This document shows positions 1 to 64,000 of a stretch of DNA of 64,000 nt, piece by piece. This DNA comes from Taxawa tesnikishii (nom. ined.) (Eukaryota > Ascomycota > Dothideomycetes > Dothideales), in assembly GCA_030247885.1 (NCBI GenBank), contig JAPDRO010000023.1, forward strand, positions 1 through 64,000, in the 5' to 3' direction. Each line of letters begins with the position of its first letter. The first letter of the stretch is position 1. The notes below the pieces were generated by a model. That model was not told the origin of the DNA and ran no database searches. It worked only from the letters and a program-made list of their open reading frames with translations. The position numbers were made by a program, and so were the translations under genes.

Positions 1-71
1 CCCTAACCCTAACCCTAACCCTAACCCTAACCCTAACCCTAACCCTAACCCTAACCCTAACCCTAACCCTA
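1..71. repeat. Left telomere, (CCCTAA)n
   Basis: The window opens with about 11.5 perfect CCCTAA units. At the 5' end of the plus strand this is the C-rich strand of a TTAGGG-type telomere, as in most filamentous fungi. A short degenerate stretch with CCCTAAA units follows to about position 100. The perfect array shows that the assembly reaches the true chromosome end. Confidence 0.97.
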
Positions 72-1719
72 CCCAAAAAACCCTAAACCCTAAACCCTAC
101 TATTACTATTACTATTACTATTACTACTATTACTATTACTACTATTATTTTTATTTTTATTACTTTACTTTCTTTTTACTTTTATTATTTTATTCCTTAC
201 TTTAAATCTTTTAATCCTTTTTTCTTTTATATTATTATTTATCTTATTCTACTCTTAATCTTCTTTTTATCTTTACTTTTTTATCTTTATTCTTTTTATC
301 TTTCTTCTTTTTATCTTTACTCTTTTTATCCCTCCTCTTTTATCTTTACTCTTTTTATCTCTTCTCTTTTATCTTTACTCTTTTATCCCTCCTCTTTTAT
401 TTTTACTCTTTTTATTCCTCCTCTTTTTATCTTTCCTCTTTTTATCTTTACTCTTTTTATCTTTCCTCTTTTTATCTTTCCTCTTTCTATCTTTCCTCTC
501 TTTATTTTACTTATTTTATTTTACTTATTATTATTTATTCTTCCTATATATTTTACTTCCTTTAACTTTCTTTAAATATTTTACTTACTTTAATTCTCCT
601 ATTTATATTCTTTCTTTTCCCTTTCCTTAACTACTTTTCTTTTAATCTTATCTTTATACTTATCTTTACTTTAATCTTCTTTAAATTTCCTTTTATTTCT
701 CTTTTCTTACTTTAATTCCTTCCTTTCCTTTTCTTCTTACTTTAACTTTTCTTCTTACCTTAACTTTTCTTTTACTTTAACTTCTCTTTTACTCTTACCT
801 TTCTTTTTACTCCTTACTTATATTCTTATTCTTCCTTTTACTTTATTTCTTATCTTTCCTTATATTTCTCTTTATACTTATTTTTAAACTTATATAAAAC
901 CTTTCCTTTAATATTTTCTTCTTTTCTTTTTTCTTATTTACCTCTTTTTTCCTTAACTCTTTAATTGTTTTCTCTTTTCTTACCTTCCTTTTTATTTTTA
1001 CTTTATACCTTCTCTTTAACTTTAACTTTATACCTTTACCTTACGTTCTTCTCGCTATTACTAGTATCTTAACTTTACTTCTTACCTTTTTATTCTTTTC
1101 CTTCCTTTTCTCTTCTTTCTTTCCTTTTCTCTCTCTTTATATTACTAACCTTCTCGCCTCGCTACGCTAACTTTACTTTTCTTACTTTTACTTTAAATAC
1201 TTCCTATTATTACTAAGATACTATCGCTACCTTCTACCTAATTATTTAATTTTATACTTTCTACTTTATTACTAACTCTATCGCTCTATCTTGCCGCTCT
1301 ATTTTATCTATTTACTTTACCTTATATATTACCCTCCTTACTTACTTTATTTCCTTCTTAACTTTTCTTATTACTTTACCTTTCTTATTATCTTATTAAA
1401 CTCTATTACTAACTCGCTTATATTCTACTCGTTTTAATTTACTCTCGACCCTAAAAACCTTAATACCTTACTTCCTTTACTAAACTTAAATACCTCGCTC
1501 TCTTTTATTTCTTATCTTACTATTTTCTTCTTTTAATACTTTTTACTTTATCTCGGAATATTACTATTAACTCTACTTATACTACTACTACTACTTTCGG
1601 GTAATAATATTCGCCTTTCCTTACTTACTTATAACTCCCTTTCTTCTTTTCTTAAAACTTACTATATAACCTTTATAGTACTTTATAATCGAAATATACT
1701 ATATACCTTTTATATACTA
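72..1719. repeat. Polypyrimidine, G-poor subtelomeric low-complexity DNA
   Basis: The plus strand is almost only T, C and A, with G nearly absent over the first kilobase. It begins with TATTAC-like triplet repeats (about 103-150), then TTTTATCTTT-type repeats, including a clear 15-bp tandem array at 421-495. CpA and TpG are nearly missing, as expected after RIP. No coding region is supported here. The purine-rich minus strand could include the far 3' end of the helicase relic that begins at about 1720. Confidence 0.8.
421..495. repeat. 15-bp tandem array (CTCTTTTTATCTTTM)
   Basis: Five head-to-tail units of exactly 15 bases occur at 421, 436, 451, 466 and 481, differing only at the last base or one internal base. 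Less regular versions of the same unit extend upstream to about 250. Confidence 0.85.
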
Positions 1720-4700
1720 TATTCCTTCTTACTTTCTTGCCTTTTATCTTTGCCTCTTTACTTCCTACTTCCTTATATTCTTTTAAACTATACCCTTCTA
1801 CTACCTTACCTTCTTTTATATATACTAAGTACTTATTCTTTTAATACTATAAACGTTACTTTAACTTTCGCTATTACTTTACTTCTTTTTGTATCTTCTT
1901 TATTAATTACTACTATAACTCTCTCGCTACTTACTACTACTATTAGTATATTTATACGTCTTTTTATATAACTTATACTTCCTTAATTCCCTTACTTCCC
2001 TTACTTTAACTCTTACCCTTTTACCTTTTCTTCTTCTTTCTTCTTTCCTTCCTCTTTTCCTCTTCTTTCCTATTTAGTTTATATACGTTATATTTTTCCT
2101 TTCTTTCTTTATACTTCCTCCTTACTATTACCTACTTATTTACTATTACTTTCCTATTTATATATTCGTCTAATATTACTCTCTAATATATCCTCTTATT
2201 TTTACTCTTTTGTTTTATATATACTTTTTATTAACTTCCTTCTTACTTATTCTTTCGCTTCTTCTTTAGCCTTTCTTACTTTATTATCTTTACTATTCCT
2301 ACTAACTATTACTATTACTTTACTCTTTTACTTATCTTAGCTCGCCCTTTTACTTTCTTATATATACTCCTCAAAATCTCGTAGCTTATTTACGTATATT
2401 ACTACTTTAATATCCGAAATATTTATCCTTAACTCTAACGCGCTCGTCGCTATTATTACTTACTATTTACTCGATATAAAATCCTCGAATTTCTCCCTCT
2501 TTATATTCGCCTTATTATAATACGTATTTACGCCTAACTCGTTTACTAACCTCTTTACCTTATTAATTGTATTATAATATATAATTACCTTACTCGACTA
2601 GTACTACTAGTATTTCCTCCTTATAAATTCTACTATAAACTCCTCGCGCTTTTGCCGCGCCTTTCCTTTTACTTTTACTACTTTATACCTAATCTTTTTC
2701 CTCGTCGTCTTCGCCTTAAATATCCCTACTTCCCCTCTACTTTAATGTATCTTCCTTTATAACTTCGTTTCCTTTAATAGTAGTAACGTTATTATTAATA
2801 ATACTATCTATACCTCTATATTTACTAACTTACCTATCTAGCTTATATACTTACGGAAACCTAAATCGTCGTTTAAAATAACGTAATACTCGTCGATTAC
2901 GATCTTATTTAACTTCCTCTTTACTTAGTTTATATATATATTAAATCCTTTACTAACTACTAACTCTAGTATTATAAATACTATCGCTACGTCGTTTACT
3001 TACTAGTACGCCTCCTACTCTATATATATAATACTTACTTACTTATAACGCTATATTATATTTTACTATAATACTACTAATAGTACTACTACGACTATTA
3101 ACTTACTTGGTACGTATATTATTAGTAATATAAATAATACGTTCTTACCTTCTCTCGTCGCTATAACTACTATTACCTTAGGCTCGCTTCTTATAATTAC
3201 TTCTATTACTAGCTTCTACGTACCTTTAAACTCTACCTCTAGTCCTATTATTTCCTTTAACTATACCTTCGCGTCCGTAATATATAATAACTTTTATTTA
3301 GCTACGCGCGCTTATTTAGCTTAGTCTTTCTATACTATTACTAGCCCTCTTATCTTACGTTTTTGTCCCGTCTTTTCTTCGTATTACTACTCTTTCTCCT
3401 CCTCTTTACTACTAATACGAACCCTAAAAACGCGTACTATATAGTACTAGACTACTTAAACTACTTCCTCTTTTCTACTACGCTACTATTTATTTCGTTT
3501 AATAACTTAGCGTATATTATACTCGCTATATACGACGTATATCTTACTTACTTATTTATAATTGACCTTAACTTATCCCCGATATTATTCTCGTTTTAAT
3601 TACTATCCTTATTATCCTCGTCTCGCTTAAATAATACTACTTCTTATATAAACTTCCTACTAATTTTAATAGTTAACTCGTAATATAACTAAATAGTTAA
3701 CTTTTACTTTAACTCTTTTACGCTTTCTTACTTAATTACTTACTATATTCTCGCCGACGTTTACTTCCTACTATATAGGCTTATATCTTTATACTATAAA
3801 TAACTAGAAATACTTTATTATCCTTCCTAGTCTAGTTAAAACCGCTTTTTTAACGCTATCTAAAATAGTAATACTAACTATAAATACTTTACTAATACTT
3901 CCCTTACTTCCTTAAGTAAATACTTATAAATAATCTTAACGTCCTTACTTATAGAGTACTCTTTATAGTACCTTATTACGAATACTACTAACTTGTTCTT
4001 TACGAATACGTTTTTATACTTTCTCTTAGTTATATTACTATACCTAACGCTTAATAACTTCGGCGCCCTTACTAATTAACTACTCGTAACGTATATTAAT
4101 ACTAATAACTTTACTTTAAACTCTACTACGTTAACTATATACTCGTCTACTTCTACCCTATTAACTTTCGACGTTCTTAGCTTAATAAACTTCTTTCTTA
4201 CTCAAATATTACCTTGGACTTTATCGAATAACTACGTCTAGCTATTTACTTTTAAATAGTTTCTTTTATCTTACAAAAACTCTATTTATACGCGCTATTA
4301 CTAGTATCGTCGCGTAACGTCTACTACGGGATCTTTAGCGCCTAGAATCCGTATAATAACTCGTCCTTTAACTAATACTTTGTATTTACTACTATTTTAT
4401 ATATAAATCTACGGAACGTATTTATACTAAACTATAACGCCTTATATTATATTATATTACTCTTTACTTAATCTACGCTTCTACTTACTATAATATTATA
4501 ATATATCTTTAACTCGTACGTCCTTAAGTTTAATATTTACTATATTAGCGAACTCGTCTTATATACTATAAAATAGTCTATTATTTTCTTAACTACTATA
4601 ATTACTCCTTTCCTCCCTTCTAGCTACGCTATATTACTAGTAATAGTCTCGTAACTACTATTACTACTATTATCCTCTTCGTTACTATTTACTTCCTTCG

Positions 4701-6050
4701 CTTATCTATCTTTTATTTCCTTTAGTTCCTTATCTTAAAACGCCTTTTATACGACTATAAACTATAAAATCTTAATTAACTTAAATAAAATTAGTAAGTA
4801 ACTATTCGTCCCCTTTATCTTCCTTCTTTAACGCTTAAAACGACTATAGTATAAACTATTACGTACTTGTAATCTTTCGATATATTACTCTAGTTTAATA
4901 ATATAATATAAAACTCTAAATACGCTTCTTTTACTTTTAATAACTTCCCTTATTTTTCCGTATTCGCCCTTTCGGCTTACTCTTCCCTTTTACTTACTTT
5001 CGACTCTTCTTTATCGTTTAGTACTACTCGTCTACTACGCCTTTACCTTACTATAATACTCCTTAACTATAATTGCGTTAGTTATAATTATATTACTTCT
5101 TTCTTAGCTTACCTTTATAATGCCCTCTAAGCCTTTTATTACTTCTTATTAAAATAGTACTTTAGACTATCTTATTCGTACTTCTTATATATAGTCCGCG
5201 CGAAAAATATTAATAGTTACTTTTATAGCTACGTATATACCGATATTCTCTTCGCATCCTAGTACGCTATTAATAGTATATACTTCGTCTACTTATCTTT
5301 TATCTAAATCGCCTCGATACGCATAAAATACTCGGCTTTTTATATAATTATTTACTACGCGGACTAGGCTAATCTTCTTATTATTATCTAAATTACTACT
5401 TTTACTAGCTTCTTTATTTCGTCTAGCTTATTTACGCTTCCTATTAACTACGTATAGTCGAACCCTACTAAATACGTAATCTATTTCGTCCTTTTTAACT
5501 ACTAGTTTACTTTATTTATCTCTCCTTCGTTAATTCTTACCTTTATTTTTACCTTAATACTATCTACGTTTTCTATTACGCTCGCTATAAACTTAGACTA
5601 TATTAACTTACTATCCGGAATATTTTATACTTTACCGCCGTTTTACCCTCTATAGCTACGCTCCCTTACCTCGAAAAACGCTAAATAAGCTTAGTAAATA
5701 AAAATCCTTTAGTACTTAACTATCTTCTATAGTCGTACTATTTTATCCTTAGCTTTTATTTACTTTACGTTTATTAGGCGTCCCTCTCGCTTAAACTATA
5801 TTTAACTATAGACTATATAGTAATACTTAATAATATTATCGTCTATCTACTAAATATACTAATAATTTAGTAGGTCGATTTAATACTATTAGCTATCTTC
5901 GAATATTAGTAACTATAGGATTTTATCTTACGCTACGTTTAGTACTCTAAACTTATTTAGACTAGCTTATAACCCTTCGAATTAAGTACTAGCCTCTTGC
6001 AAAATATCCTTCGCTTCTTTATAACTTATTTTATACTATTTACCTTTAAA
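1720..6050 (-). pseudogene. RIP-inactivated telomere-linked RecQ helicase
   Basis: Reading the minus strand through TAG/TAA codons that look like mutated CAG, CAA or TGG gives an essentially continuous protein frame. It carries a superfamily-2 RecQ core in the right order. Motif I is at 3141-3161, seen as ATREGKN and consistent with an ancestral ATGEGKS. A VVVVPLVAL-like motif follows. Motif II is at 2883-2894, seen as IVIDEYYVIL with Cys-His of DECH mutated to Tyr-Tyr. A TAT-like motif III lies near 2785. Motif V has the form VIIATSALELRIN, and motif VI (2340-2360) QES-RAG. Changes are C-to-T or G-to-A, mostly at CpA/TpG, as RIP predicts. Genes of this family sit next to telomeres in many fungi. 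The protein would run toward the telomere. A Lys/Glu-rich tail follows motif VI down to about 1720, and coding-like sequence extends upstream to at least 5950. Both ends are approximate. It cannot be functional. Confidence 0.87.
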
Positions 6051-6889
6051 ATAGGCGACGATCTTACGTAGCTAAACTTTATACTTATACGCCTAATAAA
6101 CTAATACTTTATACTCTAGTAAATACTTGACATATTACGTAATGTCTATTACTTTAATAATATTAAATACTTTGTTAAACTTATTATAACGCTCGTAATA
6201 TAATAGTAAACGAGTTATAAAAACGTAGAATAAGTAACGATAGTAAATAGAATATAAAAATAGTTTATAAGTTTTATATTCGCGTTCTATACGAGTATCT
6301 ATATATTTCCTTAACTTAATATAAGTACGCGACTCTTATATACGACGCGATTTCTCTAGCGTTAATATAGATTCGCGTTCTTTGCGTAGTTAATTAATAA
6401 TTTAACGTTATTTACTTTACCTTTTATACTAGCTTAGTAGTCGCACGGTCGTATAGTTACTTTATATAAATATTAAACCCTCTAAACCGTAACCTTAACG
6501 TAACTCTAAGTACCCTTTAACGTATAATTTCGACCTTAAAATTGCGACTAGAGCTACGGCGTATATATACGATAAATATATCTAAATTTAGGATAGATCT
6601 AATACGGGAATAAAACGCGGATATATACTTATTTAAAAACGAGTTTTTACTTTTAATAACTTAAAATACTACGGCGACGCCGACCCTACGTATTTTATAG
6701 TACTAATAAGAAAACGAGTTTCTACTTATATCCTCGTTAAGTATCTTAGTTAGAATATACTCCTACTTAGTCTTATACTACTTATATTACTAGTAATATC
6801 GCTATTATCTTAATCTTTAAGTAATAAATAATCGCTACTATTACTAGTATTCTTTACTAGTATATTATTAAAGTTAGTCTAGAGACTTA

Positions 6890-7255
6890 GTTTAATTAAT
6901 AAGACTCGTCTTTTATCCTCTACTAAACTTACGTTTATTTCTAAGCTACTAGAGTCCTCCTAGGTATTTATACGAGTAGTCTTAACTTCTATAAGGATAA
7001 GTAATAAAGTAAGTTTAAAAGGTTACTTTAGCCTCGCGACTAGTCTTTTAGCTAGCTATACTTTAACTAGAGGCGCTAGTAGGACTACTCTTTTACCCCT
7101 TACTAGATTTATATTTAGCTTTAAATTACTAGACTTTAAGTTATTATATTCCTAAATGTTAAAAGAGTTAACTAAGGCTTTTATAAGGACGAGTATTAAG
7201 GTAAGTCTAAAAGGTAACTCTAGCCTAGCGACTAGTCCTTTAGCTAGTTATTTAT
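6890..7255. repeat. Diverged tandem duplication, ~180-190 bp unit
   Basis: Two adjacent stretches align along their length with many RIP-type differences. Examples are AAGACTCGTCTTTTA at 6901 against AGGACTACTCTTTTA at 7081, and GCCTCGCGACTAGTC at 7031 against GCCTAGCGACTAGTC at 7223. The spacing changes from 180 to 192 bases, so small indels separate the copies. Confidence 0.6.
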
Positions 7256-8036
7256 TCGCTAAAGAATACCCTAATAGTATAATATATTTAAGCTAGGTAA
7301 ATTAACTCCGAGTCTTACTCTTTCTTTTAGTTAGATTTCCTAGTTATTATTATATCCCTCCTTTTTATTTCTAACTAGTATTACTAGCTAAATAAGTAAT
7401 ATAGATATAAATATAGGAAGGTTATTATACGTAGTAACTAGTATAAGAGTAAGAATAAATATTATGCGAGGAAACTAGTTAACTAGTTTATTAGTAAGCG
7501 ATAAAGGGTAAGAGTCTTAGTTCGCTTTTATAGCTACTTTAAGCTCTATTTTAATAGACTAGTCGCGCGACTTATATATAGTTACTATAGGGCTATTATT
7601 AGTAGGAAGTAATAATAGTACTTACTATACTATAATAAGGGACGTTACTAGAATTACTAAGCTTAAGACTAGTCGACTAGTCGGCTTAAATACTATAATT
7701 ACGACTAGTTTAGGCGCTATTAAAGCCGAAACTATTAGAGCTATAGATACTAATAATAGTAATAGTTTACTACTCTTAGATACTAGCTTATCTTTTATAT
7801 AACGTACTTACTAAGTTTCTTTCTTTTACTTACGTTTATATTACTCGTACTAGTTCTATTCTTCTAGCGTCTAATTAACTAGTCGCCTAGGTATAATTAA
7901 GCTTAATACGTATAAGAACTATTAAGTAAATAAGGTAAGTATATAAATTGAAAATAGTAAGGTTATATTAACTTTTTAACTAGTCGACTAGTTATATTCT
8001 ATTTACTTATAAGCTAAGCCTAACTTAAAAAGTTTA

Positions 8037-8192
8037 ACTAATTAGCTTACTAGAAAGTTAGCTTTAAAGCTTTAGCTAATTAGCTTGCCGAAAAGTTAAC
8101 TTTAAAGCTTTAGCTAATTAGCTTACTAAAAAGCTAGCTTTAAAGCTTTAGCTAATTAGCTTACTAAAAAGTTAGCTTTAAGCTTACCCTAT
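8037..8192. repeat. 38-bp tandem repeat, four units
   Basis: The string ATTAGCTT recurs at 8041, 8079, 8117 and 8155, exactly 38 bases apart. The units share the pattern TTAGCTAATTAGCTT, then a short variable part, then GTTAGCTTTAAAGC. The units are AGCT-rich and include short palindromes. The array ends just before an interstitial telomere motif. Confidence 0.85.
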
Positions 8193-8213
8193 GCTTTAAG
8201 ACTAAATAGTCGA

Positions 8214-8225
8214 CCCTAACCCTAA
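8214..8225. repeat. Interstitial telomere repeat, two CCCTAA units
   Basis: Two perfect CCCTAA units in the same orientation as the chromosome end lie 8.2 kb inside, directly after the 38-bp array. The motif has no CpA or TpG, so RIP would not erase it. It may mark an old telomere junction or healed end. With only two units, chance is possible. Confidence 0.6.
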
Positions 8226-9109
8226 ATATAGTAAAGGTCTTATTAAAGTTATATATATCTTTATTTAGGATATTATACTTTTCCTTTATCTTTTAATTAA
8301 CTTAAACTAAAGTATTATAACGCGTACGTCTTTATTTAAGGCTTACTAATAATTATATAAATAACTATATTAAAGCTTAACTTCCTTAGTACGCGTCTTA
8401 AACCTATTTACTTAGTACTTACTAATAGGTCCTTTATTATACGTAGTAAGTAAATTATTAGCTATTTCTTTTACTATAGTTCTTATAGTACTTATCTTTC
8501 GTAAGTTTAACTTAAGTATATATATTACTATTACTTTTTCCTTTATTTTCTTTAGCTTCTTTAAGTTAAGCTTATAGTCGTATTATATAAGCTTTTTATT
8601 ACGTTATTATCTTAGCGTTATTCGAGGGACGTTATATACTTTAAACGCGTATTTTATACTATTAAAAGGAGTTACTTAAGTAGCCTTAATAGTAAAGTAT
8701 AATATACCTTTATTATAAGTAAATTACGTATTACGTTATAATAGTATTATTATAATAGTTTATAATAGTTACGATATTAGTAAGGAGTAGCTACTTAGTA
8801 GAAAGTAGCTACTTAGTAATAGAATACGTTATTTTATATATATTAACTTTTTTACTTTACTTATATTAGTAGTATAAATAGCTAAGGAAATTTAACGCGA
8901 ATACGTATAATTATTAAGAACTTTATAACTTTTTCTTTAACTAATTAATAAAAAGTAACTTAACTACTTTAAAACTTATTATCTTAAGATAACGTATTTT
9001 ATAAGTAAGTTAATTACTTAAGTAAGTTAGTTACCTTACGAAAGTAAAACGCCTACGTAGTAACATTACGTAATACCTTAATAATATAACGTATAATATA
9101 CTTATATTA

Positions 9110-9192
9110 ACGTGTTTCACAAGTGAGTCGGCCACCCAAGTGAGTCGGCCACCTCACGAAACTAGAACGCTTGCGCAGCAACATTGCGCAAC
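9110..9192 (+). repeat. Left terminal inverted repeat of the transposon
   Basis: This matches the reverse complement of 10874-10956 at about 79 of 83 positions. It contains a direct 16-base repeat, AAGTGAGTCGGCCACC, at 9121-9136 and 9138-9153, a likely pair of transposase-binding sites. Confidence 0.92.
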
Positions 9193-9231
9193 ACTACAAC
9201 ACTTTACAGCAGTCTATAGAACAGTATATAA

Positions 9232-10875
9232 TTATTCAGAAACGTCGCTATCTTCTGCATCCTCTATTTCTACTTTACAGGTGCGGGAGTTATGCCCAGT
9301 CTCGCCGCAACGGCCGCAACGCCGCTCTACGCGCACCCTCTTCGCAGCCTTCTCGCCGTCATTACCACTGCTACCCTCCTTGGCAGCGACCAGATCAGCT
9401 ACCTCACCTACTGTTAGAGTCTCCTCTGCCCGTACGTATTGCCTTTTGCGGCTCTTGCGCTTTGTGGCCGCCTCAATTGCGTCTCGCAGACGCGCTGTTT
9501 CTTCGCGCATTAACACCATCTCATGCGCTATCTGCTGAGCGCCCTTGGTCAGCTGCCTAACCTGCTCATCCAAAGAGCTTGCTGGAGACCCCTGATGTTT
9601 TTGCATGCGATTTCGAATTAGCGTTGACTGCGCCTCTATTTCGCTGGCGTTGCGCGGTGTTTTCGCCTCCCATTCGACTGTACCTGGTGCAGGCGGCGTT
9701 GGCGTACGCAGCCTTACATCCAGCTTCGATAACACAGCCTCTGGGTTGTATGGGACTAGCCCAGCGCCTCGAAACCCTGCGCAGACATTCTCCTGTGTGA
9801 ACGCCTTCTTAAAAGCTGCTTTAAAGGCAGTTAGGAAGGTTTCTTTCGTGATATAGTAAACGCGACTGCGTGCCAAGGCTGAGATCTCGTCGCCATACAG
9901 GCGCTTTAGCAGCGAGTAGCAGACGACGTCAAGTGGCTGCAGTAGGTGCGAGGAGTGTGGAGGCATACAGAGAGCTATAATGTTGTTCTCCTTACAGTAA
10001 TCCTGGAATTCGACCGAGCAGTGGCTCTCGTGGCCGTCAATAATAAGCAGCCTATATGCCCCAACAGTATAAGCCTTCGTATGCGCATCGAAGTGCTTAA
10101 GCCACGCGAGCGCGAGCTTGTTGTTAGTCCAGCCAGTAGAGGAGACCTCAACAATCCAGTCACGAGGTAGATCGTTGAACCAGGTTGAGATAAGGACCTT
10201 GCCTGCGAAGATGATGAAGGGTGGGATAACGCGCCCCGTAGCCCCGACGCCTTGTACCAAGGTAACCCACTCGCGATCGCCAGGCTGTAGTTTCTTCTGT
10301 TTACCAGGTTTCTCTGAGCCTGTAACAACTAGCTGAGACGATATCTTGCCCATTAGAAAGCCAGATTCATCAAAGTTGTAGGTGTCCTCATCTGAGATAC
10401 TATACTTCGCCTTCATTGACTGAACAAGCGCGAACCAGGGCTGGATAACCGCCGGATCCTCGCAGGCAGCTCGCTGGCGGTCGTACGGACGGCTCCATCG
10501 CGTTCGTAGCTCAGGCGTACGCTTAATCAAGTTGTCAACCCAGTTCTTGCCAACAGGCTTCCCATCACGCTCTCCTAGCAGTTTATCCGCCATATCTCGT
10601 ACGTTTCCCTTCGAGGGCGGTACGCCACGTAGACTCTCGTCTAGCACACGCTGTACAACCACCTCCTCTTCTAGTTTTGTAAGGCGCTTTGATTTCGGCT
10701 CGTGGTCGCGTCGAGAGCGCCGTCCAGCGCGTCGGTCTTGTAGCGTTGATCGGGGCACAGTATATACTGCTGCAGCGCGTCTCTCGCTTTGAATTTGCTT
10801 GGTTGTAATATCAGAGATAGCAAGGTATATATCTCCTTCAGTGTAGGTGTATTGCACGTTGCGTTGTTGAGGCAT
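9232..10875 (-). CDS. Pogo/Fot1-like DDE transposase with C-terminal zinc knuckle
   Basis: This is an uninterrupted, intronless ORF of 547 codons from the first ATG at 10875, just inside the right inverted repeat. The longer frame upstream has no ATG. From the N-terminus it has a psq-like helix-turn-helix, a CENP-B/Tc5-like DNA-binding part with GKNWVDNLIKR, and then a DDE_1 catalytic core. The catalytic acids are recognisable in YNFDESGF (first Asp), IIDGHESH (second Asp) and HLLQPLDV (third Asp, giving a DDD triad). A basic, coiled-coil-like stretch follows. The C-terminus carries a CX2CX4HX4C zinc knuckle (CGRCGETGHNSRTC) and an acidic tail. It should cut and paste the element at TA sites. 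All catalytic motifs are present, so activity is plausible. Confidence 0.95.
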   Translation of the reverse strand: MPQQRNVQYTYTEGDIYLAISDITTKQIQSERRAAAVYTVPRSTLQDRRAGRRSRRDHEPKSKRLTKLEEEVVVQRVLDESLRGVPPSKGNVRDMADKLLGERDGKPVGKNWVDNLIKRTPELRTRWSRPYDRQRAACEDPAVIQPWFALVQSMKAKYSISDEDTYNFDESGFLMGKISSQLVVTGSEKPGKQKKLQPGDREWVTLVQGVGATGRVIPPFIIFAGKVLISTWFNDLPRDWIVEVSSTGWTNNKLALAWLKHFDAHTKAYTVGAYRLLIIDGHESHCSVEFQDYCKENNIIALCMPPHSSHLLQPLDVVCYSLLKRLYGDEISALARSRVYYITKETFLTAFKAAFKKAFTQENVCAGFRGAGLVPYNPEAVLSKLDVRLRTPTPPAPGTVEWEAKTPRNASEIEAQSTLIRNRMQKHQGSPASSLDEQVRQLTKGAQQIAHEMVLMREETARLRDAIEAATKRKSRKRQYVRAEETLTVGEVADLVAAKEGSSGNDGEKAAKRVRVERRCGRCGETGHNSRTCKVEIEDAEDSDVSE

Positions 10876-10956
10876 TGCGCAATGTTGCTGCGCAGGTGTT
10901 CTAGTTTCGCGAGGTGGCCGACTCACTTGGGTGGCCGACTTACTTGTGAAACACGT
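10874..10956 (-). repeat. Right terminal inverted repeat of the transposon
   Basis: This is the partner of the left repeat. One copy of the internal direct repeat reads AAGTAAGTCGGCCACC, a G-to-A difference. It covers the transcription start side of the transposase, whose ATG begins at 10875. Confidence 0.92.
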
Positions 10957-13900
10957 TAAAGGAAATATATACTTTATTATTTCTAATATTATATCTAAGT
11001 AAATTTAAAGTAAGAGACGTACTATAATAATATATATTATATAGTTAAACTAAGTACTTAATAATAACTATATATATAATAGAACTAATTATAACTTATT
11101 AATTTATTTTTCTATTTACTATAGTAACTAAGAAATAAAGAAATTCCCTACTTAGTTTAGTAAGTTATATAATTATCTATTTAAACTAAGTAGTTACTAT
11201 CTTATAATATTCTTCCTTAACTAAATTAGTCCTTTTTAAATAGTTTAAGTTAACTAATAAACCTCTAGAAATGCTAGCCTTAAAGAGGCTTTATAAAGTT
11301 ATTAGTAATTATTTCTTAAGTACTAATAAACTTAACGCTAATCCTCTTCCTCTTATATAAATCTCTAACGTAATAATAGAGTATATAAATATACTTTAAT
11401 CTATTATAAGTATACGTATCTTAAATAAGGGAGAAAGTAGCTTAGTTATTTCCTTTAAGTATAATAAGTAATTTAATTATAAACTTTAGTTCCTTTTAAA
11501 CTATTAACTTAAAGGAATTACTACTAATAAGGTACTAATAGCTTATATTTCTTAAGAGTAATATAAGCTATTATAACTACTTTAAGTAAGTATATATTAC
11601 TATATACTTAGTATTTATAATAGAAGTTATTATTAACTTTTACTTCTTATTTATCTAACTAATTAGCCCTCCTCTAAGTATAAATATATTACTAAAGATA
11701 GAGATCTTTTCTTACTTATCTATTATATAGTTAGAGTTAGAAAAGCTAGTAAGATATTAGTCTTAATATACGCCTAAAATAATTACTAACTTAGCGCTTA
11801 ATCTTAAGTACCTTAGGATTTCTTTAATTACCTTAGTATAAAACTCTACTAGATTTATAAGGTATTAGCTTAGTCTACTTAAAGTAAAGGTAATATTAGA
11901 CCTTATTAAAATACTAAGGTAAACTATCTTTCTAATTAAATACTAGTATTCTCTTTAGTTTACTCTTATATCTTAAAGTCTAGCTAGTCTTAGTATATTA
12001 TAACTATTTAATAGTACCTTTATTAGATAAGCTTTATTTTTCTCTATATTATATTTAGTAAGAACGTCTTTAATATAGTAAGACTAGTTTATTTTAATTA
12101 TTTTAGCTTTCTTATTTCTTATAATTTTTACTTTAAAAATAAAGTTAATTTCTCTTAGGTCCTTAATTTTAAAGATAAAAGTAAAAGCCTCTTTAAACTA
12201 TAAGATATTATTAATGTCCTTATATACTACTTAAATATTATCTACGTAAATAAAAAGAAGTATTTTCCTCTTTAAGTAAATAAAAAGATAAGAGTCTACC
12301 TTACTTTAAATAAAGCTTAGCTTTTAAAGTTATAATATATAGTTTTAGTTTTAGTCCCTCGTTACTTACTTAAGACTATATAAACTCTTAAGAACCTTAA
12401 GTACTTAGCTAGGAGTAAGATTAATACTAAGTAAAAGTACTATATAAATTTCCTTTTTAAGAATAACTTAATAAAGATATTATTAACGTCTACTTAATAG
12501 CACTTTAAATCCTCGATTATAATAATAGTTAAAAAGACTCTTAGAGTATTATACTTTAAAGTAAAAGCAAAAGTATATTTAAAATTAATATTATACTTCT
12601 AGGAGAATCCTTTTATAACTAGCCTTACTTTTAGCTTATTAAGGAATTTATTTAAGTTAAACTTAGTATCGAAAACCTATTTACTTAATATAATATTATG
12701 CCCCTTTAGTAAAGTAGCTATTTTAAATATTATATTTACTTATAAAATATTTAGTTCCTTCTTAATAACTTCTTTTTAAAGTTCTTTTTAAATAGAGTTA
12801 TAAATAACTTTTAAATAAGTTCGCGAAATTAGGATATTTATCTTACCTTTTACTATTAAAGCGAACTCTTCTTCTACTTAATTAACTTTAAAAAGAGTAA
12901 TAACTTAGCTTTATTTTTCTTTTATAAATAGGGCTATAAGAGCCTTTAAGATCTTAGTTAACTTATAATTAGTTTTTAACTTATCTTCGTTAAGATCTTC
13001 TCTTATTCTTTTAAGTATTAAGATCTTAACGTAAGAAAAGACTTTCTTTAATAAAGTTAAAGTAAGAACCTTAACGTAGAAAACTATATTTCTTAGTTAA
13101 GTTAAAGTAATTAACTCTTACTTCTCTTACTATAGTTCCTCTTATAAAGACTCTTCTTACTAAGTTATATAAGGTTCTTTTTAATTCTTAGTCTTAGAAA
13201 GTTCCTCCTATTATAATATATCCTTATATATACTTAGTATAAGCTTTATTAGCTACTTTCTTAGTCTATTAACTAGTCTCCTTTAGGGTACTATATTAGT
13301 AGTAAATTTAATAAGTATATTAAGCTTAATATTTCCTTCCTTTTTATCTTTAAAGAACTTAATTACTCTACTTATAATTATCTTTCTTATATTAAGTACT
13401 TAAATCTTTTATTACTTAGTAGTACCTTTAATATAACTTATAGATACTTTAACTTTACTTTTATTTATAAGCTTATCTTATCTTAAGAATAAAGGTAAAA
13501 ATTTCGAGTTTATATAAGTAATAACTTTATAACTTTAGACTTTAATATAGTCGATTAATAAAGTAACTCTAGTAAAAGCTTCCTTAAGACTAAACTACTT
13601 ACTATTAATAACTAGTTTGTTAGATATAAGGTTTTTAAAGTGAATATTAGTTTATATTACCTTAAACTAAAACTTATTTAGTAGTCTTATATCCTTAAGT
13701 ATTACTCTTATATTAAACTCTATAGTCTAATTACTTCTTTTAATAACTCAATTTTATAAAGATATCTAAGTAATAGTAAATTAAAGTTAAATTCCCTCTT
13801 ATTTCTTTTATTCTTAAAAGACTTCCTTTAGCTTAGGAATATTATTACTTTTAATAGCCTTAAGCTTAGCTTTACTTTAGAATTTTACCTTTTTCTTTTA

Positions 13901-14830
13901 TTACTAAAAGTAAGTAAAAGCTTTATTTCTAGTCTTTAGTTTATAGATTTAGGCTTTCCTTAAGTAGTTATTTATAATAAGAAAGAATATAATATATCCT
14001 TACTATAATAGTTTAAATAGTTTATAAATATCTATATAAACTAGGTTTAGTACTTTTAGCTTTTTAATAAGAGAAGTCCCTTCTTATTTCTAATCTTAGT
14101 AAGCGTATAGATCTTATATTAATAGTTTTTATTAATTTAAATTAGTTTAGTAAGTATTATAACCTTATATAAGTTACTAATCTTTTTAGCTTTAAGGTAA
14201 GCGAGTCTTTTATATTATAGTTAGTACCTTTTCTTTAAGGCTATATCTTTTACTAGTATCTTTTAAGATTATTTATTAAATCTTTATATAGCTCTAAGAG
14301 TTATATAACTTTTACCTTAACTTTTATTAGTAAATCTTTAGTTATATTAACTAGTTAATTACTAGGCTCTTAAAGTTATATAAATTCTACTTATTAGTAA
14401 GTAACTTTATCTTATAAATCTAATAGAATAGAACCTTAGTAAGTATTTAATATAACTTAAAACGCGTATTAATTATTCGATAAAGTAATCTTATTAATAA
14501 TATAAATACTACCTTCCTACTTTACCTTTACTATAGATAAATAATATAAGAATATTACTTAACTTTTCCTTATAAACTTTAACTAATTAAGTACGATTTT
14601 AAAGAATATAAGCCCTCGAATTCTTTTCTTTTATAGTTAGTTACTTATTTAATTAATAACTATTTTATTTAAGGTCTTACTATTATCTTATTACTTACTA
14701 CTATCTTTATTACTACTTATATAACTTCCTTCTATAGTCTTAACCTAACTTAATTTAGGGTTCTCTCTACTATACTACCTTAATTAATACTTTAGAGGCT
14801 AGAGAAGATACCCTTTTAATGTAATAGCGC
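10957..14830 (-). pseudogene. RIP-degraded Ty1/copia retrotransposon relic
   Basis: The block is AT-rich with many in-frame stops but keeps copia pol landmarks on the minus strand in the right order. At about 12380-12400 the frame reads LKSLYSLK followed by a stop, matching the conserved reverse-transcriptase motif KSLYGLKQ with Gly-to-Ser and Gln-to-stop changes. At about 12236-12255 it reads LLFIYVDNI, the YVDD catalytic box with its second Asp mutated to Asn. At about 11283-11400 it reads YIYILYYYVRDL and then FIKPL, matching the RNase H end (HIDI-YH-VR, FTKPL). All changes are RIP-type. Integrase and gag should lie toward 14.5 kb but were not resolved. I could not identify the LTRs. It is inactive. 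Confidence 0.8.
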
Positions 14831-14988
14831 TTATATACTTGCTATCCTACTATACTTGCTACATTACACCTATATCGGCCTCTGATTTGCTATACTACTA
14901 CACTACTATACTAGTACAATGCCTACCCTGTGCGGCATGCCCTGCTATCGTAATCCTTATGCCTATCCTGCATGACCGTTGCCGGAGA

Positions 14989-17200
14989 CTATGCGCCGTT
15001 GAGGTCTCGGGACATCTCAATAGCCTTGTCCTCGAACGAACCAAGTGACGACTTCATCAAGAATAAACCGCTAAATAGGCGGCTTCTGTTCCCCTGCCTG
15101 ATACTCTTGCGCAATCTTTTTGCATCCGGGCTTGGCTCCGGCCAAGTAGTACGTTTCTTCGCCCTTACGTAGAAATTCATTGGTCGGATGAGCTGGAATT
15201 CGGGCTATTGAGGGTAGTGTTAGTTATGGCCAGTGTCTTCGTCGCAGCAGCACGGTCAAAATCGAACCGATGATAATGGAGGTGGCGGTGGGCGTACACA
15301 TCTCCTAGATTGGGAAAACTACTTACATCGTATGTGACGGCCTCGTCACCCTCTTTCGAGAACTCGTAGCGATACACCAACTCAGGCAGCAGGACCTTGA
15401 CCTCGCCGAGCGCAAAATTGAACCCAATACAGCTGCGCGGGCCCGTTGCAAAAGGCATGTACGAGTTCTTGGGCCTGTTCGCGACTTCCTCCGTGCCCCA
15501 ACGGTCCGGGTTGAATCTGTCCGGGCTCGTCCAGATCTTAGGGTTGTTATGGATGGCATGCAGGGCGCAGATGACAACAGCGCCGGCGGGCAGCCTATAG
15601 CCGCCCGGCACAATACAATCCACTTTTGCAGTGCGGCCAGGCTGAAAAGAGGGATTGTGCAGACGTTGCGTTTCTTTGACAAATTTGTCGAGGAAGATCA
15701 GACCATCCGATAGCTCGGGAGTCCATTTTGTGTTCTCGTTGACGCCGGCATCGACGAGCTCCTGCAGAAGTCGATCCTGATTGCCTTCGTAGACACAGAG
15801 CCTATGTTCGTTTGCGTCAGTCCACAGAGGCTAGTTCTGGCAATCAACCGGAAGAAAATAAAGGTACGCACGAATAAATCAGCCAAGACAGCAAAGACGA
15901 CGTTGTAGTGAAGCCGGCACCCGATATTGGTAGCATGTTTGGGATTACAAGCTCTCTTGGCAACTTGTTGCCGTGGTCGTCTGTGGCCCGCTTAAGGTAG
16001 TCGACGACACAGCTCGCTCCTAACGCCGCTGATTGAAGCGGCAAGTCTTCGTCGGTGTCTCCCTTCGGTGCTTGATCGATAGCTGGTAGTAAGCCTCATG
16101 TTAGATTCTGAAGACTATAAAAGTTTATTGCGTGTACTGACCTTTGTTGAGTATGGTCCACAATCTGTTTTGAACGTTACGCAACTCATTGGCAGTTGTG
16201 TATGGAATGGCGCCTAACTTTGCGTACCACGAACCACGAGAGGTGACTTTCTTGTTCAACGAGAGTGAGTGAGCAATCAGCACTACAAGCTCGTTCAAAG
16301 GCGAGTCCGGACTGTCAAAGTGATGAGCATCGTACCCCAGCGCAAATTTGAAAACTGTCTGCGAGGCTAATTTGAGCATGTATTGGTACACGTTCCATGC
16401 TTCGCCTTCTTGGTCGAGCTTGTCGAAAGCCTTGAAGGACTCCTTGACAGAGGCTTCCATGAGCGGCGTGTAATGTCTCACTGCCCTCGGTGACATTGCT
16501 GGCGGGATGAACTTGTGCGCTTGCCGCCATGCGTCTGTATCTGTGTCACCAATGAACAAAGCTCGGTTGTCTTTAATACCGGCCTAGCAAGGTTAGTAGG
16601 AGGCCTGTCGTTAACACATCTTGGTCGCTCACCAGAGGATGCTCGGGAGTGATCTGCTTGCTGAAGAAGGCAGACTCTTGAAACGCAACGGTGGCGATGG
16701 CAGGATCATTGGTGAGGTAGTTCCGCTTCCCCATCGTCTCATATTCGATGAGGGATCCGTATTTTTGGAACAAACGAGCATGATTACCCTTCTACGCTTT
16801 AGCTACACTGTTACCAATCATGAAGGGATTGTCCCAACGTACAAGATGCTCCGGGAACACTTCGTAATAAGCGCCCACAAACGGAAGACCCTCCGGGCCA
16901 GCCGGGTCCCGTATGGCTTGGCCGTCTACTGTGACGCCAATAGCGTCGTCGCAGTCAAGGACTGCATCCAGGTCTGCCAGGCCGGAAGCCTTTGAATCCT
17001 GCAGTCCAATTCCTTGTGTATAGCTCAGCCTACACAACAAACATGATACAATCAACCAACTTACCGGCTGGCTCAATGATGTTGTACTGTTCAGCTATGG
17101 CATGCTGCAGCGCTTCGAAGTCGTGATACTGATCGATGTGGATATCTTGACCGTAGATATCTTTGTCCTGGCCGACAAGGTAAAAGGATTTTATAGTCAT
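14989..17200 (-). CDS. Cytochrome P450 monooxygenase with N-terminal extension
   Basis: Seven inferred exons read without a frameshift: 17065-17200, about 16843-16973, 16633-16788, 16142-16583, 15872-16082, 15327-15801 and 14989-15204 (about 588 residues). The exon 2 start could also be 16961, and exon 7 could start nearer 15191. The protein shows GPEGLPFVGAYYEV before the P450 fold, an I-helix with GAGFTTTSS (oxygen-activation region), ETQRLHNPSF (ExxR helix, here ETQR), and the heme-binding loop FATGPRSCIG with the cysteine ligand. The first ~75 residues precede the usual P450 start and contain no obvious membrane anchor, so it may be soluble. Substrate unknown. It is divergent from a cytochrome b5/b5-reductase fusion 0.8 kb away, a plausible electron donor. 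Confidence 0.85.
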
Positions 17201-18022
17201 CGTTGGTGGAGCGGTATTCTAATCTTCCTTTTCGTATGTAGAGCAAGGCAGAGAAGAGAAACAAGAAATTGTTATCAGCAATATTGCTTCTAATGGCCGC
17301 GACGTAAACGGTCTTGAGGTGGAGACTGACGATGTGTGAGTTGCCGGCCTGAGCCGAATGCGATATATGCTGCATGATGCGATGAAGCTCCACACGTACA
17401 GGATCAGCATGATTACCATGCAAGGGATCGTTGTTTGCAGGCGCAAGATACACATGACGAGTAGCGTGCGAAGCTACGTGAACTCAAAGTAACCCAAAAC
17501 CAACCGAGTGAGGCACCCAAGAATTGCTGCTGCAGTCGTCCGTCACTCATGTATCATACATGCATGCGACCGCAATGCCTGTATAGCTTCGGAGTGAGTA
17601 ATTGCGGCAAGGAACACCTCGTAGTTCGCACGACCCTGTCCGCGGACAAGTGCGCATTGCATACCCAGTCGCATCACAAAGGGATGGAAATGAGCCGAGG
17701 TCCGGGGTCCAGAGATCGAGAACCCATCATCCCACGTTTACATAACTACTATAACCTTGCATCCCAAACAATGCAATGACGTGACGCTGAGCTCTATAAG
17801 AACCGTGCTGTGAGATTGTTCTGGTGCCGGACGTTCCGAAAAGATGCACTGTTGGAACTTTGTCGTCTGTGAGATGACGAACTCCGTCCGGCGCACATCC
17901 CGAACCTCGATTGTTTGCACAAAGTCCTCTTGTCATACCCCCTTACTCTTACCACATCTTTCGCGTCTCGTCTTGACTTCTGGAAGAGGATCGCACTGCT
18001 TTTGAGATCTACTCCTCTCGAA
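17201..18022. promoter_or_regulatory. Shared intergenic region between divergent P450 and b5-reductase genes
   Basis: These 822 bases separate the start codons of two divergently oriented redox genes and should contain both promoters. Short ORFs on both strands here show no recognisable protein. I see no strong TATA box. Co-regulation of the pair is inferred from the arrangement only. Confidence 0.45.
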
Positions 18023-19434
18023 ATGGCGGACGGAGTATACAGCCTGGAAGAAGTGAGCAAGCACAAGGACGGCAAAGATTTATGGATCGTCATCTGGAAT
18101 CATGTCTATAATGTGACCGACTACCAGGAAGACCATCCAGGCGGCAAAGAGTTCCTTCTGGAGAACGCCGGCACAGATGCCACCACGGCATACGAAGACA
18201 TCGGACATTCGACTGATGCCCGTGAGATACTTGAGAACTTTCGCATAGGCAGACTCACCGATGAAGACTTTACGGATCACGACACGAAGAAAACGCCTGA
18301 GGTCAAGCCTCACGGCGCGCACATTGTCAACAACCTGCCACCACCTCGACATCACAACCACCACGTGCCAACGCTCAGCGTTGGTCTACTTTCGCTTATC
18401 TTGTCCATAGTTCTTGGCAGAAGGTATTCGAAAATATTGCATCGCTTCCAGAGCGGTGGGTTCTGGAAGGGCTTCGCACTCTCGTCTTTAGCCAGCATCA
18501 TGCTAGCCGCACTTGCAAGCCTGTGGGCAACCAAGAACTTCCAGGTCTCCCACAGGGATTTTCAGTCCTACCCCGCGCACATCAAGGCCTCGACTTCACG
18601 GCCTTCGAAGAAGAAGCCGATCAACCTGGGTGTCCTGAATGCTCGAGAATACCAACCGTTCCCGCTGATTGACAAGTTCAACGTGTCGCACGACACGATC
18701 CGTTTTGTGTTCGGACTTCCACATGAGAATTCGGTGCTTGGTTTGCCCACAGGACAGCACATCGCAATCCGCCACGAAGTGGACGGAAAACAGATAGCTC
18801 GATCATACACGCCGACATCGAGCAACAAAGACCGGGGTCGTCTAGAATTGACCGTCAAGATATATCCCAGGGGCAAGCTGACGCCCTGGCTCAAAACCCT
18901 CAGTATTGGTGATACGGTCGAGATCCGCGGACCCAAGGGGAGATGAAATACCACAAGAACCTAGTGAAAGAGCTTGGGATGATTGCTGGCGGCACGGGGA
19001 TCACGCCCATGTTCCAGATCATACGTCGCATCTGTGAAGATCCTCGCGACGACACGAAGACGACGCTTCTTTACGCCAATAAGACCGAAGGTGACATCCT
19101 ACTGAGAAAAGAACTGGACAGTTTCGCGGAAAACTATGACCAGTTCAACGTCCACTACGTCCTGAGTAGCCCGCCGGAAGGCTGGAAGGGTGGGATAGGC
19201 CGTGTAAACAAGAAGATGATCGAAGAGTACCTCCCGTCACCGATGGGCGACAACTCAAAGGTCCTCGTCTGCGGGCCTGATGCGATGATGGATGCCATGG
19301 TGAAGGCGCTCAGAGAGTGTGGTTTCAAGCCCCCAGGTATGATTCGACGCTATTGACCATAGTCTAGCAGAGCACTAACGGCCGCACTAGGGAAGATCTC
19401 CAAGCCGCAAGACGAAATTTTCGCTTTTCAATGA
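18023..19434 (+). CDS. Cytochrome b5 / NADH-cytochrome b5 reductase fusion (one-base frameshift)
   Basis: The start is MADGVYSLEEV at 18023. Exons are 18023-19336 and 19391-19434, with a 54-nt intron carrying CACTAAC. The order is: N-terminal cytochrome b5 domain with the heme loop DHPGGKEFL and second ligand region IGHSTD, a linker, one or two membrane segments (VGLLSLILSIVL and SSLASIMLAALASLW), an FAD domain with RSYTPTS, and an NADH domain with GGTGITPMF and CGPDAMMDAM. The C-terminus, GKISKPQDEIFAFQ, comes from exon 2. It should pass electrons from NADH through FAD to its own b5 heme and on to ER oxygenases or desaturases. The frame breaks at the GGGG run 18937-18940: GPKGR-stop against the expected GPKGEMKYH. 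One added G restores a full protein of about 452 residues, so this looks like an assembly deletion. Confidence 0.88.
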
Positions 19435-19513
19435 GTGTCAAGCAAAGAAACAAGTAAAGTATTGTCGAGAATAGCCGTGGGTAGCTACAGTGACTTGACA
19501 AAGTCTCCGTGAT

Positions 19514-20014
19514 TCAGCCGAAAACGTTGATCTGTTTGCAAAATACCACCAATTCAATACGTAACCATGTGACAACCAGGGTATCCACTCGCTGAAACCG
19601 ATGTGGAGCATCTTTGTTATCAAAGCGCGATGAGAGCGGGACATCCTCGTCGACTGTCTCTTTCGTTGGTGCGGAGATAGTGCTATAATTCGTCGCCATG
19701 TACAGTGTTCCCAAACTGATGGGATGTCCACCAATCACTGCTGCACCCCCACCAGCGGTCAAACCGACCGAATCGATGATGACGGCAACGCTGCTGAAGA
19801 TTGCAGTATATCTTTTGGTGCCAACGCTTACAGTCTTCGTCAGGACTGCGGCCGTGGCAGCAGAGGCACGCTCAAATCCAAGCACCTTGCTTGGCATCGG
19901 AAGCGTAGAGCCTTCTACGTAAGATGTAATCGCGTCCAGAGCTGGCGTGTCCTCGGACGATACCGTCGAGGGTCTTAGAAGCTGGAAGGTGGCGGCGATG
20001 GGGCTGGAAGACAC
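19514..20014 (-). pseudogene. Fragment resembling a fungal secreted GGx-repeat protein
   Basis: A 166-codon open frame contains VSVGTKRYTAIFSSVAVIID followed by GLTAGGGAAVIGGHPISLG. This resembles the repeating unit IGGQTYTA...GQTLTPGG...VGGHTISLG of many fungal secreted or wall proteins. No start, signal peptide or further clean repeat follows upstream, and neighbouring frames (19872-20261) only loosely continue it. I read it as a remnant or a gene with unresolved exons. The call rests on motif resemblance alone. Confidence 0.4.
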
Positions 20015-22140
20015 TGATTGTGTATTTATCGATGGGTGTTATAGAGTTGGGTACTTGCATTGGGAGACGGGTGAACATACTCGTAGCACTCAATAGGATA
20101 GGCAGAGCGTTAGGACTATAGAAATCCTGGAAAGAGCGCTGTGGAACAATACTCCTCGAGGGCTTTTCAGCGGTGGGACCGACAGTGAGCTTTCCGTCGA
20201 TCGAGCCCGTTAGTCGCAAGACTGTCGCTGTAACAAGGTCGACCGAAGGGCTGATATCCATTTGAGTAAAGTCTGTTATTGGATTTTGTGCGGCAGTTGT
20301 GATATTGAAACCTCGGCTTTTCTCGTCTGGGCCGGAGCCGAATGGCCGAGGGCCTGAGTATATGTATGTGATTGAAGTGGGTCCCGCAGCGCTGTGTGTC
20401 CTAGCACGACTGATGGGAAATCCAGGCTCTGCGCTGGCACCAAAACGATCGCATCATCAACTGTTACTGTCGCAGTATGATGCTCAAATCGTCGCGATTA
20501 CAAATGTCGGGGCGTGCTCAGATGTATCTCGCGACGGACGCGGCGAGCGCCATGCGAGTGCAGCAGCTGTAGGATTAGTGACTGATGCCTTAGCGTTGCT
20601 GGAAAGACTTGCGGGCGTTCATTCAAGGAAGGGTTGTTGCTGTAGCGTCAGAGCATTCAGGTCTTCCATTGTACCCGGGTTGAGGGCTACTGGTGGATCA
20701 TGCAAACCCCCAAGATTGACACCGCGTGTTGCTCAAGTAGGATCAATCTCTCGCACCTGCAGAGGCACCGCTAACCGGGGCTACGACGTGGAGTTAGTGT
20801 TCCTATCCAAAACACATACCATGCAACAGGTACCATATAGCCTCCCTCAAGAATAGTACTACAGACAGGATGCATATCAGAAACGTCGCAGCCTGGAGGC
20901 CTGTTTGGGTTCAGGTAGTACGCGGTCGCCGGCGGCTTTTCTATGTGCGCGAAAATGTTTGGTTTGGCAGTAAATCTGTACTCCCTTGCCAGGCTCGCCA
21001 ATTTTCCAAAATTTGCGCGTTGTCACCAACGTGCTTGCCCTGGAGGAGCGTCTCATCAAGCGTGTATAGTCTGTTGCCATTTTCACACAAATTCTGGAGG
21101 ATTCGCTCAAAATGGCTCTTCGTTGTTCTCCGACATGTGAGAAGCCAGTCGGATGTGGAATATCCGAGTATGAGGGCTAGAGAACGATAGTAACACGCCC
21201 CATGCTCCAGGTTATCAGGCCATCATCATGTCCACCGATCACTAAGAAAGGTTCAGTTTGTGTCCATCAAACCGTGTGTCGAATAAGTAAGAATCAAGTT
21301 GGCGCGGTACAGGTCGCGATGAGATCAGATCCGCCCTGCCAGACTTTAGGATCCTTTACGATGGTGCAAGAGTTATCGACGCCAGAAATCTCGCACAACC
21401 TACCAAAGAACGCATAGAAAATGATTTCGAGTGATGATTCTGAGCATACAGAGAGGTGTAGTGCGGTAGTGCTGATGTCGAGAGCATCATCCGTAGAGGG
21501 TTGAACTTACGTTCTGGATGATGCCAAGTAAGTCCGTGCGCTGAAGCAGATCATGATCGGTCGACTGGGACGAGCAGCACCAAATTTGGTCACTCTGTGG
21601 GTGAAACTGAGCGCAGCAGAGGTACGTACCGCAGTCCCCGCAACATGCAAATGGGTGTAAAGCTCTTGGAAATTGATGCTCCCGATGACAAGTGAACGGC
21701 CGCATCGAATCATATCCACAGGGGTGAATATGCACCGATTCCGGTCCGTCGCAACGGGTATATGGCTTAGTAATACCTATTGAAGATAGCGTAGCAGAGT
21801 CTCTATACTGAAGTATATTGGGTCATGAAGATATAGCTAGGATGGGATCTGAATACTAGTAGAACCTCTCTAGTATTCTATGACTTCGCGTCTGCCCCGT
21901 GTCGCGCAACACGTGACGCGGTAAGATGCCGAGCATCCGTCGGAATACGTCCTTCTAACGATTCTGTAGCGTTTCATACTTACTGCACGGATCGCACCAC
22001 TCCCTGGCGCGAGCCAGACACACGGCGATGAGATCGTGCGTAGAGTGTAGGATTGAACGCGAGAGAGTGCCGTTAGTAGCTACTCCTCTCTCCATCTAGA
22101 ACCAGGCAAAGGTAACCATATGCGCCTGACTTCCAAGCCG
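20015..22140. other. Stretch with only weak ORFs, possibly decayed minus-strand coding
   Basis: No gene is supported here. Short minus-strand frames have protein-like composition but cannot be joined: about 20771-21001 (PPATAYYLNPNRPPGCDV) and about 21311-21420 (LCEISGVDNSCTIVKDP). Plus-strand ORFs appear to be shadows. It may be remains of one or two secreted-protein genes. Confidence 0.4.
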
Positions 22141-22188
22141 TGAGATCGTCTGCGTTAGCGCCATGGAAGTCGGAAATGTTCGTTAGCT

Positions 22189-22656
22189 TTAGCGAAAGCT
22201 CGCTCTTGGCATCTTGGCATGCGACAACTTCCCAACGAAGGCTTGTCTTTCTGGCACAAGACTGCGCTCATGCATGTAGTTGTGGTGTACATCCGCATAC
22301 TGTTCATCTGGGCTGCAGCCCAGGGCATGTTCCCTCACCTCTTCGCTCAAGAACAAAGGCCCACCATCTGACGAACCCAATGGGAGCGATGCTGTCCGGA
22401 ACTTCCAAACAGCCAAAAACGACGATGGTGCTTTGATTTGTTCGGAGTGGGCACGTTGTTGATATTCAATCTTACCAACGCCATCAGGATATGGCATGGC
22501 CAAGGGAGCAAGCTCACTGGGGTCCGGTGTGTTGCCACTTTCTTGAATGTTGCTTTCGACTATCATGGATTGGCGTCTCCTGACCTCTTGTAGATGCGTC
22601 GAGAACATAGCAAGTATACGGCTGGAACGATTGGCGTGCTGTCTTACTTCACCCAT
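22189..22656 (-). CDS. Hypothetical protein, unrecognised
   Basis: A 155-codon ORF starts with a true ATG at 22656. It begins MGEVRQHANRSSRILAMFS and includes a short polar helix-like stretch (THLQEVRRRQSMIVESN). It has no signal peptide, membrane segment or motif I recognise. It lies alone between the weak stretch and the beta-helix gene. It could be the last exon of a larger gene or a chance ORF. Confidence 0.3.
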   Translation of the reverse strand: MGEVRQHANRSSRILAMFSTHLQEVRRRQSMIVESNIQESGNTPDPSELAPLAMPYPDGVGKIEYQQRAHSEQIKAPSSFLAVWKFRTASLPLGSSDGGPLFLSEEVREHALGCSPDEQYADVHHNYMHERSLVPERQAFVGKLSHAKMPRASFR

Positions 22657-22989
22657 ATAGTCAAGCGAGTGCCGTATTCGTTACGGCACTTCGTAGAAAA
22701 GTCTCTTCGTGGGTGGTGAGACACTTTACTAGAAGCGTGGCTTGAACGCTTCTCAACCCGTTCCAATCAATCTCTAAGGGCATGTCATGCTGTGTTTGGC
22801 TCTATCCGACTGAGCTCGCCCGTACGAGCAGGTCGCAACCGGACGACAGACACAAAGCGATACTTTGCTGCAAATTCAACGAGACTTGTCACCCGGCTGG
22901 AATCATTGATCAAATTGCACTAAGTACCTGGCTGGGAAGCACCTTGCTGTCGCTTTCGCTCAGTACCTCACAAAGTTTCCCACCAAAGG

Positions 22990-22997
22990 TATAAATA
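22990..22997 (+). promoter_or_regulatory. Possible TATA box for the beta-helix gene
   Basis: TATAAATA lies about 125 bases upstream of the ATG at 23116. The position fits a fungal TATA element followed by a ~100-nt leader. It is inferred from sequence alone. Confidence 0.4.
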
Positions 22998-23115
22998 TTG
23001 TCATCTTATCCACTCAAGTGTGTTCGTTTGCGCTCATCAGATCCTGACTTCCCTTTTCTCGATCCTTCGCAAACACCTAGCGACGACAATCCTACTGCTC
23101 AAAAGCATAGTTACT

Positions 23116-24278
23116 ATGAAACTCACCCTATTGAATAAGGCCCTGTTCCTAGACTTAGTCACCGCTTTCCCCTTGGGAGGTCTTGGTAATCTCGGCATTC
23201 TTGAAGGTCTGTTTGCGTCTTGAGCATCACAACTGGAAAGCTGCTAACAATGGCAGTGCGAGACAATGGCGGCAACAAGTATCACGACGACAAGGACTAT
23301 CGCACCATTCGCGTCCGGCCCGGCGAGCTTATCCAAGACGCAATCAACAAGGCCTCTCCCCGGGATCGGATCGTTGTCAGTCCAGGCACGTACGCTGAGC
23401 AAGTGTCGATCGATAAGGACGGGATCTCCCTTGTCGGGTTCGGCGCCACAATCATCCCTCCCGATCATTTCGTCCCAAACGGATGTACTGGCCTGGCGGG
23501 TAACGGCACGGAGGCGGGTATATGCGTATTCGGGTCGGGGCTTGAACTAGCGCCGTTCGTTTTCGAGCATCGGAAGGTACTCTCCGTGGCTAAGCCGGTG
23601 AAGGACGTATCGGTCATTGGTTTCCAGGTTAGCAATTTCGTCGGCGAAAACATAGCGGTAGTCGGTGCGGAAAACACTCGCGTGGCCAGGAACAGGCTTA
23701 TCAATGGCGAAAGGTATGGATTCCTCACGACTGGCGCATATGACACTCTAGTCACCGACAACATCATGGTCGGGCCGACGGGGCTCGGTGATATCGGCCT
23801 CTGTATGGATGACTTTGCTGGTGTCGAAGTCTCGAGAAACCGCATTTCCGGATACAGAATTGGGCTCTGTGTCCAGACTCCAGAGGCGGACGTGCACGAC
23901 AACGATGTTAGCGAGGGGTGCGTCGGTGCCTTCATCGATCCAGGCATCGTCGGAGCCAGGATCGTTCAAAACCACATCACCGGAAACTCTGATCCAGACA
24001 GCTGCCTTTCTTTTGGACTCAATACCGGAGTTATCATCGATGGGGCCGTTAACAGCACGGTTCAGGGCAACACCATCGAGGGAGAGACCAACGCGGCTGG
24101 CCAGGGCGCAGGCATTGTTATCGTCGACGAACCCGGTTCTATAGCCTCAGGCAACGCGGTCATCGGAAATACCCTGCGCCACAACGACCTCGATCTGTAC
24201 GTGAACTCCACCGGCACTGGAAACGTGCTTGATAGCAACCGATGCTCGACATCCTTCCCCGACGGGCTTTGCGCTTGA
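23116..24278 (+). CDS. Secreted right-handed parallel beta-helix protein
   Basis: Exon 1 is 23116-23206 and exon 2 is 23257-24278, with a 50-nt intron carrying GCTAAC near its 3' end. The product is 370 residues. Exon 1 encodes a short hydrophobic leader (MKLTLLNKALFLDLVTAFPL), a weak secretion signal. The rest reads as stacked beta-helix coils. It opens with TIRVRPGELIQDAINKA and VVSPGTYAEQVSID, typical of the first coil of pectate-lyase-like and NosD-type folds. Repeated coils of the form N-x-I-x-G follow (ENTRVARNRLING, VEVSRNRISGYRIG, STVQGNTIEGETN). Such proteins are often polysaccharide lyases or hydrolases, but I see no diagnostic catalytic residues, so activity is open. The reading frame is intact. 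Confidence 0.85.
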
Positions 24279-24679
24279 GCTATGGTTGGACACTGGGACC
24301 GTTTAGACTGATAGCAGTCATACCGACCGTGACAAGACACTTGAACGTTGAGGCCGAAATCCATTCTGATCGTATCCCATCGAATTTCTTTCAAGTAGCC
24401 CGTCACGAATGATCTCATCAAGCTTGCTTGGAACGGTTTCTGCTTGCGGTTTCCGCTGTCACGAATGTTGAGCTACATGTCTCGTATACAACATCGCATG
24501 AAGTTCCGTTGAGCTAATGGAGACTGGCTCGAGAAAGAACCGTTTGAATCTAGCGTGACAAACACGTCCCTGAAGCCCGCTGCAATGGCTTGACAACGTA
24601 CATGTATCCGTAAACTATCCGAGAGGATCGCAGTATTTGTCCACGCTCTCCGTTCACGACCAGCAATAAGCCGCAGTGC
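24279..24679. other. Intergenic stretch, nothing recognised
   Basis: This lies between two convergent genes, the beta-helix gene on plus and the small membrane-protein gene on minus. It should hold both 3' ends. No ORF or repeat of note is seen. Confidence 0.6.
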
Positions 24680-25089
24680 TCAACAGCGGAGCCCCCAGAG
24701 AGAACCAAGCGGTGGATAAACGCCTATCTGAAAGTACCTAAACCCAGACCACAGATGAGTGACGAGGAAGGTCCAGAACATAGCCCTCTCCTCCTTGGTT
24801 GTCGGTCCGCCAGTGCGAGCCCACTGCCAGTTGAGCAGGGCTGAAACAGATCCGAAGTCAACCGAGGATACAAATTGTCATGGACATCGGCGAGCATACC
24901 AGCAATCACCAAGCTTCCGTTGACATAATCGACGCAGACCTCCGCCGCACGTCTTGCGCCCGGGTTGTGAGGGGAGGAGATGGTACTGATGGCCTTGTGC
25001 ACAACCCGGAAGCTATGTTCCATGTGCCCTGCGACAGAGAGCGCGTTGAGGATTGCAGCAATCTTGAACATGATCCGAGAAGACGCCAT
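24680..25089 (-). CDS. Small conserved-type integral membrane protein
   Basis: Exons are 24900-25089 and 24680-24840, joined across a 59-nt intron with a GTATGC donor and TTTCAG acceptor, giving 116 residues. It starts MASSRIMFKIAAILNALSVA with a first hydrophobic helix. It continues through VNGSLVIAALLNWQWA, a second helix, and TKEERAMFWTFLVTHLW with a third, and ends near YFQIGVYPPLGSLWGLRC. Three or four membrane segments are likely. I recognise the general look of a small fungal membrane-protein family, with conserved Gly-His and GGPTTKEE-like parts, but know no function. The frame is intact. Confidence 0.7.
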
Positions 25090-25636
25090 ATCGACTGTGA
25101 GGTTTGGAAGTAGACTGGAACCTGTCCGAGTCGATCGACTTTGGGTTTCGCGTAAAGAAGAGCCATCGATCTTTCTACTTTTCTTTGCCGACGAGCTTCG
25201 CTTCACCTGAGCGACAGCTGGGCAACGACGCACGGACTGGAGCAGGTGATCTTGGCGGGCTTGTGAGGTTCTTGGTTTCTGTCAAGATCATGTCAGGTCA
25301 CTCACTATTCATCGCGTGCAGCATGCATGATTTACCCTGGTCCACTTCCCCGCAATGAAGCACGATTCTCACACCATCCGTAAACGAATACAGTACGGAG
25401 CTGTGGCACCACTGATGGAACTGCGACTTGGCCACATTGGTATAGCACAGACTAGCTGCAATCTGCCCAGAATCGAAGACCAGATGCCGTCAGCACTGTC
25501 AAATTCCTGCATGCATCGGCTGCGCAACGGACACCTTCTCACCCAATCTGCGTAGCACTACAACGGCCTTGATCCTTTCTAGGACAAGAGAGGAAGAAGA
25601 GATACCTCTGGAACGGTCCCACGAAGGGGAGCCCAC
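25090..25636. other. Intergenic stretch, nothing recognised
   Basis: This holds the upstream region of the small membrane-protein gene and the 3' region of NUP133. Only short shadow ORFs are present. Confidence 0.55.
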
Positions 25637-28600
25637 TCACGCCATCTCCACATCCCCATCCCCGACATACCCATCAGCCTGACTCTCGCCGTCCGCCTCA
25701 CCACCACTATCCGCCTCCTGCTCACCCGCCTGGACGTCACGCCACGTCTTTCCCGTAGTTCCCTCTCTTCCTTTCACAGCATTACCGTGTGCCACCCCAT
25801 TCCCATACTCGGCTATCTCCGTAGCCTTCCCTCATTCTCCATCCTCTTCTGGACCTCATCGTCCGCCCTCTGCTTGACCCGCTCTTGCTCCTGTTCCTCC
25901 TCGACCGTCTTCTTTGCTTCCTCTTGACAGATGTCGAACCAGTGATCTAGGCGGCAGTCCTTCCGGAAGCGGCGCAGATCGGCGTCTACTCTGCCGTTGT
26001 CGTGGACAATGGGGTCGCGGATATCTTCGGAGGGGTAGCGTTGTTCGAGGTCTTTAGGATCGGTACCGGCGCCTAGGACGTCGGTGGGTGCGAGGAAGGG
26101 AAGTGCGGGGGTAGGGGCTGTAGAGGCTGTGTGATGCAGTGTTAGCGGTTTCGTCCTTAGAATGTGACAGGGCAAAGTGATGTCGGTCAAACTCACCATC
26201 TTTCAGCGCCATGGCCATGGTCTGGCAGAGCTTGGATGACCTGACCTGTTCCTTGATCAGAGCATCAGACTTCCTACTCGTGCTGTTGATGGCCGCCCAG
26301 TCATCTTGCGTCAAGAGACGTTGCCAGACGACCTTGAACGCTGTTTCCCATCTATGCTCATCCATAATCTGCTTGGCTGCCTTCAGAACTTGCAGCGCAA
26401 GATGGAACTCGGTGCCCTCGATGTCCGTATCGGATTCGTCGTGACTGACGCTGTCCATGAGGGTCAAAAGATCCAGAAGCTGCTCAGTCGACAGAACTCT
26501 GTGGTTGACGAGGTTTTCGATGGCGAGGTACACGACTTGGTGCAAGGCCGGGAGTCTCTTGACGGTTTGCGCGTGAATGTCCGACACGAACTGGACCTCT
26601 GCTTCGCGGTCAACGGCCTGCCACAGTAGCGGGCGGATGTGGCCATAGAGAGCGTCCTGGATCCTGGTAATGGTCAATTCATCCTCTGTGTCACACAGCG
26701 TCTGCTTCAACGTGTCCGTGCTCGTCTTTGAGCCTCCTTCTTCCTCCATCGCGAGCGCTGCTAGCTTGCCAATCGAGAGTTCGACCTTCTTGTTCCATAG
26801 GTTGGTTTCTCGCTCCTTGGCTAGATGAGTCAGCGCCTTCTGCGCCTCGGGGAATGACTTCTCCTGAAGAACTTCATTGATCCATCCAAGCTTAGCGCGT
26901 CTTCTGCTCGCCCGCAGGTACTGCGTCAGGGGCTCCTGATATAGCTCTGCGTCTTTCAAAAGCATATAGCTGTTGCCCTTCCCGACATGGTAGTCGAAAA
27001 AGGCGGTGGACCATTCTTTTCCGAAGACCTTGAAATACTTGATCGTTTTCTTATTCAGATTCTCCAACTTCTCTTTGGCCGCATCGAACTCGCTCTGCAA
27101 GAGCTTGACGCCGGTAACATCAGTGAAGCCCCCTCGATCATCTCTGTCAGGTAGTTGTACTCTTCCATGACAAGGACTGCGAGATCCGAAAAGTCGCGGA
27201 ACTTTTCGGCGATTGAGATGCCCGCGCCAGATTGCCCTAACCGAGCGAGTTCTCTGAAGTGGTGGTGGCGGGCTTTCGCAAACTGCTCCCGTATTTGTTC
27301 TGCGGTCCGGCGCTGAGCTTCTGTGGGCTGATTGGAGAGCCAACCGATGCGCTCACGGTAGCAGCAGCAAAGAATATCCACCAAACGGGGATTGTCTGCC
27401 GCTAGCTTGTCGATGTAGTAGTTGTCCAATTCCTCGATGGCAGCGGGCCGTTCTATGTCCTTGACCCTTTCGTAGAAGTTGATCGTGAAGTCCCGAACCT
27501 TGTCTAAGTAGGTGTTGAACGTGTTGAACACGGAAGCGAAGGATAGCCAGGACTCCACGAAGCCCTCGTACTGACCATCTTCAAGGACACCGTCGACGAA
27601 AAGAGTAGGGTCAAAGCCGTACAGTTCGCAGTTGTCGCTTCGGAACTTGAACGCAGTCTCGTAGCAGGCAAACAGCAACTCGTCGGCTTCACTACACTGG
27701 TTCAAGTAATCCTTGTAGCGGCCCAGATCGTGCAGTTTCATTATCATTAGCATACTCTGGTACCGGAGGTCGTCGATCTCATCGGCGTGGTGGACGAACC
27801 AGTTCCTGACCATGTCGCCTTCTTTGTAGTCGTGTTCGGCCAACCGCTTCTTGATCAAGTGGATTGCTGAGATGACGTGCGGTAGCCATGTCGGCCTGGG
27901 ACTGCGCTTGCTCACACGCTGCACGTCATAGTCGTATCTGGTCCACAGCGCCTGGACTGCAGCCATCTTCTCAGCATCTTGCATAAGCGACCAAGCTGTC
28001 TGGCGAGAAAGACTAGGGTAGTTCTTCCTGAGATGGGTGATGAGCGCTCGTAGCGCTTTCTGGCGAATGCTGAGTTGGTCGTCAAGTGTCGATGTTAAAG
28101 CAGGGATGAAGCGTGACTCTGAGCGCAGAATCTCATCGCTGACGGCCTTTGCCGCTTCGGCGATATCTGCCTCATCGTATTCGTCAGGTCCCTGTCTGTG
28201 TGAAAAATCCAGAACGTTGTCCGGCATGGTTCCGTAGAAGATCGCCTGTTCTATTCTGCTCTTCGCCGATATCCTGGGTCGCATGCTTACAGTTGGCTCG
28301 TATGCTGTCAGTCGCACAAGTCCGAGACCCTTAACAAAGATAGCACCGGACGAGGTTCCGCTCTTCTCGACGCCCTCCTCTTCGCCCAGACCTAGAATCT
28401 TCAGATTCTTGTCTTCGCGTAGAAAGATGGTGTCTTGGAACACTTCAGGGGTGCGGTTGGATTCTAACAGAAGCTGAGCCTCCGGACTGTCTTCTTCCTC
28501 GCCCGTAACTGAGATGACCACGATTTTGTCCTCGAAGACGATGAACGCAGCATGACCAGGGTTGGGAACCATAAGACGAGGTTCGTGATCTCCGCTGTCC

Positions 28601-29967
28601 TGATTGCTGGCGTTGCGCTTGATGGGCACAACACGATCCGAGCGAGCGCTTTTTCCGGCAAGTGTAGCCTCGACAAGCGCATAATCCGGATCCGGGTGTC
28701 CTCCGACCTGAGTCAGGAGGAGCATGCTCAAAGGTGGTGTATCTCCCAGAATGCCGACCTCGTCACCTCTCGCCCGGCTGGGAAGTACAGCCATATCCAG
28801 GACCTTCACCTCGGTAGCGTGACCTTCCCGGTCAACATCTACCAGCTCTTTCTGTAAAGAGGGCGGAAGTCGATCGAGCAGTTGAAGCTACTCTGTCCCG
28901 ACCAAGCAAGATCCCAAACCTGTACCTGCGCGTTCTCCGTGGCCGCAATGACCTGCATCTGTCCTCTAGATCCCAATGGCCGTGTGCGCACTGCCGCTAT
29001 ATCCCGTTTCCAAGCTCCTACACCAAGCACGCTCTTGAGGCCACCAAGCAAACCACCACTTTGCGCCGCATCGTTCGATCGGAGGAATTGCGAGCTGATC
29101 TTGGGCTTGCCTTGCGCATCCCTCAGGTTAACATGTGCGACCCTGCCGGAGCTGAGTGTGATGATGAAACCAGCATGGTCTGCGTTCGTGATTCCGACCG
29201 CCGTTTCGCCAGAGAAAAGGCCTGCAAGAGATCCTTCAACGCCAGTGTTCTTCTGCTTGAACAGGCCCAGAGACTCGGCACTGTCGATGCTCTCCCAGAA
29301 AACCATCCGTCCAGTTGCAGAAACAACAAGCAAGCCGGTTGATGGGCTTGCGCCATTCGTCACGAGTGCGCCGAATGGCAGAGGGTCGTCGAAGCTAGAT
29401 GCTTGTGGGATATCGAAAACTCTGGGATGAGCGACAGGAACCGGCGAGGTGTAGTCCCAGACATAGGCATGTTGATGAGTGAGCGCCAGAGCGAGTGTCG
29501 ACGAGGATAGGATGGAACCGCGAAAGTCGCTGGCACTTGTTCGTAGTCTATCCGGCATGCTTGGGAGTTGTTTGACCGCATAGTGGTCATTCTGCGTCTA
29601 TCCATGATGTTAGCAGCACCACTTGGCACGGAGCAGACGTATCTAGTACCATCACGATACTCCCATCTGCCTTGATTGCGCGCTTGACTGTGCCTTTCTT
29701 TCCTCCGCGAACTGGCATGTCGAAGGATGCCTCCGACGGCCCCACCGAGCTCTTTCTTCCGTTGACCCCATAATGTCCATTCAACCCGAGGTCGCCGTTG
29801 GTACGGACTTCGTCTTCCTGATGCGGTGCAAACGTGTCCTCGGAGAGCTTGCTGCGCTTTCGTCGGGGCTGAATCTGATTCTGTGTTCCATCCGAGTCGC
29901 GCTGTCTCCTCCGCGGGTTACGCGTTGAGCGTCGCGTGCTCTCCCGTGGTGCCTCTGAGTACGACAT
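25637..29967 (-). CDS. NUP133: Nucleoporin Nup133 homologue (three one-base frameshifts)
   Basis: The exons are 29650-29967, 26197-29591 and 25637-26126. The N-terminus (MSYSEAPRESTRRSTRN) is basic and disordered, followed by a beta-propeller region (SIVM-NDHYAVKQLPSMPDRLR, then THQHAYVWDY and SGRVAHVNL). A long alpha-helical Nup133/Nup155-type solenoid runs to an acidic end (GDGDVEMA). The protein would be about 1,400 residues, usual for the family. It is a scaffold of the Y-shaped Nup84/107-160 complex of the nuclear pore. Three runs each lack one base: 28856-28858 (PLYRKSW-stop against PLLQKELVDVD), 27129-27133 (EGASLM against EGGFTDV) and 25829-25831 (EGRLRR-stop against EGKATEIAEY). Adding one base at each restores an uninterrupted frame. 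The identification rests on architecture and remembered family features. Confidence 0.8.
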
Positions 29968-30482
29968 ATCGGAATTTTATGCGGTGCGGAGGAGGCAGCA
30001 GATGCGGAAGCGTGACATGGGTTGTATGGGATGTTTGTAAATAGTCAATGTTCTTTTGATAGAAGCGTCTCCAAAAGCTCCGTTCTCTCCGTTCTCTCCG
30101 CAAGCTCGAACACACAGAAGCTCGGCTGCGCTTTCCTATTCGAGCGGTTTACCTAGACCATCTACAACACGAAGAGTTCACGATTCACCTTCACTTGCAC
30201 CAAGAGCACTAAAAGTTGCATGGTGGCAGTGCCATAGTGAAAAGACAAGACCTCGCAACGGAGCGCTTTGTTCGAGGGCTAAAGGCTTTGGTCAAAGCTC
30301 TGTAATCTACGCAGCAACAGTGATATATCCCTTCGCAGTCGCCGCTGCTCGTGGAGACCAAAACAAACACAGATCTAAACTCCGCTATCTCCTGGCCCGA
30401 CCAAAACTCCAAAGCCATAACCTGTGGTATCCATCTCCGTCTGCATCTGCATCTGCATCTGCATCTACATCTACATCTACAT
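29968..30482. other. Intergenic stretch between DRE2 3' end and NUP133 5' end
   Basis: No gene is recognised. It holds the NUP133 promoter and the DRE2 3' region, with a hexanucleotide repeat at its left edge. Confidence 0.55.
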
Positions 30483-30486
30483 CTAC
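30430..30486. repeat. Hexanucleotide microsatellite at the DRE2 stop codon
   Basis: About nine 6-base units (CTGCAT, then CTACAT) run into the last codon and stop of DRE2 (stop at 30483-30485). On the minus strand they are ATGTAG/ATGCAG units in the 3' UTR. Copy-number change would alter only the UTR or the last residue. Confidence 0.8.
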
Positions 30487-31588
30487 AGCTGAATGTCGTT
30501 GTTGAGCAACCGCACCTCCTCTCCAGGCTTAAACGCAGGCAACCCAATATAAGGGCAACCATCGCATCTGAACGCATCGCCAAGCGCGCAGTTGCCACAG
30601 CTGCCAACCTTGCCCTGAACAGTAAAATCGACTTCGGTTAAATCATCCGCGCCTAGTTTCATGGTCTGGAGGTTCTTGTCTGCTGCTGTACGCTTGGCGG
30701 CGTCTTCCGCTTCGATCTTCTGCTTCAAGCCGCAAGTGCAGTCCTTGCAAGCTCGCCGTCTCTTGCCGTTGGGCTTGCATGCCTCAGCTGAGTACGTGTT
30801 AGCACTGCTGGATCGTGTATTAACGACTGCTGGATACGCTTACGAATGATGATTGGCTTCTGCCTGTCCGCCTCTGTGAGCAGAGTATCCGGATCAATGG
30901 TGTCGCCGTTCATAAGCTCCTCATTGCTCGGGATATAGGGCTCGTCGTCATCGTAGTCCATATCGATATCGTCGTTGGGGTCCACCATAACCACACCCGC
31001 CGGCATGACTGGACCATCTCCCATGCTCTTCCTCTTTCCGCTTGTAGCAGGGACGGCATTCGTGTTCGCAGCCTCGACTGGGTTGAGTGGTACAGCCGCC
31101 GCATTTGCTTTCTTCCTCCCGAAACTGAGCTTCACCGTCTGCGGCCCTGTGCTGACAGGCTTCAACATGCCCTCTCTTCCGTCTTTTACCAAGCCTGCCA
31201 AAATCGACTCGGTCTGCTCCGGACCCGGTACCGACGCGAACTGACCGTCCTGACTTCTGAATCTTCCTCCGGCCTTGAGCGATGCTACGAGCTTGGGCAT
31301 GACGGTCCGGTCGACTGCTGGCCTCGAGCCATCGGGTCCTGTAAGGAGGAGAACTACGTCGTAGGTCTCTGCTGGCAAAGCGACGAGACCCATGGCCAGG
31401 CGATCCAACATCTGGATATCGGTCGCATTGCGGTCGTGCGCTTCCCAGATGTTCTTCAGCAACTCGGGATGCGAGGAAACAGAAGGTGGCGCAATCAGAA
31501 GGGTCCGCGAGCTCGACGCGGGCTGTGTGGGCGTCGAAGAAGGCATCTCGAAGTCGGAGGTGTTGTCGATGGTGAACGAGGGCGCCAT
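30483..31588 (-). CDS. DRE2: Fe-S cluster assembly protein Dre2 (anamorsin family)
   Basis: Exons are 30844-31588 and 30483-30787, with a 56-nt intron (GTAAGC donor, GTGCTAAC branch, CTCAG acceptor), giving 349 residues. The N-terminal ~170 residues form a degenerate methyltransferase-like domain ([29 protein letters not shown]). A linker with an acidic patch ([14 protein letters not shown]) follows. The C-terminal CIAPIN1 domain carries the [2Fe-2S] cysteine cluster [16 protein letters not shown] and the [4Fe-4S] twin CX2C motif [15 protein letters not shown], ending [14 protein letters not shown]. Dre2 works with Tah18 to supply electrons to cytosolic Fe-S assembly. Length and motif order fit. 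The frame is intact, with no indel. Confidence 0.95.
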
Positions 31589-32717
31589 TGTCGCGAATAT
31601 TCCTGTTTCCTGTTTGTTTTTGTTTATGTTTCTGTATCTGTATGTCTATCTGTATCTGTTTTCGGATACTTGCAATTAGCGAGGAAGTGTCTGCTCCAGA
31701 AGAATTTGTTCAGCAAAAGAGTGACTGATTGGGCAAGTGGGATGATTACGAATGGGCGATGACGGAGGCCCAAACGCCGAGCCCGATTGCGGGACCGGGA
31801 CCGGGACCCTTGGCTTGGCGGCGAGAACATTCCCGCGGAAATCACGCGCATATCACGCACGCTCCTTCCACTTCTCGTCCCGCTCACCAAATCTTTAACA
31901 CTGTCTTTGAGTGAAGCACGTGAAGCCATCTTCAGCAGCCCTGACCATGCGGTCTGGAGTTTTGGTCACATGCGGTCTGCACTTTTGATTACATGCGGTC
32001 TGCACTTTTCGAACGGATAGGCTCAGAGGTCCAACACATTCCACCACTGCCGACAGTTGAGGTACTGACTCTTCCTTGACATTACATTGAGGACTTTGTG
32101 TATGTTTATTTACGGTTGCTCCCCGTGTCTCACCCCTAGAACAACAGCTCGCACGGCTGCACGAAAACTTCGATCGGCGCTGCGAATTTCCTTTCCGTAC
32201 CCTTTCGTCCAAGCCAAACAACTGTTTGTCGATACAGAGACACTGAACACCGACACTCCTTACACGACCTCTTCGGGGTTTTCTTCCGAACTTCGGTTGA
32301 GAAGAACTCCTGCCGTAGTTGTGCTGGGTACGAATGCGACGTTGAGCTCGTCGGTATGAACAGGGTCGAGTTGTTCCAGATGTCCATGTCCCGTCCAGAT
32401 TGAAGCGGACACGAAGAGAAAACAAGGGACGGGGGACGGAGTGGCAGGGCTCGTATTGTTTCGATATTTATTGACGTATTTTCCTATTCGCCAAAATGTT
32501 CCCGTGGGTCCATTGTGTGTTCAAGTGGTGTGGTTTGAGTGGAGAGTGTAGTGGCGATAAGCTCGTAAACTGTAATCCTGTCCCTTGCTGCTTTTCCGAC
32601 CGGACTAGTAGGGGCCTGTTCCATGCCGGAGGCGAACGACAGGAGCATGGCGGCTTTGAAGTAGCAACGTAAAGAGGCCGCAGCGTATGGCATGGTGCGG
32701 GTTATCGGTCCCTCCAT
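31589..32717. other. Intergenic stretch with no supported gene
   Basis: Overlapping short ORFs occur on both strands (for example 31895-32425 minus, 176 codons), none protein-like. A simple TGTATCTG/TGTTTG-type T-rich stretch at about 31608-31670 lies just upstream of DRE2. This holds the DRE2 promoter and the COA1 3' end. Confidence 0.5.
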
Positions 32718-33366
32718 CTAAGCCGCCAGACCCTGCGTGTTACCGGCAACAGGAGTCTGCTGGAAAGGATCTGCACCCGATCCTTGTAGTAAGTCGATAA
32801 TACGTCCGTCCTCAGTCTGCAAAGTCCACTCCAGTGTCTCGAACTGCGATCGAACCGTCAGCACACACCCTCTCCAGCCCTCGACTGGCCGTCAGCAGCA
32901 CTCACAAGCCCCATCCTGGTCTTCCTCTCACTCCTAAACTTCATCAAGGCCTTCTGCTTAGTCCCCTTGACCCAGAAATTGATATTGATCCTCCCGTGCA
33001 ACTGATTCAACTCTCCCCCAATCCACGGCATCTTGCTCGCGAAATACACCTCGTCGCCCAGCACCGCCCTCGCCTCGCTGTTCGTCCGCAATGCATATAG
33101 TGTACTCGACACCACGGATGACGAAGATTTCTGGTAGTTAAAGATGGCGAGCGTAGATACGGTCATGACGGCAATGAAGATGGGCATGGTGCGCAACCAT
33201 CGTCGTGAGGACTCGATGGAGGGAGTTCGCGGTCGGCGCGTCGTTCCATTAGAGGACCAGAGTTGGGCTTGGGAGCCGCGATGAGGGTGCGGCGCTGAGG
33301 GAGGGCATGACGACGGAAGAGAGGCTCTACAGAGCGAAATTGCGGTAACCGGGGCCTGGGTAGCAT
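32718..33366 (-). CDS. COA1: Cytochrome c oxidase assembly factor Coa1-like (one-base frameshift)
   Basis: Exons are 32906-33366 and 32718-32843 with a 62-nt intron, about 195 residues. The start MLPRPRLPQFRSVEPLFRRH is Arg-rich and lacks acids, a typical mitochondrial presequence. GPLMERRADRELP follows, then one membrane helix (MPIFIAVMTVSTLAIFNYQ). The intermembrane-space domain is typical of the Coa1/Tim21-like fold (SSTLYALRTNSEARAVLGD and LNQLHGRININFWVKG). The exon junction gives TRMGL-FETLEWTLQTEDG. Coa1 acts with Shy1 in maturing Cox1 in the inner membrane. The run at 33221-33223 lacks one base: RELPPSSP against the expected RELPSIESSRRW. One base restores the frame. Confidence 0.85.
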
Positions 33367-33640
33367 CGTTGCGGTGATTGTTGTGTAGTTTCCTTGAAGA
33401 GGGAACGGATTGGGTCAACTTGGTACGAAGGCTTACTCGTAGATGCTACAGCAGATTCTCGGATGCTGAAGCCGAACCCTAAATCGGGTACGATCACATG
33501 CAAGCTCTATAGCTACACGTACTTTATTTACCCACACGCATCCCATTTGTTTCCCTCACAACATTCCAGTCAGAGATACTCCCACCTCACACAAATTCAC
33601 ACATACACAGTCACTCACACACACACACGCACATGCCAAA

Positions 33641-34191
33641 ATGACAGCCCGCGTCCGCAAGACCTTCCACTACCCGACCGAAGAGGATGACTCTGCGCCC
33701 TCCGACCTGGACGAAGAAGAGCAAGAACAGCTCATCACAACCCTGCGCACACGCGACGACTCCAACACGGGTTTCTACAAACGCGCCTTTCTTGCTCTTC
33801 CATTGCTCTCTCTTTTGATATATCTGCCTACTCTTTCCAGCGCCAGCTCCGCACGCAGCGTCATCCTAACGCTCCTATCTTGGACCTCGCTGCTCAGTAC
33901 TGTGTACATACTGCACTACGCACCGCCACGGCAGCGTGACCGACCGGGCCACTCAAGGGTGGAGGTCAGTGGAGGACCGATAGACCAATATCTTCCCTGG
34001 CTTAATGCCGGGCTGAGCGCGGTTCTCGCACTCGCTGCGCTGCTGGCCTGGAGGAGAGGCTTAGTGGAAGAGGCATGGAGGGGATTCTACCGGGCATGAT
34101 TTTCGCGATAATCATGTTCGCGAGGAATCAGATGGCGCCGCTGGATGTGGAAGGACTGGAGAGGCTGAAGTATAACTACAAAGGTGTCTAA
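33641..34191 (+). CDS. Small conserved fungal membrane protein (one-base frameshift)
   Basis: A single exon from MTARVRKTFHYPTEED. The first ~55 residues are acidic and polar. Hydrophobic helices follow: AFLALPLLSLLIYL, SVILTLLSWTSLLSTVYIL and GLSAVLALAALLAW. The frame stops after AWRGFYRA at 34099. Adding one base to the GGGG run at 34080-34083 continues it as RGILPGMIFAIIMFARNQM and ends ERLKYNYKGV at 34191, a fourth helix and a Tyr/Gly/Val tail. That gives about 183 residues with four membrane spans. I recognise it only as a fungal membrane protein of unknown role. A CA-rich stretch (about 33608-33632) lies directly before the start. Confidence 0.7.
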
Positions 34192-34627
34192 TACGACGGG
34201 GTTTCCCTGTGATAAGCCGCCTCTACTACAGAAACATCATTGCTCATGGAAACTTCCTCTCCTCCGTCCTTTGCGATACCTGTCCGTCCTGAACTACTAC
34301 CTACGGCGTCTCTTTGCGTTTCCGCATTGAACCGAGGCCATCTTTGACGGGCGGATGATTGTCTCTTCGAACAGTCGGCATGATGTAATGCTGGAACGTA
34401 GATGCTCGATGTGCCGATGCTGCTGGGGACTAGAACGGCAGAGTACGAGACCATTGTAATGTAGGCAGTTGTTGTGCTGCAAACTCGTGCTGGACGGCAA
34501 CGCTGGTGTTGGGCAGCAGCATTCGGGTGGCATGTGGGCGAGGTTGTCCGATGACTTCAAGGGATACGATAGCCACTCTCAAATCAGGATACCCCGAGCC
34601 AGGTACCCACTGGATGCCTCTTTTGCT
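34192..34627. other. Intergenic stretch, nothing recognised
   Basis: This lies between the convergent small membrane-protein gene and PHO81. Only short ORFs without protein character occur. Confidence 0.55.
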
Positions 34628-37600
34628 TTACATGTCGATTGTCTCGTTAAACCTCAGGACAGCGTTGTCTCTAAGCATGCCGTCCACCCCTCCGGGATAC
34701 CGTGGAAGGAAGAAATCGGAGCTTGAGGTCCAGCCGAGGTATTCGTGATGTCTGTTATAAGAACAAGGCCGGCGACCTTGATAGACTCCACTAGGGCGGG
34801 TACCAGTTCCTGGCTGCAGTCAGCATATGTACTGTCAACGCAATCAAGCTGCAAGCATGCTCTCCATGAGTCGAGAGTTGAATGGTAGTAACACCAGCAT
34901 GGAGATATGCGCGTCAGAACATACTAAGAGTCGCGAGCTGCAGACCAGCCCCATGAAGTTGTTGCTTTGCGCTATCTTGACCGCTTCCTTGATGGACATC
35001 GTCGTCCGTCCGCTGTTGTAGAGGGCGGCCTGAGAACCTGGATTCAGCGCTGCTTCCACGCCGACTTCGTTGCACAAAAGTACAGGATCTGACGTCAGAT
35101 GTCAGCATTTCACTTTCTGTACGTCGTCTAGCACTTACAGTTCGGTTGCTTCCAGTTCAGTGCCGTGCAAATGCAATGATTGTAGGACGAGAAGACAATC
35201 GAGCGGATGAAACCGTCGCTGCTCGCACGAAGTTCGCTTGCGTGTTCAAACACCACGGCAAGGATACTGTCGACGATGTTGTTGATGTTCCTGGTTGGTC
35301 CGAGTTGGTGTTCCTCTTCCTCTGCCCGCGTTGGGTACAATATGTGCAGGTCGAGATGTACTTCGGGCGGCAACAGGTCGAGTACATCCTTGAGCGATGT
35401 CCAGGATGTTGCTATTCCTTGGGCCTGACTGACGGTGCTTTCTGGTGACGTCTGGAGGAGGTTCTGCAGGTACTGCCTTCCTCGTCCATTGGCCTCGCCA
35501 ATCTTGCTGAACTGTTCAAATGTGACTCTCGATATCAAATCGTTGCGAACACCATACTGGGCCCAAGTAGATGGCAGAGCCCACTCTGGGTAAAGCACAG
35601 GCACGTTATCCTTGGTGGCCTGAACAAAGATCCTTTGGTAATTACCGGACAAGCTCGAACCGGTTATCAGGGCGTTAGGTTGTGAGCTGACCAGACTAGT
35701 AGCTTTCCAATATGTGGCGAACTGCGTAATCTCCAAGGGAATGCCTTGGAAGGGTGTAACCACTTGATATCTGAAACTAGTCCTGCCAATTGCACGCAAT
35801 CTAGGGTCAAAGAGTTCAAGGTGCCAGCTTCCAGAGCTGCTGCTGCGATTGGTGAAGACTCTCGAAGAGGCTGCACCCCTAGCGATGACCTTGGATCCAA
35901 ATGTTGGGAAGATATCAAAATCGATAGAGAAGGTTTCAAGGTTGTCTATCTGGAAGGAAATCACCTTGAACTCGTCTTGTATCGGTAAGGGCAGGTTACG
36001 CGGAATTAGATCGGACGATTTGGAGGATATCGTGAGCCGTGCCGCCGGATACTTGCTGTCGCCGTAAAACTCAATAGCGTCCGAGCCAGGGGTCTCGAAA
36101 CTGATTATAATGAAAGTCTTTGTAGTGTCGAGGAAGTTGTGACCATAACGCCGTAGAGGAATAATGGGTGGCGGTAGGGAGAGGTCCGGGATCCCTTCTA
36201 TCTCCATGGTCATGGGTTGCGGAGCACTGCTGGTGTGGGGCGCTGTTTGCGTCGCGGCGGTGACAGTTTGTGACGGCTGGATGCCTCTACCTCGACCTGC
36301 TTTCTCCAACAGCCGTAAACAATCCAAGTGGCCTTCCCAAGCTGCATAGTACATTGCAGACAAATCTTTTTCGTCTAAAGCGTCCACGTCCACACCACAT
36401 TCGATCAGAGTCTGTAGGCAGGATAAGTGGCCTTCACTTGCAGCATGGAAAAGCGGAGTCCATTGGTAGAGCTTGTCTGGTTGATCAAGGTTTGCACCGT
36501 AGTTCCTGAGCATCAACAGTATTTGAGCGCTTCGCCCTGAACGCGGAACAAGGTGTTGTGGATACAACCCTTCAGCATCCGGCAGAATCTCTGGTCTGTA
36601 CTGGAGTAGAAGGTCAGTGATAGGCACAGAACCATACTGACATGCAAGGTTCAGTGGAACGTGGTCGGCGTCGCTCGTCGGATTTACACGCGCTCCAAGT
36701 TGGAGCACTGCTTGGACACAAGAGAAGTGCGTATGCACGATTCCATGGATGAGCGGCGTGAAGTTGTCCAAATCTTTCGCGTCCACTGTATTTGGTGCGG
36801 CTGCGATGAGCTTCTGCACAACCTCGACCCTACCATGCATACATGCGTAGTGGAGGGGTATCCTGCCGTACACATCCACCGCTCCTGTGTTTGCGTTGTG
36901 CTGCAAAGCCAGATCAAGGCTTTCCAGACGACCGGAAATGGCTATCTCATGGAGGCAGCTCCGTTCGTTGATCTCATCGACATAGTTGACGTCCACAAGA
37001 TTCGTGTCGTAGAGGAGCTGTTGCGAAGATAGGGGGCGGTGTTGACGGTACTCAAGAAGACTCTGCTGATCTTCTCCTGCGCGTCTGGCGTTCCAGCCAA
37101 TCGCGCGGCCCAGTCGCGTATTGATGCATGGCTGCCAGCGTTGACAGCATGCAGGATTTGGTTCTCCAGATCATTATCCGCCGCTTGAGCCGCTTGTGAT
37201 GGTGACGGTCTGCCAGTCTCATCGGATCCTGTGGCTGTGAATTCGATTCTTTCACCCTCGGCCCAGGCGCCAAGCTCAAGAAGACTCGTTGTTGCCTGAT
37301 CTGATAGATCGCTGATGACGTCCCGGTTGAATACAGGCTGTACTTCCACGGCTCTGGACAGATAGAGTTCCTTCGTGCGAGACTATAAAGCGCGTGATCG
37401 TCAGTTGGTAGACCAACGATCGGTCCAGGATCGTCGTACCTTTGATGTCTTATCCCACTAATGGCGTGTCAGCGACGGCGAGTCATACCGATGTTTTGGT
37501 GCGAGTATGCTTACCTTTTTCAGGATCTTTGAAAAGGCGGTTTGGTTGACCTCGACAAATTGCTGGTTCAGTTAGCGACCCTGATCTTGCGGTGTCCATA

Positions 37601-38307
37601 TTCAATATTAACCTGAAGCTTATCCAAGTCGCTGTTGAACAATCGAAAGCCTTCCTCGAGCGTCACGTATATCGAGGAGAGTTTGTTGGAAGATGGCGCG
37701 CGCACTTGCAATGATCTTTTCCGGTCAAGCAGTGTGCGCAATCGGAGTCTGAGCTGTTGCTGATTAGCTGACTAGTTTCACAAACGGTGCACGCGTGGAT
37801 TCGGGGCACGTGTGGACTTGAGGCGGATACTCTGCCCTACACTCAACACTCACCTCGGCCTCTTTCTGTAGGTAGAAGGTGTTGACTTTCTCCAACTCTC
37901 GTTCCTGGTTGGTGGATTAGTAGGCGACAACAACAGCGCGCCAAGGAACCCCTCACCAAGCGGAAGAAGAACGTGGCTTTGTTGGCTTGTAATGAAGCTT
38001 GTGAGTCTGCAAGCTGATCGCCATGGTGGATTTCTTCTTGGGCGCGGATGACTGGCGTTGCGCTCAGTCTTTTGATGAGCTGTCGACGCAATCAGCAGCC
38101 GTCCAAGACATGGACGTAAGAGCGCAGCGAACCTTCTTCAAAGCCTTGTAGTCGACGAAGCTGGCGGCATACTCGGGAATGTCAAGCTGACGCTTCTGGA
38201 TGTGTTTGCCGAACTTCCTGTGCGGCGGAGAAGGGTTAGAAGACGGAAGGCAGAGGCAGAGGCAGGCGGTGCGTGCAAAGCAAAGCAACGACGTCGGAAA
38301 CGTACAT
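34628..38307 (-). CDS. PHO81: Pho81/NUC-2-type CDK inhibitor: SPX, ankyrin repeats, GDPD-like (two frameshifts)
   Basis: Ten inferred exons: 38306-38307, 38133-38217, 37957-38079, 37854-37904, 37613-37753, 37515-37562, 37440-37457, 35139-37382, 34925-35088 and 34628-34848. The last could instead start at 34809. All phases close to about 1,032 residues. The start codon is split: AT, an 88-nt intron, then G, giving MKFGKHIQKRQLDIPEYAA. The SPX domain follows (VDYKALKK, LQANKATFFFRL, ERELEKVNTFYLQKEAE). Then come ankyrin repeats (GRIPLHYACMHGRVEVVQKL, TPLFHAASEGHLSCLQTLIE) and a C-terminal glycerophosphodiesterase-like region (LCNEVGVEAAL, VESIKVAGLVLITD). This protein inhibits the Pho80-Pho85 kinase in phosphate starvation. 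One base is missing at 37032-37036 and one at 34687-34690; restoring each gives TAPLSSQQLLYD and IPEGVDGMLRDN. Confidence 0.93.
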
Positions 38308-39338
38308 GTTGGCGTGTTTGATGCCGCGGGTCTACGTGGGATTGATGCAGTTGATCAGATGGAGGGGCAGCCCCTCTATTCAAGAGTCAAGAAGAGACAG
38401 GGACAGCGACAGGCGGCGCTCAGACAGGTTTGCAATGCGTAAATGAATCCACTGCATCTCTCGGTTGGTAGGGCGCCGGTGTTCAGGTGAGCAAATGAGA
38501 ACGGGGTGAAGAGCTGTTCTCGACGCCGTCGTTTACCTAGCTCAGCGTGATGCACCGCTGAACTCGTGGTCTCGCCGTCTGCATTCTTCCTATCGATAAG
38601 TGTTTGCTCCGATCCTGAAGGCAGCACGCCAATGCGACAGGGCGATGTGGACCTCGAAGAGGGGCAGGTTCGTGTGTGGCAGAGGAGTGCCCACGGGCGT
38701 GTTCAGTTTGTGAAGGGCCTGTAGAGCCAATCGGAGAAGCCAGCGACGACACGCCTTCGAACAAGCAGGAGCGATGCAGCATTGCGAGGCCGCGGGAGGA
38801 GCCGTGCGCTAGTGCCTCCCGGCTGGCTGCCAGGCTCCCAGGCTCGCAGGCTGCCAGGCTCAAGCCCTGGTGTTTGCTCCGTTTTGGTTCGCAGATCCGC
38901 AATGATGCTTGTGCAGTATGCAGGCCGTTTGGGATGATCACAGGGTGCCGGTTGGGTCTGATGGCCAGGTTAAAACCAACCTTCTGAAGTCCTCGCTCGG
39001 TATCGGACGTCGGTGACGAGCCGATCGAAATATCCCTCACTCACAGAAGGCCGTGTTGGAATAGAGTTGCTCGAGTCAGGCTGCGATCGCGTAATTGGCC
39101 GCATCAGCGGACTCGAATCGTGCGTGGGTTCGCCTGCAATCTGGAAGAGAGTCCTTGACCTCATGCCGTAACCTACCCAAGTGCGTGTATTCCAGCATCA
39201 TACAAAGCCTACCATCAAGCATCACGCCTATACAAGCTTGCGCACACTAGGGTCACCCTGAATCACCGGCTACAGTCGCTTGCAACCGGAACGAGACGCA
39301 AAAACAACCCCCGGACGCAGCTACTCCGAATCGCCACG
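38308..39338. other. Intergenic stretch with a short CCAGGCT repeat
   Basis: The promoter regions of divergent PHO81 and CBP4 lie here. An overlapping minus ORF (38537-39040) has no ATG-led protein character. A small CAGGCTCCCAGGCT-type repeat lies at about 38822-38866. Nothing else is recognised. Confidence 0.5.
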
Positions 39339-39983
39339 ATGCCGAGCACGGGGACATGGGTGAAGATGATCGCTGCGTGAGTCCTGCATACCGGTGTTTT
39401 CATGTGCTGAACAGTATCGTTGCACGAGCAATGGTCTGGTTCTCCACATGGAGGGAGCAGCACACCGCGTTCTGCTATCCTGCACGTTGCTGACACCTCA
39501 AACAGTGGCACCGCCTGCTGCATCGGTGGTCCCGCCTTGATCTAGTACGACCAATGCTCCGGACACATTCCAGTATCGACACTGACAGCTCCTATTCAGC
39601 TACGTTACCCCGAGCGAAGAGGAGCTTTTCCTTCGATACAACCCAGACCTACAGCGGAGATCGTTGCAGAACCGCCAAGAGAGGCAGGAAGACTTCGACA
39701 AAGTACGCTCACCTACTGCGTTTATTACCTATCCCTTCCTCGCGCTAACCTCCGCAGTTCGTCGGACGTCTAAAGGAGTACTCGAAGAGTGATAAGCCTA
39801 GTAAGTGTTCATCATGACCTCAACCGCACGGAGGAGACGCTGAACCCCGCAGTCTGGACCGTGTGGGAAGCCCAAGCAGATAGAAACCGTGAATCGCTGA
39901 TCGCGCAACGGATTGCGGACCAGAAAGCGGCCGAGCAGGCTGAAGCGGACAGGAGAGCGGAAATCAAGCGCCATTCGTCGTAA
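39339..39983 (+). CDS. CBP4: Ubiquinol-cytochrome c reductase assembly factor Cbp4
   Basis: Five small exons, each with correct splice sites and phase: 39339-39376, 39506-39544, 39600-39702, 39758-39800 and 39853-39983, giving 117 residues. The protein begins [15 protein letters not shown] with a short membrane helix rich in small residues ([13 protein letters not shown]). It continues [20 protein letters not shown], then a charged helical region with SKSDKPIWTVWEAQ and an Ala/Glu-rich coiled-coil tail. Cbp4 binds newly made cytochrome b in the mitochondrial inner membrane during complex III assembly. Length, N-terminal helix and the TPSEEELF / YNPDLQ motifs match the family. No indel is seen. 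The gene is too fragmented by introns for a simple ORF search. Confidence 0.93.
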
Positions 39984-41109
39984 GAGAGGATGTCTTCAAT
40001 CCTGCTTCCCTTCTTCTCTCATGTGTATGTGCTATTGGGTCCGGGGAGTTGGTTTTAGTGTATTTGGGGATTGCCTTAGAGCATGTGTTATGTGCATCTC
40101 TTCTCCGACATTTCATTTCATCGTTGTCCAATATGCGTTGAGAAGCACTTCAACAAACCAGCAGTGGCCCGCTGCGGTCCTTTTTACAAACACATACCAG
40201 CTTATACTGCCATTGGAGCGCTGCGTGCGGCGATCCATCAGACCACTGCTTGCTAGTCCGCTCTGAAGTTGGTTTTACATGGATCGCCTGATGGACTGTT
40301 TCACTCACCAACCGACCCACCACGAACCGCTGGCACCTCACTGGAGAATCAACATATAGGGCCGAGCACTCATGCAATCAAGGTCCTTCTCTCAGCGGGA
40401 AGTAAGAGGAGACAGTATGTACGTGCGCAGGGGCCGGAACGTCGACGTTGGTAGATGATACTTCCGAGAAGCGAATTCGCGGACTATCGTCTTCCCGGCC
40501 TCTGATTGAGGTGTCTAGTTTCGTCGAATCGACGGGTTGCTTGCGGTTCCGGGAATTCTATCCCGACTACGGTCAATCGGTGACACTTGGGTCTGCCGGA
40601 TCCTTTCTGTGGACCGATAATCCTTTGGACTTTGGTCGATGACCTGCCAACCTCTGTGGCTCGCGCGACCCCTTCTTTTGTTTCATTCATGGTTTCCACC
40701 TGTGCGTTCGCTTGCCATTTCACATGGTTCATGTCCGCTGCGGACACACAATTCTCCTTGTCAAACAAAGGCTGCTCCTCCCGGTTTTCGTATCAGGATT
40801 GGCATACTTCGTGCCAGCCTCTCTTATCTTCAAAGCTAGATCTTCGAAGGACGTACCGTCGGTTTCTGCTCGCCTTGTGTTCTGTTCGCCGTCAGCGCCT
40901 CTCGAGGTATGACGGCGAGATCTTATGGGAGAGGACAAGCGGGGAAGGCAGGTGATCGCTACGCTAGCGAAACGAAGTCTCAATGCTCTACCCTCAGCTT
41001 TAGAGCCACGCCTGTTATGAAATGGGGTCGAGACATGGAAGAGAAACCTCTGCTTTCACAGTCATTTTGTATCAGATACGCTACTTAAGGATAGCTACAT
41101 CATCTGCCC

Positions 41110-41440
41110 TTCCCAAATCCCAATCAAACCGCGCCGCGTGACAACCCGCTTCTGCGGATAGCTGGTTCAACCCCTCCATCAGGTACAGCATCGTGCTTGC
41201 CACTCATGGTTTTCGTCATGCACTCCGTACAGCGCTGTGTAGCTTCGTCGAGTAAATCTCGAGTGCCACCGCACGTTCGCAGACAACCCGTGCAGTGATG
41301 GCCTCATGGAGCTCAAGCTCGAAACTCAGCCAGTCGCAGGGGCTGCCTTTCGCAGGGATCGCACGAAACACAAGGTGCTCTGGGTATTCGTCGACCTCTC
41401 TAGCTCCAGGAGCCCACGCATCGATGTGATTGAGGGAAAC
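41110..41440 (-). CDS. Possible gene fragment, unrecognised (probable frameshift)
   Basis: A minus-strand frame reads VSLNHIDAWAPGAREVDEYP, then EHLVFRAIPAKGSPCDW, then LSFELELHEAITARVVCERA. A one-base shift continues it as RDLLDEATQRCTECMTKTMS and onward to a stop near 41150. The composition and helical look suggest real coding, with an indel near 41270-41280. An ATG-led leader (MTSGCTVSLP) lies upstream at about 41520 but I cannot connect it. No family is recognised and the limits are approximate. Confidence 0.35.
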
Positions 41441-42660
41441 CAGAGGTTACACTGAATCAGACGTCAAGTGTCGTCAAGCGCACATCCGTAGGCAAAGACA
41501 CAGTGCAACCTGAAGTCATGTGATCCACTTTGTACACAAGGCGTCTCTGGGGAAGCGGACTGCTAACCTACCCGTCTTGCCCACAAAGTCGCTATAATCC
41601 TCACGATTCTTTCAAGCCCCCAAAAATTGCTCCAACTGGCCTGCTTGATGAGATGTGTCATGGGAGGTGACGCGGTGCGGGAGATTGCAATAGATGAGAT
41701 GTAAAGAAGATAGGTCAGTTTATGGTACGGTTGCGGATGGCTTATCGGCTGCTTGTGGAACGCCGACCGTGAGATTTTCCGGCCCCATCTCTTCCTTTCT
41801 CCCGCACCTGCTCCCGGAACTTGTCCCATCCTTCTAAACTCAATGCAGACAACGAAACATGGTGTATCGGGCCGCGTCATCGGTTACTGGATCGATGCGA
41901 TCAACACACGGCCAACAGACCGCACTCTATGCAGGCCACTCTCTGCATGTGACTTGCAAGATTGAGAAGAGTGTTTGAGTGCAAGACATTGTCTAATGCG
42001 GATGTTTGGATCCAAAACCCTTCGGGCATGGCTGTCGCTGATTCAGCTCCCTTTGTTCTAACATTCCCACACTCAATCATCTGAGACAGCAGTGCAAAGT
42101 CGCTCTGGTATTCTGGTATTGGCCCTGGACACGAAAGCTCCTCGTGGGTTCTCAGGTGGTCGTTCATCACCAAGCCATACTTTATGACATTCTCAAAATG
42201 GCAAGTCGCAAGAAGGCCGGTCGTAAGAAAGCGGGCCGCAAGATGATAGCTCCTGTCACTCCGCGGCCGGTGGCCTCGTGCCATTCCGCCTTCCTGTCAC
42301 TCACTCCTTGGAAAACTCCGAAATGTGGTCTTCGACTACTGTGACGTTGTCTGTGTACGTCTGTGATAGATTCACTGCATTAAGCTTCTAGACCCAAAGG
42401 AACGCTGCACGTGAGAATTGTGTGACCACAAACAACCTTTTCCCCCGTCCTTCCAGCTCCTACGATAATTTCCCATCATCTGCGACATGTGACACTGCCC
42501 GTGTCTCAATGCCGCCAAGGCTGGCTCATGCTGCTGGTTCTTCCCCAAATGTGCCAAGCGTATCCTTCCCGACGCCTCTTGTGGTGCCCGTGGCGATGGT
42601 GATAGGCCGGGGAGGCAACGGAGACCGTGCAACTATCGGTTTTACCCCAGGAAGCCTCGG

Positions 42661-42697
42661 CCAGCTTTTTCCAGCTTTTTCCAGCTTTTTCCAGCTC
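42661..42697. repeat. 10-bp tandem repeat CCAGCTTTTT
   Basis: Three perfect CCAGCTTTTT units and a partial fourth lie in an intergenic area. Confidence 0.9.
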
Positions 42698-43451
42698 TAG
42701 TTTATCGCCTACCAACCGTTGCAGGTAGCGGACGGGTGCGGATGCAGAACCAACAGAGCAGACTTGCTGTGCCTCAATCTCAATCTCGGTGCTCCGCAGC
42801 CGTGGGACGAACACGGAGCAAGCAAGCAAGTTCGAGAGGTTTGCATTTTCCGTTTGTGTCAAGCTCATTAGGCAGGCCTCCCACTTTCGACAATCAACTC
42901 ATCAATGTCTGCTATATGTTATTATCGTTGCGAGCACATAACATCCCACGCGTCTTCGGCACTGGCCCCCGGAGACCCCCATAACGCCCCGGGAACCCCC
43001 TTCCCGATCAGCCTCGCCCACGGCTGAACTGAACGTGGGAGCCGGAAGACGTCGAGTCAGGAACGGCGCCTCTGGGCAGCAGCGGCTGGGGCCCCACGAG
43101 GCATTGGACTCATGCACCGCTGACGAGCTACCCCAATCGGGGCCCCCAATTGGCCATGACTCGGAATGACTCCCTGGTCCCTGATCGCGTTGCACGTCCT
43201 CACCCCCTTCGGCAAGCGAGTCTTTTTTGTTACGCCCATCGAGTGCCGGCTCATGCAGAGCGCGGATGGCTGCCGTGTTGCAGCCCTTGGGCTCTGCGGG
43301 TGCGGGTAGGCACTGGGAAAAACATATCAAGCTCATCCCCCGAGACGACTCACTGGCCCAACCCACGACCTGTCCCTTTTTCCACTTCACTTCCTGCCAC
43401 CCTGGGATCGTGATTGACCTTCTGTCTAGTTGAGACATCGACAGTGTTGCA

Positions 43452-45389
43452 ATGTCGGATCTGAAGGCAGACATCATCTACGCCGAGCAGCCGGCCAGCT
43501 CGAGCTCCCAGGAGAAGATCGAGCATCCCGAGGCACCGCACCACCACCGCGAGATCAACCAAGGCAACGAAGCCGTGCTGCTCGATGTCGGAGTTGGAGG
43601 AGCAGAGGGCGGCGGAGCAGACGGCTTGAAGCTGGCAAAGAACGGTCATGTATGCAGATCATCCACCTTTCCCCTTATTCACGCAGTCTTGGAATGTCGA
43701 TGCTAATGTCGGATCATACTAGACTGTCCTGATTCCCCAGCCAAGCGACGACCCAGATGACCCGCTGAATTGGTCTACGTTCAAGAAGCACATGATCTTG
43801 TTCATCGTGGCCATCGCTGCCTTCCTCGGCGATTTCGGATCCGGCGCCGGTATCCCATGTATTGTCATCCAAGGCGAAGAGTGGAACATGAGTCCGAACG
43901 CAGTCAACTACGCCGGTAATCTGAATGTGGTCATGCTGTACGTGTTCTGTCCCTTTCCTCCTTTCCCCGACCCATCACCCGCTAACACAACATCTCACAG
44001 CGGTGTCGGCGGTCTGATCTGGATTCCACTCATCTACACATGGGGTCGCGCACCAGTACTCTTCTGGACGACGTTGTCTGGAACCTTCTTCACGCTCGCA
44101 TGCGCCGTGGCACAAGACTTTACGACCTTCTACGCGTTCCGAGCATTGATGGGTCTCACACTCACGGCATGCCAAGTCATTGGCCTCTCGTTCATCAAGG
44201 ACATGTTCTTCTTCCACGAACACGCCCGTAAGATCAACCTCTGGGCCGGACTGTTCCTGCTGTCGCCGTACATGGGTCCACTGCTTGGAAACTTCATCAT
44301 CGACGGGACGGGCGAGTGGAGGCCCGTTTTCTGGCTCGTCTTCGCCATCTGCTGCTTTGAGATGGTGCTGATCGTGCTCTTCGCCGATGAGACGTGGTAC
44401 CGCCGGGATGTGCCTGTGGAGCAGCACCCTCCTAGAGGAAACCGGATCATGCGCTTGATTGGTGTGTGGCAGGTTCAGAACCACTCCTACTTCTACACTG
44501 CGGCTCGTTCGATGAATCGCTACGTCCAGGTGCTGTTCAAGCCCATCATGATCCCCATCATGGTATACTAGTAGGTCTTCGATATCCTCGATCCTCAGCA
44601 GAACACTGTCACTAACCCTATTCCCCCAGCATGCTGTCCTTTATGTGGGCCGTCGGCATCAATATCACCAGCTCCATCCTCTTCTCCGTCCCCACCTCCG
44701 AAGGCGGCTATGGTTTCGGCGCAAAGACCGTCGGATTCCTGTACTTCACCCCTGTCATCGCTGTCATCCTTGGCGAGTTCTTTGGACATTACTTCAACGA
44801 CTTCGTCGCTGATCGGTACGTTTCTTTCTCCCACTCCTGTTACCTCCTACGTCCCTCCACTCCTCTTCCACTCTCCTCCCCTCCTTTAATCATCCTTCTC
44901 GTTCCATCGCCCCTGTATCCCACTCTTCAAGCCGCCCCCTAACGCTTCTCTTACAGTTACGTGCGCCGCCACGGAGGTGTCTTCAAACCCGAAGCCCGCC
45001 TCGTAACAAACTACATCGGCGCCTTCTTCATGATCCCTGGTCTGATCCTCGCCGGCCAAGCCCTGCAAAACCACCTCAGCGTTGGTGCCATCATCGTCGG
45101 CTGGGGCATCTACGTCTTTGGCGTCATGTGCGCCTCGGTCGCCATCACCGCCTACGCGCTCGACGCCTACCCCGCCGCTGCCGGCGAGGTGTCCGCATTC
45201 CTCAACTTCGCTAGAACGATCGGAGGATTTACCGTGGGATACTTCCAGGCACCTTGGGGCGAGGCGAGCGGGTATGGTGTCTCCTTCGGCATCCAGGCCG
45301 TTGTTGTCGCCGTGGCACTGGGAATTCTGATCTGCGTCAACGTCTTTGGACAGAGGATGAGAGAGAAGGGCGGGCCGGTGACCCTGTAA
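43452..45389 (+). CDS. MFS transporter, DHA1/HOL1-like
   Basis: Five exons: 43452-43649, 43723-43937, 44001-44570, 44630-44815 and 44957-45389. All phases agree, giving 533 residues. A polar N-terminal tail ends in PSDDPDDPLNWSTFKKHMIL, the usual lead-in to helix 1 of fungal drug:H+ antiporter family 1. About 12 membrane helices follow. Visible family features are GGLIWIPLIYTWGRAPVLFW in the loop between helices 2 and 3, a long central loop (FADETWYRRDVPVEQHPPRG), FSVPTSEGGYGF before the helix 8 region, and SAFLNFARTIGGFTVGYFQ. Relatives export or import small amines, drugs or ions, and the substrate here is unknown. The frame is intact. Confidence 0.88.
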
Positions 45390-46310
45390 GGCTTGCGGAC
45401 TGTTAAGAGCGTCTGATTCCCGTGGGGCTTCAGGGGTATTGTTCGGATTTATCGGAGCCTATAGCCTCTGCGCATACGATGTGAATTGTCTCCTCAATGG
45501 AATGATATATGGATACCCCTTTTTTGAAGGCCTAACTCGGCGCCGGGAACAAACAACGAGGCGTGACCACCGCCGAAACACACAAGTCGTCCCACTTCTG
45601 CTGGCGCCTCATAGAAGCCTCCTTTTCCAGCACCGTATCAGGATTTCCGACCTGGCTCGGTGAAACAGATTGGGAGAGGAGGCCGTATGTGCGATCCGTC
45701 CGACCACGCTAGCCCAGGCGGTCAGGACCTCGCGCGCTGTGGTGTCGTCTGCCACGACTTCATCTACGCCTTCTGCCACCAGAGCCGGAACTTTCACGCT
45801 ACCGCTCACCGCCTCCGTCAGCGCAGTCCAGACGGGCATGTGCAGAACCTCCCCACACAGCGTCAACAGCGGTCAGTGGGTGGCAGACCAAGCTCAAGAA
45901 GAGACCCGACGTCCTGAAAGAGGTTCCATGTTGTACGGACTTCATTAACTGCACTAGCTACTCGACCAGTCTTCAAGAAAGAGATACACCTGGTTCGGAG
46001 TTCGCAAGAGCTATACAAAGGGAGGGAGGAGTTCGTGGTCGTTGGACAATGAAGAACGAAGCTGATGGGAGGCGAAGAAGAGAAGCATCGCTTTTTGTTA
46101 TGTTGTCTATCTCGCACATGCCAGATGCTCTAGAATAAATGCAACGGCCCAGATATCCCAATTACAGCCATTTGTTTTTTGTATTCCCCATATGAACAAC
46201 GTTCCAAGTCCTCCGTATATGATTGGTGCTTTGAGCCATCATCGCGAGACAGTGGGAAAATGTGCGTCCGAGCTCTCTTTATAGGCGCGTTCAGGTTCTT
46301 TTTTTTTTCT
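45390..46310. other. Intergenic stretch between convergent transporter and aminotransferase genes
   Basis: Only overlapping short ORFs are seen (for example 45609-45866 minus), none with motifs. A T-run at 46298-46308 abuts the aminotransferase stop codon. This stretch holds the 3' regions of both genes. Confidence 0.5.
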
Positions 46311-47764
46311 CTAACCCGACTTGCTCTTCTGCGCCTCCGCCAACCCCTCCTTCAAAGCCGCAATCGCCCGGTCGATATCGTCCCTCTTGGGGTCGGTAAC
46401 ACTGACTCCCATGTGTCCAAACCTGACATACTTGCTCGCAATATCCTTGTGCAGACCACCAGCAAAGATGACACCCTTCTTCATCAGGTTTGGCAGGATT
46501 TCCGGTGGCGTCATGCCCTCCGGCAGGTAGATGGCCGTCATGCCGTTGGCTTGGTTCTCGGGCTTGGAGGCCAGTTGCTTGAGACCAAGGTCCGCGACTG
46601 CCTTCTTGACTTTTTGGGAGGCGGCGCGGTGAGCGGCGAAGCGGTCTTCAAGGGAGACGGAGGTGATTTGAGTGAGCGTGGTGTGCAAGGCGCGCACAAG
46701 TTGGGGCGAGGGAGTGGCGAAGTAGGAGGGCTTGTTGTTTTCGTAGTTTTGCATGACTGGTAAGGACACTGAAGTTAGCTTGCTGATGGCTGGCGTTGGA
46801 GCTTCGGTCCACGATTCTTCTCCCACTCCATTTCTTCTTTGGTGCTGCAGCGCACTACCAAGCTATGCGGTCTGTCGCGCTTCGCACATGTCGTCCAGCA
46901 CAAGGTGTACTGAAGAATACGGGGAAAGGGACTGTGGAAAACACAAAAAGTGATGACTTACTGGGTAACCAGTTCTTCCAGGAACCGAAGTACGAAGTTG
47001 GCGGGACCTTGCGGTTCTTGAATCTCTCGATGGCGCGACCAGAAGCCATGACGATGCTCAGACCAGCAGGGCATCCAATAGCCTTCTGAGAGGCGGTGAT
47101 GACACAGTCAAGCCCCCAGTCATCGAAGCGGATCTCCTCGCATCCGACACTGCAGACACCGTCCACCACAACCAGAGTTTCCGGGCTGAGCTTGTGTACG
47201 AGCTTGCTCAGAGCCTCGATCTCGCTCAGCACACCGGTGCTGGTGTCGACATGTGTGACTGTGATCATCTTGTAGTTCTTCTCCTTCAGGGCCTTCTCGA
47301 CCTCATCGAGCTGCGGGCGATCGCCGATAGGGGCCTTGAGCTGGGTGGCCTTGACGCCGTAAGTGTTGAAGCAGTCGGCGAAGCTGTCGGCGAAGTAGCC
47401 GGTGTGCAGGACCAGCACGTCCTCGCCGGGTTCGATGAGGTTGCTGGCGACCTGGTCCCAGCCAAGGGTACCGCTGCCGGAGATGATGAAGGGTTGAGAA
47501 GCCGGGTCTGAGGTTTGGAAGAGCTTGCGCAGCATGGTAAGGGTCTCGCCGAAGCAGTTCACGAAGGGCATGCCGACGTGGGACTCGCTGGACAGCAATC
47601 AGCGGTTAGCATGCTGCTTGCACAACTGCGAAGCCTGACAGGAAGGCCGATTGCAGCGAGGGCTTGGCGACATACCTGAAGTGGCTCATGGCCTGCAAGA
47701 CCTGGTCATCGAACTCGATGGGCCCGGGGATGAGCAGGGCAGGGTGTGGTGGTTGGCTCGACAT
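46311..47764 (-). CDS. AGX1: Alanine-glyoxylate aminotransferase
   Basis: Exons are 47676-47764, 46962-47587 and 46311-46756, giving 386 residues. The first ATG in frame is at 47764 (MSSQPPHPALLIPGPIEFDD). Open frame extends upstream without an ATG, so a longer mitochondrial form would need another exon. It is a class-V, fold-type-I PLP enzyme. Visible features are HVGMPFV near the N-terminus, SGSGTLGWDQ, the PLP-binding VVDGVCSVG, the Schiff-base lysine in TASQKAIGCPAGL, and a C-terminal domain with YVRFGHMGVS. It converts glyoxylate plus alanine to glycine plus pyruvate. Intron 2 is 205 nt, long for this window. The frame is intact. Confidence 0.95.
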
Positions 47765-48778
47765 GTTTCGTTGCGGGTGCTTGTCGTGTTCGGGCTTGGT
47801 GTTGAACTGTGTCGTGTCCTGCAATGGCTTGTAATCGACGTCGTCTGAAGGACTCGACTTTCTCTCGGTGGAAAAAGGAGTGTTGAGTTCCAAGAAGGGA
47901 CGGTTGTCGAGGTGTCTCGAGATGAGACTCAGTCTGTTGCGTGGGGTCGCCAGCTTGAAGGCGTGAAGTGGGGTTGCTCGGCCTTTAAGTCTTCCTAGAG
48001 GGCGTAAAGCGGGGGCGATGGCAGCCAGCGTGCTGATAGACGCCGATAACGATTTGGAGGCGCGTTTGGATTGGATGGGTGCGGGTGTTGTACCTTGCAG
48101 GTCACGCACGCACGCACGCACGCGCTGAGGAAAAACAGAGGCGAGATGTTTTCAATGCAAGAAGCGAACGCGGATGGGGAAAAGGGGGACGGCGCGGTGA
48201 TGCAGGGCTGGTCTGGTCTGGTCTGGTTCAAGTGCGGGAAACAATCATCAATGTGGTAATTAATGTCTGTGATGAACGCGACTTGCACCGGTCTGGTTGG
48301 CTCGATCGCGGGAGAGCGAGAAAGAACGAGAGCGAGAACGAGAACGGGGACGAGAACGAGGACGAGAACGAGAATGAGGTGGCAGGTCAATAATAATGAC
48401 GGCTTCGGACTTTTGTGTCCTCGCTAGACTCGGGGCCGCGAAGTCGCAGTGAGCGGCACTCACTCTATCAAAGTATAGATGAGTACAGCCGCCACCGATA
48501 CCGATACCAATACCGATGTCGTTACCGTTACCGATCCCAATTAGATCCTGACCCGATTGACAACGACTTTTCCATTCCACGACGCGACTGAATCGACTCC
48601 GCGGCAGGCAGGCGCTTGCGGACCTTGTTCCGCTCCTCTGAGCTAAGCTGCGTGTTTGCAGTGTTTGCAATCATCTCCGCGCCGCAACCACCACCACCAC
48701 CACCCCCACCACCACTACGCGCGGGAGGTTACAACATCTGACGAACACGGGGTACGCTCGGTTTAGTAGTGCTGCGCA
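47765..48778. other. Intergenic region rich in simple-sequence repeats
   Basis: This is the shared upstream region of divergent AGX1 and VPS29. It contains (GCAC)n at about 48102-48122, GGTCT repeats at about 48208-48228, a purine hexamer array at 48313-48378, ACCGAT-type hexamers at about 48491-48540 and (ACC)n at about 48688-48716. No gene is recognised. Confidence 0.65.
48313..48378. repeat. Imperfect (GAACGA)n purine hexamer array
   Basis: About eleven hexamers (GAACGA, with GAGCGA, GGACGA and GAATGA variants) form an all-purine-like tract on the plus strand between AGX1 and VPS29. Confidence 0.85.
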
Positions 48779-49722
48779 ATGACTTCGAGGCTGGTGTTGT
48801 GTCTCGGAGACCTCTTTATCCCCGATAGGGCAATAGTCAGTCGCTACACCGCTTGCGACCGACCGACCGCACGCATAACACTGACACGGCATCCCAGGAC
48901 ATTCCCGCAAAGGTACCACCACCACCACCACCACCCAGAGAGCTTGGAGCAAGCAGGCACCGTCGTACTCACCATTTCGTCTCCCACAGTTCAAGAAACT
49001 CCTCACTCCCGGCAAAATCGGCCAAATCCTCTGCCTGGGCAACCTGACCTCCCCTCCGTCTACACCTTTCTGCGCTCCCTAGCCCCGGACCTTCAAATCG
49101 TCAAAGGCGATTACGACATCCCCTTTCTGCCCCGGCGCCGCCAACTCCAAATCCCAATGTCCCCTATTCCTCGCCTTCTTTGGACAACATCCCCGTCCCC
49201 ACCGCCTTGAGCAAGGTCGTTACCCACGGTAGCTTGAGGATCGGTTTCACACATGGACACACCATCATCCCGCCCGGCGACCCGGATTCGCTGCTCATTG
49301 CGGCACGCCAGATGGACGTGGACGTCTTGTGTTGGGGCGGGACGTGCAAGTTCGAAGCCTACGAGATGGAGGGAAAGTTTTTGTGAATCCGGGGAGCGCG
49401 ACGGGAGCCGTGAGTTGGAGCGCAGATGTCGAGTTGGATTCCGAGGGCGAAGAGAAGGCGACGCCGAGTTTCGTCTTGATGGATGTAAGTTCAAACTTTG
49501 ACTCGGTGGGAAGGTGTTCGGGCCTGAGGTCATGGGAAAGAGAGACTGCGATACTGCGATACTGCGATACTAGCAAGGGGACCACGCTGACAATCGTGAC
49601 CACAGGTGCAAGGGGATGTGTTGGTGCTCTACGTGTACCAACTTCGGAAGGACACAAACGGTAGCGAGAGTGTGGGCGTCGAGAAAGTCTCATTCAGGAA
49701 GAACGGCGGTGGAGCTTCATAA
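48779..49722 (+). CDS. VPS29: Retromer subunit Vps29 (three one-base frameshifts)
   Basis: Exons are 48779-48835, a 15-nt microexon at 48898-48912, 48990-49484 and 49606-49722, about 228 residues. The protein starts MTSRLVLCLGDLFIPDRAI, then DIPAK from the microexon, FKKLLTPGKIGQILCLGNL, APDLQIVKGDYD, a Pro/Asn/Ser insert, SKVVTHGSLRIGFTHGH, PGDPDSLLIAARQMDVDVL and VNPGSATGA, and ends VSFRKNGGGAS. This is the metallophosphoesterase-like fold of Vps29, which binds Vps35 on endosomes. The yeast-type metal-site residues are partly changed, as is normal in the family. One base is missing at each of 49051-49054, 49130-49133 and 49378-49382. Restoring one each rebuilds the conserved text. Confidence 0.93.
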
Positions 49723-50552
49723 GAAGTGGCCCGGCCTTGTCTGTTTATGCCCACTCTAGCGGCTGTACACTTGCAGTGCAAAGGAATGATACCAACTTGC
49801 TAACTGCTGTGAAAAAGACAGACGGAGTCATGTTCAGCGTCTCCAAATAGTCTTTCACTTACCAGAAGGGGCGCGTATCACAGTGCGCATGTTTGAGTTT
49901 GAGGTGTTTGCCTCAGTAATAGGCAAGGTTTGGCCAGAGAAGGCTCAGCCACGGCTAGTCCAGGCAGTAGCTTTATGAGGGGATCATCGAACCACGATAT
50001 GTCTCGTATCGAAAACACGACTTCCCTGGATATTCTCCTTCCCTTCCGTGGTCCCACCATTTCACCTGCTGCTACCTTCGATGCTCTCCGCCCATCGACT
50101 GTCATGACTAGAACTAACAACCGCACTGCCGCGATCAATGTACCCGTTCCCAAACCGCCTATATCGAGAACGAGAGCAGTCAACAATGCCCCCAAATGTT
50201 TGGAGCAAGATCTTGAAGATCTGGCCAAGAAAATGCAAGGGCGGCTTGGAGGAATCGACGCAAAAGTCGAGAACAGACGCAATGTTTTGTCGACAATCTG
50301 CAGGTAAGGACTCGGAACGCTTACCTCTTGTCATGCACTGAACTAACACAGTGCAGGAAGCCATGGAAAGCGTTTACATTGATCTGGACTTTTGAAGCCT
50401 TCATCGTCGTCCATCCATCGCACTAGGTCTTTCGATGATGTTTTTGGTTGCAGAATATTGAACACCCACACGTGGATTGGGACGGGACAGGTCCAGTTGT
50501 TACGAGCTTTAACTTTTCCTTTACTGGCAGATGAATTTGCATTCATTCTATA
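49723..50552. other. Intergenic stretch with overlapping short ORFs
   Basis: A plus ORF (49930-50307, 125 codons, ending in a charged helix DLEDLAKKMQGRLGGIDAK) and a minus ORF (49878-50282) overlap. Neither has a known motif. The plus ORF could be a small hypothetical gene, but support is weak. Confidence 0.4.
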
Positions 50553-52359
50553 CTATTCCTCCTCTTCTCCTATATCTCTCACCCCTTCCAACCCGACCCC
50601 GCTCATCTCCGGATAACACGTCCAGCACCAGGCCCACCCCAGCGCACACACGAACGCATAACCTGCAAATGTGACACTGGGTCCGCACCACTCGAGCAAA
50701 GGCAGGAAGGTGGTGCTCGCAACGAAATTGGTGCTCCAATTTGTAGCCGTCGCGATGCCGGAACCCACGCTTCGCACGTTGAGAGGGAAGAGCTCGGCTT
50801 GTTGCCATGGCACACAGCCGAGTCCGATGGCGTAGGCGGATATATAGAGAAGGAGGGAGACTAGGAGGGCTGTGCCGGGAGGCCACTACCGCCTGCGCTG
50901 TCAGAGGTTCCGCCATCCCGTCCCCGCATCACGTTCTTGACAGCCGTGAAAGCCGAACTGACAGTGGTTGTGGAGGAGACATGGCTAGATCCGTCTCCGA
51001 AGCTGATGTGATTGAACGCGACGGCGCAGCAGAAGAGCCCGAGCACCATGAAGGGGATTGAGAGGAGCAGGATTCTGCGTCTTCCGATGGAGTCGATGAG
51101 GCCGAAGGCGAGGAGGGTGAAGAGGAAGTTGGTGGACGCGACGGAGAGAGACGTGGCGATTGGGTTGGTGAAGCCGACGAGTGCGAAGATAGTGGCGCTG
51201 AAGTACATGAGGGAATTCTGGGACCATGTCAATACAATCTGCGCCCAAAAGGGTATACAACTAGCACTATAGATAAGATTGCAACGAGAGCCCATCCAGC
51301 TAACGCTGGGACGTGGAGGATGAAATCGGAAAGTGATAGAAACGGGTGTACAGGTAGGTACTCACGAAGCCACAAAGCTGCTGCAATCCCTGCAGTCCGC
51401 ACGCGATGCCCAAGGCGCGTCTGTTCCCTCTATTAACCCACAATTCCTTCAACGCACTCCCCGCCTTCCCAGTACTCTCCATATCAACCTCCCTTCTCAT
51501 CCTGCGCATCAACAGCTCCACACCCTCCTCTCCCCCACCCAACTTCCGCAGGACCCGTTTCGCCTGCTCCTCGCGCTCACTCCTGACCAACCATCTCGGA
51601 CTCTCAACCATGCCCAGCAGCAGGAAGGATTGAACGATGGCCGGTGCGGCGCCGAGTCCGACGCCCCAGCGCCATCGCTCTCCCACGGCCCAGCCGATGA
51701 GGTACGCAACGACCTGGCCACCGGTGATGAACAGACTCTGTACCGTGACCAGCCTTCCTCGCATCTTGTCAGGGGCGATTTCAGCGATATACAGGGGCAC
51801 GATTCCGCTCGCTGCACCCACGGCGGCACCTACAACACTCCGACCCAGTATCAGCACCCAGACGGCGGGAGCGACAGCCTGAATGAGGGCGCCGACGACG
51901 AAGAGAGCGGTTGCGAGGGCGATGGTGGGGAGGCGGCCGAAAGAGTCGGCGAGGAAGCCGGAGAGGGGAAGCGAAGAGGGCGAGGAGGGAAGTCGAGGAG
52001 GCGATCAGCGATTTCTCGGCCGTGGTGAGAGACGGGAAGGTGGTGGGAAGGTGCAGGAGGGTGGAGGAGATGATGCCGGTGTCGTAGCCGAAGAGGAGGC
52101 CGCTGAGGCCGGCGGACATGGTGAGGAGCCACAGCATTCGCGTTCCAGCTGTTGCTGCTGTTGCTGTGAATGGTGGGGATGAAGTGGCACCGGAGCTTGC
52201 ATGTCTCTCGGGAGTCCGTCCAGCAACACCGTCTCTTTCGTTCTCAATGAGCGGTTCGTTGGCATCGTCCCGAGGGTCGTCGTCGCGTATGTGGTCCATC
52301 TCAAGGTCGTCGACTTGTTGCTCGCACGGTGCGGTGGGTGAGCGGCCGGTGTGTTTCAT
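50553..52359 (-). CDS. MFS sugar/inositol-type transporter (two small deletions)
   Basis: Exons are 51366-52359 and 50553-51217 with a 148-nt intron, about 553 residues. The first ATG in frame is at 52359 (MKHTGRSPTAPCEQQ). It has a polar N-tail, then 12 membrane helices of the sugar-porter type. Motifs are SGLLFGYDTGIISSTL (helix 1), GFLADSFGRLPT (the loop 2-3 signature), PLYIAEIAPDKMRGRLV (PESPR-type lead), VESPRWLV, GLQGLQQLCGFNSLMYFSAT, DSIGRRRILLLSIP and VPWQQAELFPLNVRS. The QQLCGFNSLMY and PWQQAE patterns fit myo-inositol or related proton symporters. A two-base unit is missing in the CT repeat near 51960-51965 (SPLRLP against SPLSGFLAD), and one base is missing at 50877-50879 (GLPAQPS-stop against GLPGTALLV). 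Confidence 0.88.
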
Positions 52360-52792
52360 GGAATGGGGCCATGCGGAGTTGGAACAGAAGGTCAAGTCAA
52401 GTGAGCAGGACAAAAGGTCAGATGCACGTCGGGTGTTTGGATGTGTTTGGATAGCCGTAGCAGGAGCCGGGGTAAATAGCAATAATACCAGGAGCCGGGG
52501 TAACTTGGTAAGGCTGGTCGGCCGTGGTCATCCGGGGTCTGTGGGGGCTTTACCTAATGCAGGAACCCGAACTACTCTGAGCACGAACATGGCAAAACGT
52601 TTCGCCGACATGCCGCGTCCTATCACCACCACCACCACCACCACCACCATTACCCCCACCACCACCGTATCGCGAAGCAGCAACATCACTGACATGCTTG
52701 CATCTGTGCAACCAATACTCCTATACATACACGACAACACCCCGTCGCCAACAGCAAGCCACGCCTGCACCTTCGCCTCGATTGCAACTCAC
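52360..52792. other. Intergenic stretch with (CAC)n repeat
   Basis: This is the upstream region of the transporter gene and the 3' region of the FAD monooxygenase. A (CAC)n trinucleotide run lies at about 52626-52668. No gene is seen. Confidence 0.55.
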
Positions 52793-54090
52793 TTACGCAT
52801 GGCTTCCGTCCTTGTCGCTCATCCATTCATAATCCGGAAGCCCATACTTGTCACCACCGAACGAACTGGCAAATAGTCCCCCGAGCCAGCTGAAGTAACT
52901 GCCGAGTTCCATCCCCCAAGCGACCAGCCTGAACAACACGTTCCTCAGCGTGATGCCCCACCTCGTCTGCGGCGCAAATATCCCCGGAACACCCGGCGGA
53001 ATCTTCTGCATGTCGGTGATGATGGGCCTCATCCGCTCCTCGTACGCGCCGAGTCCTGCTTTCAGGTCGTGAGCATGGTTGTTGATCTCGCCAGCTAGGA
53101 TGTAGGCGCCGGCCATGGCGGCGCTGGTGCCTGAACCCGTGGGGCCGGTTGCGTATCCTGCATCTCCGACAAGGACGACGCGGCCACGCGAGAGGGAAGG
53201 CACTTTGACCTGCACGATTTCCGAGGCGTACAGGTCATCCGTCTCCATCATGCCCGCCATTATCTGCTCCGTCTTCCATCCCGCGCCGGCGAACTCCTTT
53301 GCCACAAAGTTTCTGAGCGCGTCAGTGCCTTGCTTTGCCGCGAGGCGGAACTCGGCAGTGGAGTCGTGGGCGTTGCGCGCATGTATTTTCATCAGGGTCA
53401 CGCGGTTCTTGGGCGTGGCTGCGAATGGATCGGGTCCGACGCCGAAAAGCGACCCCCGGTGGCGGAGTAGGACTGCCCTAGCTTGCTCCCCTCGAGGAGG
53501 TCGCCGGCGATGGAGAAGTAGGCTGCCCAGCAGTTCAGCGGGATTATATGGTCACGAACTCCACAATCGAAACCAATGGCTCGGGTCCTGGACGTGGCAC
53601 CATCGCAGGCGACGACGAGGTCGAATTGCTGTGTCGCGTACCCGTTTGCGAATTCGACAGTGACGGGTCCCTCGTCGTTTTGCTGCATCGAGGCCACTTG
53701 CTCGCCAAAGACGTACCTGATCCTCGAATCGTCCTTGGTCAGGTCGAAAAGGATCTGAGCGAGGTCACCGCGGAAGATCTCGTACTCGGACACAAGCGAC
53801 TGCGCGCTCTCGTTCCCGGAAGCTCTCATGGTCGCAAAGGGTTCGCCGTCGTCCTGTACGAAGCTGATCCCCTCCATCGTCGTTGTCTGGACCCGCACGG
53901 CGGCCTCCATCCCGGGAATCTTGCGCATCACAGTTACGCCGGCGGTGCGGATGTCGATGCCCTGCCCATTGGTGCGCAGCGCGGGGAAGCGCTCGATGAT
54001 GGTTACATTTGCTCCAGCTTTGGAGAACCAGTAAGCTGCTGTTGGGCCTGCGATGGAGGCGCCCACGATGAGAACGTTCAGATTAGACAC
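52793..54090 (-). CDS. FAD-dependent monooxygenase (one-base frameshift, start unclear)
   Basis: A group-A flavoprotein hydroxylase of about 430 residues. The start of homology is VSNLNVLIVGASIAGPTAAY (Rossmann FAD site, GASIAG variant). The DG motif VVACDGATSRTR and the second FAD motif VVLVGDAGYATGPTGSGTS follow. The C-terminus ends in YGLPDYEWMSDKDGSHA with a membrane-proximal hydrophobic part (LFRLVAWGMELGSYFSWLG). The frame breaks at the AAAA run 53445-53448 (minus: GGRFSASDP against GGRFFGVGPDPFAATPKNR); one base restores it. At 54088-54090 the codon is GTG where an ATG would be expected. No in-frame ATG lies upstream, so the start is either altered or on an unseen exon. The substrate is unknown. 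Confidence 0.82.
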
Positions 54091-54673
54091 CACCCAAGGC
54101 TGGCGACAGAGAAATGCAGGGTCAAATACGTGTGGCTGAGGTGCAACAATTAGCGTGTGATGCGCCAACGCTGTTTAGATAGAGAAGTGTATATATGCCC
54201 TTGTGAGATGAGTCCTGTGCGACACCGAGTGGTCGAATCAACCCGTCTATATATGTTCAGGGCCATACTGCGATGCAGCTGCTGTCGGGTGTTAGTATTC
54301 CCCGTGGTACAGTATTGAGCGTGTCGGGCCCGAATCATTTGGCGGTTGACGGCCGACGGGGCGGGCGTGCACGGACGATGGCAGACTGCTTGCCCGTCTT
54401 GCCCCATCCATTCCGGGCGAAACGAAACCCCCGAGTTCAGAAGGAGTTTGTCTTCACCTGGCTCGATACCAAAGAAATTCAACAAGATTGGAACTTGCGT
54501 ACCTTGTGCCCACGCGGCTCGCGGGACCAAGCATTATTACTACCTAAGCATTCAAAAACCACTCCAACTTTGCAGCAATACACAACGGTTGCGCGCTTGA
54601 AGACCATGTCCTTCAAAATGGTCGTTCCTTCATCCAAGACGCGGAGCGCCAAAGAGCACCAGCACTAGCGCCT
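54091..54673. other. Intergenic stretch, nothing recognised
   Basis: A plus ORF (54273-54668) has no protein motifs and its 3' end abuts the mucin-like gene end. It may hold the unseen first exon of the monooxygenase. Confidence 0.45.
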
Positions 54674-57600
54674 TCAACAAACATATGCGCGTGCAACACC
54701 CTTCGCATCGAAGTACCGGGATCCACAGGCTGGACTGACCAGGACTGCAGAATCGTAGAATCTGTTGACGCTGGCCTTGGCAGCGTATCCACTCTTGTAA
54801 ATGCAGACGTTCTCGTACAACCCCTCCAGTGGATATGGGTAATACGACACAGCGTTGCAGCCAGGCATCGTAGCGCAGGAGTTGACACACGCAGAGAAGG
54901 ACATGTCGTAGGCCTGTGAGAGGTCGTGAGACGGCTGGTTTGCGCCGCACTGAACTTTGAAGAAGTGGCCAGAGTCCGACTCATACTGGGAAACGCCGGT
55001 CCGGCTGACGGTAGCACAACTCAAAACACCACGGTTGCTTGCCAGACGTTGGAGTGTCGCCGGAAGTTGTGACGAGGGTGTCGGCGTGGCAATGTGTGGC
55101 GCCGCCATGCGCTGGCCCGGAAATTGGACGCTGCTAGCCGAAGAAGAGAGACTACTCGAGGCCGAAGAAGAAGAACTACTCGAGGCCGAAGAGGAACTGC
55201 TGCTCGAAACCGAGGACAAAGAGGATGAACTCCGTGAACTCGAACTCGACAAGGATGAACTGCGTGAACTCGAACTCGACGAGGATGAACTGCTCCTAAA
55301 CGACGAGACAGACGAAGGCGCAGTGTAAGAAACGTAATTCGTCGCCTTCAGGCCAGCGACTCGGGAAGACGACAGTTGGTTTGTTGAGACAAAGGACTGC
55401 GGGGAATCGCTCTTCAGCCAACAGTTGCCCGGCCCCGTGTTATCAGGGGAAGGGTCGCCGGTGGCCCCTAGGAACGAGAAGCCCGTGCACCTGTAGTCTG
55501 AATCGCAGAGAGCAAAGCAATCCGAAAAGCCGTTTTGAACAGTAGGCGAATAATAGTTGGAGCCGACCGAGCCGCCACCGCACATGTAGTAATAAGTGTT
55601 CCCTGCGGTATCCTGGGGAGTAATTAGCAAGTGTTCAGATTGAAAGGGGAACGACCCTTACATTGACTGCATAGATATTGGTATTGATTGCATCACACTT
55701 TATGGGAAGCTGAGTAGTGTAGATGCCATCAGGTCCCTGGCTCGCTCCACCAGCCGTCGGTGCGGGCGTGACGGCTGCATTACTGCTGCTGACGCTACTC
55801 GAGAACGATGAGCTTGCAGAGGAAGAGGCAGATGAGGAGGAAGAGGAGCTCAGACTCGAACTCGCACTTGAACTTGAGCTGGAGCTCGAGCTGGAACTAG
55901 AGCTAGAACTCGAGCTGGAGCTGGAGCTTGAAGATAGAGATGATGCTGGCGCCGCCGAGCTTTTGGAAGAAGAGAGCGAGGATGAAGAAGAGGAACTCAG
56001 GGATGAAGATACCTGCCACAGGTCAGTATGTTGTAAAACTTCGTGGCGCAGCTCACAGATATGTTAGGCGCCGATGCTCGATAGAGGCGGTCTAGTAGAT
56101 GGAGGGCCCTTCTGAAGAGGCGTCCCATAGAGGGGCACTCCACCACACAGAGACCTGGTTGATACTCAAGACGACTGTACGATGAATGCATTCCGGCAAG
56201 CACTTCATGTGTCCCCGTCGACGACCTATCGAAAACACCGGCGTCTGGACATGTTTTCTCGAGCACCACGTACCGAAGAATTAAGAGATGAAGACGCCGA
56301 GGAACTTGAAGAGGACGACAACGAGGACGAAGAAGATGAGGACGCTGAGCTCAGGAATGAAGAGACCTAAAGGAAATTAGAACATCATCATCAGAATTCA
56401 TAGCGTAACTCATGGACGTATTGGGTGCCGGTGTTCGATACAGCCGTATGACAGATTGGGACCACTCAGGAGATGCGGTCCAGAGGGTCAGTCTCGTACA
56501 TGAGCTCGTTACCAAGACGACGCCCGTGTACTCGCATGTTGGCAAGCGCTCCACATACCGCCGACGGCCTGCTAAGAACACCGGTGTCTGAATGTATTGT
56601 CTCAGGCGGCACGTACCGATGAACTGGCTGAGCTGCTGCTGCTGCTACTGCTACTACTGCTAATAGAAGATGATGGGTTTGGCATTATTACCGGCGACGC
56701 CGAGCTAAGGGACGAAGATACTGAGGACGAAACTGACGACGAGGCCGAGGACGAGGAAGATGATGAAGCCGAAGATGAGGAGGAGGATGCTGAGGATGAA
56801 GAAGAAGAGCCAGAAGATGATGCCTAGTAACGGTCAGTATGCGATTAAAAACCATGACGTTGCGAGCAACTTTGGCACGCGTCAATGTTCAATAGGTCGC
56901 CGATCGGACATGCTGGCCTCCAAATGGGACGGCCCACAGAATGTCAACTTCTCCAACCATCAGAAGGCCCGGCATAAAATGGCTTGCGATAAAACCGCCG
57001 GTCTCATAACAGCCCAGACATTCAGCGGACGCCCCGTCGGGAACATCGGCATCTGAACCTCCCTTGTCTGACAAAACGTACCGAGGAACTTAATGAGGAT
57101 GATGCTAACGAAGAGCTACTACTGCTCACACTGGAACTGCTCGAACTGCTCGAACTGCTGCTGCTGCTCAGAGAATCGAATACTGTGGTCGTTGTCGTGA
57201 CAGTCGTCGGAATGGACACGGAACTAAGTGACGAGGATAGGCTGGAGCTAAGTGAGGAAGAGACACTGGAGCTACTCGATGAGGAGCCGCTAGAGCTGAG
57301 TGAGGAAGAGACGCTCGAGCTGCTTGATGAACTGTGAGGATGTTAGCGGCAGGACGGCGCTTTTTGTCTTTGTCAAACCCAAGTGGAAAGATGTGGAGCA
57401 GAGCATGGACCGCGACTCAGTGTCCTCAACAGTCAGTTCAACTGACTGGCTGGCCGCTACTGCAAGGTAACAGCATCGGCAGGCAACCGTTAGCTTAGAT
57501 ACCCAGTCTCCGATGTTCGTGTAGCTGCCGCTAATGGCTAGAATCAGGCATAACGTACTCCCACCCCGGATATGAGTGGAGCATAAAGGGAGTAGACCAT

Positions 57601-60600
57601 GCGGTTGCATTGCGGTGACAGTCAACCAGTCAATCAAGTCGATCGTCGAGAGCCCTACTGCGACCATAGGTATCACCGCTCTCAGAGCATCCCTTTTTCG
57701 TAGTAAAAGTCCTGGTGGAAATGCTGTCATCAGGATATGGAAAGACGTACCTTGCTGAGGATGACGAAGAACTTGAACTCGAGCTTGAGCTTGAAGACAA
57801 GCTGCCGCTTGTCGATGGCAGAGTCGCGGTCGTAGGGGTCGTAGCAGTAGTGGCCGTTGTGGCAGTTGACGGCGTGGTTGCGGTCGTTGGTGTGGTAGTT
57901 GTAGTAGGAGTCGCCGTGGCCGACACAGCGCCATATCCCGTGTATGGGTTAGGCAAGTTCGTCCTCACGATGCCAGCGATACGACCAGCATCATTCGCTG
58001 TTGAGAACGTCTGCTGACTGGCCGAGGGATTCGCTGTCATGAATTTCTTGATGTTGCAGGTTCCTGGGCCGTTTCCGAATTGCGCACCCTGGTAGTACGT
58101 GAAGCCGGTACACGCATCACCATACGAGTCGCATAAAGCGAAACAATCCGTCCAATTACCGGGAGCTTGTGGGGTAGCTATATTTGCACCTGTGGCACCT
58201 GAGCCGCACATGTAGTAGTATTCCCTGCCTGACTGGTCGTACACAGCGTAGATATTCGGAGAGACGGCGGTGCAGACAGGTGGGTAGGGAACCGTGTAAT
58301 ACCCATCAGCTCCAAGCGTAGTCCCGGACCCGGCCGGAACGGCTGCCGTTGCCGCTATCGTCGGTGTTGTAGCAGTCGTGGGAGCTGTAGAGGTTGACGG
58401 TGTTGTTGCCGTTGTCGGCGTGGGTTGAAAGGTGCTCGTGCTTGAACCAGTTGATGTCGTCGGGCTTGATGACGGTGTGAAGGAGCCCGCTGTCGAAATT
58501 GGAGCCGAGTTGGTGCTAGTGGTCGGCGCCGCAGCAGGAGCTCCCGAAGTGTAGGACACGTATCTTGACCGCATAATACCGGCCACCCTGGTAGACAAGA
58601 GCGCATTCAAGCTAGTGAAAGCCTGAGGTGAATCGGTTTTCAGATAGCACTGACCCGCTCCACCGCCAAAGTTTGGCCCATTCACATAGGAGAACCCAGC
58701 GCAATTGGGAAAGCTGTCGCATTGGTTGAAGCAGTCCGTCCAGTTGTTGTACACGTTCGGAGAACCATTGCCTGGCGCCGTACCAAGGGTACCACCCCAC
58801 ACATATACAAATAACCGACGCCCGAAGAGTCTATTACAGCACTTATTTGAGTGTTGATAGCAGTACATGTTGCACGTTGAACTGTCCAGATTCCATCCGC
58901 ACCCTGATAAGGGTAAGATGTCGACTGTGCTGCTATCGTCGTTGTAGGCGTCGTCTGAGTTATTGGAGTGGTCGCTGTTGTAGAAGTTGTAGCTGTGGTG
59001 AGTGTGGTTTGCGTTGTGGGAGTGGCCGCGCTACTTGATAAACTGCTGCTGACGCTACTGGACGGACTGCTACTCATGCCACCACTGGAACTAATCGAGC
59101 TGCCACCACTCGAGCTTGAGGACAGACTACTGCTGGTCAATGAGATTGCCGTCGTCGGATTTGTGACCGTTGTCGGTGGGATAGCGGCCGCCAGGGTAGT
59201 CTGAGTGGTGGGAAGAGTTTGTGTTGTAGCAGTTGCAGCATTTGATGGCATATCCAGTGTTGTTGGTGTCGTCTGAGTCGCGGGAGTCGTGGCTGTTGTG
59301 GCTGTTGAGACAGCGCTACTAGTGGGTGAGCTTGAGCTGGGCTGAGCCGTGGAAGTAGAACTGAGGGTGGACGGCAGGAGTGACGGCAACGTTATCGCTA
59401 TTGATGATGCAGAGGACGGAGTTACAGAGGAGGGTGTCGACTGGGTCGAAAGCGAAGTCGACGACTCGGTTGGCGTTGAAGTTGAGGGGCTGCCCGAGGA
59501 TTCAAGGATGGCGGTTGTCGGGCTTGTCGTTGCGCCCGTTCCGGAATAGCGCGACATATCCGACGAAGAAGACAGAGGCAAAGGCAAGTTTCCTGAGCTA
59601 GGTGGAATCGACGAAATCTCAGGGGTCGTGCTGAGCAGCGCATCGACGGACGTTGGAGAAGAAGATGCAATTTCGGGGCTGCTGATGGCCGACGAGAACG
59701 ACTGTGACGTCGATGGCACACTGAAGGAACTGCTTGATGCACTGCCTGTCGCTGATTGTTGGGCAGCAAAGACTGTTGTAACGGCACCAAATGATGGATT
59801 ACCCACTTCGCCCTTAAGATAGCAGTAGCCGAGATTACCTTCCGTGTTCAGAGCGTAGGTGAACGCCACACAGCCGGAGTAATTGTCACACGCCGCAAAG
59901 CAGAAGGTGTAGCCCACGTGGTTCATGTCCGGTTGAACAGATATAGCCGCGGCACTGCTATCGCGTCCACATGCAAGGTTGTAAACAACGCCATTGCTGT
60001 CCACCTGCGACGTGCCATCAATTTCCGGGCAGCTTGCAGCGGAGGCTGAAGACACGCTTGATGATGTACTGGACGTCGTGGATAGGGGTGAGCTTGCTGA
60101 TATGTCAGAAGACGACGCCGACATGACGTCCGGCGTCATGCTGCTGCCAGAAGTCGCGGCACTGCTTAGCTCAGAGCTGCTTTGTAAGGGTGGTAAAGCA
60201 CTTGAGGGCAGCGAGACGTTTGTGGAGGATGAAGCATCGGTGGACATCGAGGCTGTGCTGGAACTCTCGAGACTTGGGCTGCTGAGTACTGAAAGGTCGA
60301 AAGAGGAAGTGAAAGTGGCGGAAGACCCCACGCTTGGAGAAGTGTCAAACGTGCTGGATGCTGCCGATGTATCAGCCGCAGAAAAACACGACGGACCAGA
60401 GGGCTCGGTGCTACTGGCAGCAGCCGATGGCTCTGTACTAATTTCCAAGGGCGCAGCAAGACTGGGTGAGCTTGAAGCAGCAATGCTACCGTAGGATGAG
60501 GAAGCAGCAGCAGCACCGTTGTCTGTGCTGGTAGACGACGCAGCTGCTGCTTGGCCGGGCGAAGTAGCGTATACGGTACTGCTGGCTGCTGCACCCTCTG

Positions 60601-62356
60601 ACGAACTTGAAGTCAACTGATCAAAGTCTGTCGCAGATACATAATTGAAACTGGTGGCTGCTGCTGCTTCACTGGATGTTTGAGGAACATCATGAGCCGG
60701 CACTCTGGGCGCGTAGGTCACTCCCGGAGCGTAGCCCGTACCGCCCACTGCTGCGTACATGGTGCAGACCTCGGTGCTATCGTCATATGTGACGCCCGTA
60801 CAGCCTGGTGTTTGACTGCATTGTAGTTGACAGTCATCGAAGGAGGCTTGCAGGGCCTGTCTCTTCCTCATCTTCGTAGGATTGTAGCCGACTGGCAGAA
60901 TAATGGTTCCTCCTGTGACACCGACATCACAAGTGATGTTGTAAGCCTTGCCACTGGCATCCGAGCAAGTTACGTTGTTGACATACGGGCAAACAGGAGG
61001 AGGACACTCGGGTGCAGGAGTCCCCGTAGCAATGGGCTCTGTTGTACTGGGCGACGGAAGAGGCCCGGTAGCATAGGCAAACCCAGATTGAGAAGAGAAG
61101 CTGTATGAGCCTGTTACTGTACGCGTGTTAGTCCTCCTGGTAGAGGCTGTGACCATTGTCGCGGTTGGGCTTTGTCCAGATGCGTTGCTTGTAGGGGTGT
61201 GCTGACAGTGTCCACGCTGTTGCTGCCGCCGCTGCCGCCGCTGCTGCCGCTGCCGCTGCCACTGCCACTACCGGGAACCTGTTGCGTTGGAGACAAGGTC
61301 GCTCCCAAGCTACTCTCACCGGCCGTAGACGAAGGCACCCACGGTCCGGCAGAGCTAAAACTCGCCGTTGCAGGGCTGTCTCCGTTCTGACTTGACGAGA
61401 ACTGCAGGCTGGACTGGGGTTTTGACGATTCTGAGCTTGGTCGAGCATATCCAGATGTAGATGCTGCGCTTTGGGGGCTTGGAGAGGACTGTCCTGGCAC
61501 CGAATTGACTGCACGTACAGTCGAGCTGGACAAGGCTCCTGCGGAGCTTGACTGCATAGGGGACGAAGCGGGCGACGTGCTGCCCATCGTTACCGCATTC
61601 TGGAAGGATGAACTCATACTCAGGGCAGGAGAGCTACGACCGCCGTTCATCGACGAGCTCTCGCCTCTACTTGTTGTGCTCCCTTGCGAGATCACGGCCG
61701 AATCGGAGAGCGAAGAACCACCACTGCTTCCACCGCTGACTCGCAAAGCAGAGAAAGCATCTCCAGATTCCGTGTAGTTGCCCGTAATACGGCTGAACAA
61801 TGTACATTGACTTTGCGAATAAGTGGCTCCAACGCAGCTCGCCGTGATGTCGCATTCTGTGAGACAGCCGTTACCGTTTGGCTGCTGGATTTGGCGACGG
61901 TGGCGCCTGCCTGAGTTGAAGAATATCGTGTCTCCTCGGAGCAGAAGGCCGCAAGATATAGCATAGCTTACGCCGTTGGTGTCAGGATAAACGGAAGAGT
62001 TATAGGCCGGACATAATGGTACGTTAACTGGAGACGAGGCGGTCGATGAAGGCGCAGATCCGCTAGAGTTTGGGGGTGCGCCAGTACTGAACGTGCTCAG
62101 CGGATTGGATGACGGATAAGGGACTGCACTGGTTGCTGCTGATCCATTATTCAACGAGAGGGAATTCGAAAAAGGAAAGATTGTTGAGGTCGTCGTGCAG
62201 TAACTCGGCCGGACAAAGATCGTGTAGGTTGGCCTATCTGCATTCAAATCAGCCATGTCTGCTCCTTCGGTTGCTGATTTTCTTACTACCTGATGACTGC
62301 GCTGCCACGGATCCTACGACTGAGCAGATGCTCAGAAAAGCACATAGCACTCTCAT
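54674..62356 (-). CDS. Large secreted Ser/Thr-rich protein with seven cysteine (PAN/apple-like) modules
   Basis: Seven exons: 62290-62356, 57751-62237, 57082-57331, 56617-56823, 56274-56366, 55662-56012 and 54674-55612. Phases close at 2,131 residues after adding one base at 61194-61197 and one at 58795-58798. Exon 1 is a signal peptide (MRVLCAFLSICSVVGSVAAQ). Seven modules are separated by long Ser/Thr linkers. Each has the form D-x-x-G-x-x-Y-x-x-x-C-G, then CF-x-x-CD, C-x-G-F-x-Y and C-x-L-K. Examples are DSNGVVYNLACG, DQSGREYYYMCG, DTAGNTYYYMCG and NWTDCFALCDS. The spacing resembles PAN/apple-like domains that bind carbohydrate or protein. The linkers are TTATTP and poly-Ser repeats, probably heavily O-glycosylated. 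I see no GPI signal. A cell-wall or extracellular adhesin-like role is inferred. Confidence 0.8.
55991..57345 (-). repeat. Tandem exon-intron cassettes encoding poly-Ser
   Basis: Four consecutive units each have a Ser-rich exon followed by a 250-420-nt intron whose donor is GTACGT and whose interior is related. Intron text such as ATGCTCGATAGAGGCGGTC (about 56072), GTTCGATACAGCCGTATG (about 56433) and GTTCAATAGGTCGCCGATC (about 56887) is recognisably one ancestral sequence. The cassettes were therefore amplified as whole exon plus intron units. Confidence 0.7.
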
Positions 62357-63845
62357 GACGTCCGGTGATGGTTGGGGGATGCTGGTCCTGGAGAGAAGGT
62401 TATTCGAAGCGACAAATAAATGGGGAGCCAATTCAGATTCTGGCCTTGTAACTCAAACAGACGGGCAGCATCGCATCAACTGTGTTTCATTCCAGACTCA
62501 CGTTCATCTCGGAGAGCATGAAGCATTCCACGGTGCCCTGGAGCAAGGGTTTTCCGGATGGTAGCAACCCCATCTGTCGAACCTGTTTGGCTTGATCCGG
62601 CCGCATTCCACAATCAAAACTTAGCACTGACTAGGTGCGCGCCAACCTACCCTTGACAGAGAATGAGTACAGAAAAGAAAATGAGAACAAACCTCCCGAT
62701 GGAAGTAAGCGATTTTTGGAAAAGAGGCAGTCTACCAATATCCTTTGTAACAGTCGCTGGGGTGGTTGGCATTAGTGTTTTGGAAATACCCATCTCGCAT
62801 AGGAGATGAACTATGCAAAGCTTAATGCAACAAGCTGCGGGTATGAAGGCGTGAAAGACAATAGGGGAGGTTGAAGCAAGAGAGGCGTCCTCGACGCGTG
62901 GAACCGGATCGCATACTCGCTCGGCAGACTTGGCACATTCCGGAAGTCGCATATCACTCTCTCGGACTTTGTCTACCACATATACCAATCTAGACACCCT
63001 GAAGCCCAGGATCCAGATGTGTTGCGGGTTCGCAAGCGCGTCGAGTTTGTTCCTGTACGCCGACAGGGTTGTTAATAGATGGATCAGTAAATCCAACTCT
63101 ATAGTAATCCATCCATGGGATGAACGAATTCGCGCTTTCTAATTCTGTAGATAGATGGGTTAGTTGGCTTACAACTCCATGGATTCCTGTAGGGTTAAAG
63201 GTGTGGTAGTAGTAGCCGTAGTAGTTGGTAGATAAGTAAGTTGGTATAGGCTTCGGCTTCGAACTCTAGACCCCCACAGAGGTATCAAGACTTCACCGAC
63301 TTCTTACTTACCGTGAGGTGCATAGCCGCCACCCAAGCGTCCGTGTGGTTGCATGCCATGACCGCTCTGGTCGGAGTGATGAGGACCTCATTCTTTGGCT
63401 GCCGTTGAGGCTGTTGCTTGCTTTGCTCTCTCTCTAGTTCCTCTTCCGCCGTGTCCTCTCCGAACTAGTCGGAGAACCTGGCGCAATCCAATATGTTATA
63501 CGGTGTTCGTCCGTGCGCTTATAGTTGATGCTCGAAGAGTAAAGTTGTTCGGCACTTTTTGGCACCTTCCCGTTGATCTTGCCAGAAGGTGGGGAAATCT
63601 GCGTCAAGTTCCGCTGGCTCAGGGCTGGCGCCGCCGCCGACGTAGTTTTGCTCTTTTTGATCGTCATTGTCCACTTAGGGGTGAAAACGATCTCCTCTGT
63701 GCTACCCATGCGAGCCACATCCTGCCTTACAACAGAAGTATGCACCAAAAACTTCTTGAGTGAAGGGATTTTTGCAATGGCACTGTTCATTGATCAGATC
63801 AGGGAAAGATCGTTGTCTATATTTGACTACATGTCCGCTCTGAGT
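62357..63845. other. 1.5-kb stretch with no supported gene
   Basis: Minus ORFs at 62647-63096 and 63434-63790 have ATGs but no recognised motif, and composition does not favour them. A stretch with GTAGTAG repeats lies near 63206-63230. It probably holds the promoter of the large secreted protein and the 3' region of the next transporter. Confidence 0.45.
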
Positions 63846-64000
63846 TTAAGCTTTGGGGATGTTCTCAGAGTGCTCAGCATCGATTCGCTCCTTGTCGTGG
63901 ATAGCTTGCTCCACGTCGAGCTTTCTCTGAGCTGGGTCAACAGCACCGAAAAGAATGTCCATGTCTTCAAGCGAACGGCCTTTGGTCTCCTTGAGGAAGA
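63846..64000 (-). CDS. C-terminus of an MFS sugar transporter (partial, runs off the window)
   Basis: The minus frame entering from the window edge reads FLKETKGRSLEDMDILFGAV, then DPAQRKLDVEQAIHDKERID, and ends SENIPKA followed by TAA at 63846-63848. ETKGRSLEDMD after the last helix is the classic PETKG-type C-terminal signature of fungal hexose and other sugar porters. Only about 50 residues are visible, so the substrate cannot be judged. Confidence 0.88.
   Translation of the reverse strand, partial: FLKETKGRSLEDMDILFGAVDPAQRKLDVEQAIHDKERIDAEHSENIPKA

What the first reader, a model, noticed from the sequence alone, without database searches (positions are those of the whole stretch)
1720..6050. 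RIP-killed telomere-linked RecQ helicase hidden in a region that looks gene-less
Standard gene finding sees only AT-rich noise here. Reading through RIP-type stops on the minus strand reveals an ordered RecQ core: motif I ATREGKN, DECH seen as DEYY, VIIATSALELRIN and QES-RAG. The helicase points at the telomere 1.7 kb away. Telomere-linked helicases normally exist as many near-identical copies, which is what RIP targets, so this genome probably carries several mutated or protected copies at other chromosome ends.
Basis: partly seen in the sequence, partly recalled or inferred. Interest (0 to 1): 0.75.

Follow-up and report, generated by a model that had tools for sequence, protein, structure and literature searches.

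The report
Fossil of a telomere-capping mobile element
The dead helicase gene beside this fungal chromosome tip is real, and it looks like the mutated relic of an earlier wave of a telomere element whose un-mutated successor sits on 51 chromosome ends of the same genome, joined to unrelated DNA at exactly the same base every time.

Summary
Confirmed. Window 1-6753 is a RIP-killed telomere-linked helicase (TLH) block: telomere, nearly G-free tract, then a minus-strand RecQ gene. Stop-masked read-through matches Pfam Helicase_C (27.8 bits) and PDB RECQL5 (E 7e-8). Four of five long copies differ from it by 575-624 transitions and 0-1 transversions in about 5.2 kb, so they were nearly identical when RIP struck. 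No intact copy was found.

The larger result lies outside the window. The genome holds 51 un-RIP'd copies of a distant family, TLH-A (22% aa identity). All 51 end on their inner side at the identical base, next to 51 different sequences. In the 27 that could be checked, the uninterrupted target had G (19) or A (8) there, mostly in AG. Two dead families, the window's included, have the same kind of edge.

Homologous recombination does not predict this. Best reading: TLH blocks are one-ended mobile elements that attach a defined inner terminus to chromosomal DNA and bring their own telomere; waves replace one another and RIP kills old ones. The joining enzyme is unidentified; a tyrosine-recombinase test was not significant.

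The parts
1..6753 (.). Whole dead TLH-B block: telomere, nearly G-free tract, dead RecQ gene, inner terminus
   Evidence: Copies share the unit and stop sharing sequence at 6753
1..69 (+). Telomere repeats CCCTAA (degenerate repeats on to about 98)
   Evidence: Sequence
101..1500 (+). Pyrimidine-rich tract almost without G on the + strand: 0 G of 500 (101-600), 4 of 500 (601-1100), 12 of 400 (1101-1500); also present in un-RIP'd TLH-A, so not made by RIP
2232..3293 (-). Dead RecQ helicase core, 23 in-frame stops (12 TAG, 11 TAA)
3419..4075 (-). Dead M domain (function unknown), homologous to that of TLH-A (match 3566-4141, E 4.9e-8)
   Evidence: weak BLASTP E 0.001
6713..6738 (.). Short inverted repeat (6-bp arms 6713-6718 and 6733-6738) before the terminus; not better than shuffles when folded
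   Evidence: Sequence; z -0.76
6739..6753 (+). 15-nt tail that ends the element in TAG

Best explanation
TLH blocks in this fungus are mobile elements that live as chromosome termini. Each has one defined end, on the centromere side; the other end is the telomere itself. A new copy forms when the defined terminus is joined to chromosomal DNA at a short site (AG on the C-rich telomere strand, C-T on the coding strand); everything distal is lost and replaced by the element with its own telomere. I infer, without showing it, that the element's own protein (OrsD region, M domain of unknown fold, RecQ helicase) makes or exposes the defined end, for instance by nicking at C^TA and peeling the strand off to the telomere, with the host filling in the other strand. 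The window carries one of at least three waves: B-prime (dead), B (dead, in the window), A (51 ends, not RIP'd). Shown: fixed terminus, unrelated flanks, target bias, strictly terminal location of the family A terminus, near identity of most long wave B copies before RIP, and wave A sitting on truncated wave B. Inferred: that the element encodes the joining enzyme, and the strand chemistry.
For: 51 of 51 TLH-A blocks end at the same base and continue into 51 different sequences; the terminal 23-mer occurs exactly 51 times in the genome, every time 6.2-6.4 kb from a contig end or, once, from a telomere at a scaffold joint, reversed control 0. Pairwise identity 1.000 before and 0.303 after the edge. 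Uninterrupted targets: G 19 and A 8 of 27, AG 17 of 27, background G 0.099, P 8.5e-14; any copy with G 23 of 27 against 1-6 of 27 at 14 other offsets. Dead families B and B-prime also lose similarity at a TAG/TAA edge. Wave A sits on truncated B at C6R, C9R, C24L, C34R, C13R. Six TLH-A blocks have 17 variable base columns of 6402, all in the first kilobase.
Against: No nuclease or recombinase domain was found in the M domain, and the profile comparison with tyrosine recombinases scored no better than its reversed control (12.07 against 12.17). 24 of 51 targets could not be checked; in 4 of 27 no copy shows G. The shared 1-3 nt also fit host microhomology end-joining. Many TLH-A copies have interrupted frames (open frames around the helicase from 241 aa; a TAA inside the M-domain match in C5L, C14R and C17L). 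The terminal hairpin is supported only in family A. Identity before the edge for B and B-prime is partly by construction, since picked them by a tail pattern.
Confidence: 0.6

Rival explanations
1. Fragile-end capping without an element enzyme. The block tends to break at its inner terminus, giving a 6.3-kb telomere-capped fragment that host microhomology end-joining attaches to broken chromosome ends.
For: 1-3 nt shared between terminus and target; a hairpin with 9-bp arms lies 14 nt from the TLH-A end (z -2.6 and -3.4 for the two strands).
Against: Breakage exact to one base in 51 of 51 is hard without an enzyme; no C or T at the target base in 27 of 27 best copies, while end-joining often uses no shared base (recalled).
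Confidence: 0.22
2. Ordinary spread by homologous recombination or break-induced replication between chromosome ends, as for yeast Y' elements.
For: Blocks are nearly identical, so exchange between them within the block is likely; one nested B/B-prime remnant is shared by five ends.
Against: 51 flanks are unrelated to the block and to one another at the joining point, and the only shared bases are 1-3.
Confidence: 0.1
3. A retroelement-like process with a fixed RNA end, as in Drosophila HeT-A or telomeric Penelope-like elements.
For: HeT-A also attaches a fixed end to unrelated broken ends (recalled).
Against: In the two TLH-A frames scanned only OrsD, DEAD and Helicase_C pass their cut-offs; no reverse transcriptase. 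The gene runs toward the telomere, so the fixed end is on its 5' side. No telomere repeat tract lies at the junction.
Confidence: 0.04
4. Assembly artefact: the same telomeric block was attached to contig ends during finishing.
For: N gaps between telomeres show that this assembly was scaffolded (C29).
Against: Copies differ by indels and a few bases; a target base preference and the same edge in the dead families would not follow from finishing.
Confidence: 0.04

Closest known systems
Telomere-linked RecQ helicases (TLH; e.g. U. maydis UTASa/UTASb, C. higginsianum DHX_G198 repeats, F. oxysporum tlh, A. bisporus)
   Same: RecQ core, beside the telomere, many near-identical copies; OrsD domain also noted in U. 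maydis (PMC10532341, passages); in C. higginsianum full-length copies in one orientation at all 24 subtelomeres (PMC5576322, passages).
   Different: A single-base inner terminus with unrelated flanks and a target preference is not reported in the passages or listings seen.
RIP-degraded telomere-associated RecQ repeat X26 of Stagonospora nodorum (PMC3017866, passages)
   Same: Subtelomeric RecQ repeat mutated by RIP while other RecQ copies look functional.
   Different: There the coexistence was left unexplained; here dead and un-RIP'd copies belong to different families and waves.
Telomeric retrotransposons: MoTeRs (PMC7367193), FoTeRs (PMC12857005), Z. tritici telomeric Penelope-like family (PMC4522978); passages
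   Same: Mobile elements found at chromosome ends; FoTeRs often co-occur with TLHs.
   Different: They carry reverse transcriptase and telomere repeats at the element junction; neither was found in TLH-A.
Helitrons (features in part from PMC4522978 passage, in part recalled)
   Same: A helicase, and in family A a hairpin a short way before one fixed terminus.
   Different: Ends in TAG rather than CTRR, RecQ-type helicase, no Rep domain found.
Yeast Y' elements (recalled; mentioned in PMC4522978 passage)
   Same: Helicase-bearing terminal repeats amplified at many ends.
   Different: Y' spread uses shared sequence; none is seen at these junctions.

Membership tests
Telomere-linked RecQ helicase (TLH) | RecQ-type helicase core | tested here: met
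   Window copy with X at stops. TLH-A: DEAD 50.2 and Helicase_C 43.5 bits, RECQL5 E 8e-26
Telomere-linked RecQ helicase (TLH) | Next to telomere repeats, in many near-identical copies | tested here: met
   Window: telomere at 1, copies at other ends, nearly transition-only differences in four of five. TLH-A: 51 copies
Telomere-linked RecQ helicase (TLH) | OrsD domain (found in some TLHs) | tested here: inconclusive
   Present in TLH-A (51 hits, one partial); no hit in the RIP'd window copy
RIP-mutated repeat | CpA loss, TpA gain, transitions only, repeated sequence | tested here: met
   C6R also shows 26 transversions.
Helitron | CTRR 3' end, insertion between A and T, HUH Rep and Pif1-type helicase (recalled in part) | tested here: not met
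   End is NTAG; flank bases G 20, T 16, A 8, C 7 of 51; no Rep in Pfam scan
Telomeric retroelement | Reverse transcriptase and telomere repeats at the junction | tested here: not met
   Two main TLH-A frames scanned; junctions of seven blocks read and all 51 edges
Yeast Y'-like spread by recombination | Homology between block and acceptor at the inner junction | tested here: not met
   51 unrelated flanks, 1-3 shared bases
Tyrosine-recombinase element (Crypton, Starship) | Tyrosine recombinase domain | tested here: inconclusive
   No hit in Pfam, PHROGs, NCBIfam or PDB; profile comparison not above control; the expected motifs are recalled

The most novel reading that the evidence does not exclude
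TLH blocks are a new class of DNA mobile element: a one-ended transposon that uses the telomere as its second end, encodes its own end-defining enzyme (the M domain) with a RecQ motor, and spreads by amputating and re-capping chromosome arms. Successive families compete for the limited number of chromosome ends, and RIP kills a wave whenever the fungus goes through a RIP-competent meiosis.
Probability: 0.45. Interest if true: 0.9.

Novelty: new variant of a known kind. Interest (0 to 1): 0.74.

Why it matters
Telomere-linked helicases have been described in fungi since 1998 (U. maydis paper, seen as a reference), but how they come to sit on so many chromosome ends is open, and one paper calls it unclear how function is preserved in some RecQ copies and not in others under RIP (PMC3017866, passage). 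A single-base-exact inner terminus with a target preference is what a transposing element shows, not a host gene shuffled by recombination. If it holds elsewhere it gives a testable mechanism for terminal deletion, arm re-capping and fast turnover of subtelomeres, and it explains here why dead and un-RIP'd copies coexist: they belong to different waves.

Tried and rejected
That the dead and un-RIP'd helicases are one family was tested and rejected: 22% aa identity and no DNA match between about 0.9 and 6.3 kb of the block. The C29 'palindrome' of two dead blocks looked like a telomere fusion but is two telomere ends joined by an N gap, arms 99.86% identical. A hairpin common to all three termini was tested by folding; it beats shuffles only in family A. 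Relatives of TLH-A in IMG/VR: pattern hits, none confirmed. Tyrosine-recombinase identity of the M domain: not significant. Structure prediction was not run: the tool's stated list of accepted sources does not include loci from the genome search or the fetch from genomes, where the intact protein lies, so I did not send it. Prior-art searches: (listings) with passages; I saw no report of the precise terminus, but several key TLH papers are not held.

Full report
WHAT WAS CLAIMED.

THE OBSERVATION. It is confirmed. The window is the left end of contig C16 in a genome held as 29.37 Mb in 34 contigs. In 1-kb windows inside the first 9 kb the composite RIP index is 1.72-2.33, against -0.51 +/- 0.23 over 16-64 kb. 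The named helicase motifs lie in order in one minus-strand frame at 3161, 2900, 2459 and 2357. With each stop replaced by X, the piece 2232-3293 matches Pfam Helicase_C above its cut-off (27.8 against 23.5 bits) and the solved structures of RECQL5 (E 7.2e-8) and WRN (E 3.3e-6). Against the genome's own intact TLH the right frame scores 62.8 bits; the other five frames score at most 20.8, and the best of six frames in 100 shuffles at most 25.4. All 23 in-frame stops are TAG or TAA.

THE DEAD FAMILY (TLH-B). A DNA search of the genome lists 53 matches, self and fragments included; not all candidates were scored, so this is a lower bound. Many end near window 6750-6757; long copies lie at C15, C2 (twice), C9 and C6. 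At C15 right, C2 right, C2 near 865 kb and here, the dead unit lies directly at the telomere. Aligned with the window copy, four of the five long copies differ by 575-624 transitions and 0-1 transversions over 5.20-5.25 kb; the fifth, C6R, has 579 transitions and 26 transversions. Those four were therefore practically identical to the window copy when RIP struck. No intact member was found: all 17 protein matches longer than 100 aa at 41% identity or more (window included) carry 11-28 in-frame stops.

THE UN-RIP'D FAMILY (TLH-A). Helicase_C finds 51 such domains near contig ends or the C2 scaffold joint, none with a stop inside the match: 40 at 47.9 bits, the rest at 29.3-43.6. OrsD finds 51 as well, one of them partial. 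Six blocks compared have 17 variable base columns of 6402, all in the first kilobase, plus small indels. Open frames around the helicase range from 241 to 1012 aa, and three copies have a TAA inside the M-domain match, so some copies are frameshifted, or the assembly has small indel errors. Motifs are canonical (ILPTGAGKS, DECH, QESGRAGRDG). TLH-A and TLH-B share 22% identity over the helicase, and the M domain of A finds the window's M domain at E 4.9e-8.

THE EDGE. I read the inner junction of all 51 TLH-A blocks. All 51 end in ...CGTGGCCATTCGTTTGACTTCTACGAGTAG and then continue into 51 different sequences. The terminal 23-mer occurs exactly 51 times in the genome, each 6.2-6.4 kb from a contig end or, once, from the telomere at the C2 scaffold joint. 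Pairwise identity is 1.000 over the last 25 bases and 0.303 over the next 40. By the substrate index 47 of 51 flanks are RIP'd and 4 are not. Eleven pairs of flanks are related, but they join at different points or in opposite orientations of the shared repeat.

THE TARGET. For 27 of 51 junctions I held another, uninterrupted copy of the flanking repeat; the other 24 could not be assessed. In the best copy the base lost next to the junction is G in 19 and A in 8, against 0.099 G in the background (P 8.5e-14); AG in 17 of 27. With a looser alignment rule the counts are 18 and 9. At least one copy shows G in 23 of 27; the same count at 14 other offsets is 1-6 (2-6 under the looser rule). In four junctions no copy shows G: C1L, C29R, C31L, C33L. 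I read the A cases as G changed by RIP, because several junctions have both G and A among copies; that is inference. On the coding strand the element begins CTA and the target most often reads CTA or CTT, so 1-3 nt are shared.

OLDER FAMILIES SHOW IT TOO. The window's dead family ends at 6753 with TTAG; three distinct flanks are 0.32 identical after the edge, against 0.97 before it. A second dead family (B-prime) ends GATAG or GATAA, with 13 entries at 0.84 before and 0.31 after; two of these (C29, C23) share a related flank. These entries were picked by a tail pattern allowing 3 changes, so the identity before the edge is partly by construction; the same edges appear among copies found by BLAST. 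Wave A sits on truncated B at C6R (window-equivalent 1829), C9R (1217), C24L, C34R and C13R. B sits on B-prime at five ends that share one nested remnant, so those are not independent.

MECHANISM. Homologous exchange does not predict 51 exact edges with unrelated flanks. Random breakage does not predict exactness. What remains is an end made by an enzyme, or a very exact fragile site. In TLH-A the only long frames that matched any family are those of the TLH gene, so TLH is the natural candidate. It has a RecQ motor, an OrsD region and a domain without relatives in the libraries searched. I expected a tyrosine recombinase from recalled motifs, but the searches found none and the profile comparison equalled its reversed control. 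My preferred scheme, strand transfer at C^T followed by copying out to the telomere, is inference.

WHY A ESCAPED RIP. Probably because RIP has not acted recently: the DDE transposon at window 9.1-11.0 kb (Pfam DDE_1) has 14 copies at 98-100% identity, self included, one at 94%, one split copy at 97%, and 23 at 71-81%, the range expected of RIP'd copies (the RIP state of those 23 was not checked). Special protection of chromosome tips is not excluded.

PRIOR WORK. RIP'd telomere-associated RecQ (PMC3017866), subtelomeric RecQ in Z. tritici (PMC4522978), full-length RecQ repeats at all 24 subtelomeres of C. higginsianum (PMC5576322), TLH with FoTeRs (PMC12857005), A. bisporus subtelomeric RecQ (PMC7473861), U. 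maydis TLHs (PMC10532341, PMC7593156) and MoTeRs (PMC7367193) were seen as passages. Neither those passages nor the listings report the precise inner terminus.

LIMITS. One genome, host unnamed. The structure of the M domain is untested.

Noticed in passing
window 9108-10958: DDE_1 transposon with an intact 590-aa minus-strand frame between RIP'd stretches; 14 copies at 98-100% identity in the genome, 23 more at 71-81%.
   Followed up: partly
window 101-1500; also C6 left and C9 left 101-1100: Tract almost without G on the strand that carries CCCTAA, between telomere and helicase gene, in both dead and un-RIP'd families.
   Followed up: partly
L047 6260-6275 (C6 left), about 55 bp from the TLH-A inner end: CTAACCCTTAGGGTTA, telomere repeats in both orientations, seen in the TLH-A blocks displayed; function unknown.
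   Followed up: no
window about 8238-8495: A 258-bp RIP'd repeat with more than ten other copies at 88-93% identity on several contigs.
   Followed up: no
C2 near 774-783 kb, 851-855 kb, 1140-1153 kb and 8-12 kb: Further TLH or OrsD relatives, several with open frames, away from the outermost ends; M-domain identity to TLH-A up to 46%.
   Followed up: no
C29 about 702.6-703.4 kb; C2 about 865.2-865.7 kb: Telomere repeats face each other inside contigs; at C29 an N gap lies between them, so these look like scaffold joints of chromosome ends.
   Followed up: partly
C22 right end: A telomere without TLH-A directly beside it; the sequence next to it looks RIP'd.
   Followed up: no
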